IMG/VR virus record: IMGVR_UViG_3300037189_013006
Coordinates: 1 to 42,699 of that record
From: a virus
Strand: one strand, 5' to 3'
DNA length: 42,699 nt
Positions 1 through 42,699 of the stretch are shown piece after piece. The notes under the pieces were generated by a model. The model had not been told where the DNA came from. It saw nothing but the letters and a program-made list of their open reading frames with translations, and ran no database searches. Both the position numbers and the translations under genes were made by a program. Position 1 is the stretch's first letter. Each line of letters starts with the position of its first letter.

Positions 1-749
1 TACCTGTTGCGAATGGTGGTACTGGTGTTACAGTGTCAACTGGCAGTGGTTATAATGTATTGAATACAAGTCCAATATTAACTACTCCAACGTTAGGTGC
101 ACCGGTTAGTGGAAATTTCAGTACAGGTACATTTACATGGCCAACATTTAATCAGAATACTACAGGTTCGGCGAACGCTGCAACCTATGCAACTGGCGCA
201 TCACAATCATATATTACCTCGGCACCAAACTTATCTGCTGTTGGAACATTAACCAATTTGACTGTCACTAATGCCATTTCGGGCAATGTAACTGGTTCGT
301 CCAACACATTTACCAGCACAAAACAAAATTCGCAATTTAATTCGATTGGTGTTGGTACGTCAGCTTCAGGTGTTGCCGGTGAAATACGTGCAGCAAATAA
401 TATTACTGCATATTACTCCGATGATAGATTGAAGACTAGACTTGGTGCTATCGACAATGCACTAACTAAAGTGTTATCGTTAAATGGTTTCTATTACCAT
501 GCAAATGAAACTGCTCAAGCACTAGGTTATGCTGTTCAAAATGAAGTTGGCGTTTCTGCACAAGAAGTTCAAGCAGTATTACCCGAAATTGTTGTACCTG
601 CTCCCATTGATGATAGGTATCTAACTGTTCGGTATGAGAAATTGATTCCTCTGTTGATTGAAGCAATCAAGGAACAACAAGTCATCATAACTAAGCAAGG
701 TTCTAGAATTGAAAGATTAGAATCTATTGTTGATAAATTAATCGATTGA
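1..749 (+). CDS. Tail fibre protein, 3' part, with S74 chaperone domain
   Basis: The gene is cut by the window edge: the frame is open from base 3 with PVANGGTGVTVSTG, a motif common in phage tail fibres, so the GTG at 33 is probably not the start. The middle is rich in Ser, Thr, Asn and Gly, as in fibre shafts. The C-terminal ~110 residues form an intramolecular chaperone (peptidase S74) domain: YYSDDRLK contains the Ser of the self-cleavage site and a Lys five residues later, matching the Ser-Lys dyad of endosialidase-type chaperones. SAQEVQAVLPEIV and a C-terminal helix (IIEKQ-like, ending IVDKLID) complete it. In this family the domain trimerises the fibre and then cuts itself off. It is the first of a set of receptor-binding genes. 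Confidence 0.85.
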   Translation, partial: PVANGGTGVTVSTGSGYNVLNTSPILTTPTLGAPVSGNFSTGTFTWPTFNQNTTGSANAATYATGASQSYITSAPNLSAVGTLTNLTVTNAISGNVTGSSNTFTSTKQNSQFNSIGVGTSASGVAGEIRAANNITAYYSDDRLKTRLGAIDNALTKVLSLNGFYYHANETAQALGYAVQNEVGVSAQEVQAVLPEIVVPAPIDDRYLTVRYEKLIPLLIEAIKEQQVIITKQGSRIERLESIVDKLID

Positions 750-759
750 GTTTAAAGAT

Positions 760-2376
760 ATGGCATTACCAACATCAGGTGCAATAAGTCTAGGTGATCT
801 CCAAAACTATTTGGAAGGAGTATCACCTGGAACAAATCCAACAGGATTGAATGAATATTATGCTGGTGGATCTTTTGTTACTGCTGGTTCAATTGCATTT
901 CCTGGCGGAACTTATACCGCAATACCTTCCAGTGGACAAATTTCATTAAGTAATTTTTACAACGCAAAATGGCTTGGCGGTGTGACGTATGAGTACACAA
1001 CACCCGGAACATATACAGTAACAATACCAAACTATACCGGAACTATTCGAAATTATCAATGTAGCGGCATTGTTGTTGGCGGTGGTGGTGGCGGTGGTGG
1101 CGCCTACAACGCCGACGCTTCAGCTGGACGTTCCGGCGGTGGTGGTGGCGGCGGCTGCTTCATGAATTCTTCTATAAGTGATAGTTCTAATGCTATGACT
1201 TTTACTGTTGTTGTTGGTGCGGGTGGCACTGGAGGAACATCATCGACTACTTCCGGTTCCGTTACAGTTGGCACTAAAGGTGCCAATACTACATTAACCC
1301 TGAATGGGACACTAACGTTACTAGGTGAAGGTGGCGGTGGCGGTGGAAAAGGCACACCTAGTGCTGTAGGTGCGGGCGGAACTTCAACCACTTCATATGG
1401 TGGCGGGGCGCCAAGTCAGCCAGGTATAGCGGGTGCAGGTTCGAGTGGTGGTGCTTGCTACGGAGGTCGAGGCGGAGACACGTTTCTTGCATATGGAGGT
1501 TTAGATGCTGGTCAAACAGGTTCCATATCGGCCATACACGGTTCTGGTGGACAAGGAGGAGGCGGCAGTACAGGCACTTGGTCTAATAACGGCGGTAATG
1601 GTGGCTCAGGTTATGCTAGAATAACGTTTAAAAATGGGTTCAGTTATACCACATCACAAACATTTTCAACACCAACTTCATCGGGAACATTTACTGTACC
1701 CGCAGGAATTTATCAAATATATGTGACGATGGTTGGTGCTGGTGGTAATGTTGGGGCAGCCGGAGGTTATATCGAAGGTTTAATAACTGTCACGCCTGCA
1801 GAAACATTAACCGTTCGTGTCGGGGGTACTGGCAATACAATGCCTGCAGGTAGCGGAGTAACAGGATATACATCTGCTGGTATTAATGGAGGCGGTAGAG
1901 GTTATAGATCGGCAACATCATATGCCGCACATTCGGGTGGAGGATATTCTGGATTATTTCGTAGTACAACTGCATTATTAATTGCTGGTGGTGGTGGTGG
2001 GGGGGGTACCACAACAGGAACCGGTGGTGCTGCGGGTGGCGCACTTTCTGATAATGTTGCCGTCGGTGGAGCAACTCCGGGTACGCAAATTGCAGGAGGT
2101 AATGCGCGTGGTGCATCATTGATTGGAGGCGACGGAGCTATATACGGTAAAACTGGTTCTGCGGGAGGTGGAGGCGGTGGATATTTTGGTGGTGGCGGCG
2201 CTAACAACACCACCGCATTTACCGAGTATGGTGGTGCAGGTGGATCAAATTATCCATTAACTTCTGGCGCAAACAGTGCAATTTTATACAGTCAATCCGG
2301 ATACAATACGGGCACTAGTTGGGTAGCAAGTTATGGCGGTTCGGGTCAAGGCGGACAAGTAGTAATTTATTATTAA
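760..2376 (+). CDS. Glycine-rich tail fibre/adhesin-like virion protein
   Basis: A 538-residue protein starting 10 bases after the preceding fibre gene. The N-terminus (MALPTSGAISLGDLQNYL) is a module seen at the start of many T4-like aquatic phage structural proteins. The rest alternates beta-rich segments with long glycine runs, for example GGGGGGGGAY, GGGGGGGCF and GGGGGGGTT. Such poly-Gly segments are known from gp38-type adhesins, where they pack as polyglycine II helices at the fibre tip; that match is by analogy only. Two similar halves each begin with a YT(T/V)P-type beta segment and end in a Gly-rich tract. It resembles the protein at 7594-9426. Role inferred: receptor binding. Confidence 0.6.
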   Translation: MALPTSGAISLGDLQNYLEGVSPGTNPTGLNEYYAGGSFVTAGSIAFPGGTYTAIPSSGQISLSNFYNAKWLGGVTYEYTTPGTYTVTIPNYTGTIRNYQCSGIVVGGGGGGGGAYNADASAGRSGGGGGGGCFMNSSISDSSNAMTFTVVVGAGGTGGTSSTTSGSVTVGTKGANTTLTLNGTLTLLGEGGGGGGKGTPSAVGAGGTSTTSYGGGAPSQPGIAGAGSSGGACYGGRGGDTFLAYGGLDAGQTGSISAIHGSGGQGGGGSTGTWSNNGGNGGSGYARITFKNGFSYTTSQTFSTPTSSGTFTVPAGIYQIYVTMVGAGGNVGAAGGYIEGLITVTPAETLTVRVGGTGNTMPAGSGVTGYTSAGINGGGRGYRSATSYAAHSGGGYSGLFRSTTALLIAGGGGGGGTTTGTGGAAGGALSDNVAVGGATPGTQIAGGNARGASLIGGDGAIYGKTGSAGGGGGGYFGGGGANNTTAFTEYGGAGGSNYPLTSGANSAILYSQSGYNTGTSWVASYGGSGQGGQVVIYY

Positions 2377-2385
2377 GGAATAATA

Positions 2386-2703
2386 ATGAGTAAACAACAT
2401 AGTTGGTCTGTCGACCATTTAGAATGTATAAAACAATATACAGAGGGTGCAGTTCCCGTTTGTAATATTCATTGGAAGTTAACTACCAGGAATACTGAAA
2501 ATTATGTATATACTTCAATACATAATGGCATCACATCAATTGATATGAATGTTCAAGATGCATTAAATCTTTCTAGTGATGATGCATTGAAACTAGTTTT
2601 GGATATTTTGAGTGCTGCTGGAGCACAATCTATAGAAGATGAAAATTCTATTCAACTAGATAATTTAATTGTTCCTGTTATTCCAGTTATACGTATATCA
2701 TGA
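2386..2703 (+). CDS. Small conserved phage protein of the fibre region
   Basis: A 105-residue protein with a ribosome site (AAGGAATAATA) before the ATG. The pattern (HSWSVDHLEC, then IHWKLT, ending IQLDNLIVPVIPVI) looks like a small beta-rich protein that sits beside fibre genes in T4-like phages, but I cannot name a function. Its stop overlaps the next start (ATGA), so the two are probably translationally coupled. Likely a small virion or fibre-associated protein. Confidence 0.6.
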   Translation: MSKQHSWSVDHLECIKQYTEGAVPVCNIHWKLTTRNTENYVYTSIHNGITSIDMNVQDALNLSSDDALKLVLDILSAAGAQSIEDENSIQLDNLIVPVIPVIRIS

Positions 2704-3086
2704 TACTCACTCAAGAATTACTTACAGCAGTCGATGTATGTGAGCATGGACAACAAACAGCCGAAACATATAATTGCATAAATCTCGATCTCAATACGGT
2801 TGAAAAGATTATGCAAGAAAATAATATGCCAGGTTATGCAAATTGGGTTAGATCATTATTTTCTAATCAAACTGCATTAAAAGTATCAAAATACTATGAA
2901 TATATTCAATATTTGGTATATGATCCAATAGAAAAACATTTCAAATCTACACCGAATGAATCTGATATATCGGCAATTAAAGAACAAATAATTTTAGATA
3001 ATCCTGACGTTCAACAGTCTTTAATTATTGCTTATGAAGAAATAAAATCTTTAGATGGATCGGTGTATAGATTTCCGATACATTAA
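2700..3086 (+). CDS. Hypothetical protein
   Basis: A 128-residue, mainly helical and acidic protein with no motif I recognise. It starts inside the stop codon of the preceding gene (ATGA overlap), which supports it as real and coupled. Codon use matches its neighbours. About 55 bases of non-coding sequence follow, including a weak late-promoter-like CTAAATAA near 3111. Confidence 0.5.
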   Translation: MILTQELLTAVDVCEHGQQTAETYNCINLDLNTVEKIMQENNMPGYANWVRSLFSNQTALKVSKYYEYIQYLVYDPIEKHFKSTPNESDISAIKEQIILDNPDVQQSLIIAYEEIKSLDGSVYRFPIH

Positions 3087-3141
3087 TATTTAATGTGGAT
3101 GGTAGTTAACTAAATAATCCATTCATATGGAGAATTAAAAG

Positions 3142-3483
3142 ATGCCAGCTGCCTATTCTGACTTATACCTAGAACAAGGAACAACTTTTGTAACATCGGT
3201 TACGCTTGATGGAAATAATGGTGAACCTTATAACCTTAATTATTTTACAGTAAGAAGTCAAGCTAGGCGTTCATATTATTCAAGTAACGCTACTCTGACA
3301 TTTACGTCCACGATTACTGATGCTGCTAATGGAGTAATTCAATTATCTGCAACACCAAGTGTCACCGCAAATGTGCCTGCGGGTAAATTAGTATATGATG
3401 TTCTACTTACTGACAGCAATAGTGAGACAGTAACGCGTGTTCTTGAAGGACAAATATTTGTTTCTCCATCAGTAACACGATAA
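3142..3483 (+). CDS. Small beta-rich virion protein of the fibre region
   Basis: A 113-residue protein with a good ribosome site (GGAG) before ATG. The sequence (YLEQGTTFVTSVTLDG, then LTFTSTITDAANGVIQLSA, then KLVYDVLLTDSNSETVTRVLEGQIFVSPSVTR) reads as an all-beta domain like the Ig/BppU-like N-terminal domains that anchor fibres or baseplate parts. It sits just before the large fibre gene. Function is inferred from fold impression and position only. Confidence 0.6.
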   Translation: MPAAYSDLYLEQGTTFVTSVTLDGNNGEPYNLNYFTVRSQARRSYYSSNATLTFTSTITDAANGVIQLSATPSVTANVPAGKLVYDVLLTDSNSETVTRVLEGQIFVSPSVTR

Positions 3484-3492
3484 GGGCTCAAC

Positions 3493-6400
3493 ATGCCAAA
3501 TGTTACAGTTAATCCAATACAAACAATTAGTGTAAGAGTAAATCCTGGTAATCAAACTGTAGTACAGTCAACCTCTCAATTTGTTGGCGCATCTAATACT
3601 AGTGGTAGTGGAGGTGGCATTTCTGCTTCCGGTTATCTAAACAATTCTGTTATTTTTGCTAACACTACGGGTTACTTATCAAATACTAACACCATAAAAT
3701 TCTTCTCTTCGAATAACTCGTTGTATGTTGCTAATGCGGTCATAACCGGTTATGGTATTGTATTTCCGGATGGATCAATACAAACCGCAGCAGCATCAGG
3801 CACTTTAGCACAATCTGCATTTGATGAAGCTAATTCAGCTAACGTACTAGCTCAAGCGGCATTTACTTCTGCAAATACTGCCTCATCAAATACTATTCAG
3901 TTACAAGGTGGTCTTAATACTGCCAATGCTAATATAAGTTTACTTCAAGGTGGATTAAATACTGCCAATGCCAATATAGCATATATTCTTGGTGTGGACC
4001 TAGCACAGAATACTAGTATAAGTTTACTTCAAGGTGGATTAAATACTGCCAATGCCAATATTGCTTATATACTTGGTGTGGACCTAGCACAAAACACCTT
4101 AATATCAGCAGCAAATACATTAGCTCAAGGTGCATTTGATAAAGCTAATTCATCTAACGTACTAGCACAAAATGCATACAATCAAGCAAACTTAGATATT
4201 ACCTCAATTTCCACAACTCCTGGAGTATATGGTAATTCAACTTATGTTCCCGTTACAACTATTGCCGCTAACGGTAGAGTAACATCAATTGTTAATACAG
4301 CAATCTCCGGTGTTACTATTGGTACAACTACAATTAATCCCGCTGGCACAACACTAACATTAGGCGGTTTAACTTCGATTACTGTAACTCAAGATGCTAC
4401 ATCTGCGTTGCAATTGGCCACAAAACAATATGTTGATGCTGCAATATCGAATACAAACTATCACCTTGCAGCTCAAATATCGACAACAGGTCCATTAACT
4501 GCAACATATAATAATGGATCTTCTGGTATTGGTGCAAACTTAACAAATTCTGGAACACAGACTGCATTAGTTATTGACAGTTACACAACTCTACCAAATG
4601 ATAGAGTTTTGGTCAAGAATCAAACTCTAGCAAATCAAAATGGTGTTTATGTTGTCACTTCAAATGGATCAATATCCACAAATTGGATACTGACAAGAGC
4701 ATCTGATTATGATCAAAGTATTCTAAATGAAGTTTCTGCAGGTGATTATGTATTTGTTAGTGGTGGAGCAATAAATGGTAATACTTCATGGATTCAAACC
4801 TCGACTGGAACAATAGTAATTGGAACTTCTCCAATCACTTTTGTGCAGATTGCTGGACCTGGAACTTATAGTGCCGCTGCTCCAATAACATTAACAGGAA
4901 CTCAGTTCTCACTTGCGACCACAGGAACTGCTGGAACTTATGGTAACTCTGCATATATTCCAGTATTAACTACAGACACGTATGGTAGAGTTTCTTCTGT
5001 ATCTAATACAGCAATCTCTATTCCTATTTCGCAAGTAATTGGATTACAAGGACTTGAAGATAGTCAGAATACCAATATTTCATTGTTACAAGATGGTCTT
5101 AATACCGCTAATGCCAATATTTCTTATATATTTGGTGTGAACCTAGCACAAAACACCTTAATAACGGCAGCAAATACATTAGCTCAAGGTGCATTTGATA
5201 AAGCTAATTCAGCTAATGTATTGGCACAAAATTCTTACAATTATGCGAATACATTATTACCTAATACCGGATCATTAATTACTGTTAATCCTGTATCGAG
5301 TTTATACCTTCCTAATACAGGTTCAAATTCAAATCCAACACTATCAATTGGTTATGCAAATACTGGATTGTATAGTCCAGCATTAGGAGATATTGCAATA
5401 ACTGCAAATGGATACACACAGTTCTATGTTGCGGGTACAAACCCTGCATCCAATTATTTGCAAATAACTGGAGCCAGTTCTGGAAATAGTCCCAGTATTA
5501 TTGCACAAGGTTCTGATGCCAACGTTTCTATATTAATGAGAAGCAAGGGTAACGGAATAATTAACTTGCAGGTGCAATCGACGACCGCAAGTGCGAATAG
5601 TACTTTGTTTCAAATTAGAGAAGATACCACTATAGGTGCTGGCACTTCATCATTAACCTTAGTTGGTGCATCCGTGGCCAGCGGTAGAGTGGCTTTGCGT
5701 AGCAGTAAAGCTCTCTTTTTGGGATCTTCGGCAGGTAATGATATAGGATTTTACACCGGTGCAACAACAACTTCTGATGGCAGCAAGCAATTTAATATAA
5801 ACTCTGTGACAAGTGCTGTCAATTATTTACAAGTTTCTGGTGCAACTTCAGGTAATAATAGTCCAATATTATCGGCAATAGGATCAAATACTGATATCAA
5901 CATAATATTGTCACCAAAAGGTAGTGGTTCGATCCAAGTGAGTGGTCCACCTGGTGTTCCAGCGGGATTAGTTCTTAGCCGCGATACTACTACAGTAACT
6001 AATAGCGCAAGATTATTTTTTGATAGTTCGACAGCCCCTTTTGCAATTTATAGCAGCGGCGGTGCTGGTGGTTTGCTTATTAACTCGACTGCAAGTCCTG
6101 CAAATGCTATAACAGGCTCAGGTGGTACTTCCGGTGTAACTCAATTTCGTATCGCATCGCTGGCGTCATCCGTCAATTTTTTACAAGTTATTGGTGCAAT
6201 TTTAGGTAATAATCCAATACTGTCAGCACAAGGTGCTAATACTGATATCAACATTACAATGACACCGAAAGGTAACGGTGCCGTAAACTTAACATCTGGT
6301 TTATTGTTTACCGGTGCTAATACAATAACAGGTGCTAATAATGGTATTACATTTGTTGATGGAACATTACAAATTACTGCTGCCGCATCTAATGCATATT

Positions 6401-7125
6401 CTCAAGCAGCATTTACTACTGCCAATAACGCCTCATCAAATACGATTCAGTTACAAGGTGGTCTTAATACTGCTAATGCTAATATTGCTTATATTCTTGG
6501 TGTTGATAATGCACAGAATACATTAATATTAGCAGCAAATACATTAGCTCAAGGTGCATTTGATAAATCTAATTCAGCTAACATACTAGCTCAAGGTGCA
6601 TTTGATAAAGCTAATGGTAGTTCATCCGGTTACTTAGCAAACTCAATTATCTTTGCCAACACCACAGGTTACTTATCAAACACCAGTACTATTAAATTCT
6701 TCGCATCAAATAATTCATTATATGTTGCTAATGCGGTCATAACTGGTTATGGTATTGTATTCTCTGATGGTACCACTCAGACAAGTGCTGCCTCTTATGC
6801 GCCTAGAGTTACAAGTATTGCTAGTGCTAATCCAATTATTCCTGTCAGCACAAGTACAGATCAATATAACATCACAGCATTGGCAGTAGCCGCATCCGTT
6901 TCAATTCCGACTGGCACACCCGTAGATGCACAGAAATTAATGATACGAATTAAAGACAACGGAACTGCAAGAGCATTATCTTGGAACATTTCTGGCGCCA
7001 ACTCATATCGAGTAGTGGGAACAACATTACCAACTACTACAGTTGCCAGTAAAGTTACTTACGTCGGATGTATCTACAATTCTCAAGATTCGTTTTGGGA
7101 TGTGATTGCAGTAACACAACAATGA
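3493..7125 (+). CDS. Long repeat-rich tail fibre protein
   Basis: A 1210-residue fibre-type protein. It contains many copies of a coiled-coil-like unit (QGGLNTANANIAYILGVD, LAQGAFDKANSANVLAQ), a TKQYVDAAI motif typical of T4-like fibres, and VFPDGSIQTAAAS/VFSDGTTQTSAAS motifs. Residues about 46-102 recur at about 1045-1101. In the middle, three units of roughly 95 residues share a NYLQVxGAxSGN...DINIxLxPKGxG pattern. The C-terminus is a compact beta domain (ALSWNISGANSYRVVG ... FWDVIAVTQQ). It probably forms a trimeric shaft with a distal binding tip. The stop codon overlaps the start of the cupin gene. Confidence 0.8.
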   Translation: MPNVTVNPIQTISVRVNPGNQTVVQSTSQFVGASNTSGSGGGISASGYLNNSVIFANTTGYLSNTNTIKFFSSNNSLYVANAVITGYGIVFPDGSIQTAAASGTLAQSAFDEANSANVLAQAAFTSANTASSNTIQLQGGLNTANANISLLQGGLNTANANIAYILGVDLAQNTSISLLQGGLNTANANIAYILGVDLAQNTLISAANTLAQGAFDKANSSNVLAQNAYNQANLDITSISTTPGVYGNSTYVPVTTIAANGRVTSIVNTAISGVTIGTTTINPAGTTLTLGGLTSITVTQDATSALQLATKQYVDAAISNTNYHLAAQISTTGPLTATYNNGSSGIGANLTNSGTQTALVIDSYTTLPNDRVLVKNQTLANQNGVYVVTSNGSISTNWILTRASDYDQSILNEVSAGDYVFVSGGAINGNTSWIQTSTGTIVIGTSPITFVQIAGPGTYSAAAPITLTGTQFSLATTGTAGTYGNSAYIPVLTTDTYGRVSSVSNTAISIPISQVIGLQGLEDSQNTNISLLQDGLNTANANISYIFGVNLAQNTLITAANTLAQGAFDKANSANVLAQNSYNYANTLLPNTGSLITVNPVSSLYLPNTGSNSNPTLSIGYANTGLYSPALGDIAITANGYTQFYVAGTNPASNYLQITGASSGNSPSIIAQGSDANVSILMRSKGNGIINLQVQSTTASANSTLFQIREDTTIGAGTSSLTLVGASVASGRVALRSSKALFLGSSAGNDIGFYTGATTTSDGSKQFNINSVTSAVNYLQVSGATSGNNSPILSAIGSNTDINIILSPKGSGSIQVSGPPGVPAGLVLSRDTTTVTNSARLFFDSSTAPFAIYSSGGAGGLLINSTASPANAITGSGGTSGVTQFRIASLASSVNFLQVIGAILGNNPILSAQGANTDINITMTPKGNGAVNLTSGLLFTGANTITGANNGITFVDGTLQITAAASNAYSQAAFTTANNASSNTIQLQGGLNTANANIAYILGVDNAQNTLILAANTLAQGAFDKSNSANILAQGAFDKANGSSSGYLANSIIFANTTGYLSNTSTIKFFASNNSLYVANAVITGYGIVFSDGTTQTSAASYAPRVTSIASANPIIPVSTSTDQYNITALAVAASVSIPTGTPVDAQKLMIRIKDNGTARALSWNISGANSYRVVGTTLPTTTVASKVTYVGCIYNSQDSFWDVIAVTQQ
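3628..3798 (+). repeat. 57-residue repeat, N-terminal copy
   Basis: This encodes SGYLNNSVIFANTTGYLSN and the following residues to TAAAS. A closely similar 57-residue copy lies at 6625-6795 near the other end of the same gene. Confidence 0.8.
3933..4100 (+). repeat. Tandem 84-base repeat in fibre gene
   Basis: Two near-identical 84-base units (starting at 3933 and 4017) encode a 28-residue block with LLQGGLNTANANIAYILGVD. Partial copies recur near 3895, 5085 and 6445. The in-frame length allows shaft extension or shortening by recombination. Confidence 0.8.
6625..6795 (+). repeat. 57-residue repeat, C-terminal copy
   Basis: Second copy of the block at 3628-3798 (SGYLANSIIFANTTGYLSN through TSAAS), with scattered substitutions, placed just before the C-terminal domain. 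Confidence 0.8.
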
Positions 7126-7406
7126 TAACTAATTTAATACCAACTTACAGTTTTGATTATGGAAATACCAAAACTCATGTATATCATGCGAAAGTTGTCG
7201 GAGAAGGATTACCAAAACATGAACATACTATCGCACATCTGACATATTGTGTGCAAGGTAAATGTGCAATACGTAAAGAAAATTTATATCTAGAAATCGA
7301 TAAATATCACACACCGGTTAAACTAAAAGCCAATGAATGGCACAGTATTGAAGCGATAGAACCGGATAGTATTTTTATCAATGTTTTTCCAAATGAGGAT
7401 TTATAA
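7122..7406 (+). CDS. Small cupin-fold protein
   Basis: The ATG at 7122 overlaps the fibre stop (ATGA) and gives a 94-residue protein; an earlier start at 7068 would lie inside the fibre gene and is less likely. The sequence contains GEGLPKHEHTIAHLTYCVQGK, a cupin motif 1-like H-x-H pattern, and a second motif with NEWHSIEA. It is a single-domain cupin. Small cupins are occasionally found among phage fibre genes; whether this one binds metal, modifies the fibre or binds a sugar is unknown. Confidence 0.65.
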   Translation: MITNLIPTYSFDYGNTKTHVYHAKVVGEGLPKHEHTIAHLTYCVQGKCAIRKENLYLEIDKYHTPVKLKANEWHSIEAIEPDSIFINVFPNEDL

Positions 7407-7597
7407 TGCCAGCAATAGCAGTTATCAATAATACAACAGGTGAATTATATGGCGTAATTATGGCCGAATTAAATGATGAGTGTCGAGAGGGTCACAGATT
7501 TGAATTGGTTCCGGATAATGATCCAGTAAATAATATTTGGAACGGAGAAAAATTTGTGCCTAGATCAGGACAAAAAGTTACACCTTTGGAAATATGA
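7406..7597 (+). CDS. Small hypothetical protein of the fibre region
   Basis: A 63-residue protein whose ATG shares one base with the preceding stop (TAATG), and whose own stop overlaps the next start (ATGA). The end (NNIWNGEKFVPRSGQKVTPLEI) has the WNGxxFV pattern that recurs in small fibre-associated phage proteins. Role unknown. Confidence 0.55.
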   Translation: MPAIAVINNTTGELYGVIMAELNDECREGHRFELVPDNDPVNNIWNGEKFVPRSGQKVTPLEI

Positions 7598-9426
7598 GCA
7601 AAGTCACAATAGTATTAACTTCTGGTACCACTTGGACTGTACCGATAGATTGTACATCAGCTACAGTTGAAGTTGTTGGAGGCTGTGATTTTTCAGGTTC
7701 TGGTAATGGCGGGGGTTATTCTAAAACTAATAATGTAAGTTTAACGCCACTTCAAAAAGTATATATACAAATAGGTCTTCAAACTACACTCACTTGGTTT
7801 AATAAAGACACTAATTCTGCCCCAACATATACGGCCAACGGTGCTTCGGCCACTCAAAGTTCCAGTAGCGGAATAGGTGATATTAAGTATAGTGGAGGAT
7901 TGTCACCGACGCCGACCACTTTCGCTAATGCTCCAGGATGTTGCTCGTATTACTACATATATGGCGGCGCGGGAGGACAAGCAGGACCAAATGGCAACGG
8001 CGCAAATGGAGGTTCAGCAACCGCTGTTGGAGATAATACTTTTGGCGGAGGCGGCGGCGGCGGCGGAGCTAACGGAGGTACAGTAGGTAGTGATGCCGGC
8101 AATTCTCCTTATAGAGGTGGCGCTGGCGGAAATTCTTTTTTCGGTTCGGGTGGTATAGGACAAACGGCATCTATTAGTGCCACATCAGGCACCAACGGCA
8201 GTGGTGGCGGAGGATCATATGCTACTAGCACATCATCACCGGGGACCGCGGGTAATGGAAGTTTGTCTTATTTTTGGACAGACAGTTATTCAAAAATATC
8301 TTACGGAGTAAGTGGTGGACCCGGCGGATCCGTTAATTCAACTACATCAAGCACTAACAATTTTGTCGGCGGATCATATGCGGTAAATACTGGAATGACA
8401 GCAGGTTTTGGTTTTATAGTTATCACATATACTCCAACATCACCACAAACAGGAACTTATGTAGAGGCTATTACAAATAATTCTCCAGCAGGTTGGAAAG
8501 TACCTGCCGGTGTGACTTCATTGAAGATTGAATGCGTTGGTGCGGGGGGAACTGGCAATAGTTTTTCTACGGTATCTCCAGCCAATACTGCAGGCGCCGG
8601 CGGTTCATATGCTTCAAATACTGTTGCAGTAACACCCAATGATATTTTAAATATTCAAGTCGGCGTATCACAATCGTACTCTGCTGGCGGTCAGAATAGT
8701 AGCACTCCAGGGTCTACTGTCGTTAAAACAAATAGTGGTGTCGTATTAGTTTGTGCAACCGGTGCTGCTGGGGGTATTCTGAGTCTCGGCGCCAATAACA
8801 TAGGTTCCACAACGTTCCTTGGGGGTGCAGCGGGTAACAATGCTTTTGCTTCTACTCCGGGAGTTAACGCCGGTGGTGGTGGTGGTGGCGCAGCAGGTCC
8901 AGGAGGAGCAGGTAAAGCAGGAGGTAATGCAAGTGCAACAGCCACTTCTGGGCGCGCCGGTGGCGGTGGCGGTGCTGGCGGAACTTCTAGTACAGTAGGC
9001 GGAAATGCGAGCGCAACTGTTGCTGGTGCTGGTGGTGCAGGTCCTGCTGGCAGCGGCGGCGGTTCCGCAGGAACATCAGGTGCCAATCCGGGTAATGGCA
9101 CCAATGGTGGTGGTGGTGGTGGAGGATTTTCATCAGCTACACCAAGCCGTTGGTTGGGTGGTACTGGAGGATCAAATACGGTGTCATCATGGACAACTTC
9201 GGTACAAAATGCCACTTATGGTCCTGGCGGTGGCGGTGGCGGTGCTGGTGCGCCAACCGGAGGTGGCAATGGTGGTCCTGGAGGTGGCTACGGTGGAGGC
9301 GGTGGTGGTGGTGGCATAAGCGAATCGGTTCAACGAGGTGCGGGCGGCCTAATCATACTAACATATACAGTAACAGCAGCAAACAACATAAGTAGTCCTG
9401 AAATGACTCCAATGTTCTTTAGGTAA
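7594..9426 (+). CDS. Glycine-rich adhesin-like virion protein
   Basis: A 610-residue protein coupled to its upstream neighbour. It has two beta-rich starts (TIVLTSGTTWTVPIDCTSATVEVVG at the N-terminus and a matching GWKVPAGVTSLKIECVGAGG near residue 300), each followed by a Gly-rich tract with GGGGGGGG runs, and ends GGLIILTYTV. This two-unit design parallels the protein at 760-2376. Likely a receptor-binding or tail-tip protein; the glycine tracts could pack as polyglycine II helices as in gp38-type adhesins. The high local GC reflects Gly codons. Confidence 0.6.
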   Translation: MSKVTIVLTSGTTWTVPIDCTSATVEVVGGCDFSGSGNGGGYSKTNNVSLTPLQKVYIQIGLQTTLTWFNKDTNSAPTYTANGASATQSSSSGIGDIKYSGGLSPTPTTFANAPGCCSYYYIYGGAGGQAGPNGNGANGGSATAVGDNTFGGGGGGGGANGGTVGSDAGNSPYRGGAGGNSFFGSGGIGQTASISATSGTNGSGGGGSYATSTSSPGTAGNGSLSYFWTDSYSKISYGVSGGPGGSVNSTTSSTNNFVGGSYAVNTGMTAGFGFIVITYTPTSPQTGTYVEAITNNSPAGWKVPAGVTSLKIECVGAGGTGNSFSTVSPANTAGAGGSYASNTVAVTPNDILNIQVGVSQSYSAGGQNSSTPGSTVVKTNSGVVLVCATGAAGGILSLGANNIGSTTFLGGAAGNNAFASTPGVNAGGGGGGAAGPGGAGKAGGNASATATSGRAGGGGGAGGTSSTVGGNASATVAGAGGAGPAGSGGGSAGTSGANPGNGTNGGGGGGGFSSATPSRWLGGTGGSNTVSSWTTSVQNATYGPGGGGGGAGAPTGGGNGGPGGGYGGGGGGGGISESVQRGAGGLIILTYTVTAANNISSPEMTPMFFR

Positions 9427-9428
9427 AA

Positions 9429-9436
9429 CATAAATA
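9429..9436 (+). promoter_or_regulatory. Late-promoter-like motif CATAAATA upstream of gp13
   Basis: One mismatch from the T4 late promoter TATAAATA, 28 bases upstream of the gp13 ATG and just after the stop of the fibre cluster. Confidence 0.5.
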
Positions 9437-9464
9437 GTAATACCAACATAAAAGATGGATTAAA

Positions 9465-10238
9465 ATGGCAACGATTACTAATAGAGCAGATTTCACAAGT
9501 TACTGTCTACGTAGATTGGGCTTTCCTGTCATTGACATTAACGTCGATGATGACCAAGTGCAAGATCGTATTGATGATGCGTTGCAATATTGGCAAGACT
9601 ATCACTTTGATGGCCTGCAAAAAATCTATTACATTAAAGCATTACAACAAACTGATATTGATAACCGATATATTGATCTGAGTAATACTTTGGATCAGGA
9701 TGGCAATCCAATGGAAATTGTTGGCATCTCTAGAATCTTTCCTATTACAGATTCGCAAGCAACAATCAATATGTTCGACTTGAGATACCAACTCCGTCTG
9801 AATGAATTGTATGACTTTACCTCTGCGTCCTACGTAAATTATACACTAACACAACAACACCTACGTTCACTTGAACTTATGTTCACTGGATCGGTTCCTA
9901 TTCGCTTCCAGAGACATATGCAAAGACTATACATCGATTGGGGTTGGGGTAGCAATCAATCACCATTAGGTACAATTGTTGTTGCTGAATCCTATGCTGC
10001 AATCAATCCTGATGTTTACCATAATGTATGGAATGATCGTTGGCTCAAAGAGTATGCAACAGCACTTATCAAGCGTTCATGGGGTAATAATCTAAAGAAA
10101 TTCTCAGGACTTTCATTGCCTGGCGGTGTTGCTCTAAATGGTGATAAGATTTATCAAGAGGCTGCTGATGAGATTGAGCGCCTTGAGAAAGAAATGGAAA
10201 CCAATTATGGTGCACCGGTTGAATTTTTCATGAACTAA
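9465..10238 (+). CDS. 13: Neck protein gp13 (head completion)
   Basis: A 257-residue protein recognised by its start (TSYCLRRLGFPVIDINVDDDQVQDRIDDALQYWQDYHFDG), the hallmark of gp13 in T4-like phages of the cyanophage type. In T4, gp13 with gp14 closes the portal vertex after packaging and forms the connector to the tail. It is somewhat shorter than T4 gp13 (about 309 residues). It is normally followed directly by gp14; here an HNH gene intervenes. Confidence 0.93.
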   Translation: MATITNRADFTSYCLRRLGFPVIDINVDDDQVQDRIDDALQYWQDYHFDGLQKIYYIKALQQTDIDNRYIDLSNTLDQDGNPMEIVGISRIFPITDSQATINMFDLRYQLRLNELYDFTSASYVNYTLTQQHLRSLELMFTGSVPIRFQRHMQRLYIDWGWGSNQSPLGTIVVAESYAAINPDVYHNVWNDRWLKEYATALIKRSWGNNLKKFSGLSLPGGVALNGDKIYQEAADEIERLEKEMETNYGAPVEFFMN

Positions 10239-10241
10239 AAT
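10232..10241 (+). repeat. Left flank repeat of HNH insertion
   Basis: GAACTAAAAT at the gp13 end recurs as GAACCTAAAAT at 10433-10443 on the other side of the HNH gene, one base longer. The pair suggests the HNH gene was inserted at, and duplicated, the gp13-gp14 junction. Confidence 0.5.
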
Positions 10242-10440
10242 GAGACATAAACATCACATTATACCTAAGCACATGGGTGGAACAAATGATCCGTCCAATT
10301 TGGTGGAACTTACTGTTTCGGAACATGCAGAAGCTCATCGCTTATTGTGGGAAAAATACAAAAATGATCCGATACGACAAAAAGCCCATTCAGAAAGAAT
10401 GAAACTGTGGTGGGATGAAAGAAGAAAGGTAGGAACCTAA
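10240..10440 (+). CDS. Free-standing HNH endonuclease-like protein (probable homing gene)
   Basis: A 66-residue protein with the HNH core HHIIPKHMGGTNDPSNLVELTVSEHAEAH: His-His at the first strand, the Asn of NPSNL type, and the final His of the helix. The C-terminus (HSERMKLWWDERRK) is basic and helical, a likely DNA-binding tail. It lies between gp13 and gp14, where other T4-like phages have no gene. The start ATG sits exactly where gp14 would be expected to start, after TAAA. It is small for a complete homing enzyme, so it may nick DNA or be a remnant. Confidence 0.75.
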   Translation: MRHKHHIIPKHMGGTNDPSNLVELTVSEHAEAHRLLWEKYKNDPIRQKAHSERMKLWWDERRKVGT

Positions 10441-10443
10441 AAT
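10433..10443 (+). repeat. Right flank repeat of HNH insertion
   Basis: GAACCTAAAAT, near-copy of 10232-10241. It ends in AAAATT where the left copy continues into AAAATG, so the right copy supplies gp14 with ATT rather than ATG. Confidence 0.5.
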
Positions 10444-11323
10444 TGCGACCAGCCAATATTTTAATAATTACGGAGCGCATTCCGAACAAAGAGTTATCGA
10501 AGACCTGATCGTTGAGTCTATCAAGATCATGGGTTTTGATGCGTATTATTTGCCTAATAATAATGGTGAGGCTAGAGACTTACTGTTTGGTGAAGATCCG
10601 CTTCGTAAATTTAAGACTGCATTTCCATTAGAAATGTATCTATCGAATTCTACTGAATATATGGGAGAGAAAGAATTCTTTTCTAAGTTTGGTCTTGAAA
10701 TTAAAAATAATGTTAGCGTTATTGTTTCGAAACGTTCTTTCTCTCAAAGAGTTCCACAAAATACATTCACTAGGCCGCGTGAAGGTGATCTTGTTTATAT
10801 TCCTTTCTTGAATGGAACCGGTGAAATATACGAGATTAAATTTACAAACCAAACTAAAGATTTCTTTATGTTGGGTAGAAAAGTTCCTTATTTCTATGAA
10901 CTGGAAATGGAGAAATTCAAGTACTCACAAGAAGTTATCGAAACTGGTATGACAGAAATTGATGATGTTGTTACACAGTCTGCATATACAATACACCTAG
11001 ATTTGGGTACAGGAACTGGAACATATTTGGATAAAGAACTTGTGTTCCAGTCACCTGACGGTACTTCGGCAAATGCTACAACATCTGCAACCGTATCTTC
11101 ATGGAATTCAGTAAGTAAGGTTCTTTCTGTTACGAATATTCTTGGTGAATTTGCAGACGGTTCTGTTGTCAGGGGTGAAACAAGCGGTGCAAGTTATACA
11201 TTGGCCACGTTTGATCTGATGAACGCTCCATCTACGCATGAAAATTATGATAATAGTTATATTGAAACTCAAGGTTCCTCAATTGTGAACACAACAGAGT
11301 CTAATCCTTTTGGTAGAATTTGA
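10442..11323 (+). CDS. 14: Neck protein gp14, probable ATT start
   Basis: The first ATG in this frame is at 10529, but translation upstream to 10442 gives (I/M)ATSQYFNNYGAHSEQRVIEDL followed by IVESIKI, which is the well-conserved N-terminus of gp14 in T4-like phages. A stop lies in frame at 10430, so the only place to begin this segment is ATT at 10442, preceded by a good ribosome site (AGGTAGGA, 7 bases away). The protein is then 293 residues. gp14 joins gp13 in closing the head. Residues about 180-265 form an extra beta domain (GTGTYLDKELVFQ ... GETSGASYTLATFD) similar to one in gp15. A gene starting only at 10529 would lack about 29 conserved residues. Confidence 0.85.
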   Translation: MATSQYFNNYGAHSEQRVIEDLIVESIKIMGFDAYYLPNNNGEARDLLFGEDPLRKFKTAFPLEMYLSNSTEYMGEKEFFSKFGLEIKNNVSVIVSKRSFSQRVPQNTFTRPREGDLVYIPFLNGTGEIYEIKFTNQTKDFFMLGRKVPYFYELEMEKFKYSQEVIETGMTEIDDVVTQSAYTIHLDLGTGTGTYLDKELVFQSPDGTSANATTSATVSSWNSVSKVLSVTNILGEFADGSVVRGETSGASYTLATFDLMNAPSTHENYDNSYIETQGSSIVNTTESNPFGRI

Positions 11324-12309
11324 TGTCAACTCCCACATATAATAGAATTATACGAAAACTTACCGTAGCATTTGGTGATCTGTTTAATAACATCACCTTA
11401 GTTCGGTACAATGAAGACTTGACGGAACAAGAAAGATTCTTAGTCCCAATTGCATATGCATCAAAAGAAATGTATGTAATGCGTTTGCAAGGCGATCCTG
11501 ATCTTGATAAAAAAGTTCAGATGACATTGCCTAGATTGTCATATATTTTGAATGGTATAACATATGATACTTCTCGCAAACTGAATACGAATCAAAAAAG
11601 TTTTGCTAGTACAACATCGGGTGGAGTAATTTCACAATACAATCCTGTACCATACGATTTTGATTTTTCATTGTACCTTTATGTACGAAATATTGAAGAT
11701 GGTAATCAAGTTATAGAACATATACTTCCTTTTTTCACACCAGATTATACAATTAAGTTAAATCTTATTCCTGAGATGGGTGTTGTTAAAGAAGTTCCTA
11801 TCATTTTAAATAATATCGATTATTCTGTTCAAGATGAGGGTAACAGAGATTCTGATCCTAGAATTGTTATTTGGACTTTAAATTTTACCGTAAAAGGTTT
11901 CATTTTTGGTGCAACATCTCCTGTAAACATAATCAGAAATTCGATTACAAATATATTGAGTGGTGTGTCGGAACATGATAACGTTGCATTTAATATGAAT
12001 GCAACCGGCACTGGAACATATACAGAAGGTGAAATTGTTTATCAAGGATATTCTTTAGCAACAGCAACGGCCACAGCAAAGGTTTTGTATTATTCAAATA
12101 ATGTGTTACATGTTACTGAAATACAAGGTAATTTTGTTTCAAGTATGCCAATCTACGGCGCACAGAGTAATGCAAAATATACCTTTACTTCTTATGCCGT
12201 TGTTCCATTACAACTAGCAAAAGTGAATATTGTTCCTAATCCAACAAATGCCACACCAAATAGTGCATATACATATACCACAACCATTACTGAATATCCT
12301 AATATATAA
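11323..12309 (+). CDS. 15: Tail sheath stabiliser/terminator gp15
   Basis: A 328-residue protein starting at an ATG that overlaps the gp14 stop (TGATG). The N-terminus (STPTYNRIIRKLTVAFGDLFNNI) and the body with DPDLDKKVQMTLPRLSYIL, typical of gp15, identify it. gp15 caps the contracted tail and connects it to the neck. Its C-terminal part (about 225-290) has a GTGTYTEGEIVYQG ... ITxIQGNF-type beta domain shared with gp14, followed by a short Thr/Pro-rich tail. Confidence 0.88.
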   Translation: MSTPTYNRIIRKLTVAFGDLFNNITLVRYNEDLTEQERFLVPIAYASKEMYVMRLQGDPDLDKKVQMTLPRLSYILNGITYDTSRKLNTNQKSFASTTSGGVISQYNPVPYDFDFSLYLYVRNIEDGNQVIEHILPFFTPDYTIKLNLIPEMGVVKEVPIILNNIDYSVQDEGNRDSDPRIVIWTLNFTVKGFIFGATSPVNIIRNSITNILSGVSEHDNVAFNMNATGTGTYTEGEIVYQGYSLATATATAKVLYYSNNVLHVTEIQGNFVSSMPIYGAQSNAKYTFTSYAVVPLQLAKVNIVPNPTNATPNSAYTYTTTITEYPNI

Positions 12310-12322
12310 TTATTAATCACTT

Positions 12323-12736
12323 ATGAGCGACTTTGAGAAAAATATGGCAGAACTATTCGATGTGACTCCGGTTGTAAAAACGGAAAAATTACCTGTTGTG
12401 ATACCAAAACCACCATCAGATGTGGTGGATTTGGATCAAGATTTGACTGATGCATACAATCAATCAAAAGAAAATCTACAGGACATTATTGATCAAGGTA
12501 AAGATGCAATGGAAGAAATACTCCACATTGCTAAGGCCTCTGAACATCCAAGAGCATTCGAAGTGTATGGCACACTATTAAAGAACGTAGTCGATGCAAA
12601 TAAAGAATTGATCAGTTTGCAAAAACAAATGCGTGACATGAACGGTAAAAAAGAAACAAACAATACGAATATTGACAAAGCAATTTTTGTGGGTAGCACC
12701 GCAGAATTAAGTAAATTGCTAAAAGGTAAAGAATGA
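12323..12736 (+). CDS. 16: Small terminase subunit gp16
   Basis: A 137-residue helical protein directly upstream of, and overlapping by ATGA, the large terminase. The pattern QSKENLQDIIDQGKDAMEEI, then HPRAFEVYGTLLKNVVDANKELI, is that of gp16 in T4-like phages. It forms a ring that regulates the large terminase during DNA packaging. The N-terminal Pro/Val-rich segment is probably disordered. Confidence 0.88.
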   Translation: MSDFEKNMAELFDVTPVVKTEKLPVVIPKPPSDVVDLDQDLTDAYNQSKENLQDIIDQGKDAMEEILHIAKASEHPRAFEVYGTLLKNVVDANKELISLQKQMRDMNGKKETNNTNIDKAIFVGSTAELSKLLKGKE

Positions 12737-13617
12737 GTAGTAAAGACACGTACCGTGACAATAATTTACTCAAACGTGTTGGTGTTGATGTACAGTATAC
12801 ACAAGAACAGATCGATGAGTATGTAAAGTGCGCTCAAGATCCAATATACTTTGCCAAGTATGTAAAGATTATCACACTAGATGATGGTCTTGTTCCTTTC
12901 AAGATGTATGATTTCCAGGAGGACATGATTCGAATCTTTCATAAGAATAGATTTGTTATCACAAAATGTCCTCGTCAGGTTGGTAAGACAACAACAACAG
13001 TTGCATATCTTCTTTGGGCTTCATTGTTTCAAGACTCTCAGAACATTGCTATCTTGGCAAACCGCGGACAAACCTCACGGGATATTCTAGGTAAGTATCA
13101 ACTTGCATATGAAAATTTACCTATGTGGCTCCAACAAGGTGTTGTCACTTGGAACAAGGGTTTTGTTGAGCTGGAAAACGGATCTAAACTTGTAGCATCA
13201 TCCACATCATCTTCTGCTGCTCGATCTGGTTCATTCAACATTGTATTCTTGGACGAATTTGCTTTCGTTCCATCAAACATTGCTACAGACTTCTTTACTT
13301 CAGTTTATCCAGTTATTACTGCTGGTACCAAAACGAAGATCATTATTGTTTCTACTCCCAACGGCATGAATCTGTTCTACAAGATTTGGACTGATGCCAT
13401 AAACAAACGAAACAATTATGTGCCGTTTGAAATCCACTGGTCAATGGTTCCAGGTAGAGATGAAATCTGGAAAGAAGAAACGATCAAGAATACTTCCGAA
13501 CATCAATTCAGACAGGAGTTTGAATGTTTGGATGGAGATACCCTTGTTGAAATTTTTGATAATGAAACAGGAATGACATCAAAAATGAAGATTAGAGATT
13601 TGTATGATTTAGTTTGA
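12733..13617 (+). CDS. 17: Large terminase gp17, ATPase half fused to N-terminal split intein
   Basis: A 294-residue protein. Residues 1-264 are the terminase ATPase: CPRQVGKTTTTVAYLLW (Walker A) at about 78-94, IVFLDEFAFV (Walker B), and a VSTPNG coupling motif. The normal T4-like sequence QEFE-x-EFLG is cut after QEFE by residues 265-294, beginning CLDGDTLVEIF, a canonical intein block A with catalytic Cys1. The frame ends at ...IRDLYDLV, only 30 residues into the intein. The rest is encoded at 13792-14991. The layout matches the atypically split AceL-TerL intein known from metagenomic terminases, whose N-part is about 25 residues. Splicing should join this half to the nuclease half. Confidence 0.9.
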   Translation: MSSKDTYRDNNLLKRVGVDVQYTQEQIDEYVKCAQDPIYFAKYVKIITLDDGLVPFKMYDFQEDMIRIFHKNRFVITKCPRQVGKTTTTVAYLLWASLFQDSQNIAILANRGQTSRDILGKYQLAYENLPMWLQQGVVTWNKGFVELENGSKLVASSTSSSAARSGSFNIVFLDEFAFVPSNIATDFFTSVYPVITAGTKTKIIIVSTPNGMNLFYKIWTDAINKRNNYVPFEIHWSMVPGRDEIWKEETIKNTSEHQFRQEFECLDGDTLVEIFDNETGMTSKMKIRDLYDLV

Positions 13618-13799
13618 TATTGAATTCTTTGGATTTTCAACAAAAAATTGAGATAATTAATCCTGATATCGGTAAGATAAAACGAAATGGTAAAATGTTT
13701 ACTTATGAACGGGCCTTTTGTGTGGAATACTCCAAAAAATATAATGTGACCGAACAATATATATTTCGGATACTAAGAGGAACATCTAAAAATGTTTAA
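13614..13799 (+). CDS. Small gene between split-intein halves
   Basis: A 61-residue reading frame starting at TTG inside the stop of the preceding gene (TTGA) and overlapping the next gene by 8 bases, so all three are coupled. It is basic; the C-terminal half (VEYSKKYNVTEQYIFRILRG) looks like a helix-turn-helix. There is no match to a nuclease motif. It may be the DNA-binding remnant of a homing endonuclease, since endonuclease genes are often found between halves of fractured phage genes, or an independent small protein. It is not part of the usual intein fold, as the C-part at 13792 is complete. Confidence 0.5.
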   Translation: MILNSLDFQQKIEIINPDIGKIKRNGKMFTYERAFCVEYSKKYNVTEQYIFRILRGTSKNV

Positions 13800-14991
13800 G
13801 TTGAATAGGGGTCGGTATTTAATTAACACACCCACAGGTTATGAATACTTTCGAGGTGTACAAAAAAAGATTGTAGATGTACTGTACACCTTTACATTTT
13901 CGGACAATACTGATATAAAATGTTCAGGCGGCCATGCATTTTTAACGAATGCCGGCTTCAAAAAAGCGCAAGATATATTATTAACTGATACTTTATCTGG
14001 TAAAATAATTACAAACATTGAATATGTTTCCGGTGACTATGAAGTATATGATCCGGTCGGAGTGGAGAAGCATGAAACTTACCTCTCCAATGGAGTTGTA
14101 TCGCATAACACCGAGTTCTTAGGTTCAACCAATACTCTAATCACTGGCACAAAACTCCAACAACTTGTATATAAAGAAGTTGTTGTTGAACATGATATGA
14201 TGAAGATATATGATCATCCTATTAAAGGTGATGACGACCTCAAAAAGGATCATTTGTATTGTTTGATGGTTGATGTGTCTGAAGGTAGAAACATGGATGC
14301 TTCTGCGTTCTCCGTGTTTGATATTTCAACAACACCGTATAAACAAGTCGCAACATATAAGAGTTCTTCGATTTCTCCTATTTTGTTTCCGACAGTCATC
14401 TACAACGCAGCAAAGTTCTATAATGATGCGTACATTCTAGTAGAGATAAATAATAATCCACAGGTTGCAGATATCTTACACCAAGATTTGGAATATGATA
14501 ACCTATTCAAGATATTTACCGGTAACAAGAAACCACAACAATTATCTGCGGGATTCGGCAGAGGTGTTCAGTTAGGTGTTAAAATGTCACCTGCTGTCAA
14601 AAGAATCGGATGTTCCAATCTGAAGACTTTGATTGAAGGTAACAAATTAATTATACAAGATTTTGATACGATTGCGGAATTGGCCACATTTGTTGCAAAT
14701 AAAACTTCATTTGCTGCTGAAGAAGGTGCAAATGATGACTTAGTGATGACTTTAGTTCTTTTCGCATGGGTAGCAACACAAAAATACTTTAAGGAAATTG
14801 TTAGTCACGATATACGTAAACAGATTCAACTTGAAAATATGAATCAAGTTGATGAAGAAACGCTGCCTGCACCAATTATTGAAGATGGGTTGGAACATAG
14901 TTTTGAGGTTATGGATGGTGATGTATGGGAATCTGCAGATTCCGGACAAACTTATTCAAGTTTTATTCGGGATATGATGCGTAATCTATAA
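13792..14991 (+). CDS. 17: C-terminal split intein fused to large terminase gp17 nuclease half
   Basis: A 399-residue protein. Residues 1-106 are the C-part of the intein: block B-like IKCSGGHAFLTNAGF, block F DPVGVEKHETYLSNG and block G VVSHN, followed by Thr107 as the +1 nucleophile. The remainder, starting TEFLGSTNTLI, is the terminase RuvC-like nuclease: CLMVDVSEGRNMDASAF with the first catalytic Asp, ILVEINNNPQ with an acidic strand, and NDDLVMTLVLFAW with the last Asp. Exteins total about 557 residues, a normal gp17 length. A ribosome site (AGAGGA) precedes the ATG. +1 Thr is permitted but less common than Cys; I recall Cys in AceL-TerL. Confidence 0.9.
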   Translation: MFKLNRGRYLINTPTGYEYFRGVQKKIVDVLYTFTFSDNTDIKCSGGHAFLTNAGFKKAQDILLTDTLSGKIITNIEYVSGDYEVYDPVGVEKHETYLSNGVVSHNTEFLGSTNTLITGTKLQQLVYKEVVVEHDMMKIYDHPIKGDDDLKKDHLYCLMVDVSEGRNMDASAFSVFDISTTPYKQVATYKSSSISPILFPTVIYNAAKFYNDAYILVEINNNPQVADILHQDLEYDNLFKIFTGNKKPQQLSAGFGRGVQLGVKMSPAVKRIGCSNLKTLIEGNKLIIQDFDTIAELATFVANKTSFAAEEGANDDLVMTLVLFAWVATQKYFKEIVSHDIRKQIQLENMNQVDEETLPAPIIEDGLEHSFEVMDGDVWESADSGQTYSSFIRDMMRNL

Positions 14992-15002
14992 AAGTAGTCT
15001 TA

Positions 15003-15010
15003 CATAAATA
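15003..15010 (+). promoter_or_regulatory. Late-promoter-like motif CATAAATA upstream of gp18
   Basis: One mismatch from TATAAATA, 53 bases before the sheath ATG. A TATAAT at 15020-15025 lies just downstream, but no well-spaced -35 box is visible. Confidence 0.5.
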
Positions 15011-15063
15011 TTAGTACGGTATAATATTGCCACTATAACATAAAATATCAAGGAGAAAATAAT

Positions 15064-16752
15064 ATGGCATTTTCAATCTCTCCAGGCGTAACAGTATCTG
15101 AAGTTGACTTAACAACAGTTGTTCCTTCGGTACTTACTACAGCCGGTGCATTTGCAGGACGTTTTGCATGGGGTCCAGCATTCAAAAGAATTACGGTTTC
15201 AAGTGAATCTGATTTGAACAAAAGATTTGGTAATCCAGATAACAATAACTATACATCTTATTTTACTGCTGCCTCTTTCTTGGCATATGGCAATAATCTT
15301 AAAGTTGTTCGTGCAGTTGGTGCGGCTACATATAATGCTGAGTGCGGATCGGGCACAAACTTGCAAATTACCAATCCGGATGTATTCGAAGCAACATATC
15401 TACGCACGGATAATGCTGATACTTATGGTGCATTTGTTGCTAGATATCCTGGTGTATTAGGTAATTCGTTGCTCGTATCTGTTGCAGACTCTGCATCTTA
15501 TTCCGCTTGGACATACAAAAATTATTTCTCTGGTGCTCCAGGAACTTCTGCTCAAGGTGCCGCTGCGGGTGCGTCAAATGATGAACTGCATGTTATTGTT
15601 ATTGATGCTGGTGGTTTATTCACCGGAACTAAAGGCACAGTTTTGGAAGTATTTCAGTTCCTTTCTAAAGGTTCGGATTCTGATGACTCTTTAGGAAATT
15701 CCAACTACTATAAAAATTATATCTTTAATAATTCAAAATATGTTTATGCTATGGGTCCAGTGTCGTATGCAACAACTAATGCAACATGGGGTCTTCCATT
15801 AGCTGCAACTACTTATGTAACTATTGCATCTGCTGTTTCACTTCAATTGGCTAATGGTGCAGATTCTACACCAAGTGCAGCTAACTTTCAAACCGCATTT
15901 AATTTATTCTTGAATGCCGATGAAGTTGATGTTTCATTGCTTATCGCTGGTGATGCTGCAGTAGCCGTACAACAAACTGCGATTGATATTTCTTCATCTC
16001 GCAAAGATTGTATCACATTTGTTTCGCCTCCGTCAGCTAACGTTGTAAACCAATCAGGTAGTGAAGTTACCAACATTACCGCATGGAATACTGCACTTAA
16101 TCGTACAACATCATATGCTGTTGCTGATTCTGGCTGGAAGTACATGTTCGATAAGTACAACAACGTATATCGTTGGGTTCCATTGAATGGTGATATTGCT
16201 GGTCTTTGTGTTTACACCGATTCTGTACGTGATCCATGGTATTCACCAGCAGGTTACAACCGTGGTAATCTGAAGAATGTTGTCAAACTTGCGTGGAATC
16301 CAAACAAGACGGATAGAGACAGTCTTTATACTCTAGGTATCAATCCTGTTGCGACATTTCCCGGTCAAGGAACTGTGCTATTTGGTGACAAAACGCTTCT
16401 CAACAAGCCTTCGGCATTTGACAGAATTAACGTCCGTAGATTGTTTATTGTCTTAGAAAAGGCAATTGCACAAGCTTCGAAATTCTCGATGTTTGAATTT
16501 AATGATGAGTTTACTCGCGCACAGTTTGTTGCATTAGTAACTCCATTCCTAAGAGACATTCAGGGTCGCCGTGGCATCTATGACTTCCGTGTTGTATGTG
16601 ATACCACAAATAACACTTCACAAGTTATCGATTCTAATCAGTTTGTTGGTGACATTTATGTCAAGCCAGCAAGAGCAATTAACTTCATCCAACTGAATTT
16701 TGTTGCAGTTAGAACTGGTGTAGATTTCACTGAAGTCGTTGGTAAATTCTAA
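15064..16752 (+). CDS. 18: Tail sheath protein gp18
   Basis: A 562-residue protein with a strong ribosome site (AAGGAG). The start SISPGVTVSEVDLTTVVPSV and the end with SKFSMFEFNDEFTRAQF, then DIYVKPARAINFIQLNFVAVRTGVDFTEVVG, are typical of contractile sheath proteins. It polymerises around the tail tube and contracts at infection. Length is close to cyanophage-type sheaths and shorter than T4 gp18 (659), so some surface domains are missing. Confidence 0.95.
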   Translation: MAFSISPGVTVSEVDLTTVVPSVLTTAGAFAGRFAWGPAFKRITVSSESDLNKRFGNPDNNNYTSYFTAASFLAYGNNLKVVRAVGAATYNAECGSGTNLQITNPDVFEATYLRTDNADTYGAFVARYPGVLGNSLLVSVADSASYSAWTYKNYFSGAPGTSAQGAAAGASNDELHVIVIDAGGLFTGTKGTVLEVFQFLSKGSDSDDSLGNSNYYKNYIFNNSKYVYAMGPVSYATTNATWGLPLAATTYVTIASAVSLQLANGADSTPSAANFQTAFNLFLNADEVDVSLLIAGDAAVAVQQTAIDISSSRKDCITFVSPPSANVVNQSGSEVTNITAWNTALNRTTSYAVADSGWKYMFDKYNNVYRWVPLNGDIAGLCVYTDSVRDPWYSPAGYNRGNLKNVVKLAWNPNKTDRDSLYTLGINPVATFPGQGTVLFGDKTLLNKPSAFDRINVRRLFIVLEKAIAQASKFSMFEFNDEFTRAQFVALVTPFLRDIQGRRGIYDFRVVCDTTNNTSQVIDSNQFVGDIYVKPARAINFIQLNFVAVRTGVDFTEVVGKF

Positions 16753-16780
16753 TAAATAAAACAACGATAAGGAGATAAAA

Positions 16781-17326
16781 ATGAGTTTCAATGTAGCAGA
16801 ATTTAGAGCAAATATGATTGGGGACGGTGCTCGTCCCAATCTATTCTCTGTATCTTTAACTTTCCCAACAATTGCAGAAAATGGTGTTGCTGCGGGACAG
16901 AAAGCAACCTTCATGGTAAAGGGTGCTCAACTGCCTGGCTCCACAATTGCATCTGTTCCTGTTTTCTATTTTGGTCGTGAACTGAAATTCGCAGGCAACA
17001 GAACTTTTGCTGATTGGACACCAACGATCATTAACGATGAAGATTTCCTAATCCGAAATTCTTTAGAGTCGTGGATGAACGCAATAAATAGTCACGCAGG
17101 CAATCTACGTAATGGTGGCGCAAAATCTCCAGCAGGATATACTGTTGATGCTACTGTAACACAATATGGTAAAACTGGTGATGCATTGAAGACGTACAAG
17201 TTTGTTGGTTTGTTTCCGACAGATATTGCACCAATCGATTTGAACTGGCAAGACAATGATTCGATTGAAGAATACGGTGTAACATTTGCTTATCAATGGT
17301 GGGAAGCCATCGAAAGTACAACTTGA
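16781..17326 (+). CDS. 19: Tail tube protein gp19
   Basis: A 181-residue protein with the gp19 pattern: NVAEFRANMIGDGARPNLFSV at the N-terminus, VKGAQLPGSTI, FYFGRELKFAGNRTF, and LFPTDIAPIDLNWQDNDSIEEYGVTFAYQWWE at the end. It forms the inner tube through which DNA passes. It follows the sheath gene by 28 bases with an AAGGAG ribosome site. About 96 non-coding bases follow, in which I see no gene. Confidence 0.95.
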   Translation: MSFNVAEFRANMIGDGARPNLFSVSLTFPTIAENGVAAGQKATFMVKGAQLPGSTIASVPVFYFGRELKFAGNRTFADWTPTIINDEDFLIRNSLESWMNAINSHAGNLRNGGAKSPAGYTVDATVTQYGKTGDALKTYKFVGLFPTDIAPIDLNWQDNDSIEEYGVTFAYQWWEAIESTT

Positions 17327-17422
17327 TATTATTTCCCGATTGGTAAATTTTAAACATTTATTCTTAGATATTGTGCAAAAATTTACTGATCAGGAATGTT
17401 TTTTTGAAATGAAAAGGTAACA

Positions 17423-19057
17423 ATGGCAGCAAATAAATTCTCTCTATTTGGTTTTACGATTGCGCGGGAAAAGTCTGAAGAAGACAATTCCGTGCAACAA
17501 TCGTTTACGCCACCGTCTAATGATGACGGCGCATTAACTATTACGTCTGCCGCATATTATGGTACATATGTTGACTTAGACGGTACTGCAAAGAATGACG
17601 TAGAATTAATTTCTCGTTACCGCGAAATGGCTATGCAGCCAGAAATCGAATCCGCTATTGATGATATCGTTAATGAGGCTATATGTCAAGATGATGATGG
17701 TAAGATTATCAAAATTGTTTTGGATGATCTGCAACAGCCAGAAAAAATTAAAAAGGCGATCAAGACAGAGTTTCAAAATGTCTTACGCCTTTTGAATTAT
17801 AAGAATATGGCACAAGATATTTTCCGTAGATATTATATCGATGGTAGAATGTACTATCATATCATTATTGACCGCGAAAATCCAATGTCTGGTGTTAAAG
17901 AACTTCGCTATATTGATCCTAGAAAATTGCGTAAGGTTCGTGAAGTCAAGAAGCAAAAAGATGAACGTACTGGTGTCGAGGTCATGGACCTTGTAAATGA
18001 GTATTACATTTATAATGACAAGGTTATTTCCAGTTCTTCTTCCAGTTTCGGTCCAGTTGGTGTTCGCATTACTACAGACTCTATTATTTCTGTAGTTTCT
18101 GGTTTGATGGACTCACGCCGTGCTGTAGTGCTTTCATACCTACACAAAGCAATCAAGCCGCTTAATCAGTTGCGTATGATTGAAGATGCTACTGTCATCT
18201 ATCGTATTTCTAGGGCACCTGAGCGTAGAATTTTTTATATCGACGTTGGTAATCTGCCTAAGTTAAAGGCTGAACAGTATCTCCGTGATATCATGGTCAA
18301 GTACAAAAATAAACTTGTGTATGATGCAAACACCGGTGAAGTACGTGATGATCGTAAGTTTATGTCCATGATGGAAGACTTCTGGCTCCCACGTAGAGAA
18401 GGTGGTAAGGGCACAGAGATTACTACATTGCCAGGCGGACAGAATCTTGGTGAACTTGAGGACGTTAAATATTTCGAAAAGAAACTTTATAAAGCATTGA
18501 ATGTTCCTGTTTCGCGTATTGATCCAAACAGTTCCGGTTTCTCATTTGGTCGTGCATCGGAAATTACTAGGGATGAATTAAAGTTCTCTAAGTTTGTTGA
18601 CAGAATGCGTAATAAGTTTTCTGATTTGTTCGACCAAGCAATGCGTGTACAATGTGTACTGAAAGGTATCTGTACCGCTGAGGAGTGGGCAGAATTCAAA
18701 GAATATATTCATTACGACTTCATAAAAGACAATAACATCACCGAACTCAAAGAAGCTGAGTTGATGAAGGAAAGATTAAGCTTGTTGGATCAAGTTGATA
18801 ACTATACCGGTAGATACTTCTCGCAAGTTTGGATCCAAAGAAATGTGCTGCGTTTAACTGATGATGAAATTGCAGAAATGCAAAAGGAAATTGATAAAGA
18901 AAAAGAAGAAGGCCTTGGAGTTCCAGTTAGTGTGACAACAAGTATTGCACAACAACAGATGATGAACATGGCCGCTGCTGATGCTCCTGCACCTGATGCC
19001 ACACCACAAAAAGAAGAAGAAGAGCCAATCTTCAGCAAGATAAAAAGAATTTTATAA
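17423..19057 (+). CDS. 20: Portal protein gp20
   Basis: A 544-residue portal. Diagnostic stretches are MAMQPEIESAIDDIVNEAIC, RRYYIDGRMYYHIIID, LRYIDPRKLRKVREV, GLMDSRRAVVLSYLHKAIKPLNQLRMIEDATVIYRI and RRIFYIDVGNLPKLKAEQYL. Twelve copies form the packaging vertex. The C-terminus is acidic and Ala-rich. The stop overlaps a TATAAATA late promoter for the head genes. Confidence 0.95.
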   Translation: MAANKFSLFGFTIAREKSEEDNSVQQSFTPPSNDDGALTITSAAYYGTYVDLDGTAKNDVELISRYREMAMQPEIESAIDDIVNEAICQDDDGKIIKIVLDDLQQPEKIKKAIKTEFQNVLRLLNYKNMAQDIFRRYYIDGRMYYHIIIDRENPMSGVKELRYIDPRKLRKVREVKKQKDERTGVEVMDLVNEYYIYNDKVISSSSSSFGPVGVRITTDSIISVVSGLMDSRRAVVLSYLHKAIKPLNQLRMIEDATVIYRISRAPERRIFYIDVGNLPKLKAEQYLRDIMVKYKNKLVYDANTGEVRDDRKFMSMMEDFWLPRREGGKGTEITTLPGGQNLGELEDVKYFEKKLYKALNVPVSRIDPNSSGFSFGRASEITRDELKFSKFVDRMRNKFSDLFDQAMRVQCVLKGICTAEEWAEFKEYIHYDFIKDNNITELKEAELMKERLSLLDQVDNYTGRYFSQVWIQRNVLRLTDDEIAEMQKEIDKEKEEGLGVPVSVTTSIAQQQMMNMAAADAPAPDATPQKEEEEPIFSKIKRIL

Positions 19058-19060
19058 ATA
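19053..19060 (+). promoter_or_regulatory. T4-type late promoter TATAAATA
   Basis: Exact consensus, partly inside the last codons of gp20, 31 bases before the ATG of the prohead core gene. It should drive the head-assembly genes through the gp55/gp33 system. Confidence 0.75.
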
Positions 19061-19091
19061 TAATAATCAATAGACTATTTGGAGAAAAAAC

Positions 19092-19439
19092 ATGTCTGAT
19101 ACAAGAAGACTTATCGACTTTGCATACGAAGAGAATGGCTCGGAATTCCGCGATGCGTTATATTCGGCTATTCATGATAAGGTCACCGCACACATTGATG
19201 CTAAACGTGCTGAAATTGCACAATCGCTAATTACTCAACAAGAAGAAGAAGTTGAGTATGAATATGGGGATGAGGATGAAGAATTGGAAGAATCTGGTAG
19301 TCCTTTTGATAAAGACTACAAGAGTCAGGTTCCAACCAAACCAGGTGAGAAGGCAGGTTTCACTTCTAAAAAGGTTTCTACGGGTACAGTTTACTCTAGA
19401 AAGCCACCTAAGGACGAACCTACTAAAGATTCGAAATAA
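19092..19439 (+). CDS. Prohead core protein, gp67/gp68 position
   Basis: A 115-residue protein between portal and protease, where T4 has genes 67 and 68. The N-terminal half is helical (RRLIDFAYEENGSEFRDALY); the middle is extremely acidic (EEEVEYEYGDEDEELEES); the end is Lys/Pro-rich and probably disordered. This charge pattern suits an internal scaffold protein degraded by gp21. The assignment rests on position and composition rather than a clear sequence match. Confidence 0.65.
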   Translation: MSDTRRLIDFAYEENGSEFRDALYSAIHDKVTAHIDAKRAEIAQSLITQQEEEVEYEYGDEDEELEESGSPFDKDYKSQVPTKPGEKAGFTSKKVSTGTVYSRKPPKDEPTKDSK

Positions 19440-19452
19440 ATCAGGATAAAAC

Positions 19453-20001
19453 ATGGCAAATTTATTTTCATATCAAATATTAAAAGATGATACGCAACAT
19501 GCGATTATCAAATTGACCGGTGCCTTTGATGGTTCAGGTCAAGAAGAAAATATTGCTAGAATTCGTGCGAACACTTTTTACGGCGCGCTTGATGCAAATA
19601 ATGTTCCTTTGCGTTCTGCTTTGAGTGTTAGTAATACTGCAAAACCATATTACGGTTTGACTATTCATCGTGTATGGTATGATAGTGATACCGCTACAGG
19701 TGATATCCAATTATACTGGAGAGCAAATAATCAAGCCGGTGCATTAGCTAATTCTGGTGTTCCAATAATGTTTATGCAGGGTAATGGTGAATATGACGGC
19801 AATGGAAATTGGATCACAATTAAAAACCCCAGTATTGATGCCAATACAAATGGAGACATTAGCATTTGTTCTAGAGGTCAGATTGCAAATGCGAGCTATA
19901 CCATCATTATGGAATTACGCAAAGACAATGCATATTATCAGCGCGGACAATTCAATGACCCTGCTGCATTCAATTACGGCGAGTATTCACTAAAACCATA
20001 A
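19453..20001 (+). CDS. Head-region structural protein of unknown role
   Basis: A 182-residue, beta-rich protein (MANLFSYQILKDDTQHAIIKL, then YYGLTIHRVWYDSDTATGDIQLYW, ending DPAAFNYGEYSLKP). It lies between the core protein and the gp21 protease, a slot without a T4 counterpart but occupied in several aquatic T4-like phages, as I recall. Probably a capsid-associated or decoration protein. Confidence 0.6.
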   Translation: MANLFSYQILKDDTQHAIIKLTGAFDGSGQEENIARIRANTFYGALDANNVPLRSALSVSNTAKPYYGLTIHRVWYDSDTATGDIQLYWRANNQAGALANSGVPIMFMQGNGEYDGNGNWITIKNPSIDANTNGDISICSRGQIANASYTIIMELRKDNAYYQRGQFNDPAAFNYGEYSLKP

Positions 20002-20005
20002 TAAC

Positions 20006-20650
20006 ATGAAACTAATCAAAGAAATTAATGAAACCGTCAACTATCTGACAGAAGAGGCCGACGGCAAGAAAGTCCTTCACATTGAGGGTCCTTTTCTTGT
20101 CGCTGAAAAGAAGAATCGTAACGGACGCCTTTATGAGTTCAATACTCTAAGAAAAGAAGTAGACCGTTACAATGAAGAATACATCAATAAAAATAGAGCA
20201 TTTGGTGAATTGGGACATCCTGAATCACCATCTATCAATTTAGACCGTGTTGCAATTCTCATCAAGAGTTTGAAAGAAGACGGTACACAATGGATTGGTA
20301 AAGCAAGAGTTCTAGACACACCAATGGGTGAGATCGCCAAGAAACTTATTGAAGGTGGTGCTCAATTAGGTGTATCTTCTAGAGGCATGGGTTCGTTGAA
20401 GAATGTTAACGGTGTTAATATTGTTCAGAACGATTTTTATCTAGCCACAGCGGCGGATATTGTAGCAGACCCTTCCGCGCCAGGTGCTTTCGTACAAGGT
20501 ATCATGGAGGGTAAAGAATGGATGATAGTTGATGGTGTGTGGACTGAAGTACATTTACGTGAAGCAAAACAGAAAATCGTTAAAGCATCACGTAAAGATA
20601 TTGAAAAAGTAAGTCTACATATCTTCGAACAATTCATGAAAAAACTTTAA
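20006..20650 (+). CDS. 21: Prohead core protease gp21
   Basis: A 214-residue serine protease of the U9/S77 herpesvirus-assemblin-like fold. Catalytic signatures: RAFGELGHPESPSINLDRVA (His), AQLGVSSRGMGSL (Ser) and AADIVADPSAPGAFVQG (Asp-containing strand). It sits inside the prohead and cleaves gp22, gp23 and the core proteins before DNA packaging. It follows the preceding gene by 4 bases. Confidence 0.93.
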   Translation: MKLIKEINETVNYLTEEADGKKVLHIEGPFLVAEKKNRNGRLYEFNTLRKEVDRYNEEYINKNRAFGELGHPESPSINLDRVAILIKSLKEDGTQWIGKARVLDTPMGEIAKKLIEGGAQLGVSSRGMGSLKNVNGVNIVQNDFYLATAADIVADPSAPGAFVQGIMEGKEWMIVDGVWTEVHLREAKQKIVKASRKDIEKVSLHIFEQFMKKL

Positions 20651-20651
20651 A

Positions 20652-20659
20652 TATAAATA
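20652..20659 (+). promoter_or_regulatory. T4-type late promoter TATAAATA upstream of gp22
   Basis: Exact consensus immediately after the gp21 stop and 28 bases before the gp22 ATG; probably boosts scaffold and capsid expression. Confidence 0.75.
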
Positions 20660-20687
20660 TACAATATAGAAACAAGGAGCTTTTCAA

Positions 20688-21968
20688 ATGGGAACATTTA
20701 ATCTGTCAGAAGCCGCTAAAGAAATTCTTGGACAAACAACTTCAAGAATGGGTAGTGGTGAGAAATTTGGTTTGGGTAAGAAACTTGCTGCTGATGAGCA
20801 AGGTGAAGAGAACATTGGTGGACCTTTGCACACCAAATTCGACAAAGTAAGCATTGGTAAAAATGCTGCTAAAACTGTAAACCAGGCAACTCCACCCGGA
20901 GCAACTCCACCTGTTGGATCGGAAAAAAGAGGCGTTGGTTACACTAAATCTACTGGTCCGCAAGATACTATGGGTCGTGCTGATTTACGTGATGGTCCGG
21001 ATGCCGACAATTTTCAGTCTTGGGATAGCACAAGAGATCGCCAAGCTGCACCTAAAATGCGTAAGACTTATGCACCAAATCCAGGTGCACCTGAGATGAA
21101 TTGTCCAGAAGAAACCGAATATGAAGATGAAGATTACTTGGACGAAGAGAAAGAAGAATCTGGTGAAGGTCACGAAGATGCTGCACAAGATGCAAAAATG
21201 ATCAAAGCGGCATTGAAGAAGGAAAAAATGAAAGAGAAAATGAAGGAAGACATGGATGCTCTTCTTTCTGGTGAAAACCTTTCTGAAGAATTCGTTGCTA
21301 AGGCTGGTACAATTTTTGAAGCAGCAGTTATTGCACGAGCTGAAGAAGTTATCGCCGAAGCCGAAGAAGCACTCTCAGAACAATTTGAACTTGCTGTCGA
21401 AGAAATCAAAGAAGACCTTGCACAGAAGGTTGACGACTATCTTGGTTACATGGCAGAAGAGTGGATGAAAGAGAATGAACTCGCAGTTGAGCGCGGTCTC
21501 CGTGCTGAGATCGTTGAAGATTTCATTTCTGGATTACGTGACTTGTTCACCGAGCATTACATCGACATTCCTACCGAAAAGGTAGATGTTGTTGAGGAAC
21601 TTGCTGCTAGAGTTGAAGAACTTGAGGCATCACTCAACGAAGAAATCGAACGTAATGTTGAAATGAACAAAGAATTAAATGAACAAAAGAAAAATGAGGC
21701 TATCTACACAGCGTGTGAAGGCCTGTCGCAAACTCAAGTCGAAAAATTAAAATCGCTCGCAGAGGGTGTTGATTATTCTTCCGATTATGAATTTGCAAAT
21801 AAACTAGAAGTATTGAAAGAATCTTATTTCCGTACAGATGTTAGAGTTGCAAGCAATAATGCTCTTGATGACGAAGTACTGATCGAAGAAGAAAAGAAGA
21901 CATTCATCTCTGATGATCCTTCGATTGCTCAATACGCAAAGACAATTTCACAGAACCTTTTAAAATAA
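20688..21968 (+). CDS. 22: Prohead scaffold protein gp22
   Basis: A 426-residue acidic protein. The N-terminal ~150 residues are low-complexity (Gly, Thr, Pro); the rest is long coiled-coil helix rich in Glu and Ala (AEEVIAEAEEALSEQFELAVEEI, VEELAARVEELEASLNEEIE). The end (ISDDPSIAQYAKTISQNL) is the conserved gp22 tail. It is the main internal scaffold for the prohead and is degraded by gp21. It is larger than T4 gp22 (269). Confidence 0.9.
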   Translation: MGTFNLSEAAKEILGQTTSRMGSGEKFGLGKKLAADEQGEENIGGPLHTKFDKVSIGKNAAKTVNQATPPGATPPVGSEKRGVGYTKSTGPQDTMGRADLRDGPDADNFQSWDSTRDRQAAPKMRKTYAPNPGAPEMNCPEETEYEDEDYLDEEKEESGEGHEDAAQDAKMIKAALKKEKMKEKMKEDMDALLSGENLSEEFVAKAGTIFEAAVIARAEEVIAEAEEALSEQFELAVEEIKEDLAQKVDDYLGYMAEEWMKENELAVERGLRAEIVEDFISGLRDLFTEHYIDIPTEKVDVVEELAARVEELEASLNEEIERNVEMNKELNEQKKNEAIYTACEGLSQTQVEKLKSLAEGVDYSSDYEFANKLEVLKESYFRTDVRVASNNALDDEVLIEEEKKTFISDDPSIAQYAKTISQNLLK

Positions 21969-21983
21969 AATAAGGAGTTATAA

Positions 21984-23318
21984 ATGTACTTAACCGAAGA
22001 ACTACAAAAGAAATGGGCTCCAGTTCTGGAACATCCAGAATTGGAATCGATTACCGATCCATACAAAAAGGCTGTTACGACTCTTGTTTTGGAAAACCAA
22101 CAACAAGCAATGCGTCAAGACCGCCAATCGTTGAACGAAATCACCGATTCGGGTCCTACAAACGTTACTGGCTCAGGTATCAGCAACTTCGACCCAATCT
22201 TAATCAGCTTGGTTCGCCGTTCGTTGCCTAACCTGATTGCTTATGATGTTGCTGGCGTTCAGCCAATGACTGGACCTACAGGTCTGATCTTCGCAATGCG
22301 CGCCCGTTATGCTAACCAATCTGGTTCAGAAGCATTCTACAACGAAGCAAATACCATCTTCTCCGGTATTGATTCGCGTGGTAATCCATACGGTACAAAG
22401 GGTACTGTTGCATCCGACATTGCAACTACATTCCAAGACCCAACTTCTGGCGCTACCACTTCTGGTATCGGCATGACTACTGCTGCTGCAGAATTCTTGG
22501 GTTCAGAAGCTTCGGGTGCTAATGCATTCCAGCAAATGGCGTTCACAATTGAGAAAGTTACTGTAACTGCTCAATCACGCGCACTGAAGGCTGAGTACTC
22601 GCTTGAACTTGCTCAAGACTTGAAGGCTATTCACGGTCTTGACGCTGAAACAGAATTGTCGAACATTCTGTCTACAGAAATTCTTGCTGAAATCAACCGT
22701 GAAGTTATCCGCACAATCTACACTTGCGCTGTTGCAGGTGCTCAGTACGGTACAACTACTGCTGGTTACTTCGACTTGGATACTGACTCGAACGGTCGTT
22801 GGTCTGTTGAGCGTTTCAAGGGTCTTATCTTCCAAATCGAGCGTGATGCTAACGTAATTGCAAAGCAAACTCGTCGTGGTAAGGGTAACGTTCTGATCGT
22901 TTCGTCTGACGTTGCATCCGCAATGGCAATGGCTGGCGTTCTTTCGTATACACCTGCTCTGACTGCTGACCTGCAAGTTGATGACACCGGTAACACCTTC
23001 GCTGGTCTGTTACATCGCCGCATCAAGGTCTACATCGACCCATACTTCGGTGGCTACACAAGCAACCAAGAATTGGTTACAATCGGTTATAAGGGTTCGA
23101 CACCTTATGATGCTGGTCTGTTCTACTGCCCATACGTTCCGCTACAAATGGTTCGTGCAGTTGACCAGTTCACATTCCAACCTAAGATTGGTTTCAAGAC
23201 TCGTTACGGCATGGTTGCAAATCCGTTTGCACAAGGCGCTACTACTACCAACGGTGGTCAGTTGCTGGCTCGTACAAATGTTTACTACCGACTTTTTGGC
23301 GTGAAGAATTTGATGTGA
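21984..23318 (+). CDS. 23: Major capsid protein gp23
   Basis: A 444-residue major capsid protein: ISNFDPILISLVRRSLPNLIAYDVAGVQPMTGPTGLIFAMRARY is the classic gp23 signature, with QKVEIDPYFG-like KVYIDPYFGGY and KIGFKTRYGMVANPF near the end. The cleavage-type N-terminus is retained. Codons are visibly shifted to C-ending and GC-richer than neighbours, as expected for the most abundant protein. It has an AAGGAG ribosome site and is followed by a strong terminator. Confidence 0.97.
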   Translation: MYLTEELQKKWAPVLEHPELESITDPYKKAVTTLVLENQQQAMRQDRQSLNEITDSGPTNVTGSGISNFDPILISLVRRSLPNLIAYDVAGVQPMTGPTGLIFAMRARYANQSGSEAFYNEANTIFSGIDSRGNPYGTKGTVASDIATTFQDPTSGATTSGIGMTTAAAEFLGSEASGANAFQQMAFTIEKVTVTAQSRALKAEYSLELAQDLKAIHGLDAETELSNILSTEILAEINREVIRTIYTCAVAGAQYGTTTAGYFDLDTDSNGRWSVERFKGLIFQIERDANVIAKQTRRGKGNVLIVSSDVASAMAMAGVLSYTPALTADLQVDDTGNTFAGLLHRRIKVYIDPYFGGYTSNQELVTIGYKGSTPYDAGLFYCPYVPLQMVRAVDQFTFQPKIGFKTRYGMVANPFAQGATTTNGGQLLARTNVYYRLFGVKNLM

Positions 23319-23354
23319 GTTAAGTTGGAAAAATCCACCGTAGAGTGGAGTTTC

Positions 23355-23382
23355 AAAGGGAACCTTCGGGTTCCCTTTTTTT
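23355..23382 (+). terminator. Rho-independent terminator after gp23
   Basis: Stem AAAGGGAACC (23355-23364), UUCG tetraloop, pairing with GGTTCCCTTT (23369-23378), then T residues. The 10-bp stem with C(UUCG)G loop is the form common in T4. Confidence 0.9.
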
Positions 23383-23387
23383 CGTCC

Positions 23388-23395
23388 TATAAATA
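23388..23395 (+). promoter_or_regulatory. T4-type late promoter TATAAATA, 5 bases from an ATG
   Basis: Exact consensus directly after the gp23 terminator. Only GTAGT separates it from the ATG at 23401. With T4 spacing the transcript would start at or next to the A of the ATG, so the mRNA would have no or almost no leader. Confidence 0.7.
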
Positions 23396-23400
23396 GTAGT

Positions 23401-24006
23401 ATGACTAAATCTAAACTAACCACACTCGCCGAGCAGAAAACCGAAGCTCAACTTGAAACCTTATCGAGAGAGTCGATAAAATGGCTGATGGGTAAAGTTA
23501 ATAACTTGAAGAATACAAGTAATATTGCTTCCGCTATCAGTAAAGAACAAGATAGATTTACCGCAAAAGGTAAATTTATGAGGGGCGGATTATATTACTT
23601 TTATTATGATCCAAAAACTAAATTGGATTTACCGTATTACGATAGATTTCCATTAGTATTAGTGTTGGAAAAGTATCCTGATGGGTTTCTAGGATTGAAT
23701 TTACACTATTTACCTCTCAAATATAGAATCATATTCCTGGCTAAATTGCTGCAGTTTGCATCCTACACTGCAGAGCATGAGATAAAGCGCCTCCGTGTCA
23801 CCTACGACATCCTGGCTGCATCCAAACGCATGAAAGAGTTCAAGCCCTGCGTGAAGCAATACTTGCACGGTCATGTGAAATCAAAAATACTTGCTGTTCA
23901 TCCTGATGAATGGGATATTGCAGCATTTTTACCAGTGCAACAGTTCAGAAAAGCGAAACCTGCGGCAGTATGGAAAGAATCCATGGAACAAATAAGGAAT
24001 CCTTAA
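23401..24006 (+). CDS. Conserved T4-like phage protein (PYYDRFPL family)
   Basis: A 201-residue protein. The core LYYFYYDPKTKLDLPYYDRFP continues LVLVLEKYPDGFLGLNLHYLP and is a pattern I recall from a conserved protein near the head and tail genes of aquatic T4-like phages; a virion or packaging role is likely but unproven. No ribosome site precedes the ATG at 23401, consistent with a leaderless start; a later start (ATG at 23488) would still keep the core. Bases about 23740-23880 are GC-richer than the rest of the gene. Confidence 0.65.
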   Translation: MTKSKLTTLAEQKTEAQLETLSRESIKWLMGKVNNLKNTSNIASAISKEQDRFTAKGKFMRGGLYYFYYDPKTKLDLPYYDRFPLVLVLEKYPDGFLGLNLHYLPLKYRIIFLAKLLQFASYTAEHEIKRLRVTYDILAASKRMKEFKPCVKQYLHGHVKSKILAVHPDEWDIAAFLPVQQFRKAKPAAVWKESMEQIRNP

Positions 24007-24675
24007 ATGCCAAGTTTAAATGAGTTTAAATCTAGCTTCACTACTGATTTAGCAAAGGCTAATCGATTTGATGTTAGTATTCCTATTCCATTGGTTCTGT
24101 TACCGTATCGGGGTATTGCAAGAACATTATCACTTAGGTGTGAGAGTACCAATTTACCAAGCAGAACATTCTCAACAACAGAACAGAAGTTCGGTTCGAA
24201 TCCTGTTGAGAAATATCCATATATGTCAAACTATAATGATGTCGAGATGACATTTATTGTTTCGGGTAACATGGAAGAAAAGAAATTCTTTGATGCATGG
24301 ATGGAATATATCAATCCAACATACAAATATGATTTTCGTTACAAAACAGATTACATTAGCACGTTGCAAATCAATCAATATGATGAACTGAATAATTTGA
24401 CATATTCGGTTAACATAATTGATGCATATCCTATTGCAGTTAATCAGTTGGATTTAAATTGGAGTTCTACTGATTATCATAAACTGACTGTTGTATTTGC
24501 TAATTCTTACTGGCAAAACAATTCTCTGCAATCGTTTGGTTCCAGTTTGGCTCAGAACTTTATTGCACAGGTTGCAACAGGTTTTTCACCAAAAGCATAT
24601 ACTGGTCCATTGGGTTCACAGATTGGAATACCTACGGCCGATGTGAATGCTGATGGTACACCTGTTAATAAATGA
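24007..24675 (+). CDS. Tail-tube-like (gp19-fold) tail/baseplate protein
   Basis: A 222-residue protein with no gap to its upstream neighbour. NRFDVSIPIPLVL, LRCESTNLPSRTFST, NDVEMTFIVSGNMEEKKFFDAWM and IIDAYPIAVNQLDLNWSSTDYHKLTVVFANSYW follow the layout of gp19-family proteins. A second gp19-like protein suggests the baseplate tube initiator or cap (the roles of T4 gp54/gp48), but which one I cannot tell. Confidence 0.65.
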   Translation: MPSLNEFKSSFTTDLAKANRFDVSIPIPLVLLPYRGIARTLSLRCESTNLPSRTFSTTEQKFGSNPVEKYPYMSNYNDVEMTFIVSGNMEEKKFFDAWMEYINPTYKYDFRYKTDYISTLQINQYDELNNLTYSVNIIDAYPIAVNQLDLNWSSTDYHKLTVVFANSYWQNNSLQSFGSSLAQNFIAQVATGFSPKAYTGPLGSQIGIPTADVNADGTPVNK

Positions 24676-24712
24676 ATATTTTTTAATATATTATTTTTGA
24701 GGAGAATACACT

Positions 24713-25438
24713 ATGGCTTTGCCAAAACTTGATGCACCAGTATATGAACTGGAATTACCGTTATGTAAAAAACAACTTAGATTTAGACCGTTCCTTGTAA
24801 AAGAACAGCGTAATCTAATGATGGCAATGGAATCTGAAGATAAAGAAACCATTGAGAGCAATATTAAACAAGTGTTATATAACTGTACATTGACAGAAAA
24901 TATTGATATCAACAAACTTCCGATTCTTGATGTTGAATATTACTTCATTCACCTAAGAGCAAGGTCTGTTGGTGAAGTGGTTGATAACAAATATCGATGT
25001 GAGAATCTTGTAGAAGATGTTACATGCAACAATCTCATGGATGTTAAAGTCAATCTGCTTGATATTAAAATCGACAAGGATGAAAACATCAAGGATGAGA
25101 TTCAAATAAACAGTCAGATCAGTATCAAGTTAAAGTATCCTGAGTTCTCTATCATGGAGAAGGCTACTAAATTCGAATCATCTACCGATTTAGCATTCCA
25201 GATGATTATTGATAGTATCGAATACATCTATGATGGTCAACAGTTTCACTATGCTAAAGAATCTACAACCGCAGAACTTATCGAGTTTGTGGAGTCTTTG
25301 AACCGAGAACAGTTTGCAAAGATTGAAGAATTTTTTGATAATTTGCCGAAGTTAAATAAGAAGATTGAGATTAAATGTGGTAAGTGTGGTTTCGACCATA
25401 CGATTGAGGTGGAAGGGCTGGAAAGTTTTTTCGGCTAA
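24713..25438 (+). CDS. 26: Baseplate hub assembly protein gp26-like
   Basis: A 241-residue protein: MALPKLDAPVYELELPLCKKQLRFRPFLVKEQRNLMMA is the N-terminus of the T4 gp26 baseplate-hub family. A C-terminal zinc-ribbon-like IKCGKCGF with a partner earlier (CENLVEDVTCNN) may bind a metal. It acts in hub assembly in the cytoplasm. It ends ESFFG with a slippery T-TTT-TTC just before the stop, so a longer product by -1 frameshift is likely. Confidence 0.8.
   Translation: MALPKLDAPVYELELPLCKKQLRFRPFLVKEQRNLMMAMESEDKETIESNIKQVLYNCTLTENIDINKLPILDVEYYFIHLRARSVGEVVDNKYRCENLVEDVTCNNLMDVKVNLLDIKIDKDENIKDEIQINSQISIKLKYPEFSIMEKATKFESSTDLAFQMIIDSIEYIYDGQQFHYAKESTTAELIEFVESLNREQFAKIEEFFDNLPKLNKKIEIKCGKCGFDHTIEVEGLESFFG
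25426..25432 (+). other. Candidate -1 ribosomal frameshift site
   Basis: The heptamer T TTT TTC is in the right phase (gp26 codons AGT TTT TTC GGC TAA). Slipping back one base bypasses the stop and continues in the gp51-like frame to 25617. I see no strong downstream hairpin. Confidence 0.55.
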
Positions 25439-25455
25439 TATTTCGTCATGATAAT

Positions 25456-25617
25456 TTGCGGAATTACTATAAAACTAATTTCGCTTTGATGCAACATCAT
25501 AAGTACAGTTTGTCTGAATTGGAGTCTATGATCCCTTGGGAGAGAGACATTTACATTAGTATGCTTATACAATATATTGAGGAAGAAACCGAGAAAATTA
25601 AACAGAAACAAAGATGA
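25456..25617 (+). CDS. 51: gp51-like baseplate hub assembly frame, probably made by frameshift
   Basis: A short frame whose product NYYKTNFALMQHHKYSLSE then LESMIPWERDIYISMLIQYIEEE is the conserved part of gp51-type proteins in aquatic T4-like phages. It has no convincing start: TTG at 25456 or ATG at 25489, neither with a ribosome site. The frame is open upstream through the end of gp26, fitting expression as a -1 fusion, as with tail-assembly chaperones of other phages. Its stop overlaps the next ATG (ATGA). Coordinates are given from the TTG. Confidence 0.65.
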   Translation: MRNYYKTNFALMQHHKYSLSELESMIPWERDIYISMLIQYIEEETEKIKQKQR

Positions 25618-27419
25618 ACAAATACGAACGTGCCGCCGAAGTAAGAGAACGTGGTTTACTTGGAAACATCACTGATAATTTAATATCTGGTGGTGGTTCC
25701 ATTACTGGAGGTATTGGCCGTGGAATTTCGGACACGTTTAAGGCTAAGGTTACCGGTGTCAAAGAGAAGTTTGATCCGTTAAACATTGCAAAGAAGATGA
25801 CAGGTGGTGTTGGTGTCGGTATTCTTGGTCGTATGATGGGCCGATCAAAGTCCGATATGAGTTATTTTGCTAATAAGGGTAAAGATGGTGGACTTCTGGG
25901 GAGAGCATTTTCAGCATTAAAGCCCAAAGGTAAATTAGGTGGAGTTGACACAGCACTCTATGCAAATATTTCTGATGGTTCTAGAAATGGACTAAAGAAG
26001 AATGATAGTTTGGCCAATGTTGGTGCCAAATTGTACAATGCAATGAAGACTTCTTATGATGTTAAGAAACTTGAACGAGAATTGGATAAAGACTTCAGTA
26101 AAGAAAATGCTGCTGAAGATAAAAGACGACACGAAGAATTTATTGATGCAATTGAGAAGTCCAAGAAGAAAGCGCCTGAGCCTAAGAAAACAAAAAAAGA
26201 AGTAGAGAAACAGACTAAAAAGGCTGAGCCCGCCGCACCTGCTCCAGCACCCAAAGCAGAACCTGGTAAGGCCGCTGCGCCTGCTCCTGCACCTAAAACT
26301 ACGGCCAAACCTGCCGAATCAACAGCACCCAAAACTGAACCTGCTAAGGCACCAGAACCTAAAACTGAACCTGCTAAGGCACCAGCACCTGCTCCTAAAT
26401 CGAATGTTAAAACTAAGGCTAAACGTGCTGAGCCAACTGCACCTAAAACTACGGCCAAACCTGCCGAATCAACAGCACCCAAAACTGAACCTGCTAAAGC
26501 ACCAGCCCCAACTGCAACTAAAGCACCAGTTTCAACCGCGGCAAAAACTGCAGCTAAAGTTGGTGTTGCTGTTTCGGCCGCCGACGCTATTGGTGGTGCT
26601 GAAACGGGTGGTAATTATGATCTTTCTTACGGTGATGTATTCAATAAGAAGGCCGGCAAGACAATCAATATTGCAAAGGATCCAAAAACTAAAAAACCAC
26701 TCAATCTGAAAACACCAGAAGAATATTCTGGAAAAAAATTAACAGAAATGACTCTTGCGGAAGTTAAGGCTTTTGGTGAATATCGATCAAAAAATGGTGC
26801 CGGTGCTGGAGCCGTAGGCAAATATCAATTTATGCCCTCGACATTATTTGGTAGCAAAAAAGGAACAGGACTTGTGCAGCAATTGATGCTGAAAAAACCA
26901 GATGTGAATATGAATACGAAATTCACGCCTGCATTACAAGATGAATTGCAACAACTTTTGCACACACAGGATGTTAAAACGTTAAAACGATTGGGTGTTC
27001 CTATAACTCCAGGTTATGAATATATGGCACATTACATTGGTGCTGGAGGTGCTGCTGCGGTTTATAATTCAATTAAAAAGGGTGAAGATAAAACAGTTGC
27101 AGAAGTTATGTCTGATCATAATTATGATATAGGTAATAATGCTGAATTGCTTGAAATAAAAGCAGCTGATTTTGAAGGAATACTTGCAAGTAGATTAGAA
27201 AAAAAAGGAGGAATGTCTCCACATTCCTCTGCCAGTCAGGAACTACAAACAGGTAATAAAGTTGATGCTGCATCCAAAACCTTAAAAAATATGCAACAAA
27301 CTAAAGTTAGGTTAACCGTCATAAGTGACAGTTCAACTACCGCAGTTGTACCTCCTGGAGGTAAAAGAATGACATTAACGAACCCTACACAACAAGATCG
27401 ACCTGCTTACCAACAATAA
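25614..27419 (+). CDS. Tail protein with transglycosylase-like domain (tail lysin)
   Basis: A 601-residue protein. Residues 1-80 are a module nearly repeated in the next gene (RERGLLGNITDNLISGGGS ... FDPLNIAKKMTGGVG). Residues ~185-320 are an Ala/Pro/Lys-rich linker with repeats. From ~325 there is GGAETGGNYDLSYG, then GAGAVGKYQFMPSTLFG, the pattern of lytic-transglycosylase-like lysozyme folds with the Glu in AETGG as a likely catalytic residue; GYEYMAHYIGAGGA follows. It should cut peptidoglycan during injection. Position after gp26/gp51 suits a hub or tape-measure-region protein. Confidence 0.7.
   Translation: MNKYERAAEVRERGLLGNITDNLISGGGSITGGIGRGISDTFKAKVTGVKEKFDPLNIAKKMTGGVGVGILGRMMGRSKSDMSYFANKGKDGGLLGRAFSALKPKGKLGGVDTALYANISDGSRNGLKKNDSLANVGAKLYNAMKTSYDVKKLERELDKDFSKENAAEDKRRHEEFIDAIEKSKKKAPEPKKTKKEVEKQTKKAEPAAPAPAPKAEPGKAAAPAPAPKTTAKPAESTAPKTEPAKAPEPKTEPAKAPAPAPKSNVKTKAKRAEPTAPKTTAKPAESTAPKTEPAKAPAPTATKAPVSTAAKTAAKVGVAVSAADAIGGAETGGNYDLSYGDVFNKKAGKTINIAKDPKTKKPLNLKTPEEYSGKKLTEMTLAEVKAFGEYRSKNGAGAGAVGKYQFMPSTLFGSKKGTGLVQQLMLKKPDVNMNTKFTPALQDELQQLLHTQDVKTLKRLGVPITPGYEYMAHYIGAGGAAAVYNSIKKGEDKTVAEVMSDHNYDIGNNAELLEIKAADFEGILASRLEKKGGMSPHSSASQELQTGNKVDAASKTLKNMQQTKVRLTVISDSSTTAVVPPGGKRMTLTNPTQQDRPAYQQ
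26288..26497 (+). repeat. 60-base perfect direct repeat in linker
   Basis: Two identical 60-base copies start at 26288 and 26438 (150 bases apart), encoding KTTAKPAESTAPKTEPAK-type linker. Related shorter units lie between. Confidence 0.85.
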
Positions 27420-27428
27420 TAAAACAAA

Positions 27429-28949
27429 ATGGCAAAACAATCCTCAGCACCATCATATCAAGCAGCAGCACAAACTAGAGAGCGTGGGCTTCTAGGAAAT
27501 GTTACTGATAGTTTAATATCAGGCAATGGTTCTATTGCCGGTTCTATTGGTCGAGGAATTTCCAGCACATTCAAGGCTAAAGTAACTGGACTCAAAGAGA
27601 AATTTGATCCGCTAAACATTGCAAAGAAACTGACAGGCAATGTTGGCGCGGCAGTAATTGGTCGTGCAACTGGCCGAAGCCAAGAAGATATGGAACATTT
27701 TACTGGGCGTTCACCAAGAAGTAAAAATGCACCTGCACACCAATATACAAAAACTGGACCAGATTTAGGTGAACTGAGTAAAGCACTGCATACAAAAGTT
27801 TCTGAAGGTCAACAACCAAAATTAAAATCGGGTGATAGTGTTTCCAATGTTCTGGCTAAAATTTATAATTTATTCCTGATCAACAGTAAAGCAGACTCGA
27901 ATGCGAGAGATGAAGACAAACGGAAGAAGATAGAAGAAAACGAACTTAAAGAAAAACAACATAAAGAAATATTAAAAGCCTTAACTGGAACCGGCATGGC
28001 TGTACCAGTTAAAGCGAAAAAAGAAGAAGGTAAATCTTTCCTTGAAATTATAGGTGAAATGGTTAAAAGTGTTATTGGTACCGTTACTGGAATGATTGAT
28101 AGTGCTATTAAACAAGTGACTGATATGTTTGGTTGGATAACAGATTTCAAATGGCTCAAGGATTTGGGATGGTTAAAGGAACTAACGGGTTTAAAAACAT
28201 TAATTAACGTTTTAAGATTTTTAGCGCCACTATTAACACCCCTTTTAATAGTGGGAGGCATTGCTTTAACTGCTTGGGCCGGTAAACAAATATTGGATAA
28301 GATGGCTCAATGGCATACTGGAGACCCAAATGCAACAATTGAAGAAGTTGTAAGTGATAAGGTTAAAAACATATTTGGTATAAAAACCGAAAAAGAAAAA
28401 AGAGCAGATAAAGCGAACGCAGAGCATTTCAAAGACGTGACGGATGCGGCAACAAAAAATAATAATACAATAGATGAGGATGTTAAAAATGAATTGTTAA
28501 GTCAAGATTGGGTGCAGAGTAATCCAAATATGGTTGCGGCACTAAACCAATTCAGAGTAAATCCTAAACAAAATAAATCTGCGATGGAAGTCGCAGGTTC
28601 ACAATTGCCTGCTGCAGGACAAAGTATTTACGATATAGGTGTTGCAAAATCAAATGCGAGTACAGGTGAAACTTCCATAAAAATTGGAAAAATGGGTGGA
28701 CGTTCAGGTGCAACACAAATGCCACCTGAACCTAGTCCTATCGGCGCAAGAATTGTTGATGCGACTACTAATAACAATGATGCAAAACTAAGTGAAGATA
28801 ATACACCTAAAATAATAAAACTTGATAACTCGAAAACTGTTGGTGGAGGTAGTTCTGCTCCTGCTATTGGTATGGACAGTTCTGTGTCTGTACGAATTGA
28901 TGATCCGACTTTGCAAAAATTGCAGAAACAGGGGCTTCGACCCATATAA
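27429..28949 (+). CDS. Tail protein, possible tape measure, sharing N-module with upstream gene
   Basis: A 506-residue protein. Residues ~17-80 (RERGLLGNVTDSLISGNGS ... FDPLNIAKKLTGNVG) closely match the preceding gene. A hydrophobic stretch near 260-285 (LRFLAPLLTPLLIVGGIALTAW) could cross a membrane, as in tape-measure proteins; helical segments and a Ser/Asp-rich tail follow. Its length is compatible with a T4-sized tail (gp29 is about 590 residues). Ends 6 bases before a bidirectional terminator. Function inferred from position, hydrophobic segment and length. Confidence 0.55.
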   Translation: MAKQSSAPSYQAAAQTRERGLLGNVTDSLISGNGSIAGSIGRGISSTFKAKVTGLKEKFDPLNIAKKLTGNVGAAVIGRATGRSQEDMEHFTGRSPRSKNAPAHQYTKTGPDLGELSKALHTKVSEGQQPKLKSGDSVSNVLAKIYNLFLINSKADSNARDEDKRKKIEENELKEKQHKEILKALTGTGMAVPVKAKKEEGKSFLEIIGEMVKSVIGTVTGMIDSAIKQVTDMFGWITDFKWLKDLGWLKELTGLKTLINVLRFLAPLLTPLLIVGGIALTAWAGKQILDKMAQWHTGDPNATIEEVVSDKVKNIFGIKTEKEKRADKANAEHFKDVTDAATKNNNTIDEDVKNELLSQDWVQSNPNMVAALNQFRVNPKQNKSAMEVAGSQLPAAGQSIYDIGVAKSNASTGETSIKIGKMGGRSGATQMPPEPSPIGARIVDATTNNNDAKLSEDNTPKIIKLDNSKTVGGGSSAPAIGMDSSVSVRIDDPTLQKLQKQGLRPI

Positions 28950-28954
28950 TGAAA

Positions 28955-28975
28955 AACCCCGCACTAGGCGGGGTT
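28955..28975. terminator. Bidirectional terminator between convergent blocks
   Basis: Stem AACCCCGC (28955-28962) with GCGGGGTT (28968-28975), loop ACTAG. A-run on the left serves the minus strand as a U-run; the + side has only TT. It separates the + structural block from the - replication block. Confidence 0.85.
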
Positions 28976-28998
28976 CTGTGTTGGTCAATTAAGACTAA

Positions 28999-29886
28999 TC
29001 ACTCATCATCATTAGCCAACTTCGAGAAGTAGCTAAGATCATCTTCTTCCTCTGTCGTTACCAACTCAGGTTCAGGTGCTGGCTTGCGTGGTGCAGCCTT
29101 AGCCTGTTCTACGGTTGTACGAACAGCGGGAACTTCACCATTAAGACCCAAGACCTTATCCAGACGGCTCTTCAAATCATCGAATGACTTGAATTCGCTA
29201 TCGGCTGTCATGGTCTTCAGAGAGTGCTGGTTCTGCCAAATCTTTTCCAACTTGTCATCATCAGCCGACAATGGTGCTGGAGATTCGAACTCAGACTTAT
29301 CATAGTTCTGATAGCCCTCGACCTTACGAATCTTCAACTTGAAGTTAGCACCCTTCCACATATCAAACGGATTGATAGGTGTTTCATCTTCGAAAGCAGG
29401 GTTCATTGCTTCAGTAATCTTATCAAAGATTTTCTTACCGAACTTGAACAACTTGATCTGCCCTTCGTTTTCTGGATGCTTAGGATCCGAAACGATATAG
29501 ACGTTAGCAATATAGTTAAGCTTACGCTTTTGCTTACGAACTACGTCCTTGTTGGCTTCGATGCCTGAATTCCACAGACTCGAATTGTGTTCACACACTG
29601 GACACTTTTGGTTGTTGGTTGTCAGGCAGTTATCGATGAGCCAGCCGCCAGGACCTTGAAATCCATGGGAGAAGATTTTAACCCATGGGAGAGAATCATC
29701 ACCATCTTGTGGAGATGCCGGCAAGAAACGGATGGTAGCCATACCATTGCCTGCCTTATCGACTTCTGGACGCCAGAAGGTTTCTTTCTTGTCTGATCCC
29801 TCAGAAGAAGAATTGAGTGCCTCGATTGCCTTAGACAACTTATCGAGATTGCCGGATTGGCGCTTGAGATTTGCAAATGAACTCAT
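28999..29886 (-). CDS. 32: Single-stranded DNA-binding protein gp32
   Basis: A 295-residue protein. The N-terminus (SSFANLKRQSGNLDKL) is the cooperativity (LAST-like) region. The core has the zinc site with His in FSHGFQGPGGWLIDNC and Cys in NQKCPVCEHNSSLW. The C-terminus is acidic (TTEEEDDLSYFSKLANDDE) and recruits replication proteins. It coats ssDNA at forks and partners gp59. An AAAGGA ribosome site precedes the ATG. It is the last gene of the minus-strand block before the terminator. The ~80 bases upstream hold no gene. Confidence 0.95.
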   Translation of the reverse strand: MSSFANLKRQSGNLDKLSKAIEALNSSSEGSDKKETFWRPEVDKAGNGMATIRFLPASPQDGDDSLPWVKIFSHGFQGPGGWLIDNCLTTNNQKCPVCEHNSSLWNSGIEANKDVVRKQKRKLNYIANVYIVSDPKHPENEGQIKLFKFGKKIFDKITEAMNPAFEDETPINPFDMWKGANFKLKIRKVEGYQNYDKSEFESPAPLSADDDKLEKIWQNQHSLKTMTADSEFKSFDDLKSRLDKVLGLNGEVPAVRTTVEQAKAAPRKPAPEPELVTTEEEDDLSYFSKLANDDE

Positions 29887-29968
29887 TTGAGTTTCCTTTC
29901 GTATTACGGAGTATATTAATGTATTAACGGATTATCCACATAAATCATAATGATGATCTATATAGCCA

Positions 29969-30448
29969 TCATAACATAAGACTTTTTAGTTTGTCAATGG
30001 TGGTTTCGGCAGACTTGTGAAGAATACCAATTCCACCGGCTTTGTTCCAATCATCGATAACACTTACCGTATCATCAATGATTATGGAATTTGGTGTTGC
30101 AAATTTGTACTTTAGGTGTTTTCCTGGTACAAAATTTTGCTTGTAAGTAATACCATGGTTTTTCAACCAGATACGTTTTTGTTTAGATACAACATCATGC
30201 CTAGACTCAGATGCAGTTGAGGATAAAATCTCTTTTGGTACTTCTAGAGAATCCAGTGCAGATAACAATTGCAGTGCATCAGGCATCATTTCAAGTGTTG
30301 CAAAGTTCATATCAACAATAAACTTATCAAATTGCCGATGAAACTGCTTATTGCTTAATGTTTCTGGGCATACATTAAAAACTTCGTTATATCGTTTATG
30401 GAAGTCGGATAATACGCCATCCATGTCTACATAAATTTTATCAATCAT
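29969..30448 (-). CDS. HAD-family 5'(3')-deoxyribonucleotidase-like protein
   Basis: A 159-residue protein with the HAD motif I YVDMDGVLSDF (nucleophile D8, acid/base D10), a Lys in the SKQKRIWLKNHG segment, and motif IV IIIDDTVSVIDDW. The layout and length fit small phage 5'-nucleotidases that dephosphorylate deoxynucleotides, here possibly for nucleotide pool control. The motif with Ser/Thr (ILSSTASES) is motif II-like. Confidence 0.75.
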   Translation of the reverse strand: MIDKIYVDMDGVLSDFHKRYNEVFNVCPETLSNKQFHRQFDKFIVDMNFATLEMMPDALQLLSALDSLEVPKEILSSTASESRHDVVSKQKRIWLKNHGITYKQNFVPGKHLKYKFATPNSIIIDDTVSVIDDWNKAGGIGILHKSAETTIDKLKSLML

Positions 30449-30449
30449 A

Positions 30450-30968
30450 TTAAATGCTCTTCAAATAATCAATAACCAAATGAAAGTGTTCGTTGAAACG
30501 GTGATCTGCACCACGAATCATATCATAAGAACACGAAGATACTACAGCATCGAGACAATCTGCATGGTCTAGAACTTCATCCTTTTCAGCGAAGAAGTAA
30601 TGGAACTTTTCAGAAATAGTCAACTTAGTATACTTGTTCCGAATTTCTTCGAATATTCCATATTTCTCAAGAGATAGTTCTGGATCGTATGATGGGTTGA
30701 TAATAACTGCACGGCAATCATATGCCTTAGCCAGTTTAGAAGCCATCCAGCCACCAAGAGAAGTACCGACAAAGATAAGTTCAATATCCTGGTGTAGATA
30801 ATCCAGTAGCACTAAATCGATTTCTCGACTGATACTATCAAAAGCGACCACAGGATCAATACATGCATGAAAGCAATATGCATCAAATCCTGCATCTTTG
30901 AGTTGTTGCAATTTATCCGTATTGGGATTTGAGCCGTAGCCGTGGCAATAAACAATAAGTTTCTTCAT
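30450..30968 (-). CDS. Alpha/beta-hydrolase, YqiA-like esterase
   Basis: A 172-residue protein: HGYGSNP (oxyanion region), nucleophile elbow GTSLGGW with Ser70, an acidic residue in FFAEKDEVLDH, and the His in RGADHRF. This matches the small UPF0227/YqiA-type esterases. Substrate unknown. It ends one base before the nucleotidase gene starts. Such hydrolases occur sporadically in T4-like phages; the host target is not evident. Confidence 0.75.
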   Translation of the reverse strand: MKKLIVYCHGYGSNPNTDKLQQLKDAGFDAYCFHACIDPVVAFDSISREIDLVLLDYLHQDIELIFVGTSLGGWMASKLAKAYDCRAVIINPSYDPELSLEKYGIFEEIRNKYTKLTISEKFHYFFAEKDEVLDHADCLDAVVSSCSYDMIRGADHRFNEHFHLVIDYLKSI

Positions 30969-30989
30969 GCAGAAAGTATATCACACCTT

Positions 30990-31547
30990 TTAATCCTTGT
31001 CAACCTTTGGGTGTCCCATGGCCACTTTCGTGTGGGTTTCTCCACCAATCTTACGATCATAATGTTCACCACCTTCGTGTGGGCTAATATCTTTGTTAAG
31101 TAGTTTACCCACTTTGTTATTATGAATAACAGGAACTCCCATCTTACGCTGGATTTTCTCGGCTGCACCAGAGACTTCACCCCATGCGCGTTTCTGCTCA
31201 TGGTCTTCCATCTTTGTCTTCTTCCAATCATTTTTACCTTGTTCAGAACCATCTGTACCAGAAGCAATAGACTTTCTACCATGTTGTTTCTTATAAAGAT
31301 TAACAGCGGTTATCTTATCTCCACGCTTGGTTGCTTTGATGACCGAGTTTGTAATATCATCATGTATAGCATCAGATTCTTTCTTGGTACCTGATCCATT
31401 ACCACCATAGCCGCCGTCTACATTCTTATATGAGTGTTGAATAACATCATGGATTTGTTGGCGGTGCTTCTCTCTGAATTTTTCATGTTCAGGATTAAGT
31501 CCGATGGATAATACTTTTTCAGCCAAGAAAGATTTAAATGAACGCAT
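30990..31547 (-). CDS. Conserved phage protein with MRSFKSFLAE start
   Basis: A 185-residue basic protein. MRSFKSFLAE resembles the short N-termini shared by many T4-like phage proteins, some of them virion-internal. The body (LNPEHEKFREKHRQQIHDVIQ, then AVNLYKKQHGRKSIASGTDGS, then KRAWGEVSGAAEKIQRKMGVPVI) recalls phage proteins often annotated as GNAT acetyltransferases; I am not certain of that. Function open. Confidence 0.6.
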   Translation of the reverse strand: MRSFKSFLAEKVLSIGLNPEHEKFREKHRQQIHDVIQHSYKNVDGGYGGNGSGTKKESDAIHDDITNSVIKATKRGDKITAVNLYKKQHGRKSIASGTDGSEQGKNDWKKTKMEDHEQKRAWGEVSGAAEKIQRKMGVPVIHNNKVGKLLNKDISPHEGGEHYDRKIGGETHTKVAMGHPKVDKD

Positions 31548-31580
31548 AAGGATTTTTTAGTAGTTGGAAATACAGACCAT

Positions 31581-31588
31581 TATTTATG
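31581..31588 (-). promoter_or_regulatory. Late-promoter-like CATAAATA on minus strand
   Basis: One mismatch from consensus, overlapping the end of gp59 and about 34 bases before the ATG at 31547. Confidence 0.35.
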
Positions 31589-32189
31589 CATATTCTTGCA
31601 TCTTGTCTCTTAGTATAGATTTGAACTTTGCTTTATCATATTCAATAAATGGTGCATACTTCTCACATTTCAATCTGAAACTCGGCCAGATAATATCATC
31701 ATCAATTTTCTTACTCCACATAGGAAAGAAGTTGAGGATATCATTGAGAATAACAAAGGACTCCAGCGTAATCTTGTCGTGACCCAGCATATCATATAGT
31801 TGGGGATACTGACCATTTACAACTTTAAGACATTGTTCCGGATTACCAGATTCCATCACCTTGTCCATATCATTGGTGAAATTATATGTCAGAGATTGAA
31901 TACGCTTTTGCCATTTGGTGTATGCGTCCTCAGCCTCTGCACCCATAATCTCGCCGATCCAGTTTACATTGTATGTAACGAAATTAGCAACCAAAAAGTC
32001 CTTGAGTTCTGGTAAATCATATTTTCGTGATAGTCTGTAGAAAGAATACTTATCTTTACGTTTCAGAAAACTATCTTTAGATACGTTTGTCTTACCATTA
32101 TACTTATGGTAATTGTAACTACTAGATGTAAAGTGTAATTTCAGACTGTGATATAATGCAAATGCTGCAAATCCAGTATTTTCAGTCAT
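31584..32189 (-). CDS. 59: DNA helicase loader gp59
   Basis: A 201-residue protein (ATG at 32189; a GTG directly before it is possible). LYHSLKLHFTSSSYNYHKYNGKTN with KRKDKYSFYRLSRKY is the gp59 pattern. In T4 it binds forks, interacts with gp32, and loads the gp41 helicase. gp32 is in the same block, but gp41 is outside the window. Confidence 0.9.
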   Translation of the reverse strand: MTENTGFAAFALYHSLKLHFTSSSYNYHKYNGKTNVSKDSFLKRKDKYSFYRLSRKYDLPELKDFLVANFVTYNVNWIGEIMGAEAEDAYTKWQKRIQSLTYNFTNDMDKVMESGNPEQCLKVVNGQYPQLYDMLGHDKITLESFVILNDILNFFPMWSKKIDDDIIWPSFRLKCEKYAPFIEYDKAKFKSILRDKMQEYA

Positions 32190-32196
32190 CACTCAT

Positions 32197-32418
32197 TCAA
32201 ATAGGGAGTTTGGAAGTCTTCTTCATAAGGTTGTTTTCTTCCGCTTCTTCCTTGATCTTCTGTTTAAGAATAGGAGAAATTAGAGTTGCAGCAACTTCGA
32301 TTTCCAAACCTGTACCCTCACAATGGAAGACAATAGCATCAACGAGGGAACAATTTTCTTCATAGGATAAGTTTTCGATCAAATCAGAAAACTCTTTAAT
32401 TTCATCACGACTGGGCAT
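32197..32418 (-). CDS. 33: Late transcription coactivator gp33
   Basis: A 73-residue protein: SRDEIKEFSDLIENLSYEE, then VDAIVFHCEGTGLEIEVAATLI followed by SPILKQKI, and a C-terminal LPI sequence like the clamp-binding end of gp33. It bridges RNA polymerase and the sliding clamp at TATAAATA promoters, so it links to the late promoters seen here. It is just upstream of gp59. Confidence 0.85.
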   Translation of the reverse strand: MPSRDEIKEFSDLIENLSYEENCSLVDAIVFHCEGTGLEIEVAATLISPILKQKIKEEAEENNLMKKTSKLPI

Positions 32419-32430
32419 TATGTACCTTTG

Positions 32431-32976
32431 TTAAATGGTTTTATAGAAAATATGTCTACCTATTTTTGACACGACCTTTGATTTGTCCCAATTGGTAGTT
32501 ATGTAGTCTGCATGATAGAATAAAGCATTAGTCTTGGCTAGTTTATCATGAAAGGTGCTCTGTGTCAACATCTTTTCAGCAATTAACTTAGACTCTTCCC
32601 ATGCATATGGTTCCTTTTCTTTCGAAACCTTGACACAAACCCAACTGAATTGACAGACACCGTTGTCTTTTTGTTTCACCACACCACATATATCTTTGGC
32701 ATATTTGTTACTATTAACTCGATTAACTGTAACTTGTGCAATGGCGAGTTTACCCTCATACGATTCTGTACCAGCTTCATAATAGATATTATTGGCTAGA
32801 CAGTTTACTTCTTCTTGCATCATGTGTTGTAGAACAACAACTTCACGTACTGTATACGATTGAAACGTATATTCTTTAATTAAATCAATAATTTTAAATG
32901 ACAAGAACATCGAAAGTACAACGGAAATGGCAGACATTAGTGCTACATGATATAGCACTTTCTTAGTTGTTAACAT
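32431..32976 (-). CDS. SleB-like cell-wall hydrolase with N-terminal membrane anchor
   Basis: An ATG at 32976 with AGGAG ribosome site gives 181 residues; the longer reading from 33069 would overlap the glycosyltransferase gene. Residues ~8-32 are a hydrophobic anchor (YHVALMSAISVVLSMFLSF). The domain contains CLANNIYYEAGTESYEGKLAIAQVTVNRV with the catalytic Glu in YYEAG, then a Hydrolase_2 core ending at NWDKSKVVSKIGRHIFY. It probably acts in the periplasm on peptidoglycan, for lysis or remodelling. Confidence 0.82.
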   Translation of the reverse strand: MLTTKKVLYHVALMSAISVVLSMFLSFKIIDLIKEYTFQSYTVREVVVLQHMMQEEVNCLANNIYYEAGTESYEGKLAIAQVTVNRVNSNKYAKDICGVVKQKDNGVCQFSWVCVKVSKEKEPYAWEESKLIAEKMLTQSTFHDKLAKTNALFYHADYITTNWDKSKVVSKIGRHIFYKTI

Positions 32977-33011
32977 TTTTTCTCCTGTTTTGGGACTTAG
33001 AAAATATTGAA

Positions 33012-34031
33012 CTATTTCAATTGAATTAAATTTTCTCTGAATACATTCCAACATTCTTGCCAAGACCATTTGATGCTGGATTTTTCCACTTCATCTCGGT
33101 CAAGTGAAAGACACCTGTTGATACAATCATTCAAAGGGTCATTCAAAATTTCTTCCATATAGCCATTGACACCAGGTTCTATTATGTCAATCGGACCAGG
33201 AACTTTGTATGCTGCAACTGGAGTTCCCACGGACAATGCTTCTATTATTACTATGCCAAAAGTATCTACCTTAGAGGTAAACACAAACACATCTGCATTC
33301 GCATAATACTCTGCAAGTTCTTTACCAGTTTTAACACCAACAAATTTTACGTCTGGATATTTTGATTGTAATTCTTCTCGACATGGACCATCACCAACTA
33401 CTATTTTTTTAACCCATGGCGAACAATCGAGAGAACAGAAATTCTCGATTCCCTTTTCTTTACTTACCCTACCCACACTCAATAAAACTTTACCTTCATA
33501 TTCAGTTCGAAGATTTTTATTAAATATCTCTCTATCTACACCGCGGGTCCATGGAATTATGTCTGAACGAAATCCATGTTCTTCCAGTTCTTTCACCATT
33601 GTATTGGTGGTAGTTAATACTTTTCCACTATGTTTATGAAACCATCTAAAATAAGCATAACTAACGCACTCCGGAATTCCATACAATTTCTTTAAGAACT
33701 CAGGAAACTTCGTATGATAACTAGTGTTATACTTTATATTCTTTCTATCCAAATAACACCTTGCGAAAAATCCTATAGGACCTTCCGTAGCAATGTGTAT
33801 ATAATCCGGAGATATGCTTTCAATCTTTTTTCCAATTTTAAACGGGATTGAGAGTTTAACATCAGAGTAGCCAGGACAATCAATATGATAGAACTGCCCG
33901 GGATCAAGATATACAATATCAAACCCATCAGCGTTAGCACATTTTTCAATGTTTTTGAATGTAGTAACGACTCCATTTATTTGATCCGGTAAATTGTCGG
34001 TTATAATTAAAATTTTCTTTCGCATGTTCAA
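33012..34031 (-). CDS. GT4-type glycosyltransferase, probable Agt-like lipid glycosyltransferase
   Basis: A 339-residue GT-B protein: KILIITDNLPDQINGVVTTF (N-domain loop), LLSVGRVSKEKGIENF, VVGDGPCREELQSKYP, and ADVFVFTSKVDTFGIVIIEALSVGTPVAAY with the E-x7-E-type motif. The closest family is the GT4 hexosyltransferases. It overlaps the upstream PlcP-like gene by 4 bases. In marine bacteria the PlcP-Agt pair replaces phospholipids with glycolipids under phosphate limitation: Agt adds a sugar to the diacylglycerol released by PlcP. Cell location is probably the inner face of the membrane. Specificity is not visible. Confidence 0.8.
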   Translation of the reverse strand: MNMRKKILIITDNLPDQINGVVTTFKNIEKCANADGFDIVYLDPGQFYHIDCPGYSDVKLSIPFKIGKKIESISPDYIHIATEGPIGFFARCYLDRKNIKYNTSYHTKFPEFLKKLYGIPECVSYAYFRWFHKHSGKVLTTTNTMVKELEEHGFRSDIIPWTRGVDREIFNKNLRTEYEGKVLLSVGRVSKEKGIENFCSLDCSPWVKKIVVGDGPCREELQSKYPDVKFVGVKTGKELAEYYANADVFVFTSKVDTFGIVIIEALSVGTPVAAYKVPGPIDIIEPGVNGYMEEILNDPLNDCINRCLSLDRDEVEKSSIKWSWQECWNVFRENLIQLK

Positions 34032-34798
34032 TCGTAAGTATCTTCACTAATATTTTGGGACCATGTAATTAATTCCCAAGAACCATCATGATGTTCAACT
34101 AATGCAGTACAGGATTCTACCCAATCACCGTCATTCATATACATGATGCCATCAATATTTTTGATTTCTGCATTGTGTATATGTCCACAAATCACGCCAT
34201 CAAAACCTCTTTTAATGCAATAGTTAGTGATATTTTTTTCAAAATGAAAGATAAAATCGACTGCTTTTTTAACCTTATGCTTTAAGAATCTACTGAGACT
34301 CCAATATCCAAAACCTAGTCTATGTCTCAACCAGTTTAATTTAGTGTTGGCGCTTAGTATAAAATCATATGCGCGGTCACCTAAAAATGATATCCATGGA
34401 GCAAGTCTGGTGATACCGTCAAATAAATCACCATGTACTACCAAGTATTTTTTACCATCAACGCCTAGGTGTTCATATTGGTTTGCTATCTCTACCATAC
34501 CAAAACCTATATTATAAGATAATAGTGGCCTCAGAAATTCATCATGGTTTCCGGCAATGTAAATAACCTTTGTTCCATCTTTGGAACAACTGAGAATTCT
34601 GCGAATCACATTGGTATGACTTTGCTTCCAGCGCCACTTATTTTGTTGGATTCTCCATCCGTCGATTATGTCACCGACAAGATAAAGGGACTCGCAACTA
34701 TTGTTTTTCAAAAAATCATTAAGTAATGCGGCCTTGCAGTCTTTTGTACCTAAGTGTACATCAGAAATGAAGATACTTTTGTATTTTTTTGTGTCCAT
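34028..34798 (-). CDS. plcP: PlcP-type metallophosphoesterase (phospholipase C-like)
   Basis: A 256-residue calcineurin-like enzyme. Metal-binding motifs: SDVHLG (D13, H15), LVGDIIDGW (D43), GNHDE (N84, H85), VVHGDLFD (H122) and CGHIHNAEI. The extra pattern (LGTKDC, HGDLFDG, LGDRAYDF, YWSLSRF, GDWVESCTALVEH) is that of PlcP rather than of LpxH. PlcP cleaves phospholipid head groups to diacylglycerol when phosphate is short, and partners the adjacent glycosyltransferase. The ATG lies 5 bases after a TATAAATA, so the late transcript may be leaderless; read-through from the tmRNA is also possible. Confidence 0.85.
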   Translation of the reverse strand: MDTKKYKSIFISDVHLGTKDCKAALLNDFLKNNSCESLYLVGDIIDGWRIQQNKWRWKQSHTNVIRRILSCSKDGTKVIYIAGNHDEFLRPLLSYNIGFGMVEIANQYEHLGVDGKKYLVVHGDLFDGITRLAPWISFLGDRAYDFILSANTKLNWLRHRLGFGYWSLSRFLKHKVKKAVDFIFHFEKNITNYCIKRGFDGVICGHIHNAEIKNIDGIMYMNDGDWVESCTALVEHHDGSWELITWSQNISEDTYD

Positions 34799-34803
34799 GA
34801 TTT

Positions 34804-34811
34804 TATTTATA
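34804..34811 (-). promoter_or_regulatory. T4-type late promoter TATAAATA, 5 bases from the plcP ATG
   Basis: Exact consensus on the minus strand, with AAATC before the ATG at 34798; the same 5-base spacing occurs at 23388. Confidence 0.65.
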
Positions 34812-35108
34812 AGTACCAGTTGATTCTGTTTCCAAGTTCAACTGGCAAAACTCAGATGGTGCTTACGCCGCCATCAAAAATGCATCTTCGTTTGCATTTA
34901 CTTGGTTTGCTTGATTTACAGTCATCGCCTACTGGATTGTCCGTGCATATACTTTTTGCCCTGTCGAAACTATTTCCGGCCCATCAAAAGCACACTAAGT
35001 CTTTTTGGCTACTGCCGATACCAAACAGAATATGCTTTTGGTGGACCGGGCGGATACTGCCTCCGCGTCCAGAACTCATTTCTACTTACTTCATACAATC
35101 ATAGCTTC
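34812..35108 (-). ncRNA. ssrA: Circularly permuted (two-piece) tmRNA
   Basis: The acceptor piece comes first: T-stem GCGGA/TCCGC (35066-35050) with loop GGCAGTA, acceptor strand CCGGTCC (35049-35043), then encoded A-CCA ending at 35039. After an intervening segment the coding piece starts at 34982 with GGGCCGG, which pairs with CCGGTCC over all seven positions (one G-U), followed by AAATAGTTTCGACAGG, the conserved tmRNA 5' region. The tag frame GCA...TAA at 34895-34863 encodes ANEDAFLMAA. CAGGGC (34963-34958) pairs with GTTCTG (35075-35070) as P2. The gap ends are complementary: CAAAAGCA (35040-35033) with TGCTTTTG. The T-loop lacks the usual TTCRANY. The exact 5' and 3' ends are estimated. 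Confidence 0.88.
34816..34845 (-). other. Hairpin after the tmRNA tag
   Basis: CCAGTTGA (34845-34838) pairs perfectly with TCAACTGG (34823-34816). It lies between the tag stop and the plcP promoter and may form the 3' end of the coding piece. Confidence 0.7.
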
Positions 35109-35174
35109 TTACTTCGTGAGTTGTAAAAACCCCATGAAAGCAACAAACATAATGAGGAAATACAATGCGATCAT
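35109..35174 (-). CDS. 21-residue single-span membrane microprotein
   Basis: MIALYFLIMFVAFMGFLQLTK, preceded by a strong ribosome site (AAAGGAG, then TTATT before ATG). Almost the whole peptide is one hydrophobic helix. It ends next to the tmRNA acceptor piece, so it may be transcribed with the tmRNA precursor. Too short for normal gene finders; function unknown. Confidence 0.55.
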   Translation of the reverse strand: MIALYFLIMFVAFMGFLQLTK

Positions 35175-35195
35175 AATAACTCCTTTAATTATTTC

Positions 35196-35269
35196 AAAAA
35201 ATCTCAGTTTGGATTCGAACCTTGTCCATGTATTGTCTACCTGCACGTCCCACCGTACTGACCGAGATT
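35196..35269 (-). other. tRNA-like structured element ending in a U-run
   Basis: A 9-bp stem, AATCTCGGT (35269-35261) with ACTGAGATT (35208-35200), encloses about 52 bases that include a perfect tRNA T-loop string GGTTCGAATCC (35221-35211), and a T-run follows. The T-stem has only 2 pairs and no anticodon arm forms, so it is not a working canonical tRNA. It may be a decayed tRNA or a terminator-like leader. Confidence 0.4.
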
Positions 35270-35276
35270 GCATCTT

Positions 35277-35294
35277 AACACATATTTATGTGTT
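35277..35294. repeat. 18-base perfect palindrome
   Basis: AACACATA and TATGTGTT (8 bp each, 2-base spacer) flanking a CATAAATA late-promoter-like motif on the minus strand. Possibly an operator or hairpin upstream of the tmRNA region. Confidence 0.45.
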
Positions 35295-35314
35295 TGGCAA
35301 GATACTACAAACAC

Positions 35315-35971
35315 TCAGGTATTTTGGTCGTTATAGTAACGGATTGCTCGTACTAAACCTGTAATGTGGTCTTCTGTCTTTTCTATAAACAATAAAGGCT
35401 CTTCATTTTCTACCGCCATTATAGTCACCAATTGATTTATAGGTTTGCCAGTCCTTTCTTCTGCCATTAAGGAATAAGCACATTCTTGCCAAAAATAGTC
35501 CTCGATCATATCTTTGGTTTTTATTTTTTTAGACGTTTTAAAGTCTATGATACTCAATACGCCATCAAATTCTCCTATACAATCCACACGACCAGCAACG
35601 CCTAATTTTTCAGACCATAAAGTCTGTTCCTGATACCAAATATTATTAATCCTGTTTAGATAAGGTTTGATGCTAAAGAACATCTCCCTAGCGTCTGGCA
35701 TAACATCACCAAGCGAATCGTTGTTCAGATATCGTTCACATAATGTATGCACATTGGTGCCTCTTCCAGATGCTTTCCTAGAGATTTGGTTGGCAACATC
35801 TTCACCCACCCGACGGCGCCAAGCCTGAATTGCTTCCTTCTTCATTGCACCTAATACGGTGGTGATGGACGGAATACGAACTCCGCTAGGTAAAACATAG
35901 AATCTTTTACCGTCTTGACCAGTTTCAGATTCTAGATTTTCGAGTTCTTTAGGTGGGCAATAGTTAAACAT
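35315..35971 (-). CDS. PD-(D/E)XK nuclease, RecB-like
   Basis: A 218-residue protein with the nuclease core GVAGRVDCIGEFDGVLSIIDFKTSKK (Asp, then D-x-K) and an upstream GRGTNVHTLCERYL. This is the Cas4/RecB-type (MGME1-like) exonuclease family found in many phages, used in recombination, repair or host DNA breakdown. It follows PhoH by 3 bases. The ~35 bases after its stop contain an imperfect hairpin (GTGTTTG/CAAACAC). Confidence 0.8.
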   Translation of the reverse strand: MFNYCPPKELENLESETGQDGKRFYVLPSGVRIPSITTVLGAMKKEAIQAWRRRVGEDVANQISRKASGRGTNVHTLCERYLNNDSLGDVMPDAREMFFSIKPYLNRINNIWYQEQTLWSEKLGVAGRVDCIGEFDGVLSIIDFKTSKKIKTKDMIEDYFWQECAYSLMAEERTGKPINQLVTIMAVENEEPLLFIEKTEDHITGLVRAIRYYNDQNT

Positions 35972-35974
35972 ATC

Positions 35975-36739
35975 TCAATATCCTAATTTTTCGCAGGCCA
36001 TAATAAAGGATTTAACCAAACTGCTGCGAACAATATCATCTGGTGTAAATGTAATTTCAGTAAACTCACTCATATGACGAGCAACTTCCAGAAACTCTTT
36101 GAGTCCTGATACGTCATTTCTTGATTTAATCAAGTCATTTTGCTTCAAGTCACCAATGAAGATAATCTTTGACCTATGACCAACTCGGCTAATAACAGAG
36201 GATAATTCATGAAAAGTCATTGATTGTGATTCGTCGACCACAACAATAGCATCATCAATAGAAATACCACGAATTGCTGTGGTGGAAATAAATCTTGCAT
36301 GAGATTGCTCCTTTAGTCTTTCCCAAGCATCCTTACGACCGAATAGTGTTTCACATATTTCTTTATAAGGTTGTTCGTAGATTTCCATCTTTTCATCAAG
36401 TGTACCTGGAACAAAACCCTGATCCCTCACCTGTACCGCGGAACGAACAACAACCAATTGCTTGAATGGATTATTTTTATCTAATACCTCTTCAATTGCA
36501 CGATAGACTGCAAGAAAGGTTTTACCCACACCAGGAGAACCAAACATGCCAATAAAATAATCACCTCTCTTATAAGCATCAAAGAATAATTGCTGATTTT
36601 CTGTTAGTGCTTGAAATGTTTTAAGGTGATCCAACTTTATTTTCAGAGAGTTTGTTACTACAGGAAGATGCTTACTATTCGAGTCATCATTCTCAACAAA
36701 ATCATCACGCTTTTGTACTGGAGTTCTTTTAGTGGCCAT
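35975..36739 (-). CDS. phoH: PhoH-like ATPase
   Basis: A 254-residue P-loop protein: Walker A MFGSPGVGKTFLAVYRAIEE, Walker B AIVVVDESQSM, and the PhoH signature (VVRSAVQVRDQGFVPGTLDE, then IFIGDLKQND). phoH-like genes are widespread in aquatic phages; the function is thought to be RNA- or phosphate-related but is unproven. An AAAGG ribosome site precedes it. Confidence 0.93.
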   Translation of the reverse strand: MATKRTPVQKRDDFVENDDSNSKHLPVVTNSLKIKLDHLKTFQALTENQQLFFDAYKRGDYFIGMFGSPGVGKTFLAVYRAIEEVLDKNNPFKQLVVVRSAVQVRDQGFVPGTLDEKMEIYEQPYKEICETLFGRKDAWERLKEQSHARFISTTAIRGISIDDAIVVVDESQSMTFHELSSVISRVGHRSKIIFIGDLKQNDLIKSRNDVSGLKEFLEVARHMSEFTEITFTPDDIVRSSLVKSFIMACEKLGY

Positions 36740-36751
36740 TGTTTACCTTTA

Positions 36752-36892
36752 TTATTTGTGTTTTAGTAGAGCGGCTATCTTCTTTTCCTTAATAACATTA
36801 TTAATCAAGCGTACATTGGATTTCAATGTACCGTTCACATTTGCAGGAGTTGGATTACTCCTCAGTAGATATGGGATTTTTTGGTTTACCAT
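36752..36892 (-). CDS. Small basic hypothetical protein
   Basis: A 46-residue frame (MVNQKIPYLLRSNPTPANVN ... IKEKKIAALLKHK) whose ATG lies inside the end of the preceding gene (ATGGTAA overlap) and whose stop is 12 bases before the phoH start, so it fits the operon exactly. Basic C-terminus. No recognised family. Confidence 0.5.
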   Translation of the reverse strand: MVNQKIPYLLRSNPTPANVNGTLKSNVRLINNVIKEKKIAALLKHK

Positions 36893-37167
36893 TCTCGGGG
36901 GAGTTTAGTTTTGTGAGTTTTACCAAGTGTATTTCCTGGAATGGTGGCTTTCATACGTTCGATGACACCTTGCTCAAATGCTTTACATGGTTGACCCATT
37001 CCTGGAACACTCATGCGAGATCCATCACTCATAACGGGTAGATTCTCTGCACAGAAATATCTTTCTAGATGTGGATTCGATTCTTTAAACTCTTCAAGAA
37101 CAGTATAGGACATTTTATGTTCCTCTACTTCATTTGTATCTTTGTTTAAGAACTGATATGTTGGCAT
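36886..37167 (-). CDS. Conserved small phage protein
   Basis: A 93-residue protein starting at the ATG at 37167 (GGAG ribosome site). MPTYQFLNKDTNEVEEHKMSYTVL, then NPHLERYF, then GMGQPCKAFEQGVIERMKATIPGNTL recalls a protein common in T4-like aquatic phages. The start resembles FmdB-type zinc-ribbon proteins, but the paired Cys motif is absent. Role unknown. Confidence 0.65.
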   Translation of the reverse strand: MPTYQFLNKDTNEVEEHKMSYTVLEEFKESNPHLERYFCAENLPVMSDGSRMSVPGMGQPCKAFEQGVIERMKATIPGNTLGKTHKTKLPREW

Positions 37168-37718
37168 GTGAACCACTCCGGAACATTACGAGAATTGATT
37201 TTGCCTTGCCATGAAGCAAGGTGCTGTTTATTCTTTATATAGTAGCTACGATAGGAAGAAATAGAATCTCCTGCAACTTTAACCTCATCAGGCATTGCAG
37301 GAGTCGGTTCAGAAAATGGTTCAGTATATGAAATATTATTTGGCGGAACACCAAGTTTATCTACTAGACCTGACGATTCACACTTATGAATTTTACCATA
37401 ACGATAAGTATATTCTCCGCATAGGTGTACGAGAATACAAACTAGATGCATATAATTCTTGACAGATTTTCTTACCCAAATGGCAGATGGATGACTGATA
37501 TGAGTAGCAGAATAAAGAATATCATTTCGATTGTCACTAATATGATATACAGTTTTTTTTCTACCAGACTCAGAAAGTCCAACAGTTTGTACGCCGTCTA
37601 ATACTCGATGAGCCGTGGATAATAGTTGGCAATATTCGAGAATCATTTTTACCACATGTTTATCGGCATGCATTTTGGCACATTCGACTGCGGATTTATC
37701 GAGATAGAAAATATTCAT
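37146..37718 (-). CDS. Conserved phage protein with HADKHVVKM motif
   Basis: A 190-residue protein: NIFYLDKSAVECAKMHADKHVVKM, then ILEYCQLLSTAHRVLDG. The H-x-D-K-H-V-V-K pattern recurs in many phages and some bacteria. The conserved His/Asp suggest catalysis or metal binding, but I cannot name the function. The stop overlaps the next gene's start region, and its own start overlaps the Mom-like gene's stop. Confidence 0.6.
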   Translation of the reverse strand: MNIFYLDKSAVECAKMHADKHVVKMILEYCQLLSTAHRVLDGVQTVGLSESGRKKTVYHISDNRNDILYSATHISHPSAIWVRKSVKNYMHLVCILVHLCGEYTYRYGKIHKCESSGLVDKLGVPPNNISYTEPFSEPTPAMPDEVKVAGDSISSYRSYYIKNKQHLASWQGKINSRNVPEWFTCQHISS

Positions 37719-38401
37719 TTAGGATAAGGTAGTTTTTCAAGTTTCAAATTAGATTGTAACACTCTTTTATGTCTTTTGTCAACTGGTAGCAAATAAAGAT
37801 AACGGTGTTTACCTTCTCTCTTAACAGGTTTCCAGTTGTTTTCCCGCACGAATTCCTTCGATACGTTAACACCATTCTGCCTTGGATGCCTGAGGCGTCC
37901 TGTGCTGTCCAGGTAGAAGGTGGACCTACCTGAGGTACCAGTGTACAATGCATTGGTTGCTTGGTAGATTGTACCCTTGTGCCCTTCTGTTGCATCAGCA
38001 AAAGATAAGACCGCATTATAATTGGGCCTGTCTCTTTTCAACAACTTTAATGCTCTGACAATAAAGAAACTCTCGGAGTTTTTAGGACATTCATCAAGTA
38101 AAACCAAACGGTGCAATTCAGTAACCGACCTTTTATGTTCTACTCCAAATACACTTGCACATACTGCCTCAGAACATGGGGTAGCAAATGCACATACACC
38201 TACAAGCCTAGTACCATCAAATAGTCCATAACACATAGGACCATTATGAATGCCATGGGAATAGTGATGAGTCTTGACAAACTCTTTTCCCACGGCTGAT
38301 GATATTTTGTCTACGATGTAGTCAAATTGTCTACAGTTATTCAATTTCAATCGTAATGAAAGATTTCGATTTGGAATTATAATTCTTCTTTTCACCTGCA
38401 T
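37715..38401 (-). CDS. Mom-like DNA modification protein (GNAT fold)
   Basis: The conserved part begins near CRQFDYIVDKISSAVGKEFV and continues KTHHYSHGIHNGPMCYGLFDG, VTELHRLVLLDECPKNSESF and LSFADATEGHKGTIYQATNAL, matching the Mu Mom family. Mom changes adenines in phage DNA so host restriction enzymes cannot cut. The frame is open to 38533, but that overlaps the upstream gene heavily. The ATG at 38401, or TTG codons at 38350/38344, are more likely, so the start is uncertain. It sits in an accessory block. Confidence 0.78.
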   Translation of the reverse strand: MQVKRRIIIPNRNLSLRLKLNNCRQFDYIVDKISSAVGKEFVKTHHYSHGIHNGPMCYGLFDGTRLVGVCAFATPCSEAVCASVFGVEHKRSVTELHRLVLLDECPKNSESFFIVRALKLLKRDRPNYNAVLSFADATEGHKGTIYQATNALYTGTSGRSTFYLDSTGRLRHPRQNGVNVSKEFVRENNWKPVKREGKHRYLYLLPVDKRHKRVLQSNLKLEKLPYPK

Positions 38402-38597
38402 TATTTTCTCGGGTGAAAGAAATGCGTTCAGTATCTTCATACTCAGTTCGATACGGTTCGAATTTGTATTGAAGTGAGGACAAAGCCATTCGGAAATTTG
38501 ATGCATTCTCATCACCAGAACGGCAGTAATCAAGCAACGACAGAATCAATCGCGCTTCAATTTCAGTCAGTTTAAATTTAATAGTTTCAGCACTCAC
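38337..38597 (-). CDS. Hypothetical protein
   Basis: An 86-residue protein from GTG at 38597, with GGAG ribosome site. SAETIKFKLTEIEARLILSL, then LDYCRSGDENASNFRMALSSLQYKF; helical N-terminal half and a charged, Ser/Lys-rich tail. It overlaps the 5' part of the Mom-like frame. No function recognised. Confidence 0.55.
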   Translation of the reverse strand: MSAETIKFKLTEIEARLILSLLDYCRSGDENASNFRMALSSLQYKFEPYRTEYEDTERISFTRENNAGEKKNYNSKSKSFITIEIE

Positions 38598-38609
38598 AAT
38601 ATTTCTCCA

Positions 38610-38900
38610 TTAAAAAAATAGACGAATGTAACCAATAGTATCAATAGTTACCAATAATAGATAATTGATCAACATACCAAAAGAATTTCTACTATATGCA
38701 GTCCATGCATATAAAGAACAACCAGTAATGAACATTGGATACAAGAAGATAAAAGGTGGATTAGGTATTGTTATTGCCATGATAACAGCACAACTAATGC
38801 TAATTGCCCAAGCAATAACTTCTAGAATAAATCTAATATGATTGGATTTCCAATCCAATTTAATCCACGAAATTATATCCTTTACTACTTGAGTAATCAC
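38610..38900 (-). CDS. Small membrane protein with three predicted spans
   Basis: A 96-residue protein beginning GTG (GTGA overlap with the preceding stop). Hydrophobic spans lie at about 25-43 (FILEVIAWAISISCAVIMA), 48-66 and 76-92. No known motif. Related small membrane proteins occur in aquatic T4-like phages; role unknown. Confidence 0.6.
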   Translation of the reverse strand: MITQVVKDIISWIKLDWKSNHIRFILEVIAWAISISCAVIMAITIPNPPFIFLYPMFITGCSLYAWTAYSRNSFGMLINYLLLVTIDTIGYIRLFF

Positions 38901-39190
38901 TTCTTAGGTGAACCAAGTGTTGGAATAACTATATCGTCATCTTGTGGTGCCGAGACCTTTAGACTCTTAACCTTCTTTGCAATATCATCGACTGATACTG
39001 TCTGCAATACAAACTGCTTGAATAGTTCATAACTATCTCGCACCTTGAATGATACCTTACTGCCTGCTGCGGTTGCAAAGAACAATGCACATCCGCCGGC
39101 GGCTAATGGTGCAATTTCTAGCACTTCATCTAAATTAATGATAACTTTACAACCTTTTTCAATCGAATCCACCTCGATAAATAAGCTCAC
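38897..39190 (-). CDS. Hypothetical protein
   Basis: A 97-residue protein if begun at GTG 39190, which has a strong AGGAG ribosome site; an ATG at 39226 lacks one. SLFIEVDSIEKGCKVIINLDEV, LEIAPLAAGGCALFFATAAGS and DSYELFKQFVLQTVSVDDIAK. Possibly a small DNA-metabolism protein; not recognised. Confidence 0.55.
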   Translation of the reverse strand: MSLFIEVDSIEKGCKVIINLDEVLEIAPLAAGGCALFFATAAGSKVSFKVRDSYELFKQFVLQTVSVDDIAKKVKSLKVSAPQDDDIVIPTLGSPKK

Positions 39191-39201
39191 TTTTATTCTC
39201 C

Positions 39202-39209
39202 TATAAATA
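39202..39209 (+). promoter_or_regulatory. T4-type late promoter TATAAATA for GIY-YIG gene
   Basis: Exact consensus on the + strand, 72 bases before the ATG at 39282, within a minus-strand gene block. It also lies just upstream of the 39190 start on the other strand. Confidence 0.6.
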
Positions 39210-39281
39210 TGAAAGGTGCCAGTCACGATGCGTCAACATCTACTGGCTCTATGTCATACACTTTAACACAAGGACACAGCT

Positions 39282-39767
39282 ATGTCAAGTATATATGATA
39301 CAAAAAATATTCCGCCAAATTTTTACGTTTATGCTTATCTCCGGGAAGATAACACTCCGTATTATATTGGCAAAGGTCAAGGCAAAAGAGCCTGGTTTCA
39401 TTTTAAAAATGAAATACTACCACCAAAAAATAAAACAAAAATTATAATAATTGAAGCCAATTTAACTGAAATTGGTTCATTGGCAATTGAGAGATATTTA
39501 ATACGTTGGTACGGGCGAAAAGATAATAACACAGGAATACTTAGAAATAAAACTGATGGTGGTGAAGGGGCATCCGGACGGAGATATAAAATGTCAGATT
39601 CACACAAAGAGAATTTATCTATAGTCAAAAAAGGTAAAATTCCACCTTGTGTCTTCACACGAAGAAGTTATATCGGTCAAAATAATCCAAATTATGGCAA
39701 AAAACTGTCCGATGAAACAAAACATAAAATATCCGAATCTCAGAAAAAAAGACTTTCTAAAATTTAA
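39282..39767 (+). CDS. GIY-YIG homing endonuclease-like protein
   Basis: A 161-residue protein: YVYAYLREDNTPYYIGKGQG is a GIY-YIG core, with Arg/Glu further on (AIERYLIRWYGR), then NUMOD3-type DNA-binding repeats (SDSHKENLS, GQNNPNYGKKLSDETKHKIS). It lies on the + strand in a block otherwise on the minus strand, with its own late promoter, the usual pattern of a free-standing mobile seg/mob-type gene. Its target is not visible. Convergent with the next gene. Confidence 0.85.
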   Translation: MSSIYDTKNIPPNFYVYAYLREDNTPYYIGKGQGKRAWFHFKNEILPPKNKTKIIIIEANLTEIGSLAIERYLIRWYGRKDNNTGILRNKTDGGEGASGRRYKMSDSHKENLSIVKKGKIPPCVFTRRSYIGQNNPNYGKKLSDETKHKISESQKKRLSKI

Positions 39768-39814
39768 TTTTTGCCAATTTCAAACTTCATAATAATAATT
39801 TCCTTTACAAAACA

Positions 39815-40090
39815 TTACTTACGATTACAATCTGGAACCGTTACCAAATATACAGTATTATCGGTATACGGCCGAACAAAATAACACAGACCTTCAATAT
39901 CCCAAACAAGATGATTTTGAACACCATTCTTGAAATCCTTCAAATCAGGAGGATTATTCGTGCGGTTGATATAGTCCCATGCTTGCTGAGTATATAGTGT
40001 CGCAAAAATCAAACCTGCAACCAGAATGGCACTAATCGTAAGGTGAACAAGAGAAGAATTCAAAAGCCATTTACCAATTTTCTCAAGCAT
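39815..40090 (-). CDS. Small membrane protein
   Basis: A 91-residue protein from ATG 40090 (GGAG ribosome site). An N-terminal span (VHLTISAILVAGLIFATLYT) is followed by an outside domain rich in Asp/Asn, ending VTVPDCNRK. The first base is shared with the preceding gene's stop. Function unknown. Confidence 0.55.
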   Translation of the reverse strand: MLEKIGKWLLNSSLVHLTISAILVAGLIFATLYTQQAWDYINRTNNPPDLKDFKNGVQNHLVWDIEGLCYFVRPYTDNTVYLVTVPDCNRK

Positions 40091-40233
40091 TAATACACTC
40101 CAAAATAATAACAAATGCCACAAACAAGAGAAAGTACAATCGTAGTACAAATTATAGTAACTGTAATTCTTCTTCTGCGATCAATTTCTTCATAAATTTT
40201 TGTTTGTTCATAGATAAAATCTTCATTATTCAT
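40090..40233 (-). CDS. 47-residue single-span membrane protein
   Basis: MNNEDFIYEQTKIYEEIDRR, then RRITVTIICTTIVLSLVCG and on to the end at FGVY. One hydrophobic helix after a charged cytoplasmic start. It overlaps the preceding gene by 8 bases and the next start by one (TAATG), strong support for reality. No family recognised. Confidence 0.6.
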   Translation of the reverse strand: MNNEDFIYEQTKIYEEIDRRRRITVTIICTTIVLSLVCGICYYFGVY

Positions 40234-40666
40234 CATAAGGCTTGTCTTCCTCTTTAGTGAAGAAACCCTTTATCTTCAGATGTTCATTCCATGATTTGCA
40301 ATAATCATTATCCACATCACACAATTTCAATGCATCTTCTTCAGAGATAACTCGATGAGATACAATGGTTTCTCCAATATCCTGTTGCGAGAATTCTTTT
40401 GCTTGATGCATTGATACTGTATCAAGTGCCCATTCGGATTTACCTTCAGGCACCTCAACCATATAACGCATACGATATGACTGAACGCATTCAACAAGAA
40501 CCCATTCTTTCTTCACAGGTACTGGTCCTGCCTCGGTTTTATTAAGACCTAGACCACAATTGTATGCATAGTTAAAGGCTTCTCTAATCGGATCGCTACA
40601 ATTAGCTGGTTGCTTCATATAATCATAATACAACTGTTCACGACACTTCAAATCAAATTCATTCAT
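40226..40666 (-). CDS. Hypothetical protein
   Basis: A 146-residue protein starting inside the stop of its upstream neighbour (ATGA). NEFDLKCREQLYYDYMKQPANC, then VLVECVQSYRMRYMVEVPEGKSEWALDTV, then IGETIVSHRVISEEDAL: the second half resembles a small domain common in phage accessory regions, but I cannot assign a role. Confidence 0.6.
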   Translation of the reverse strand: MNEFDLKCREQLYYDYMKQPANCSDPIREAFNYAYNCGLGLNKTEAGPVPVKKEWVLVECVQSYRMRYMVEVPEGKSEWALDTVSMHQAKEFSQQDIGETIVSHRVISEEDALKLCDVDNDYCKSWNEHLKIKGFFTKEEDKPYDE

Positions 40667-40824
40667 TTTCCGCTCCTATAAGATTCCATCCATTCAATAA
40701 GAATATCTTTTGCTTCGTACTTGTCCAGACCAAATTCATTTTGAAGATATGGTGCAGCACCAAACATATTGGTGACTCCACTATCTCTCAGGGATTTCAA
40801 ATACTCAAAGTAAGTTTCTTTCAT
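40663..40824 (-). CDS. Small conserved phage/bacterial protein
   Basis: A 53-residue protein: YFEYLKSLRDSGVTNMFGAAPY, LQNEFGLDKYEAKDILIEWM. This DSGVTNMFGAAPYL-type family is common in phages and has no known function. ATGA overlap with the next gene and 20-base overlap with the previous gene. Confidence 0.75.
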   Translation of the reverse strand: MKETYFEYLKSLRDSGVTNMFGAAPYLQNEFGLDKYEAKDILIEWMESYRSGK

Positions 40825-40987
40825 TTTCTTTCCTTAGTTGTTCAATCTCATTTGCTGCCTCTTCTAATAGATCAGCAATTCTATCTGGTGCGCCTTCCAG
40901 TACACTCTTGCGTGTAGGAATCTGTCTGCGTATCATAGCACGTTTCCGCAGTCTGTCAACCAAATCCGTGTTAGTAGTTGTGTCCAT
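40805..40987 (-). CDS. Small hypothetical phage protein
   Basis: A 60-residue protein (LVDRLRKRAMIRRQIPTRKS, then ADLLEEAANEIEQLRKENER), ending in a coiled coil. The pattern recurs in phage small-gene clusters. Function unknown. Confidence 0.6.
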   Translation of the reverse strand: MDTTTNTDLVDRLRKRAMIRRQIPTRKSVLEGAPDRIADLLEEAANEIEQLRKENERNLL

Positions 40988-40990
40988 ACG

Positions 40991-41398
40991 TCAACTATTG
41001 CGATTAAAATATTCTACGGCAGTATTGGTATCGGTAATCTTGTCATCAATCTTATCAATCTTGTCAAGAATCTTGTCATAGTTATCAAAAATTTTAGTGT
41101 AATAAACTTGCAGATCAGATTCTGCCTGATCGTACACAGTTTCTGGCTTGATAAGTCTAGGTTCTAGACCAGCACAGGCACAGGCATAATCGCCTAGTGT
41201 GTCCAGAGTATCCTGTGCCATTTCTCTGGCACCAGCAATATATGCTGCTTCCATCCATTCTAGAATACGCTTCTCGCGCATAATACCTGCTTCAAACTCA
41301 GCATAGAATCTTTCTGAACGCAGGGTGAAACCTTCTAGTTCATCAATATATTCTCTGAATTCTGCCTTGAGATTAAGATTAGTTCTACGTGCCATCAT
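40991..41398 (-). CDS. Hypothetical helical protein
   Basis: A 135-residue protein with ATGA overlap upstream. A helical N-terminal half (REYIDELEGFTLRSERFYAEFE) and a coiled-coil C-terminus (YDKILDKIDKIDDKITDTNT). Not recognised. Confidence 0.55.
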   Translation of the reverse strand: MMARRTNLNLKAEFREYIDELEGFTLRSERFYAEFEAGIMREKRILEWMEAAYIAGAREMAQDTLDTLGDYACACAGLEPRLIKPETVYDQAESDLQVYYTKIFDNYDKILDKIDKIDDKITDTNTAVEYFNRNS

Positions 41399-41589
41399 TC
41401 AACTCCAAAATATCGCTTGATAAGTTGACCATCATACACTGGTTCGTAGTGTTTGTCAATCACAAGGCAGCATTCCTCCAGAATTCTAATCACTAAATCT
41501 TCCACACTTGCACTCTGAACAGGTCCAACTGCACAATAATCCCTCATACGCTCATCCATATCAATGAGTTCTTTAATTCGTTCATTCAT
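41395..41589 (-). CDS. Small phage protein of MNERIKEL type
   Basis: A 64-residue protein. MNERIKELIDMDERMRDYC, LVIRILEECCLVIDKHY, IKRYFGVE. It is a paralogue of the gene at 41680-41904, with matching start, central LIV-EEC segment and F-GV end. The ATG overlaps the preceding stop. Confidence 0.65.
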   Translation of the reverse strand: MNERIKELIDMDERMRDYCAVGPVQSASVEDLVIRILEECCLVIDKHYEPVYDGQLIKRYFGVE

Positions 41590-41683
41590 TTTTCATGGTC
41601 TCCCTAAAAATTGGTCTAATCATAAACACCCATACGGCGTGGCCGATCCATCCTACAACGATGCCCCAAACAAATGCATTCAT
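41582..41683 (-). CDS. 33-residue single-span membrane microprotein
   Basis: MNAFVWGIVVGWIGHAVWVF, then MIRPIFRETMKNE. The ATG overlaps the preceding stop (ATGA), and its own stop overlaps the next gene by 8 bases. One hydrophobic helix with a basic tail. Confidence 0.55.
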   Translation of the reverse strand: MNAFVWGIVVGWIGHAVWVFMIRPIFRETMKNE

Positions 41684-41904
41684 TCCGCAACTCCGAAATG
41701 TTTTTTAATCTTATTCACGCTGTCTGCCTTTGCCGTGAACCATTCATCTGTGTAAGAATCCTCTGGACCACCAATTTGAACACATTCTTCCACAATCAAC
41801 TGGGCAAACTGTCGCCAATCAAAATCGCCGATATACTCACGATCAGCACCGTGGTCTTTCTTAAGACCAGCCTGCTCAGCCAATTCTAGTATACGTTCAT
41901 TCAT
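41680..41904 (-). CDS. Small phage protein of MNERILEL type
   Basis: A 74-residue protein from ATG 41904 (a longer frame to 41934 lies inside the previous gene). MNERILELAEQAGLKKDHGAD, FAQLIVEECVQIGGPED, IKKHFGVAE: a family very common in phage accessory regions, function unknown; paralogue of 41395-41589. Confidence 0.65.
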   Translation of the reverse strand: MNERILELAEQAGLKKDHGADREYIGDFDWRQFAQLIVEECVQIGGPEDSYTDEWFTAKADSVNKIKKHFGVAE

Positions 41905-42071
41905 ACTGTATCTTTCCATTCCCAACCAAGACAAAACTGCATCATCTTACGGTGAAACCATTTTGGTTTGATTTCAAAGTGTATGCATAATCCTCCATCC
42001 CCACCAATTCTGTACATTCCAACATACTTTGGAAGTGGTCTAAAAGTAAAAATATCAGTATCTTCACTCAT
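41901..42071 (-). CDS. Small conserved hypothetical protein
   Basis: A 56-residue protein (MSEDTDIFTFRPLPKYVGMY, then GLCIHFEIKPKWFHRKMMQF, then a WEWKD-containing end). ATGA overlaps at both ends. Aromatic-rich; no function known. It marks the point where composition changes from the AT-rich to the GC-rich part. Confidence 0.6.
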   Translation of the reverse strand: MSEDTDIFTFRPLPKYVGMYRIGGDGGLCIHFEIKPKWFHRKMMQFCLGWEWKDTV

Positions 42072-42445
42072 GTCTTCGGCTCCTTCAATTCCTCGGTGCT
42101 GTCAAATGCCGCGATGACTTTGCGGATCAGTTCGGCGGCACGCGGGCCTTCGTGGTTTGTGGCGGCAAACTCGGCCTCGCACAACACGGGCACAAACTCG
42201 CCAAAAACTTCGCGGAGCACTTGCCTTCGTGCCATCTCAATGCGATCGGCATGATGCCCATTGTGAACTTCAAGCTCAGTAAATCGCACCTTTACCTTGA
42301 ACGTGGCTTCCAGCGTGTAGACGTAGCCGAGATTCATATCGATGGGGCTCAGTCGGTCGTACTTCTCCGTGTAGTCAAACCGTGTCATCGGATAGAACTT
42401 GCGATCCGTTTTGTGAAGCAGCAATGCGCGGCCAAGTCGGCTCAT
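42068..42445 (-). CDS. Hypothetical protein in GC-rich segment
   Basis: A 125-residue protein; MTRFDYTEKYDRLSPIDMN, then YTLEATFKVKVRFTELEVH and MARRQVLREVFGEFVPVL. The DNA is clearly GC-richer, with G/C at third positions, unlike the rest of the window, which suggests recent transfer. ATGA overlaps tie it to the same operon. No function recognised. Confidence 0.65.
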   Translation of the reverse strand: MSRLGRALLLHKTDRKFYPMTRFDYTEKYDRLSPIDMNLGYVYTLEATFKVKVRFTELEVHNGHHADRIEMARRQVLREVFGEFVPVLCEAEFAATNHEGPRAAELIRKVIAAFDSTEELKEPKT

Positions 42446-42699
42446 GGTGTCACCGCCTTCCCGCTGTCAGTTTCTGGCTTGCTCTGCTCGGCCTGCCGGA
42501 TATAGCGCAGCGCGGTTTCGTGCCTCGTTTCGCCGGGGTACTTGTTGCCGACAGCGAACAGCAGTTCGTCGTATTTGTCGTCCTGCGCCGTGCGGGGTGG
42601 GGTGGCGATAGGGCTGACCCCATGTTTGGCGTAATACTGCTCCAGAGTTGCCGGCTCCTGCTCAGGTTGTTCGTTATTCAAACATTTTTCGATAATCAA
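42442..42699 (-). CDS. Hypothetical protein, 5' end at or beyond window edge
   Basis: The frame runs to the last base of the window; the first codon seen is TTG, so the start may lie outside. TLEQYYAKHGVSPIATPP, then YDELLFAVGNKYPGETRHET. GC-rich like its neighbour. ATGA overlap with the next gene. Unknown function. Confidence 0.55.
   Translation of the reverse strand: MIIEKCLNNEQPEQEPATLEQYYAKHGVSPIATPPRTAQDDKYDELLFAVGNKYPGETRHETALRYIRQAEQSKPETDSGKAVTP

Follow-up and report, generated by a model that had tools for sequence, protein, structure and literature searches.

A permuted tmRNA gene in a T4-like phage and the apparent exchange of the excised spacer among related phages

A complete permuted (two-piece) tmRNA gene lies at positions 35108-34816 (minus strand) of a T4-like phage sequence, IMG/VR record IMGVR_UViG_3300037189_013006, whose whole stretch of 42,699 bases, possibly a fragment, is called here the window. 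Most likely this gene encodes a working tmRNA, and its excised intervening segment (ITS) is a stem-closed RNA module replaced independently of the rest of the gene. Two-piece phage tmRNAs are already known; the exchange of the ITS, the recurrence of similar modules beside tRNA genes and the structured element named R1 are new here.

The tmRNA gene and its relatives

The sequence-only reading had proposed a phage-borne permuted tmRNA with its own degron-like tag, and had named a covariance-model search beforehand as the check that might refute it. That search gave matches far beyond chance: tmRNA_permuted (Rfam RF04321) matches 35100-34863 (-) with 122.4 bits against a cut-off of 47 (E 1.4e-23), and beta_tmRNA (RF01850) matches 35152-34798 (-) with 89.5 bits, a narrow pass over its cut-off of 84. 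Besides the score, the gene shows the marks of RF04321 membership, namely a CCA-bearing acceptor 3' strand ahead of the 5' strand, G3-U70, and a tag followed by a stop. The acceptor order, the seven pairs with one G-U, the 5' box and the tag ANEDAFLMAA-stop are all present on the minus strand as that reading described them (Table 1). All seven acceptor positions pair; G3-U70, which is the identity pair for alanine, is the one G-U among them. An unforced co-fold of 35108-35039 with 34982-34816 forms the acceptor stem (7 pairs), the T arm, the P2 helices and the 3' hairpin. The excised loop is indeed closed by a stem, with 10 pairs in the fold, although its register is slightly shifted from the one first suggested (AAAGCATATT/AGTGTGCTTT, not CAAAAGCA/TGCTTTTG). 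ARAGORN, which had also been put forward as a check, called no tmRNA and reported no gene over the window, unlike the Rfam models.

Table 1. Features of the tmRNA region in the window
Feature	Positions	Strand	Basis and remarks
Acceptor piece (P2 strand, T arm, acceptor 3' strand, encoded CCA)	35039..35108	-	Sequence, Rfam, co-fold; putative 5' end
T arm	35066-35050	-	Loop GGCAGTA at 35061-35055
Acceptor 3' strand CCGGTCC	35049-35043	-	Followed by ACCA, 35042-35039
Excised intervening segment (ITS), 56 nt	34983..35038	-	10 closing pairs; TGAT at end; fold
Coding piece (acceptor 5' strand, D-loop A18 G19, PK1, tag, 3' hairpin)	34816..34982	-	Sequence, Rfam, co-fold; 3' end inferred
Acceptor 5' strand GGGCCGG	34982-34976	-	Followed by AAATAGTTTCGACAGG from 34975
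Tag frame ANEDAFLMAA-stop	34863..34895	-	Read by hand and from the model alignment (Rfam search)
3' hairpin of coding piece	34845-34816	-	Co-fold
R1, 76-nt structured RNA element	35197..35272	-	96.1 bits to the R1 model, whose alignment included this copy; covariation; MFE fold equals consensus
21-codon ORF (MIALYFLIMFVAFMGFLQLTK), hydrophobic	35109..35174	-	Read by hand; AAAGGAG ahead (ribosome-binding site); between R1 and tmRNA
Calcineurin-like metallophosphoesterase, 256 aa	34028..34798	-	PF00149, 8.7e-13; adjoins tmRNA

Related loci in viral contigs were collected through four scans, based on the neighbour gene, the PK1 motif, a T-loop pattern (only the matches listed being taken) and a D-loop pattern; two of these scans selected on the T-loop or D-loop, and the pairs compared are non-independent. 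When the loci L001-L200 were parsed with no pairing required, 44 distinct tmRNAs were obtained from 80 boxes, the 36 unparsed boxes including duplicates and genes outside the simple pattern. Acceptor cells are paired in 99.4% of cases among these 44 tmRNAs, against at most 82.1% in 200 shuffles, and T-stem cells in 100%, against at most 84.1%, while G3-U70 is kept in 44 of 44. A larger parse of 384 genes, used below for the elbow, requires seven acceptor pairs and was therefore left out of the acceptor covariation. The compensatory changes expected from a genuine tmRNA are thus seen in the acceptor and T stems of the relatives; for P2 the check was the co-fold of the window sequence alone.

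The portal protein resembles T4-type portals (best identity 56.7%, Cyanophage S-RIM50, among 2,502 records); PHROGs matches comprise tail sheath, portal and scaffold, and Pfam matches gp32, gp59 and PhoH. No SmpB was found in the 42.7-kb record, so that use of the host SmpB is assumed. A contig of 65,754 bases (L002) is identical to the window over the 12,768 bases compared and may not be an independent sample. In the INPHARED phage genomes, where near-identical relatives are perhaps omitted, the window tmRNA has no match at 1e-5 and just short partial matches at E≤10. The adjoining metallophosphoesterase is a host-like gene widespread in viral contigs, with at least 598 relatives there, often 75-79% identical, of which 80 were retained. 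The start of the 21-codon ORF has a similar counterpart in L127.

Elbow and body types

The T-loop GGCAGTA had been regarded as unusual, but it is a common form in Alphaproteobacteria: at least 118 bacterial stretches carry it, mostly titled Alphaproteobacteria, which rules out a unique or decayed T-loop. Twelve of the matches listed for the alpha-type T-loop pattern are titled Saccharibacteria (L428, L429, L431 and L441 included). Positions 18 and 55 form the tRNA-type elbow contact, and the 384 distinct parsed tmRNAs, which share ancestry and do not count as independent events, divide into 309 with A18/G55 and 70 with G18/U55, the exceptions being one A18/U55 (L341) and four genes with 6-nt T-loops. 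In the sets not chosen by their elbow, A18/G55 and G18/U55 occur, respectively, 1 and 10 times among neighbour-gene loci (plus one short loop), 10 and 57 times in the PK1 set (two short loops) and 41 and 3 times among bacterial model matches (one short loop). Where the T-loop had been chosen, A18 was found in 103/103 viral and 98/98 genome records among the matches listed, and where A18 of the D-loop had been chosen, G55 was found in 55/56. It follows from these counts that the GGCAGTA loop is one half of a coupled 18/55 pair.

Both elbow types occur on beta-type bodies in the phage set, and from its sequence the window tmRNA is an alpha-like elbow on a beta-type body, with A18/G55 and the loop GGCAGTA in place of the beta-type G18/U55 elbow and its T-loop TTCGANT. 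The window gene agrees with bacterial two-piece tmRNAs (RF04321, RF01849/RF01850/RF01851) in its gene order, its acceptor and T stems, G3-U70, its tag and its excised segment; what sets it apart is that its beta-type body bears the A18/G55 elbow usual in Alphaproteobacteria. The suggestion that the permutation may point to the host group did not hold in any simple way. Permuted tmRNAs score over the cut-off in 5 of 85 genomes from the order of G002 (gammaproteobacterial; the G002 locus L515 is titled Sinobacteraceae), and the five that were read (L530, L591-L594) combine A18/G55 elbows with a beta-like body; in the order of G833 there are 3 in 100 genomes. Moreover, G18 T-loops, one of them of 6 nt, are carried by L003, L004 and L005, three phages in which the neighbour gene shares 88-91% identity with the one in the window. 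Given this mixture of elbow and body in the G002 order and the differing elbows of the closest phages, the tmRNA by itself does not reveal the host.

The acceptor pattern of the window with GGCAGTA has one match only in viral contigs, the window's own twin. The swapping-in of a whole tRNA-like cassette from an alpha tmRNA was also considered, and is unsupported as stated because the window ITS has a relative in L004, whose T-loop is a different one. Several other observations concern tags and additional phages. The tag of L530, ANDSVYDVALAA, is identical to that of phage L004, and long tags of 24-31 residues, against the usual ~10, were read in L042, L045, L093, L116 and others. Putative permuted tmRNAs, unannotated in the stretches viewed, were recognised by eye in Rhodobacter phage RcXuper (L685), Alcaligenes phage vB_Af_QDWS595 (L686) and Xanthomonas phage Rb1 (L687); in RcXuper, two long stem-closed segments lie directly ahead of the putative tmRNA.

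Turnover of the excised spacer

Sequence comparison of 191 distinct phage tmRNAs with an ITS of at least 35 nt indicates that the ITS turns over independently of the body across phages. Among 117 pairs with bodies at least 85% alike, the ITS cores are less than 65% alike in 78; conversely, where the cores are at least 85% alike (77 pairs), the bodies fall below 75% in 39, the acceptor stem differing in 27 of these and the T-loop class in 8. In 26 pairs both ITS and body reach at least 0.85. With other cut-offs, the two kinds of conflict number 25 and 16 among 26,106 pairs. In the family formed by L086, L117, L143 and L348, the ITS cores are 93-100% alike and the T-loop takes four forms, as does the acceptor stem. 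In L168 and L195 a stretch of 170 nt from T arm to D-loop is identical and the bodies are 60% alike, and the two loci (11.2 kb and 6.5 kb) have a single common piece of 248 nt according to blastn, which likewise finds one short common piece in L334/L364 (177 nt) and L320/L355 (156 nt), and more extensive common DNA in, for example, L342/L344 and L086/L104. The stem at the ITS ends is itself well kept: in the 159 of 191 with a TGAT-like end, pairs 2-9 are paired in 96-100% and pair 1 in 73%, each above shuffles. As for the window, its ITS core shares 80% identity with the one in L004, and the 22-nt core pattern occurs in only two contigs, the window itself and L004, so that for this particular copy exchange is no more than a possibility. 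The tmRNA of L005 has an ITS of 175 nt, ~3 times the usual length among near relatives.

The collected viral loci were also searched with nhmmer for 19 ITS families, and copies outside tmRNA genes were found for six of them, five having one within 20 nt of a tRNA gene. In the L137 family, the copies of L650 and L654 lie 5 nt after tRNA-Arg and 6 nt before tRNA-Ala (a match in L323, 551 nt from a tRNA, was excluded from the near count); in the L167 family, one copy lies 7 nt after tRNA-Gln (L674) and another 20 nt before tRNA-Ser (L670). Copies of the L086 family stand 17 and 13 nt before tRNA-Gly (L665, L666), one of the L210 family 14 nt before tRNA-Pro (L317; the copy of L227 has no tRNA) and one of the L097 family 9 nt before tRNA-Tyr (L100). 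The sixth family, L118, has a copy in L389 with no called tRNA, ~190 nt ahead of the same phage's tmRNA. Many of the array loci entered the set through the R1 pattern and are hence tRNA-rich, which is accounted for in the chance figure: such closeness arises in 0.4-2.9% of free placements in the tRNA-bearing loci of the five families. The other 13 families had no copy outside tmRNA in the searched loci, 12 of them having no such match listed and the L144 family one (L187) that was excluded as a tmRNA with a variant box. No ribozyme family scored over its cut-off in 16 loci.

The R1 element

Neither the exchange of the ITS nor the structured element just upstream of the tmRNA figured in the sequence-only reading. 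The first clue to this element, R1, was the ITS of L231, which resembles the stretch ahead of the window tmRNA, and a 19-nt core pattern of R1 is found in 48 viral contigs. R1 consists of a long closing stem, two hairpins with the loops GTGGGA and GACAA, and an invariant GGACAAGGTTCGAATCCAAA. Twenty-eight copies align without gaps over 76 columns; in their four helices 95.4% of cells are paired (74.9% in shuffles), both partners change in 14 of 20 pairs, and the covariation score of 0.567, against 0.166, is reached by 0/500 shuffles, while sliding the partners by 1-3 columns leaves 25.7-41.3% paired. All 28 copies were selected by the 19-mer, and the invariance of the core is therefore partly built in. 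P3 has one pair that fails in 10 of 28 copies, P4 is unsupported because it never varies, and RNAalifold omits P3 and draws P4 differently. Copies outside the 19-mer score 75.3 (L146), 75.3 (L193), 77.9 (L272) and 43.7 bits (L091), those used or found by the 19-mer 86-98 bits.

R1 may be a new RNA family. Rfam 15 holds no family for it: at E≤5 over 34700-35420 of the window, only DUF2815 RNA matches over the element, with 18 bits against 41.2, and in L639 (420-680, E≤10) nothing covers it. Neither ARAGORN nor Rfam finds a tRNA at 35197-35272. In 51 loci read by hand, several of them near-identical, R1 lies ahead of the acceptor piece of a permuted tmRNA in 18 (the window included), inside tRNA arrays in 17, and is the ITS itself in eight (L660, L661, L651, L678, L146, L091, L231, L272); in the remaining eight no RNA gene is evident within 300 nt (L659, L648, L640, L656, L667, L668, L647 and L666, where R1 is 452 nt ahead of a tmRNA). 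An RNA gene was called no more than 300 nt away in 23 of 32 representatives, always in the same orientation (23/23); the nine others include the window and three in which R1 is, by its sequence, an ITS. A blastn search of INPHARED (E≤10), from which near-identical relatives are perhaps omitted, gave matches of only 22-31 nt in 4 records, and R1 is absent from the 100 loci L301-L400. The R1 model has weak matches in 10 of 249 Pseudomonadota genomes, none above 29.8 bits, and tRNA-Lys was called in 4 of the 5 loci fetched, so that R1 may share a tRNA-like elbow.

Discussion

The most likely pathway for this tmRNA would start with a single transcript in which R1 comes first, then the 21-codon ORF, and after it the acceptor and coding pieces with the ITS hairpin between them. 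The ITS would then be cut out by host enzymes, with RNase P cleaving at G1 and 3' trimming up to the CCA, which is the processing of bacterial two-piece tmRNAs. The two pieces would remain paired, be charged with alanine at G3-U70 by the host alanyl-tRNA synthetase, associate with host SmpB and append ANEDAFLMAA to stalled chains, which would be led to ClpXP-type degradation, so that ribosomes would be freed during infection, presumably to the benefit of the phage. Such action during infection would fit the conserved stems, G3-U70 and the intact tag. Across phages the ITS turns over on its own, uncoupled from the body and often from the acceptor stem. The presence of the same kinds of module beside phage tRNA genes suggests that they serve to keep or process RNA ends, and for the spacers end processing or protection appears most likely because they sit at CCA/5'-end sites, are always stem-closed and keep the sense orientation; self-cleavage of the spacer is possible. 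More tentatively, aquatic T4-like phages may fill both the ITS and the gaps of their tRNA arrays from one pool of modules, which would spread as units and process or protect RNA ends; R1 would be a new family of that pool, possibly a mimic of the tRNA elbow or a ribozyme, and the permuted layout would be a harmless landing place.

Other explanations would take the gene itself as inactive or as directed against the host. A host tmRNA acquired by accident, now in decay and without function, might escape ARAGORN and sit in a fragmentary record with no SmpB, as is the case here; however, the seven acceptor pairs, the T stem, the tag frame and the 3' hairpin are intact, and the relatives keep their pairing through double changes and G3-U70 in 44/44, which makes this reading highly improbable. 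The gene could instead act as a decoy blocking host trans-translation, and phage tmRNA-like inhibitors do have a precedent in the tag-less tmRNA form of phage DS6A, reported, in the parts of the source drawn on here, to inhibit the endogenous tmRNA (PMC11915505). The window gene has a full tag frame ending in MAA-stop together with a PK1-like and a 3' part, and a decoy is very unlikely.

With regard to the modules, the ITS could be functional, conserved and inherited with its gene, the mismatching pairs reflecting differences of rate only. This would agree with the covarying ITS stems, with the 26 pairs in which ITS and body are kept together, and with the more extensive common DNA of pairs such as L342/L344 and L086/L104, but the mismatches run in both directions, and L168 and L195 are identical over 170 nt in spite of bodies 60% alike and one common piece of 248 nt, so that inheritance with the gene seems unlikely. 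That R1 is a mere degenerate tRNA gene is rather unlikely as well: its T-loop-like GGTTCGAATCC, its placement between tRNAs and the weak matches of its model to bacterial tRNA-Lys(UUU) (10/249 genomes, best 29.8 bits) would suit such an origin, whereas the R1 copies reach 86-98 bits and have no anticodon arm of tRNA size, and the 14 of 20 double-changed pairs and the invariant core are not what decay would give. Independent replacement of stem-closed ITS modules in a working tmRNA is the reading that we retain.

In the tRNA region of T4-type phages, the stable RNAs 1 and 2 (C and D) are likewise non-tRNA RNAs. In topology, theta ribozymes, which are marked by a double pseudoknot and self-cleavage, have an HDV-like nested fold, whereas the outermost stem of R1 brings its two ends together; to our knowledge, no cleavage has been described for R1. 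The placement of R1 is like that of theta ribozymes, which the portions of the source used here present as small structured phage RNAs at tRNA ends, proposed to process them (PMC10879173). Two-piece phage tmRNAs have been published, and the parts of PMC9004378 considered here report tmRNA in 402 of 18,146 phage genomes, with 53 of 133 unique phage tmRNA structures being two-piece and 50 of these aquatic. The tmRNA of Methylophilales phage Melnitz is an example that, as described in those parts, is phage-borne and two-piece like that of the window, but of alphaproteobacterial type and accompanied by a glutamine riboswitch (PMC9004378). The same parts do not treat an excised segment or an R1-like element, and a literature search at a level short of full texts found nothing on exchanged tmRNA spacers or on such an element.

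The spacer of phage tmRNAs has hitherto been taken as filler, and the permuted layout has long been seen as a by-product. The near-perfect 18/55 coupling provides a simple rule for two elbow types, and the finding that the type of a tmRNA does not by itself name the host is a warning. If the spacers are interchangeable modules common to tRNA arrays, split tmRNA genes would be a natural assay for RNA-processing elements and, if this is true, a new covarying RNA family would become testable in the test tube.
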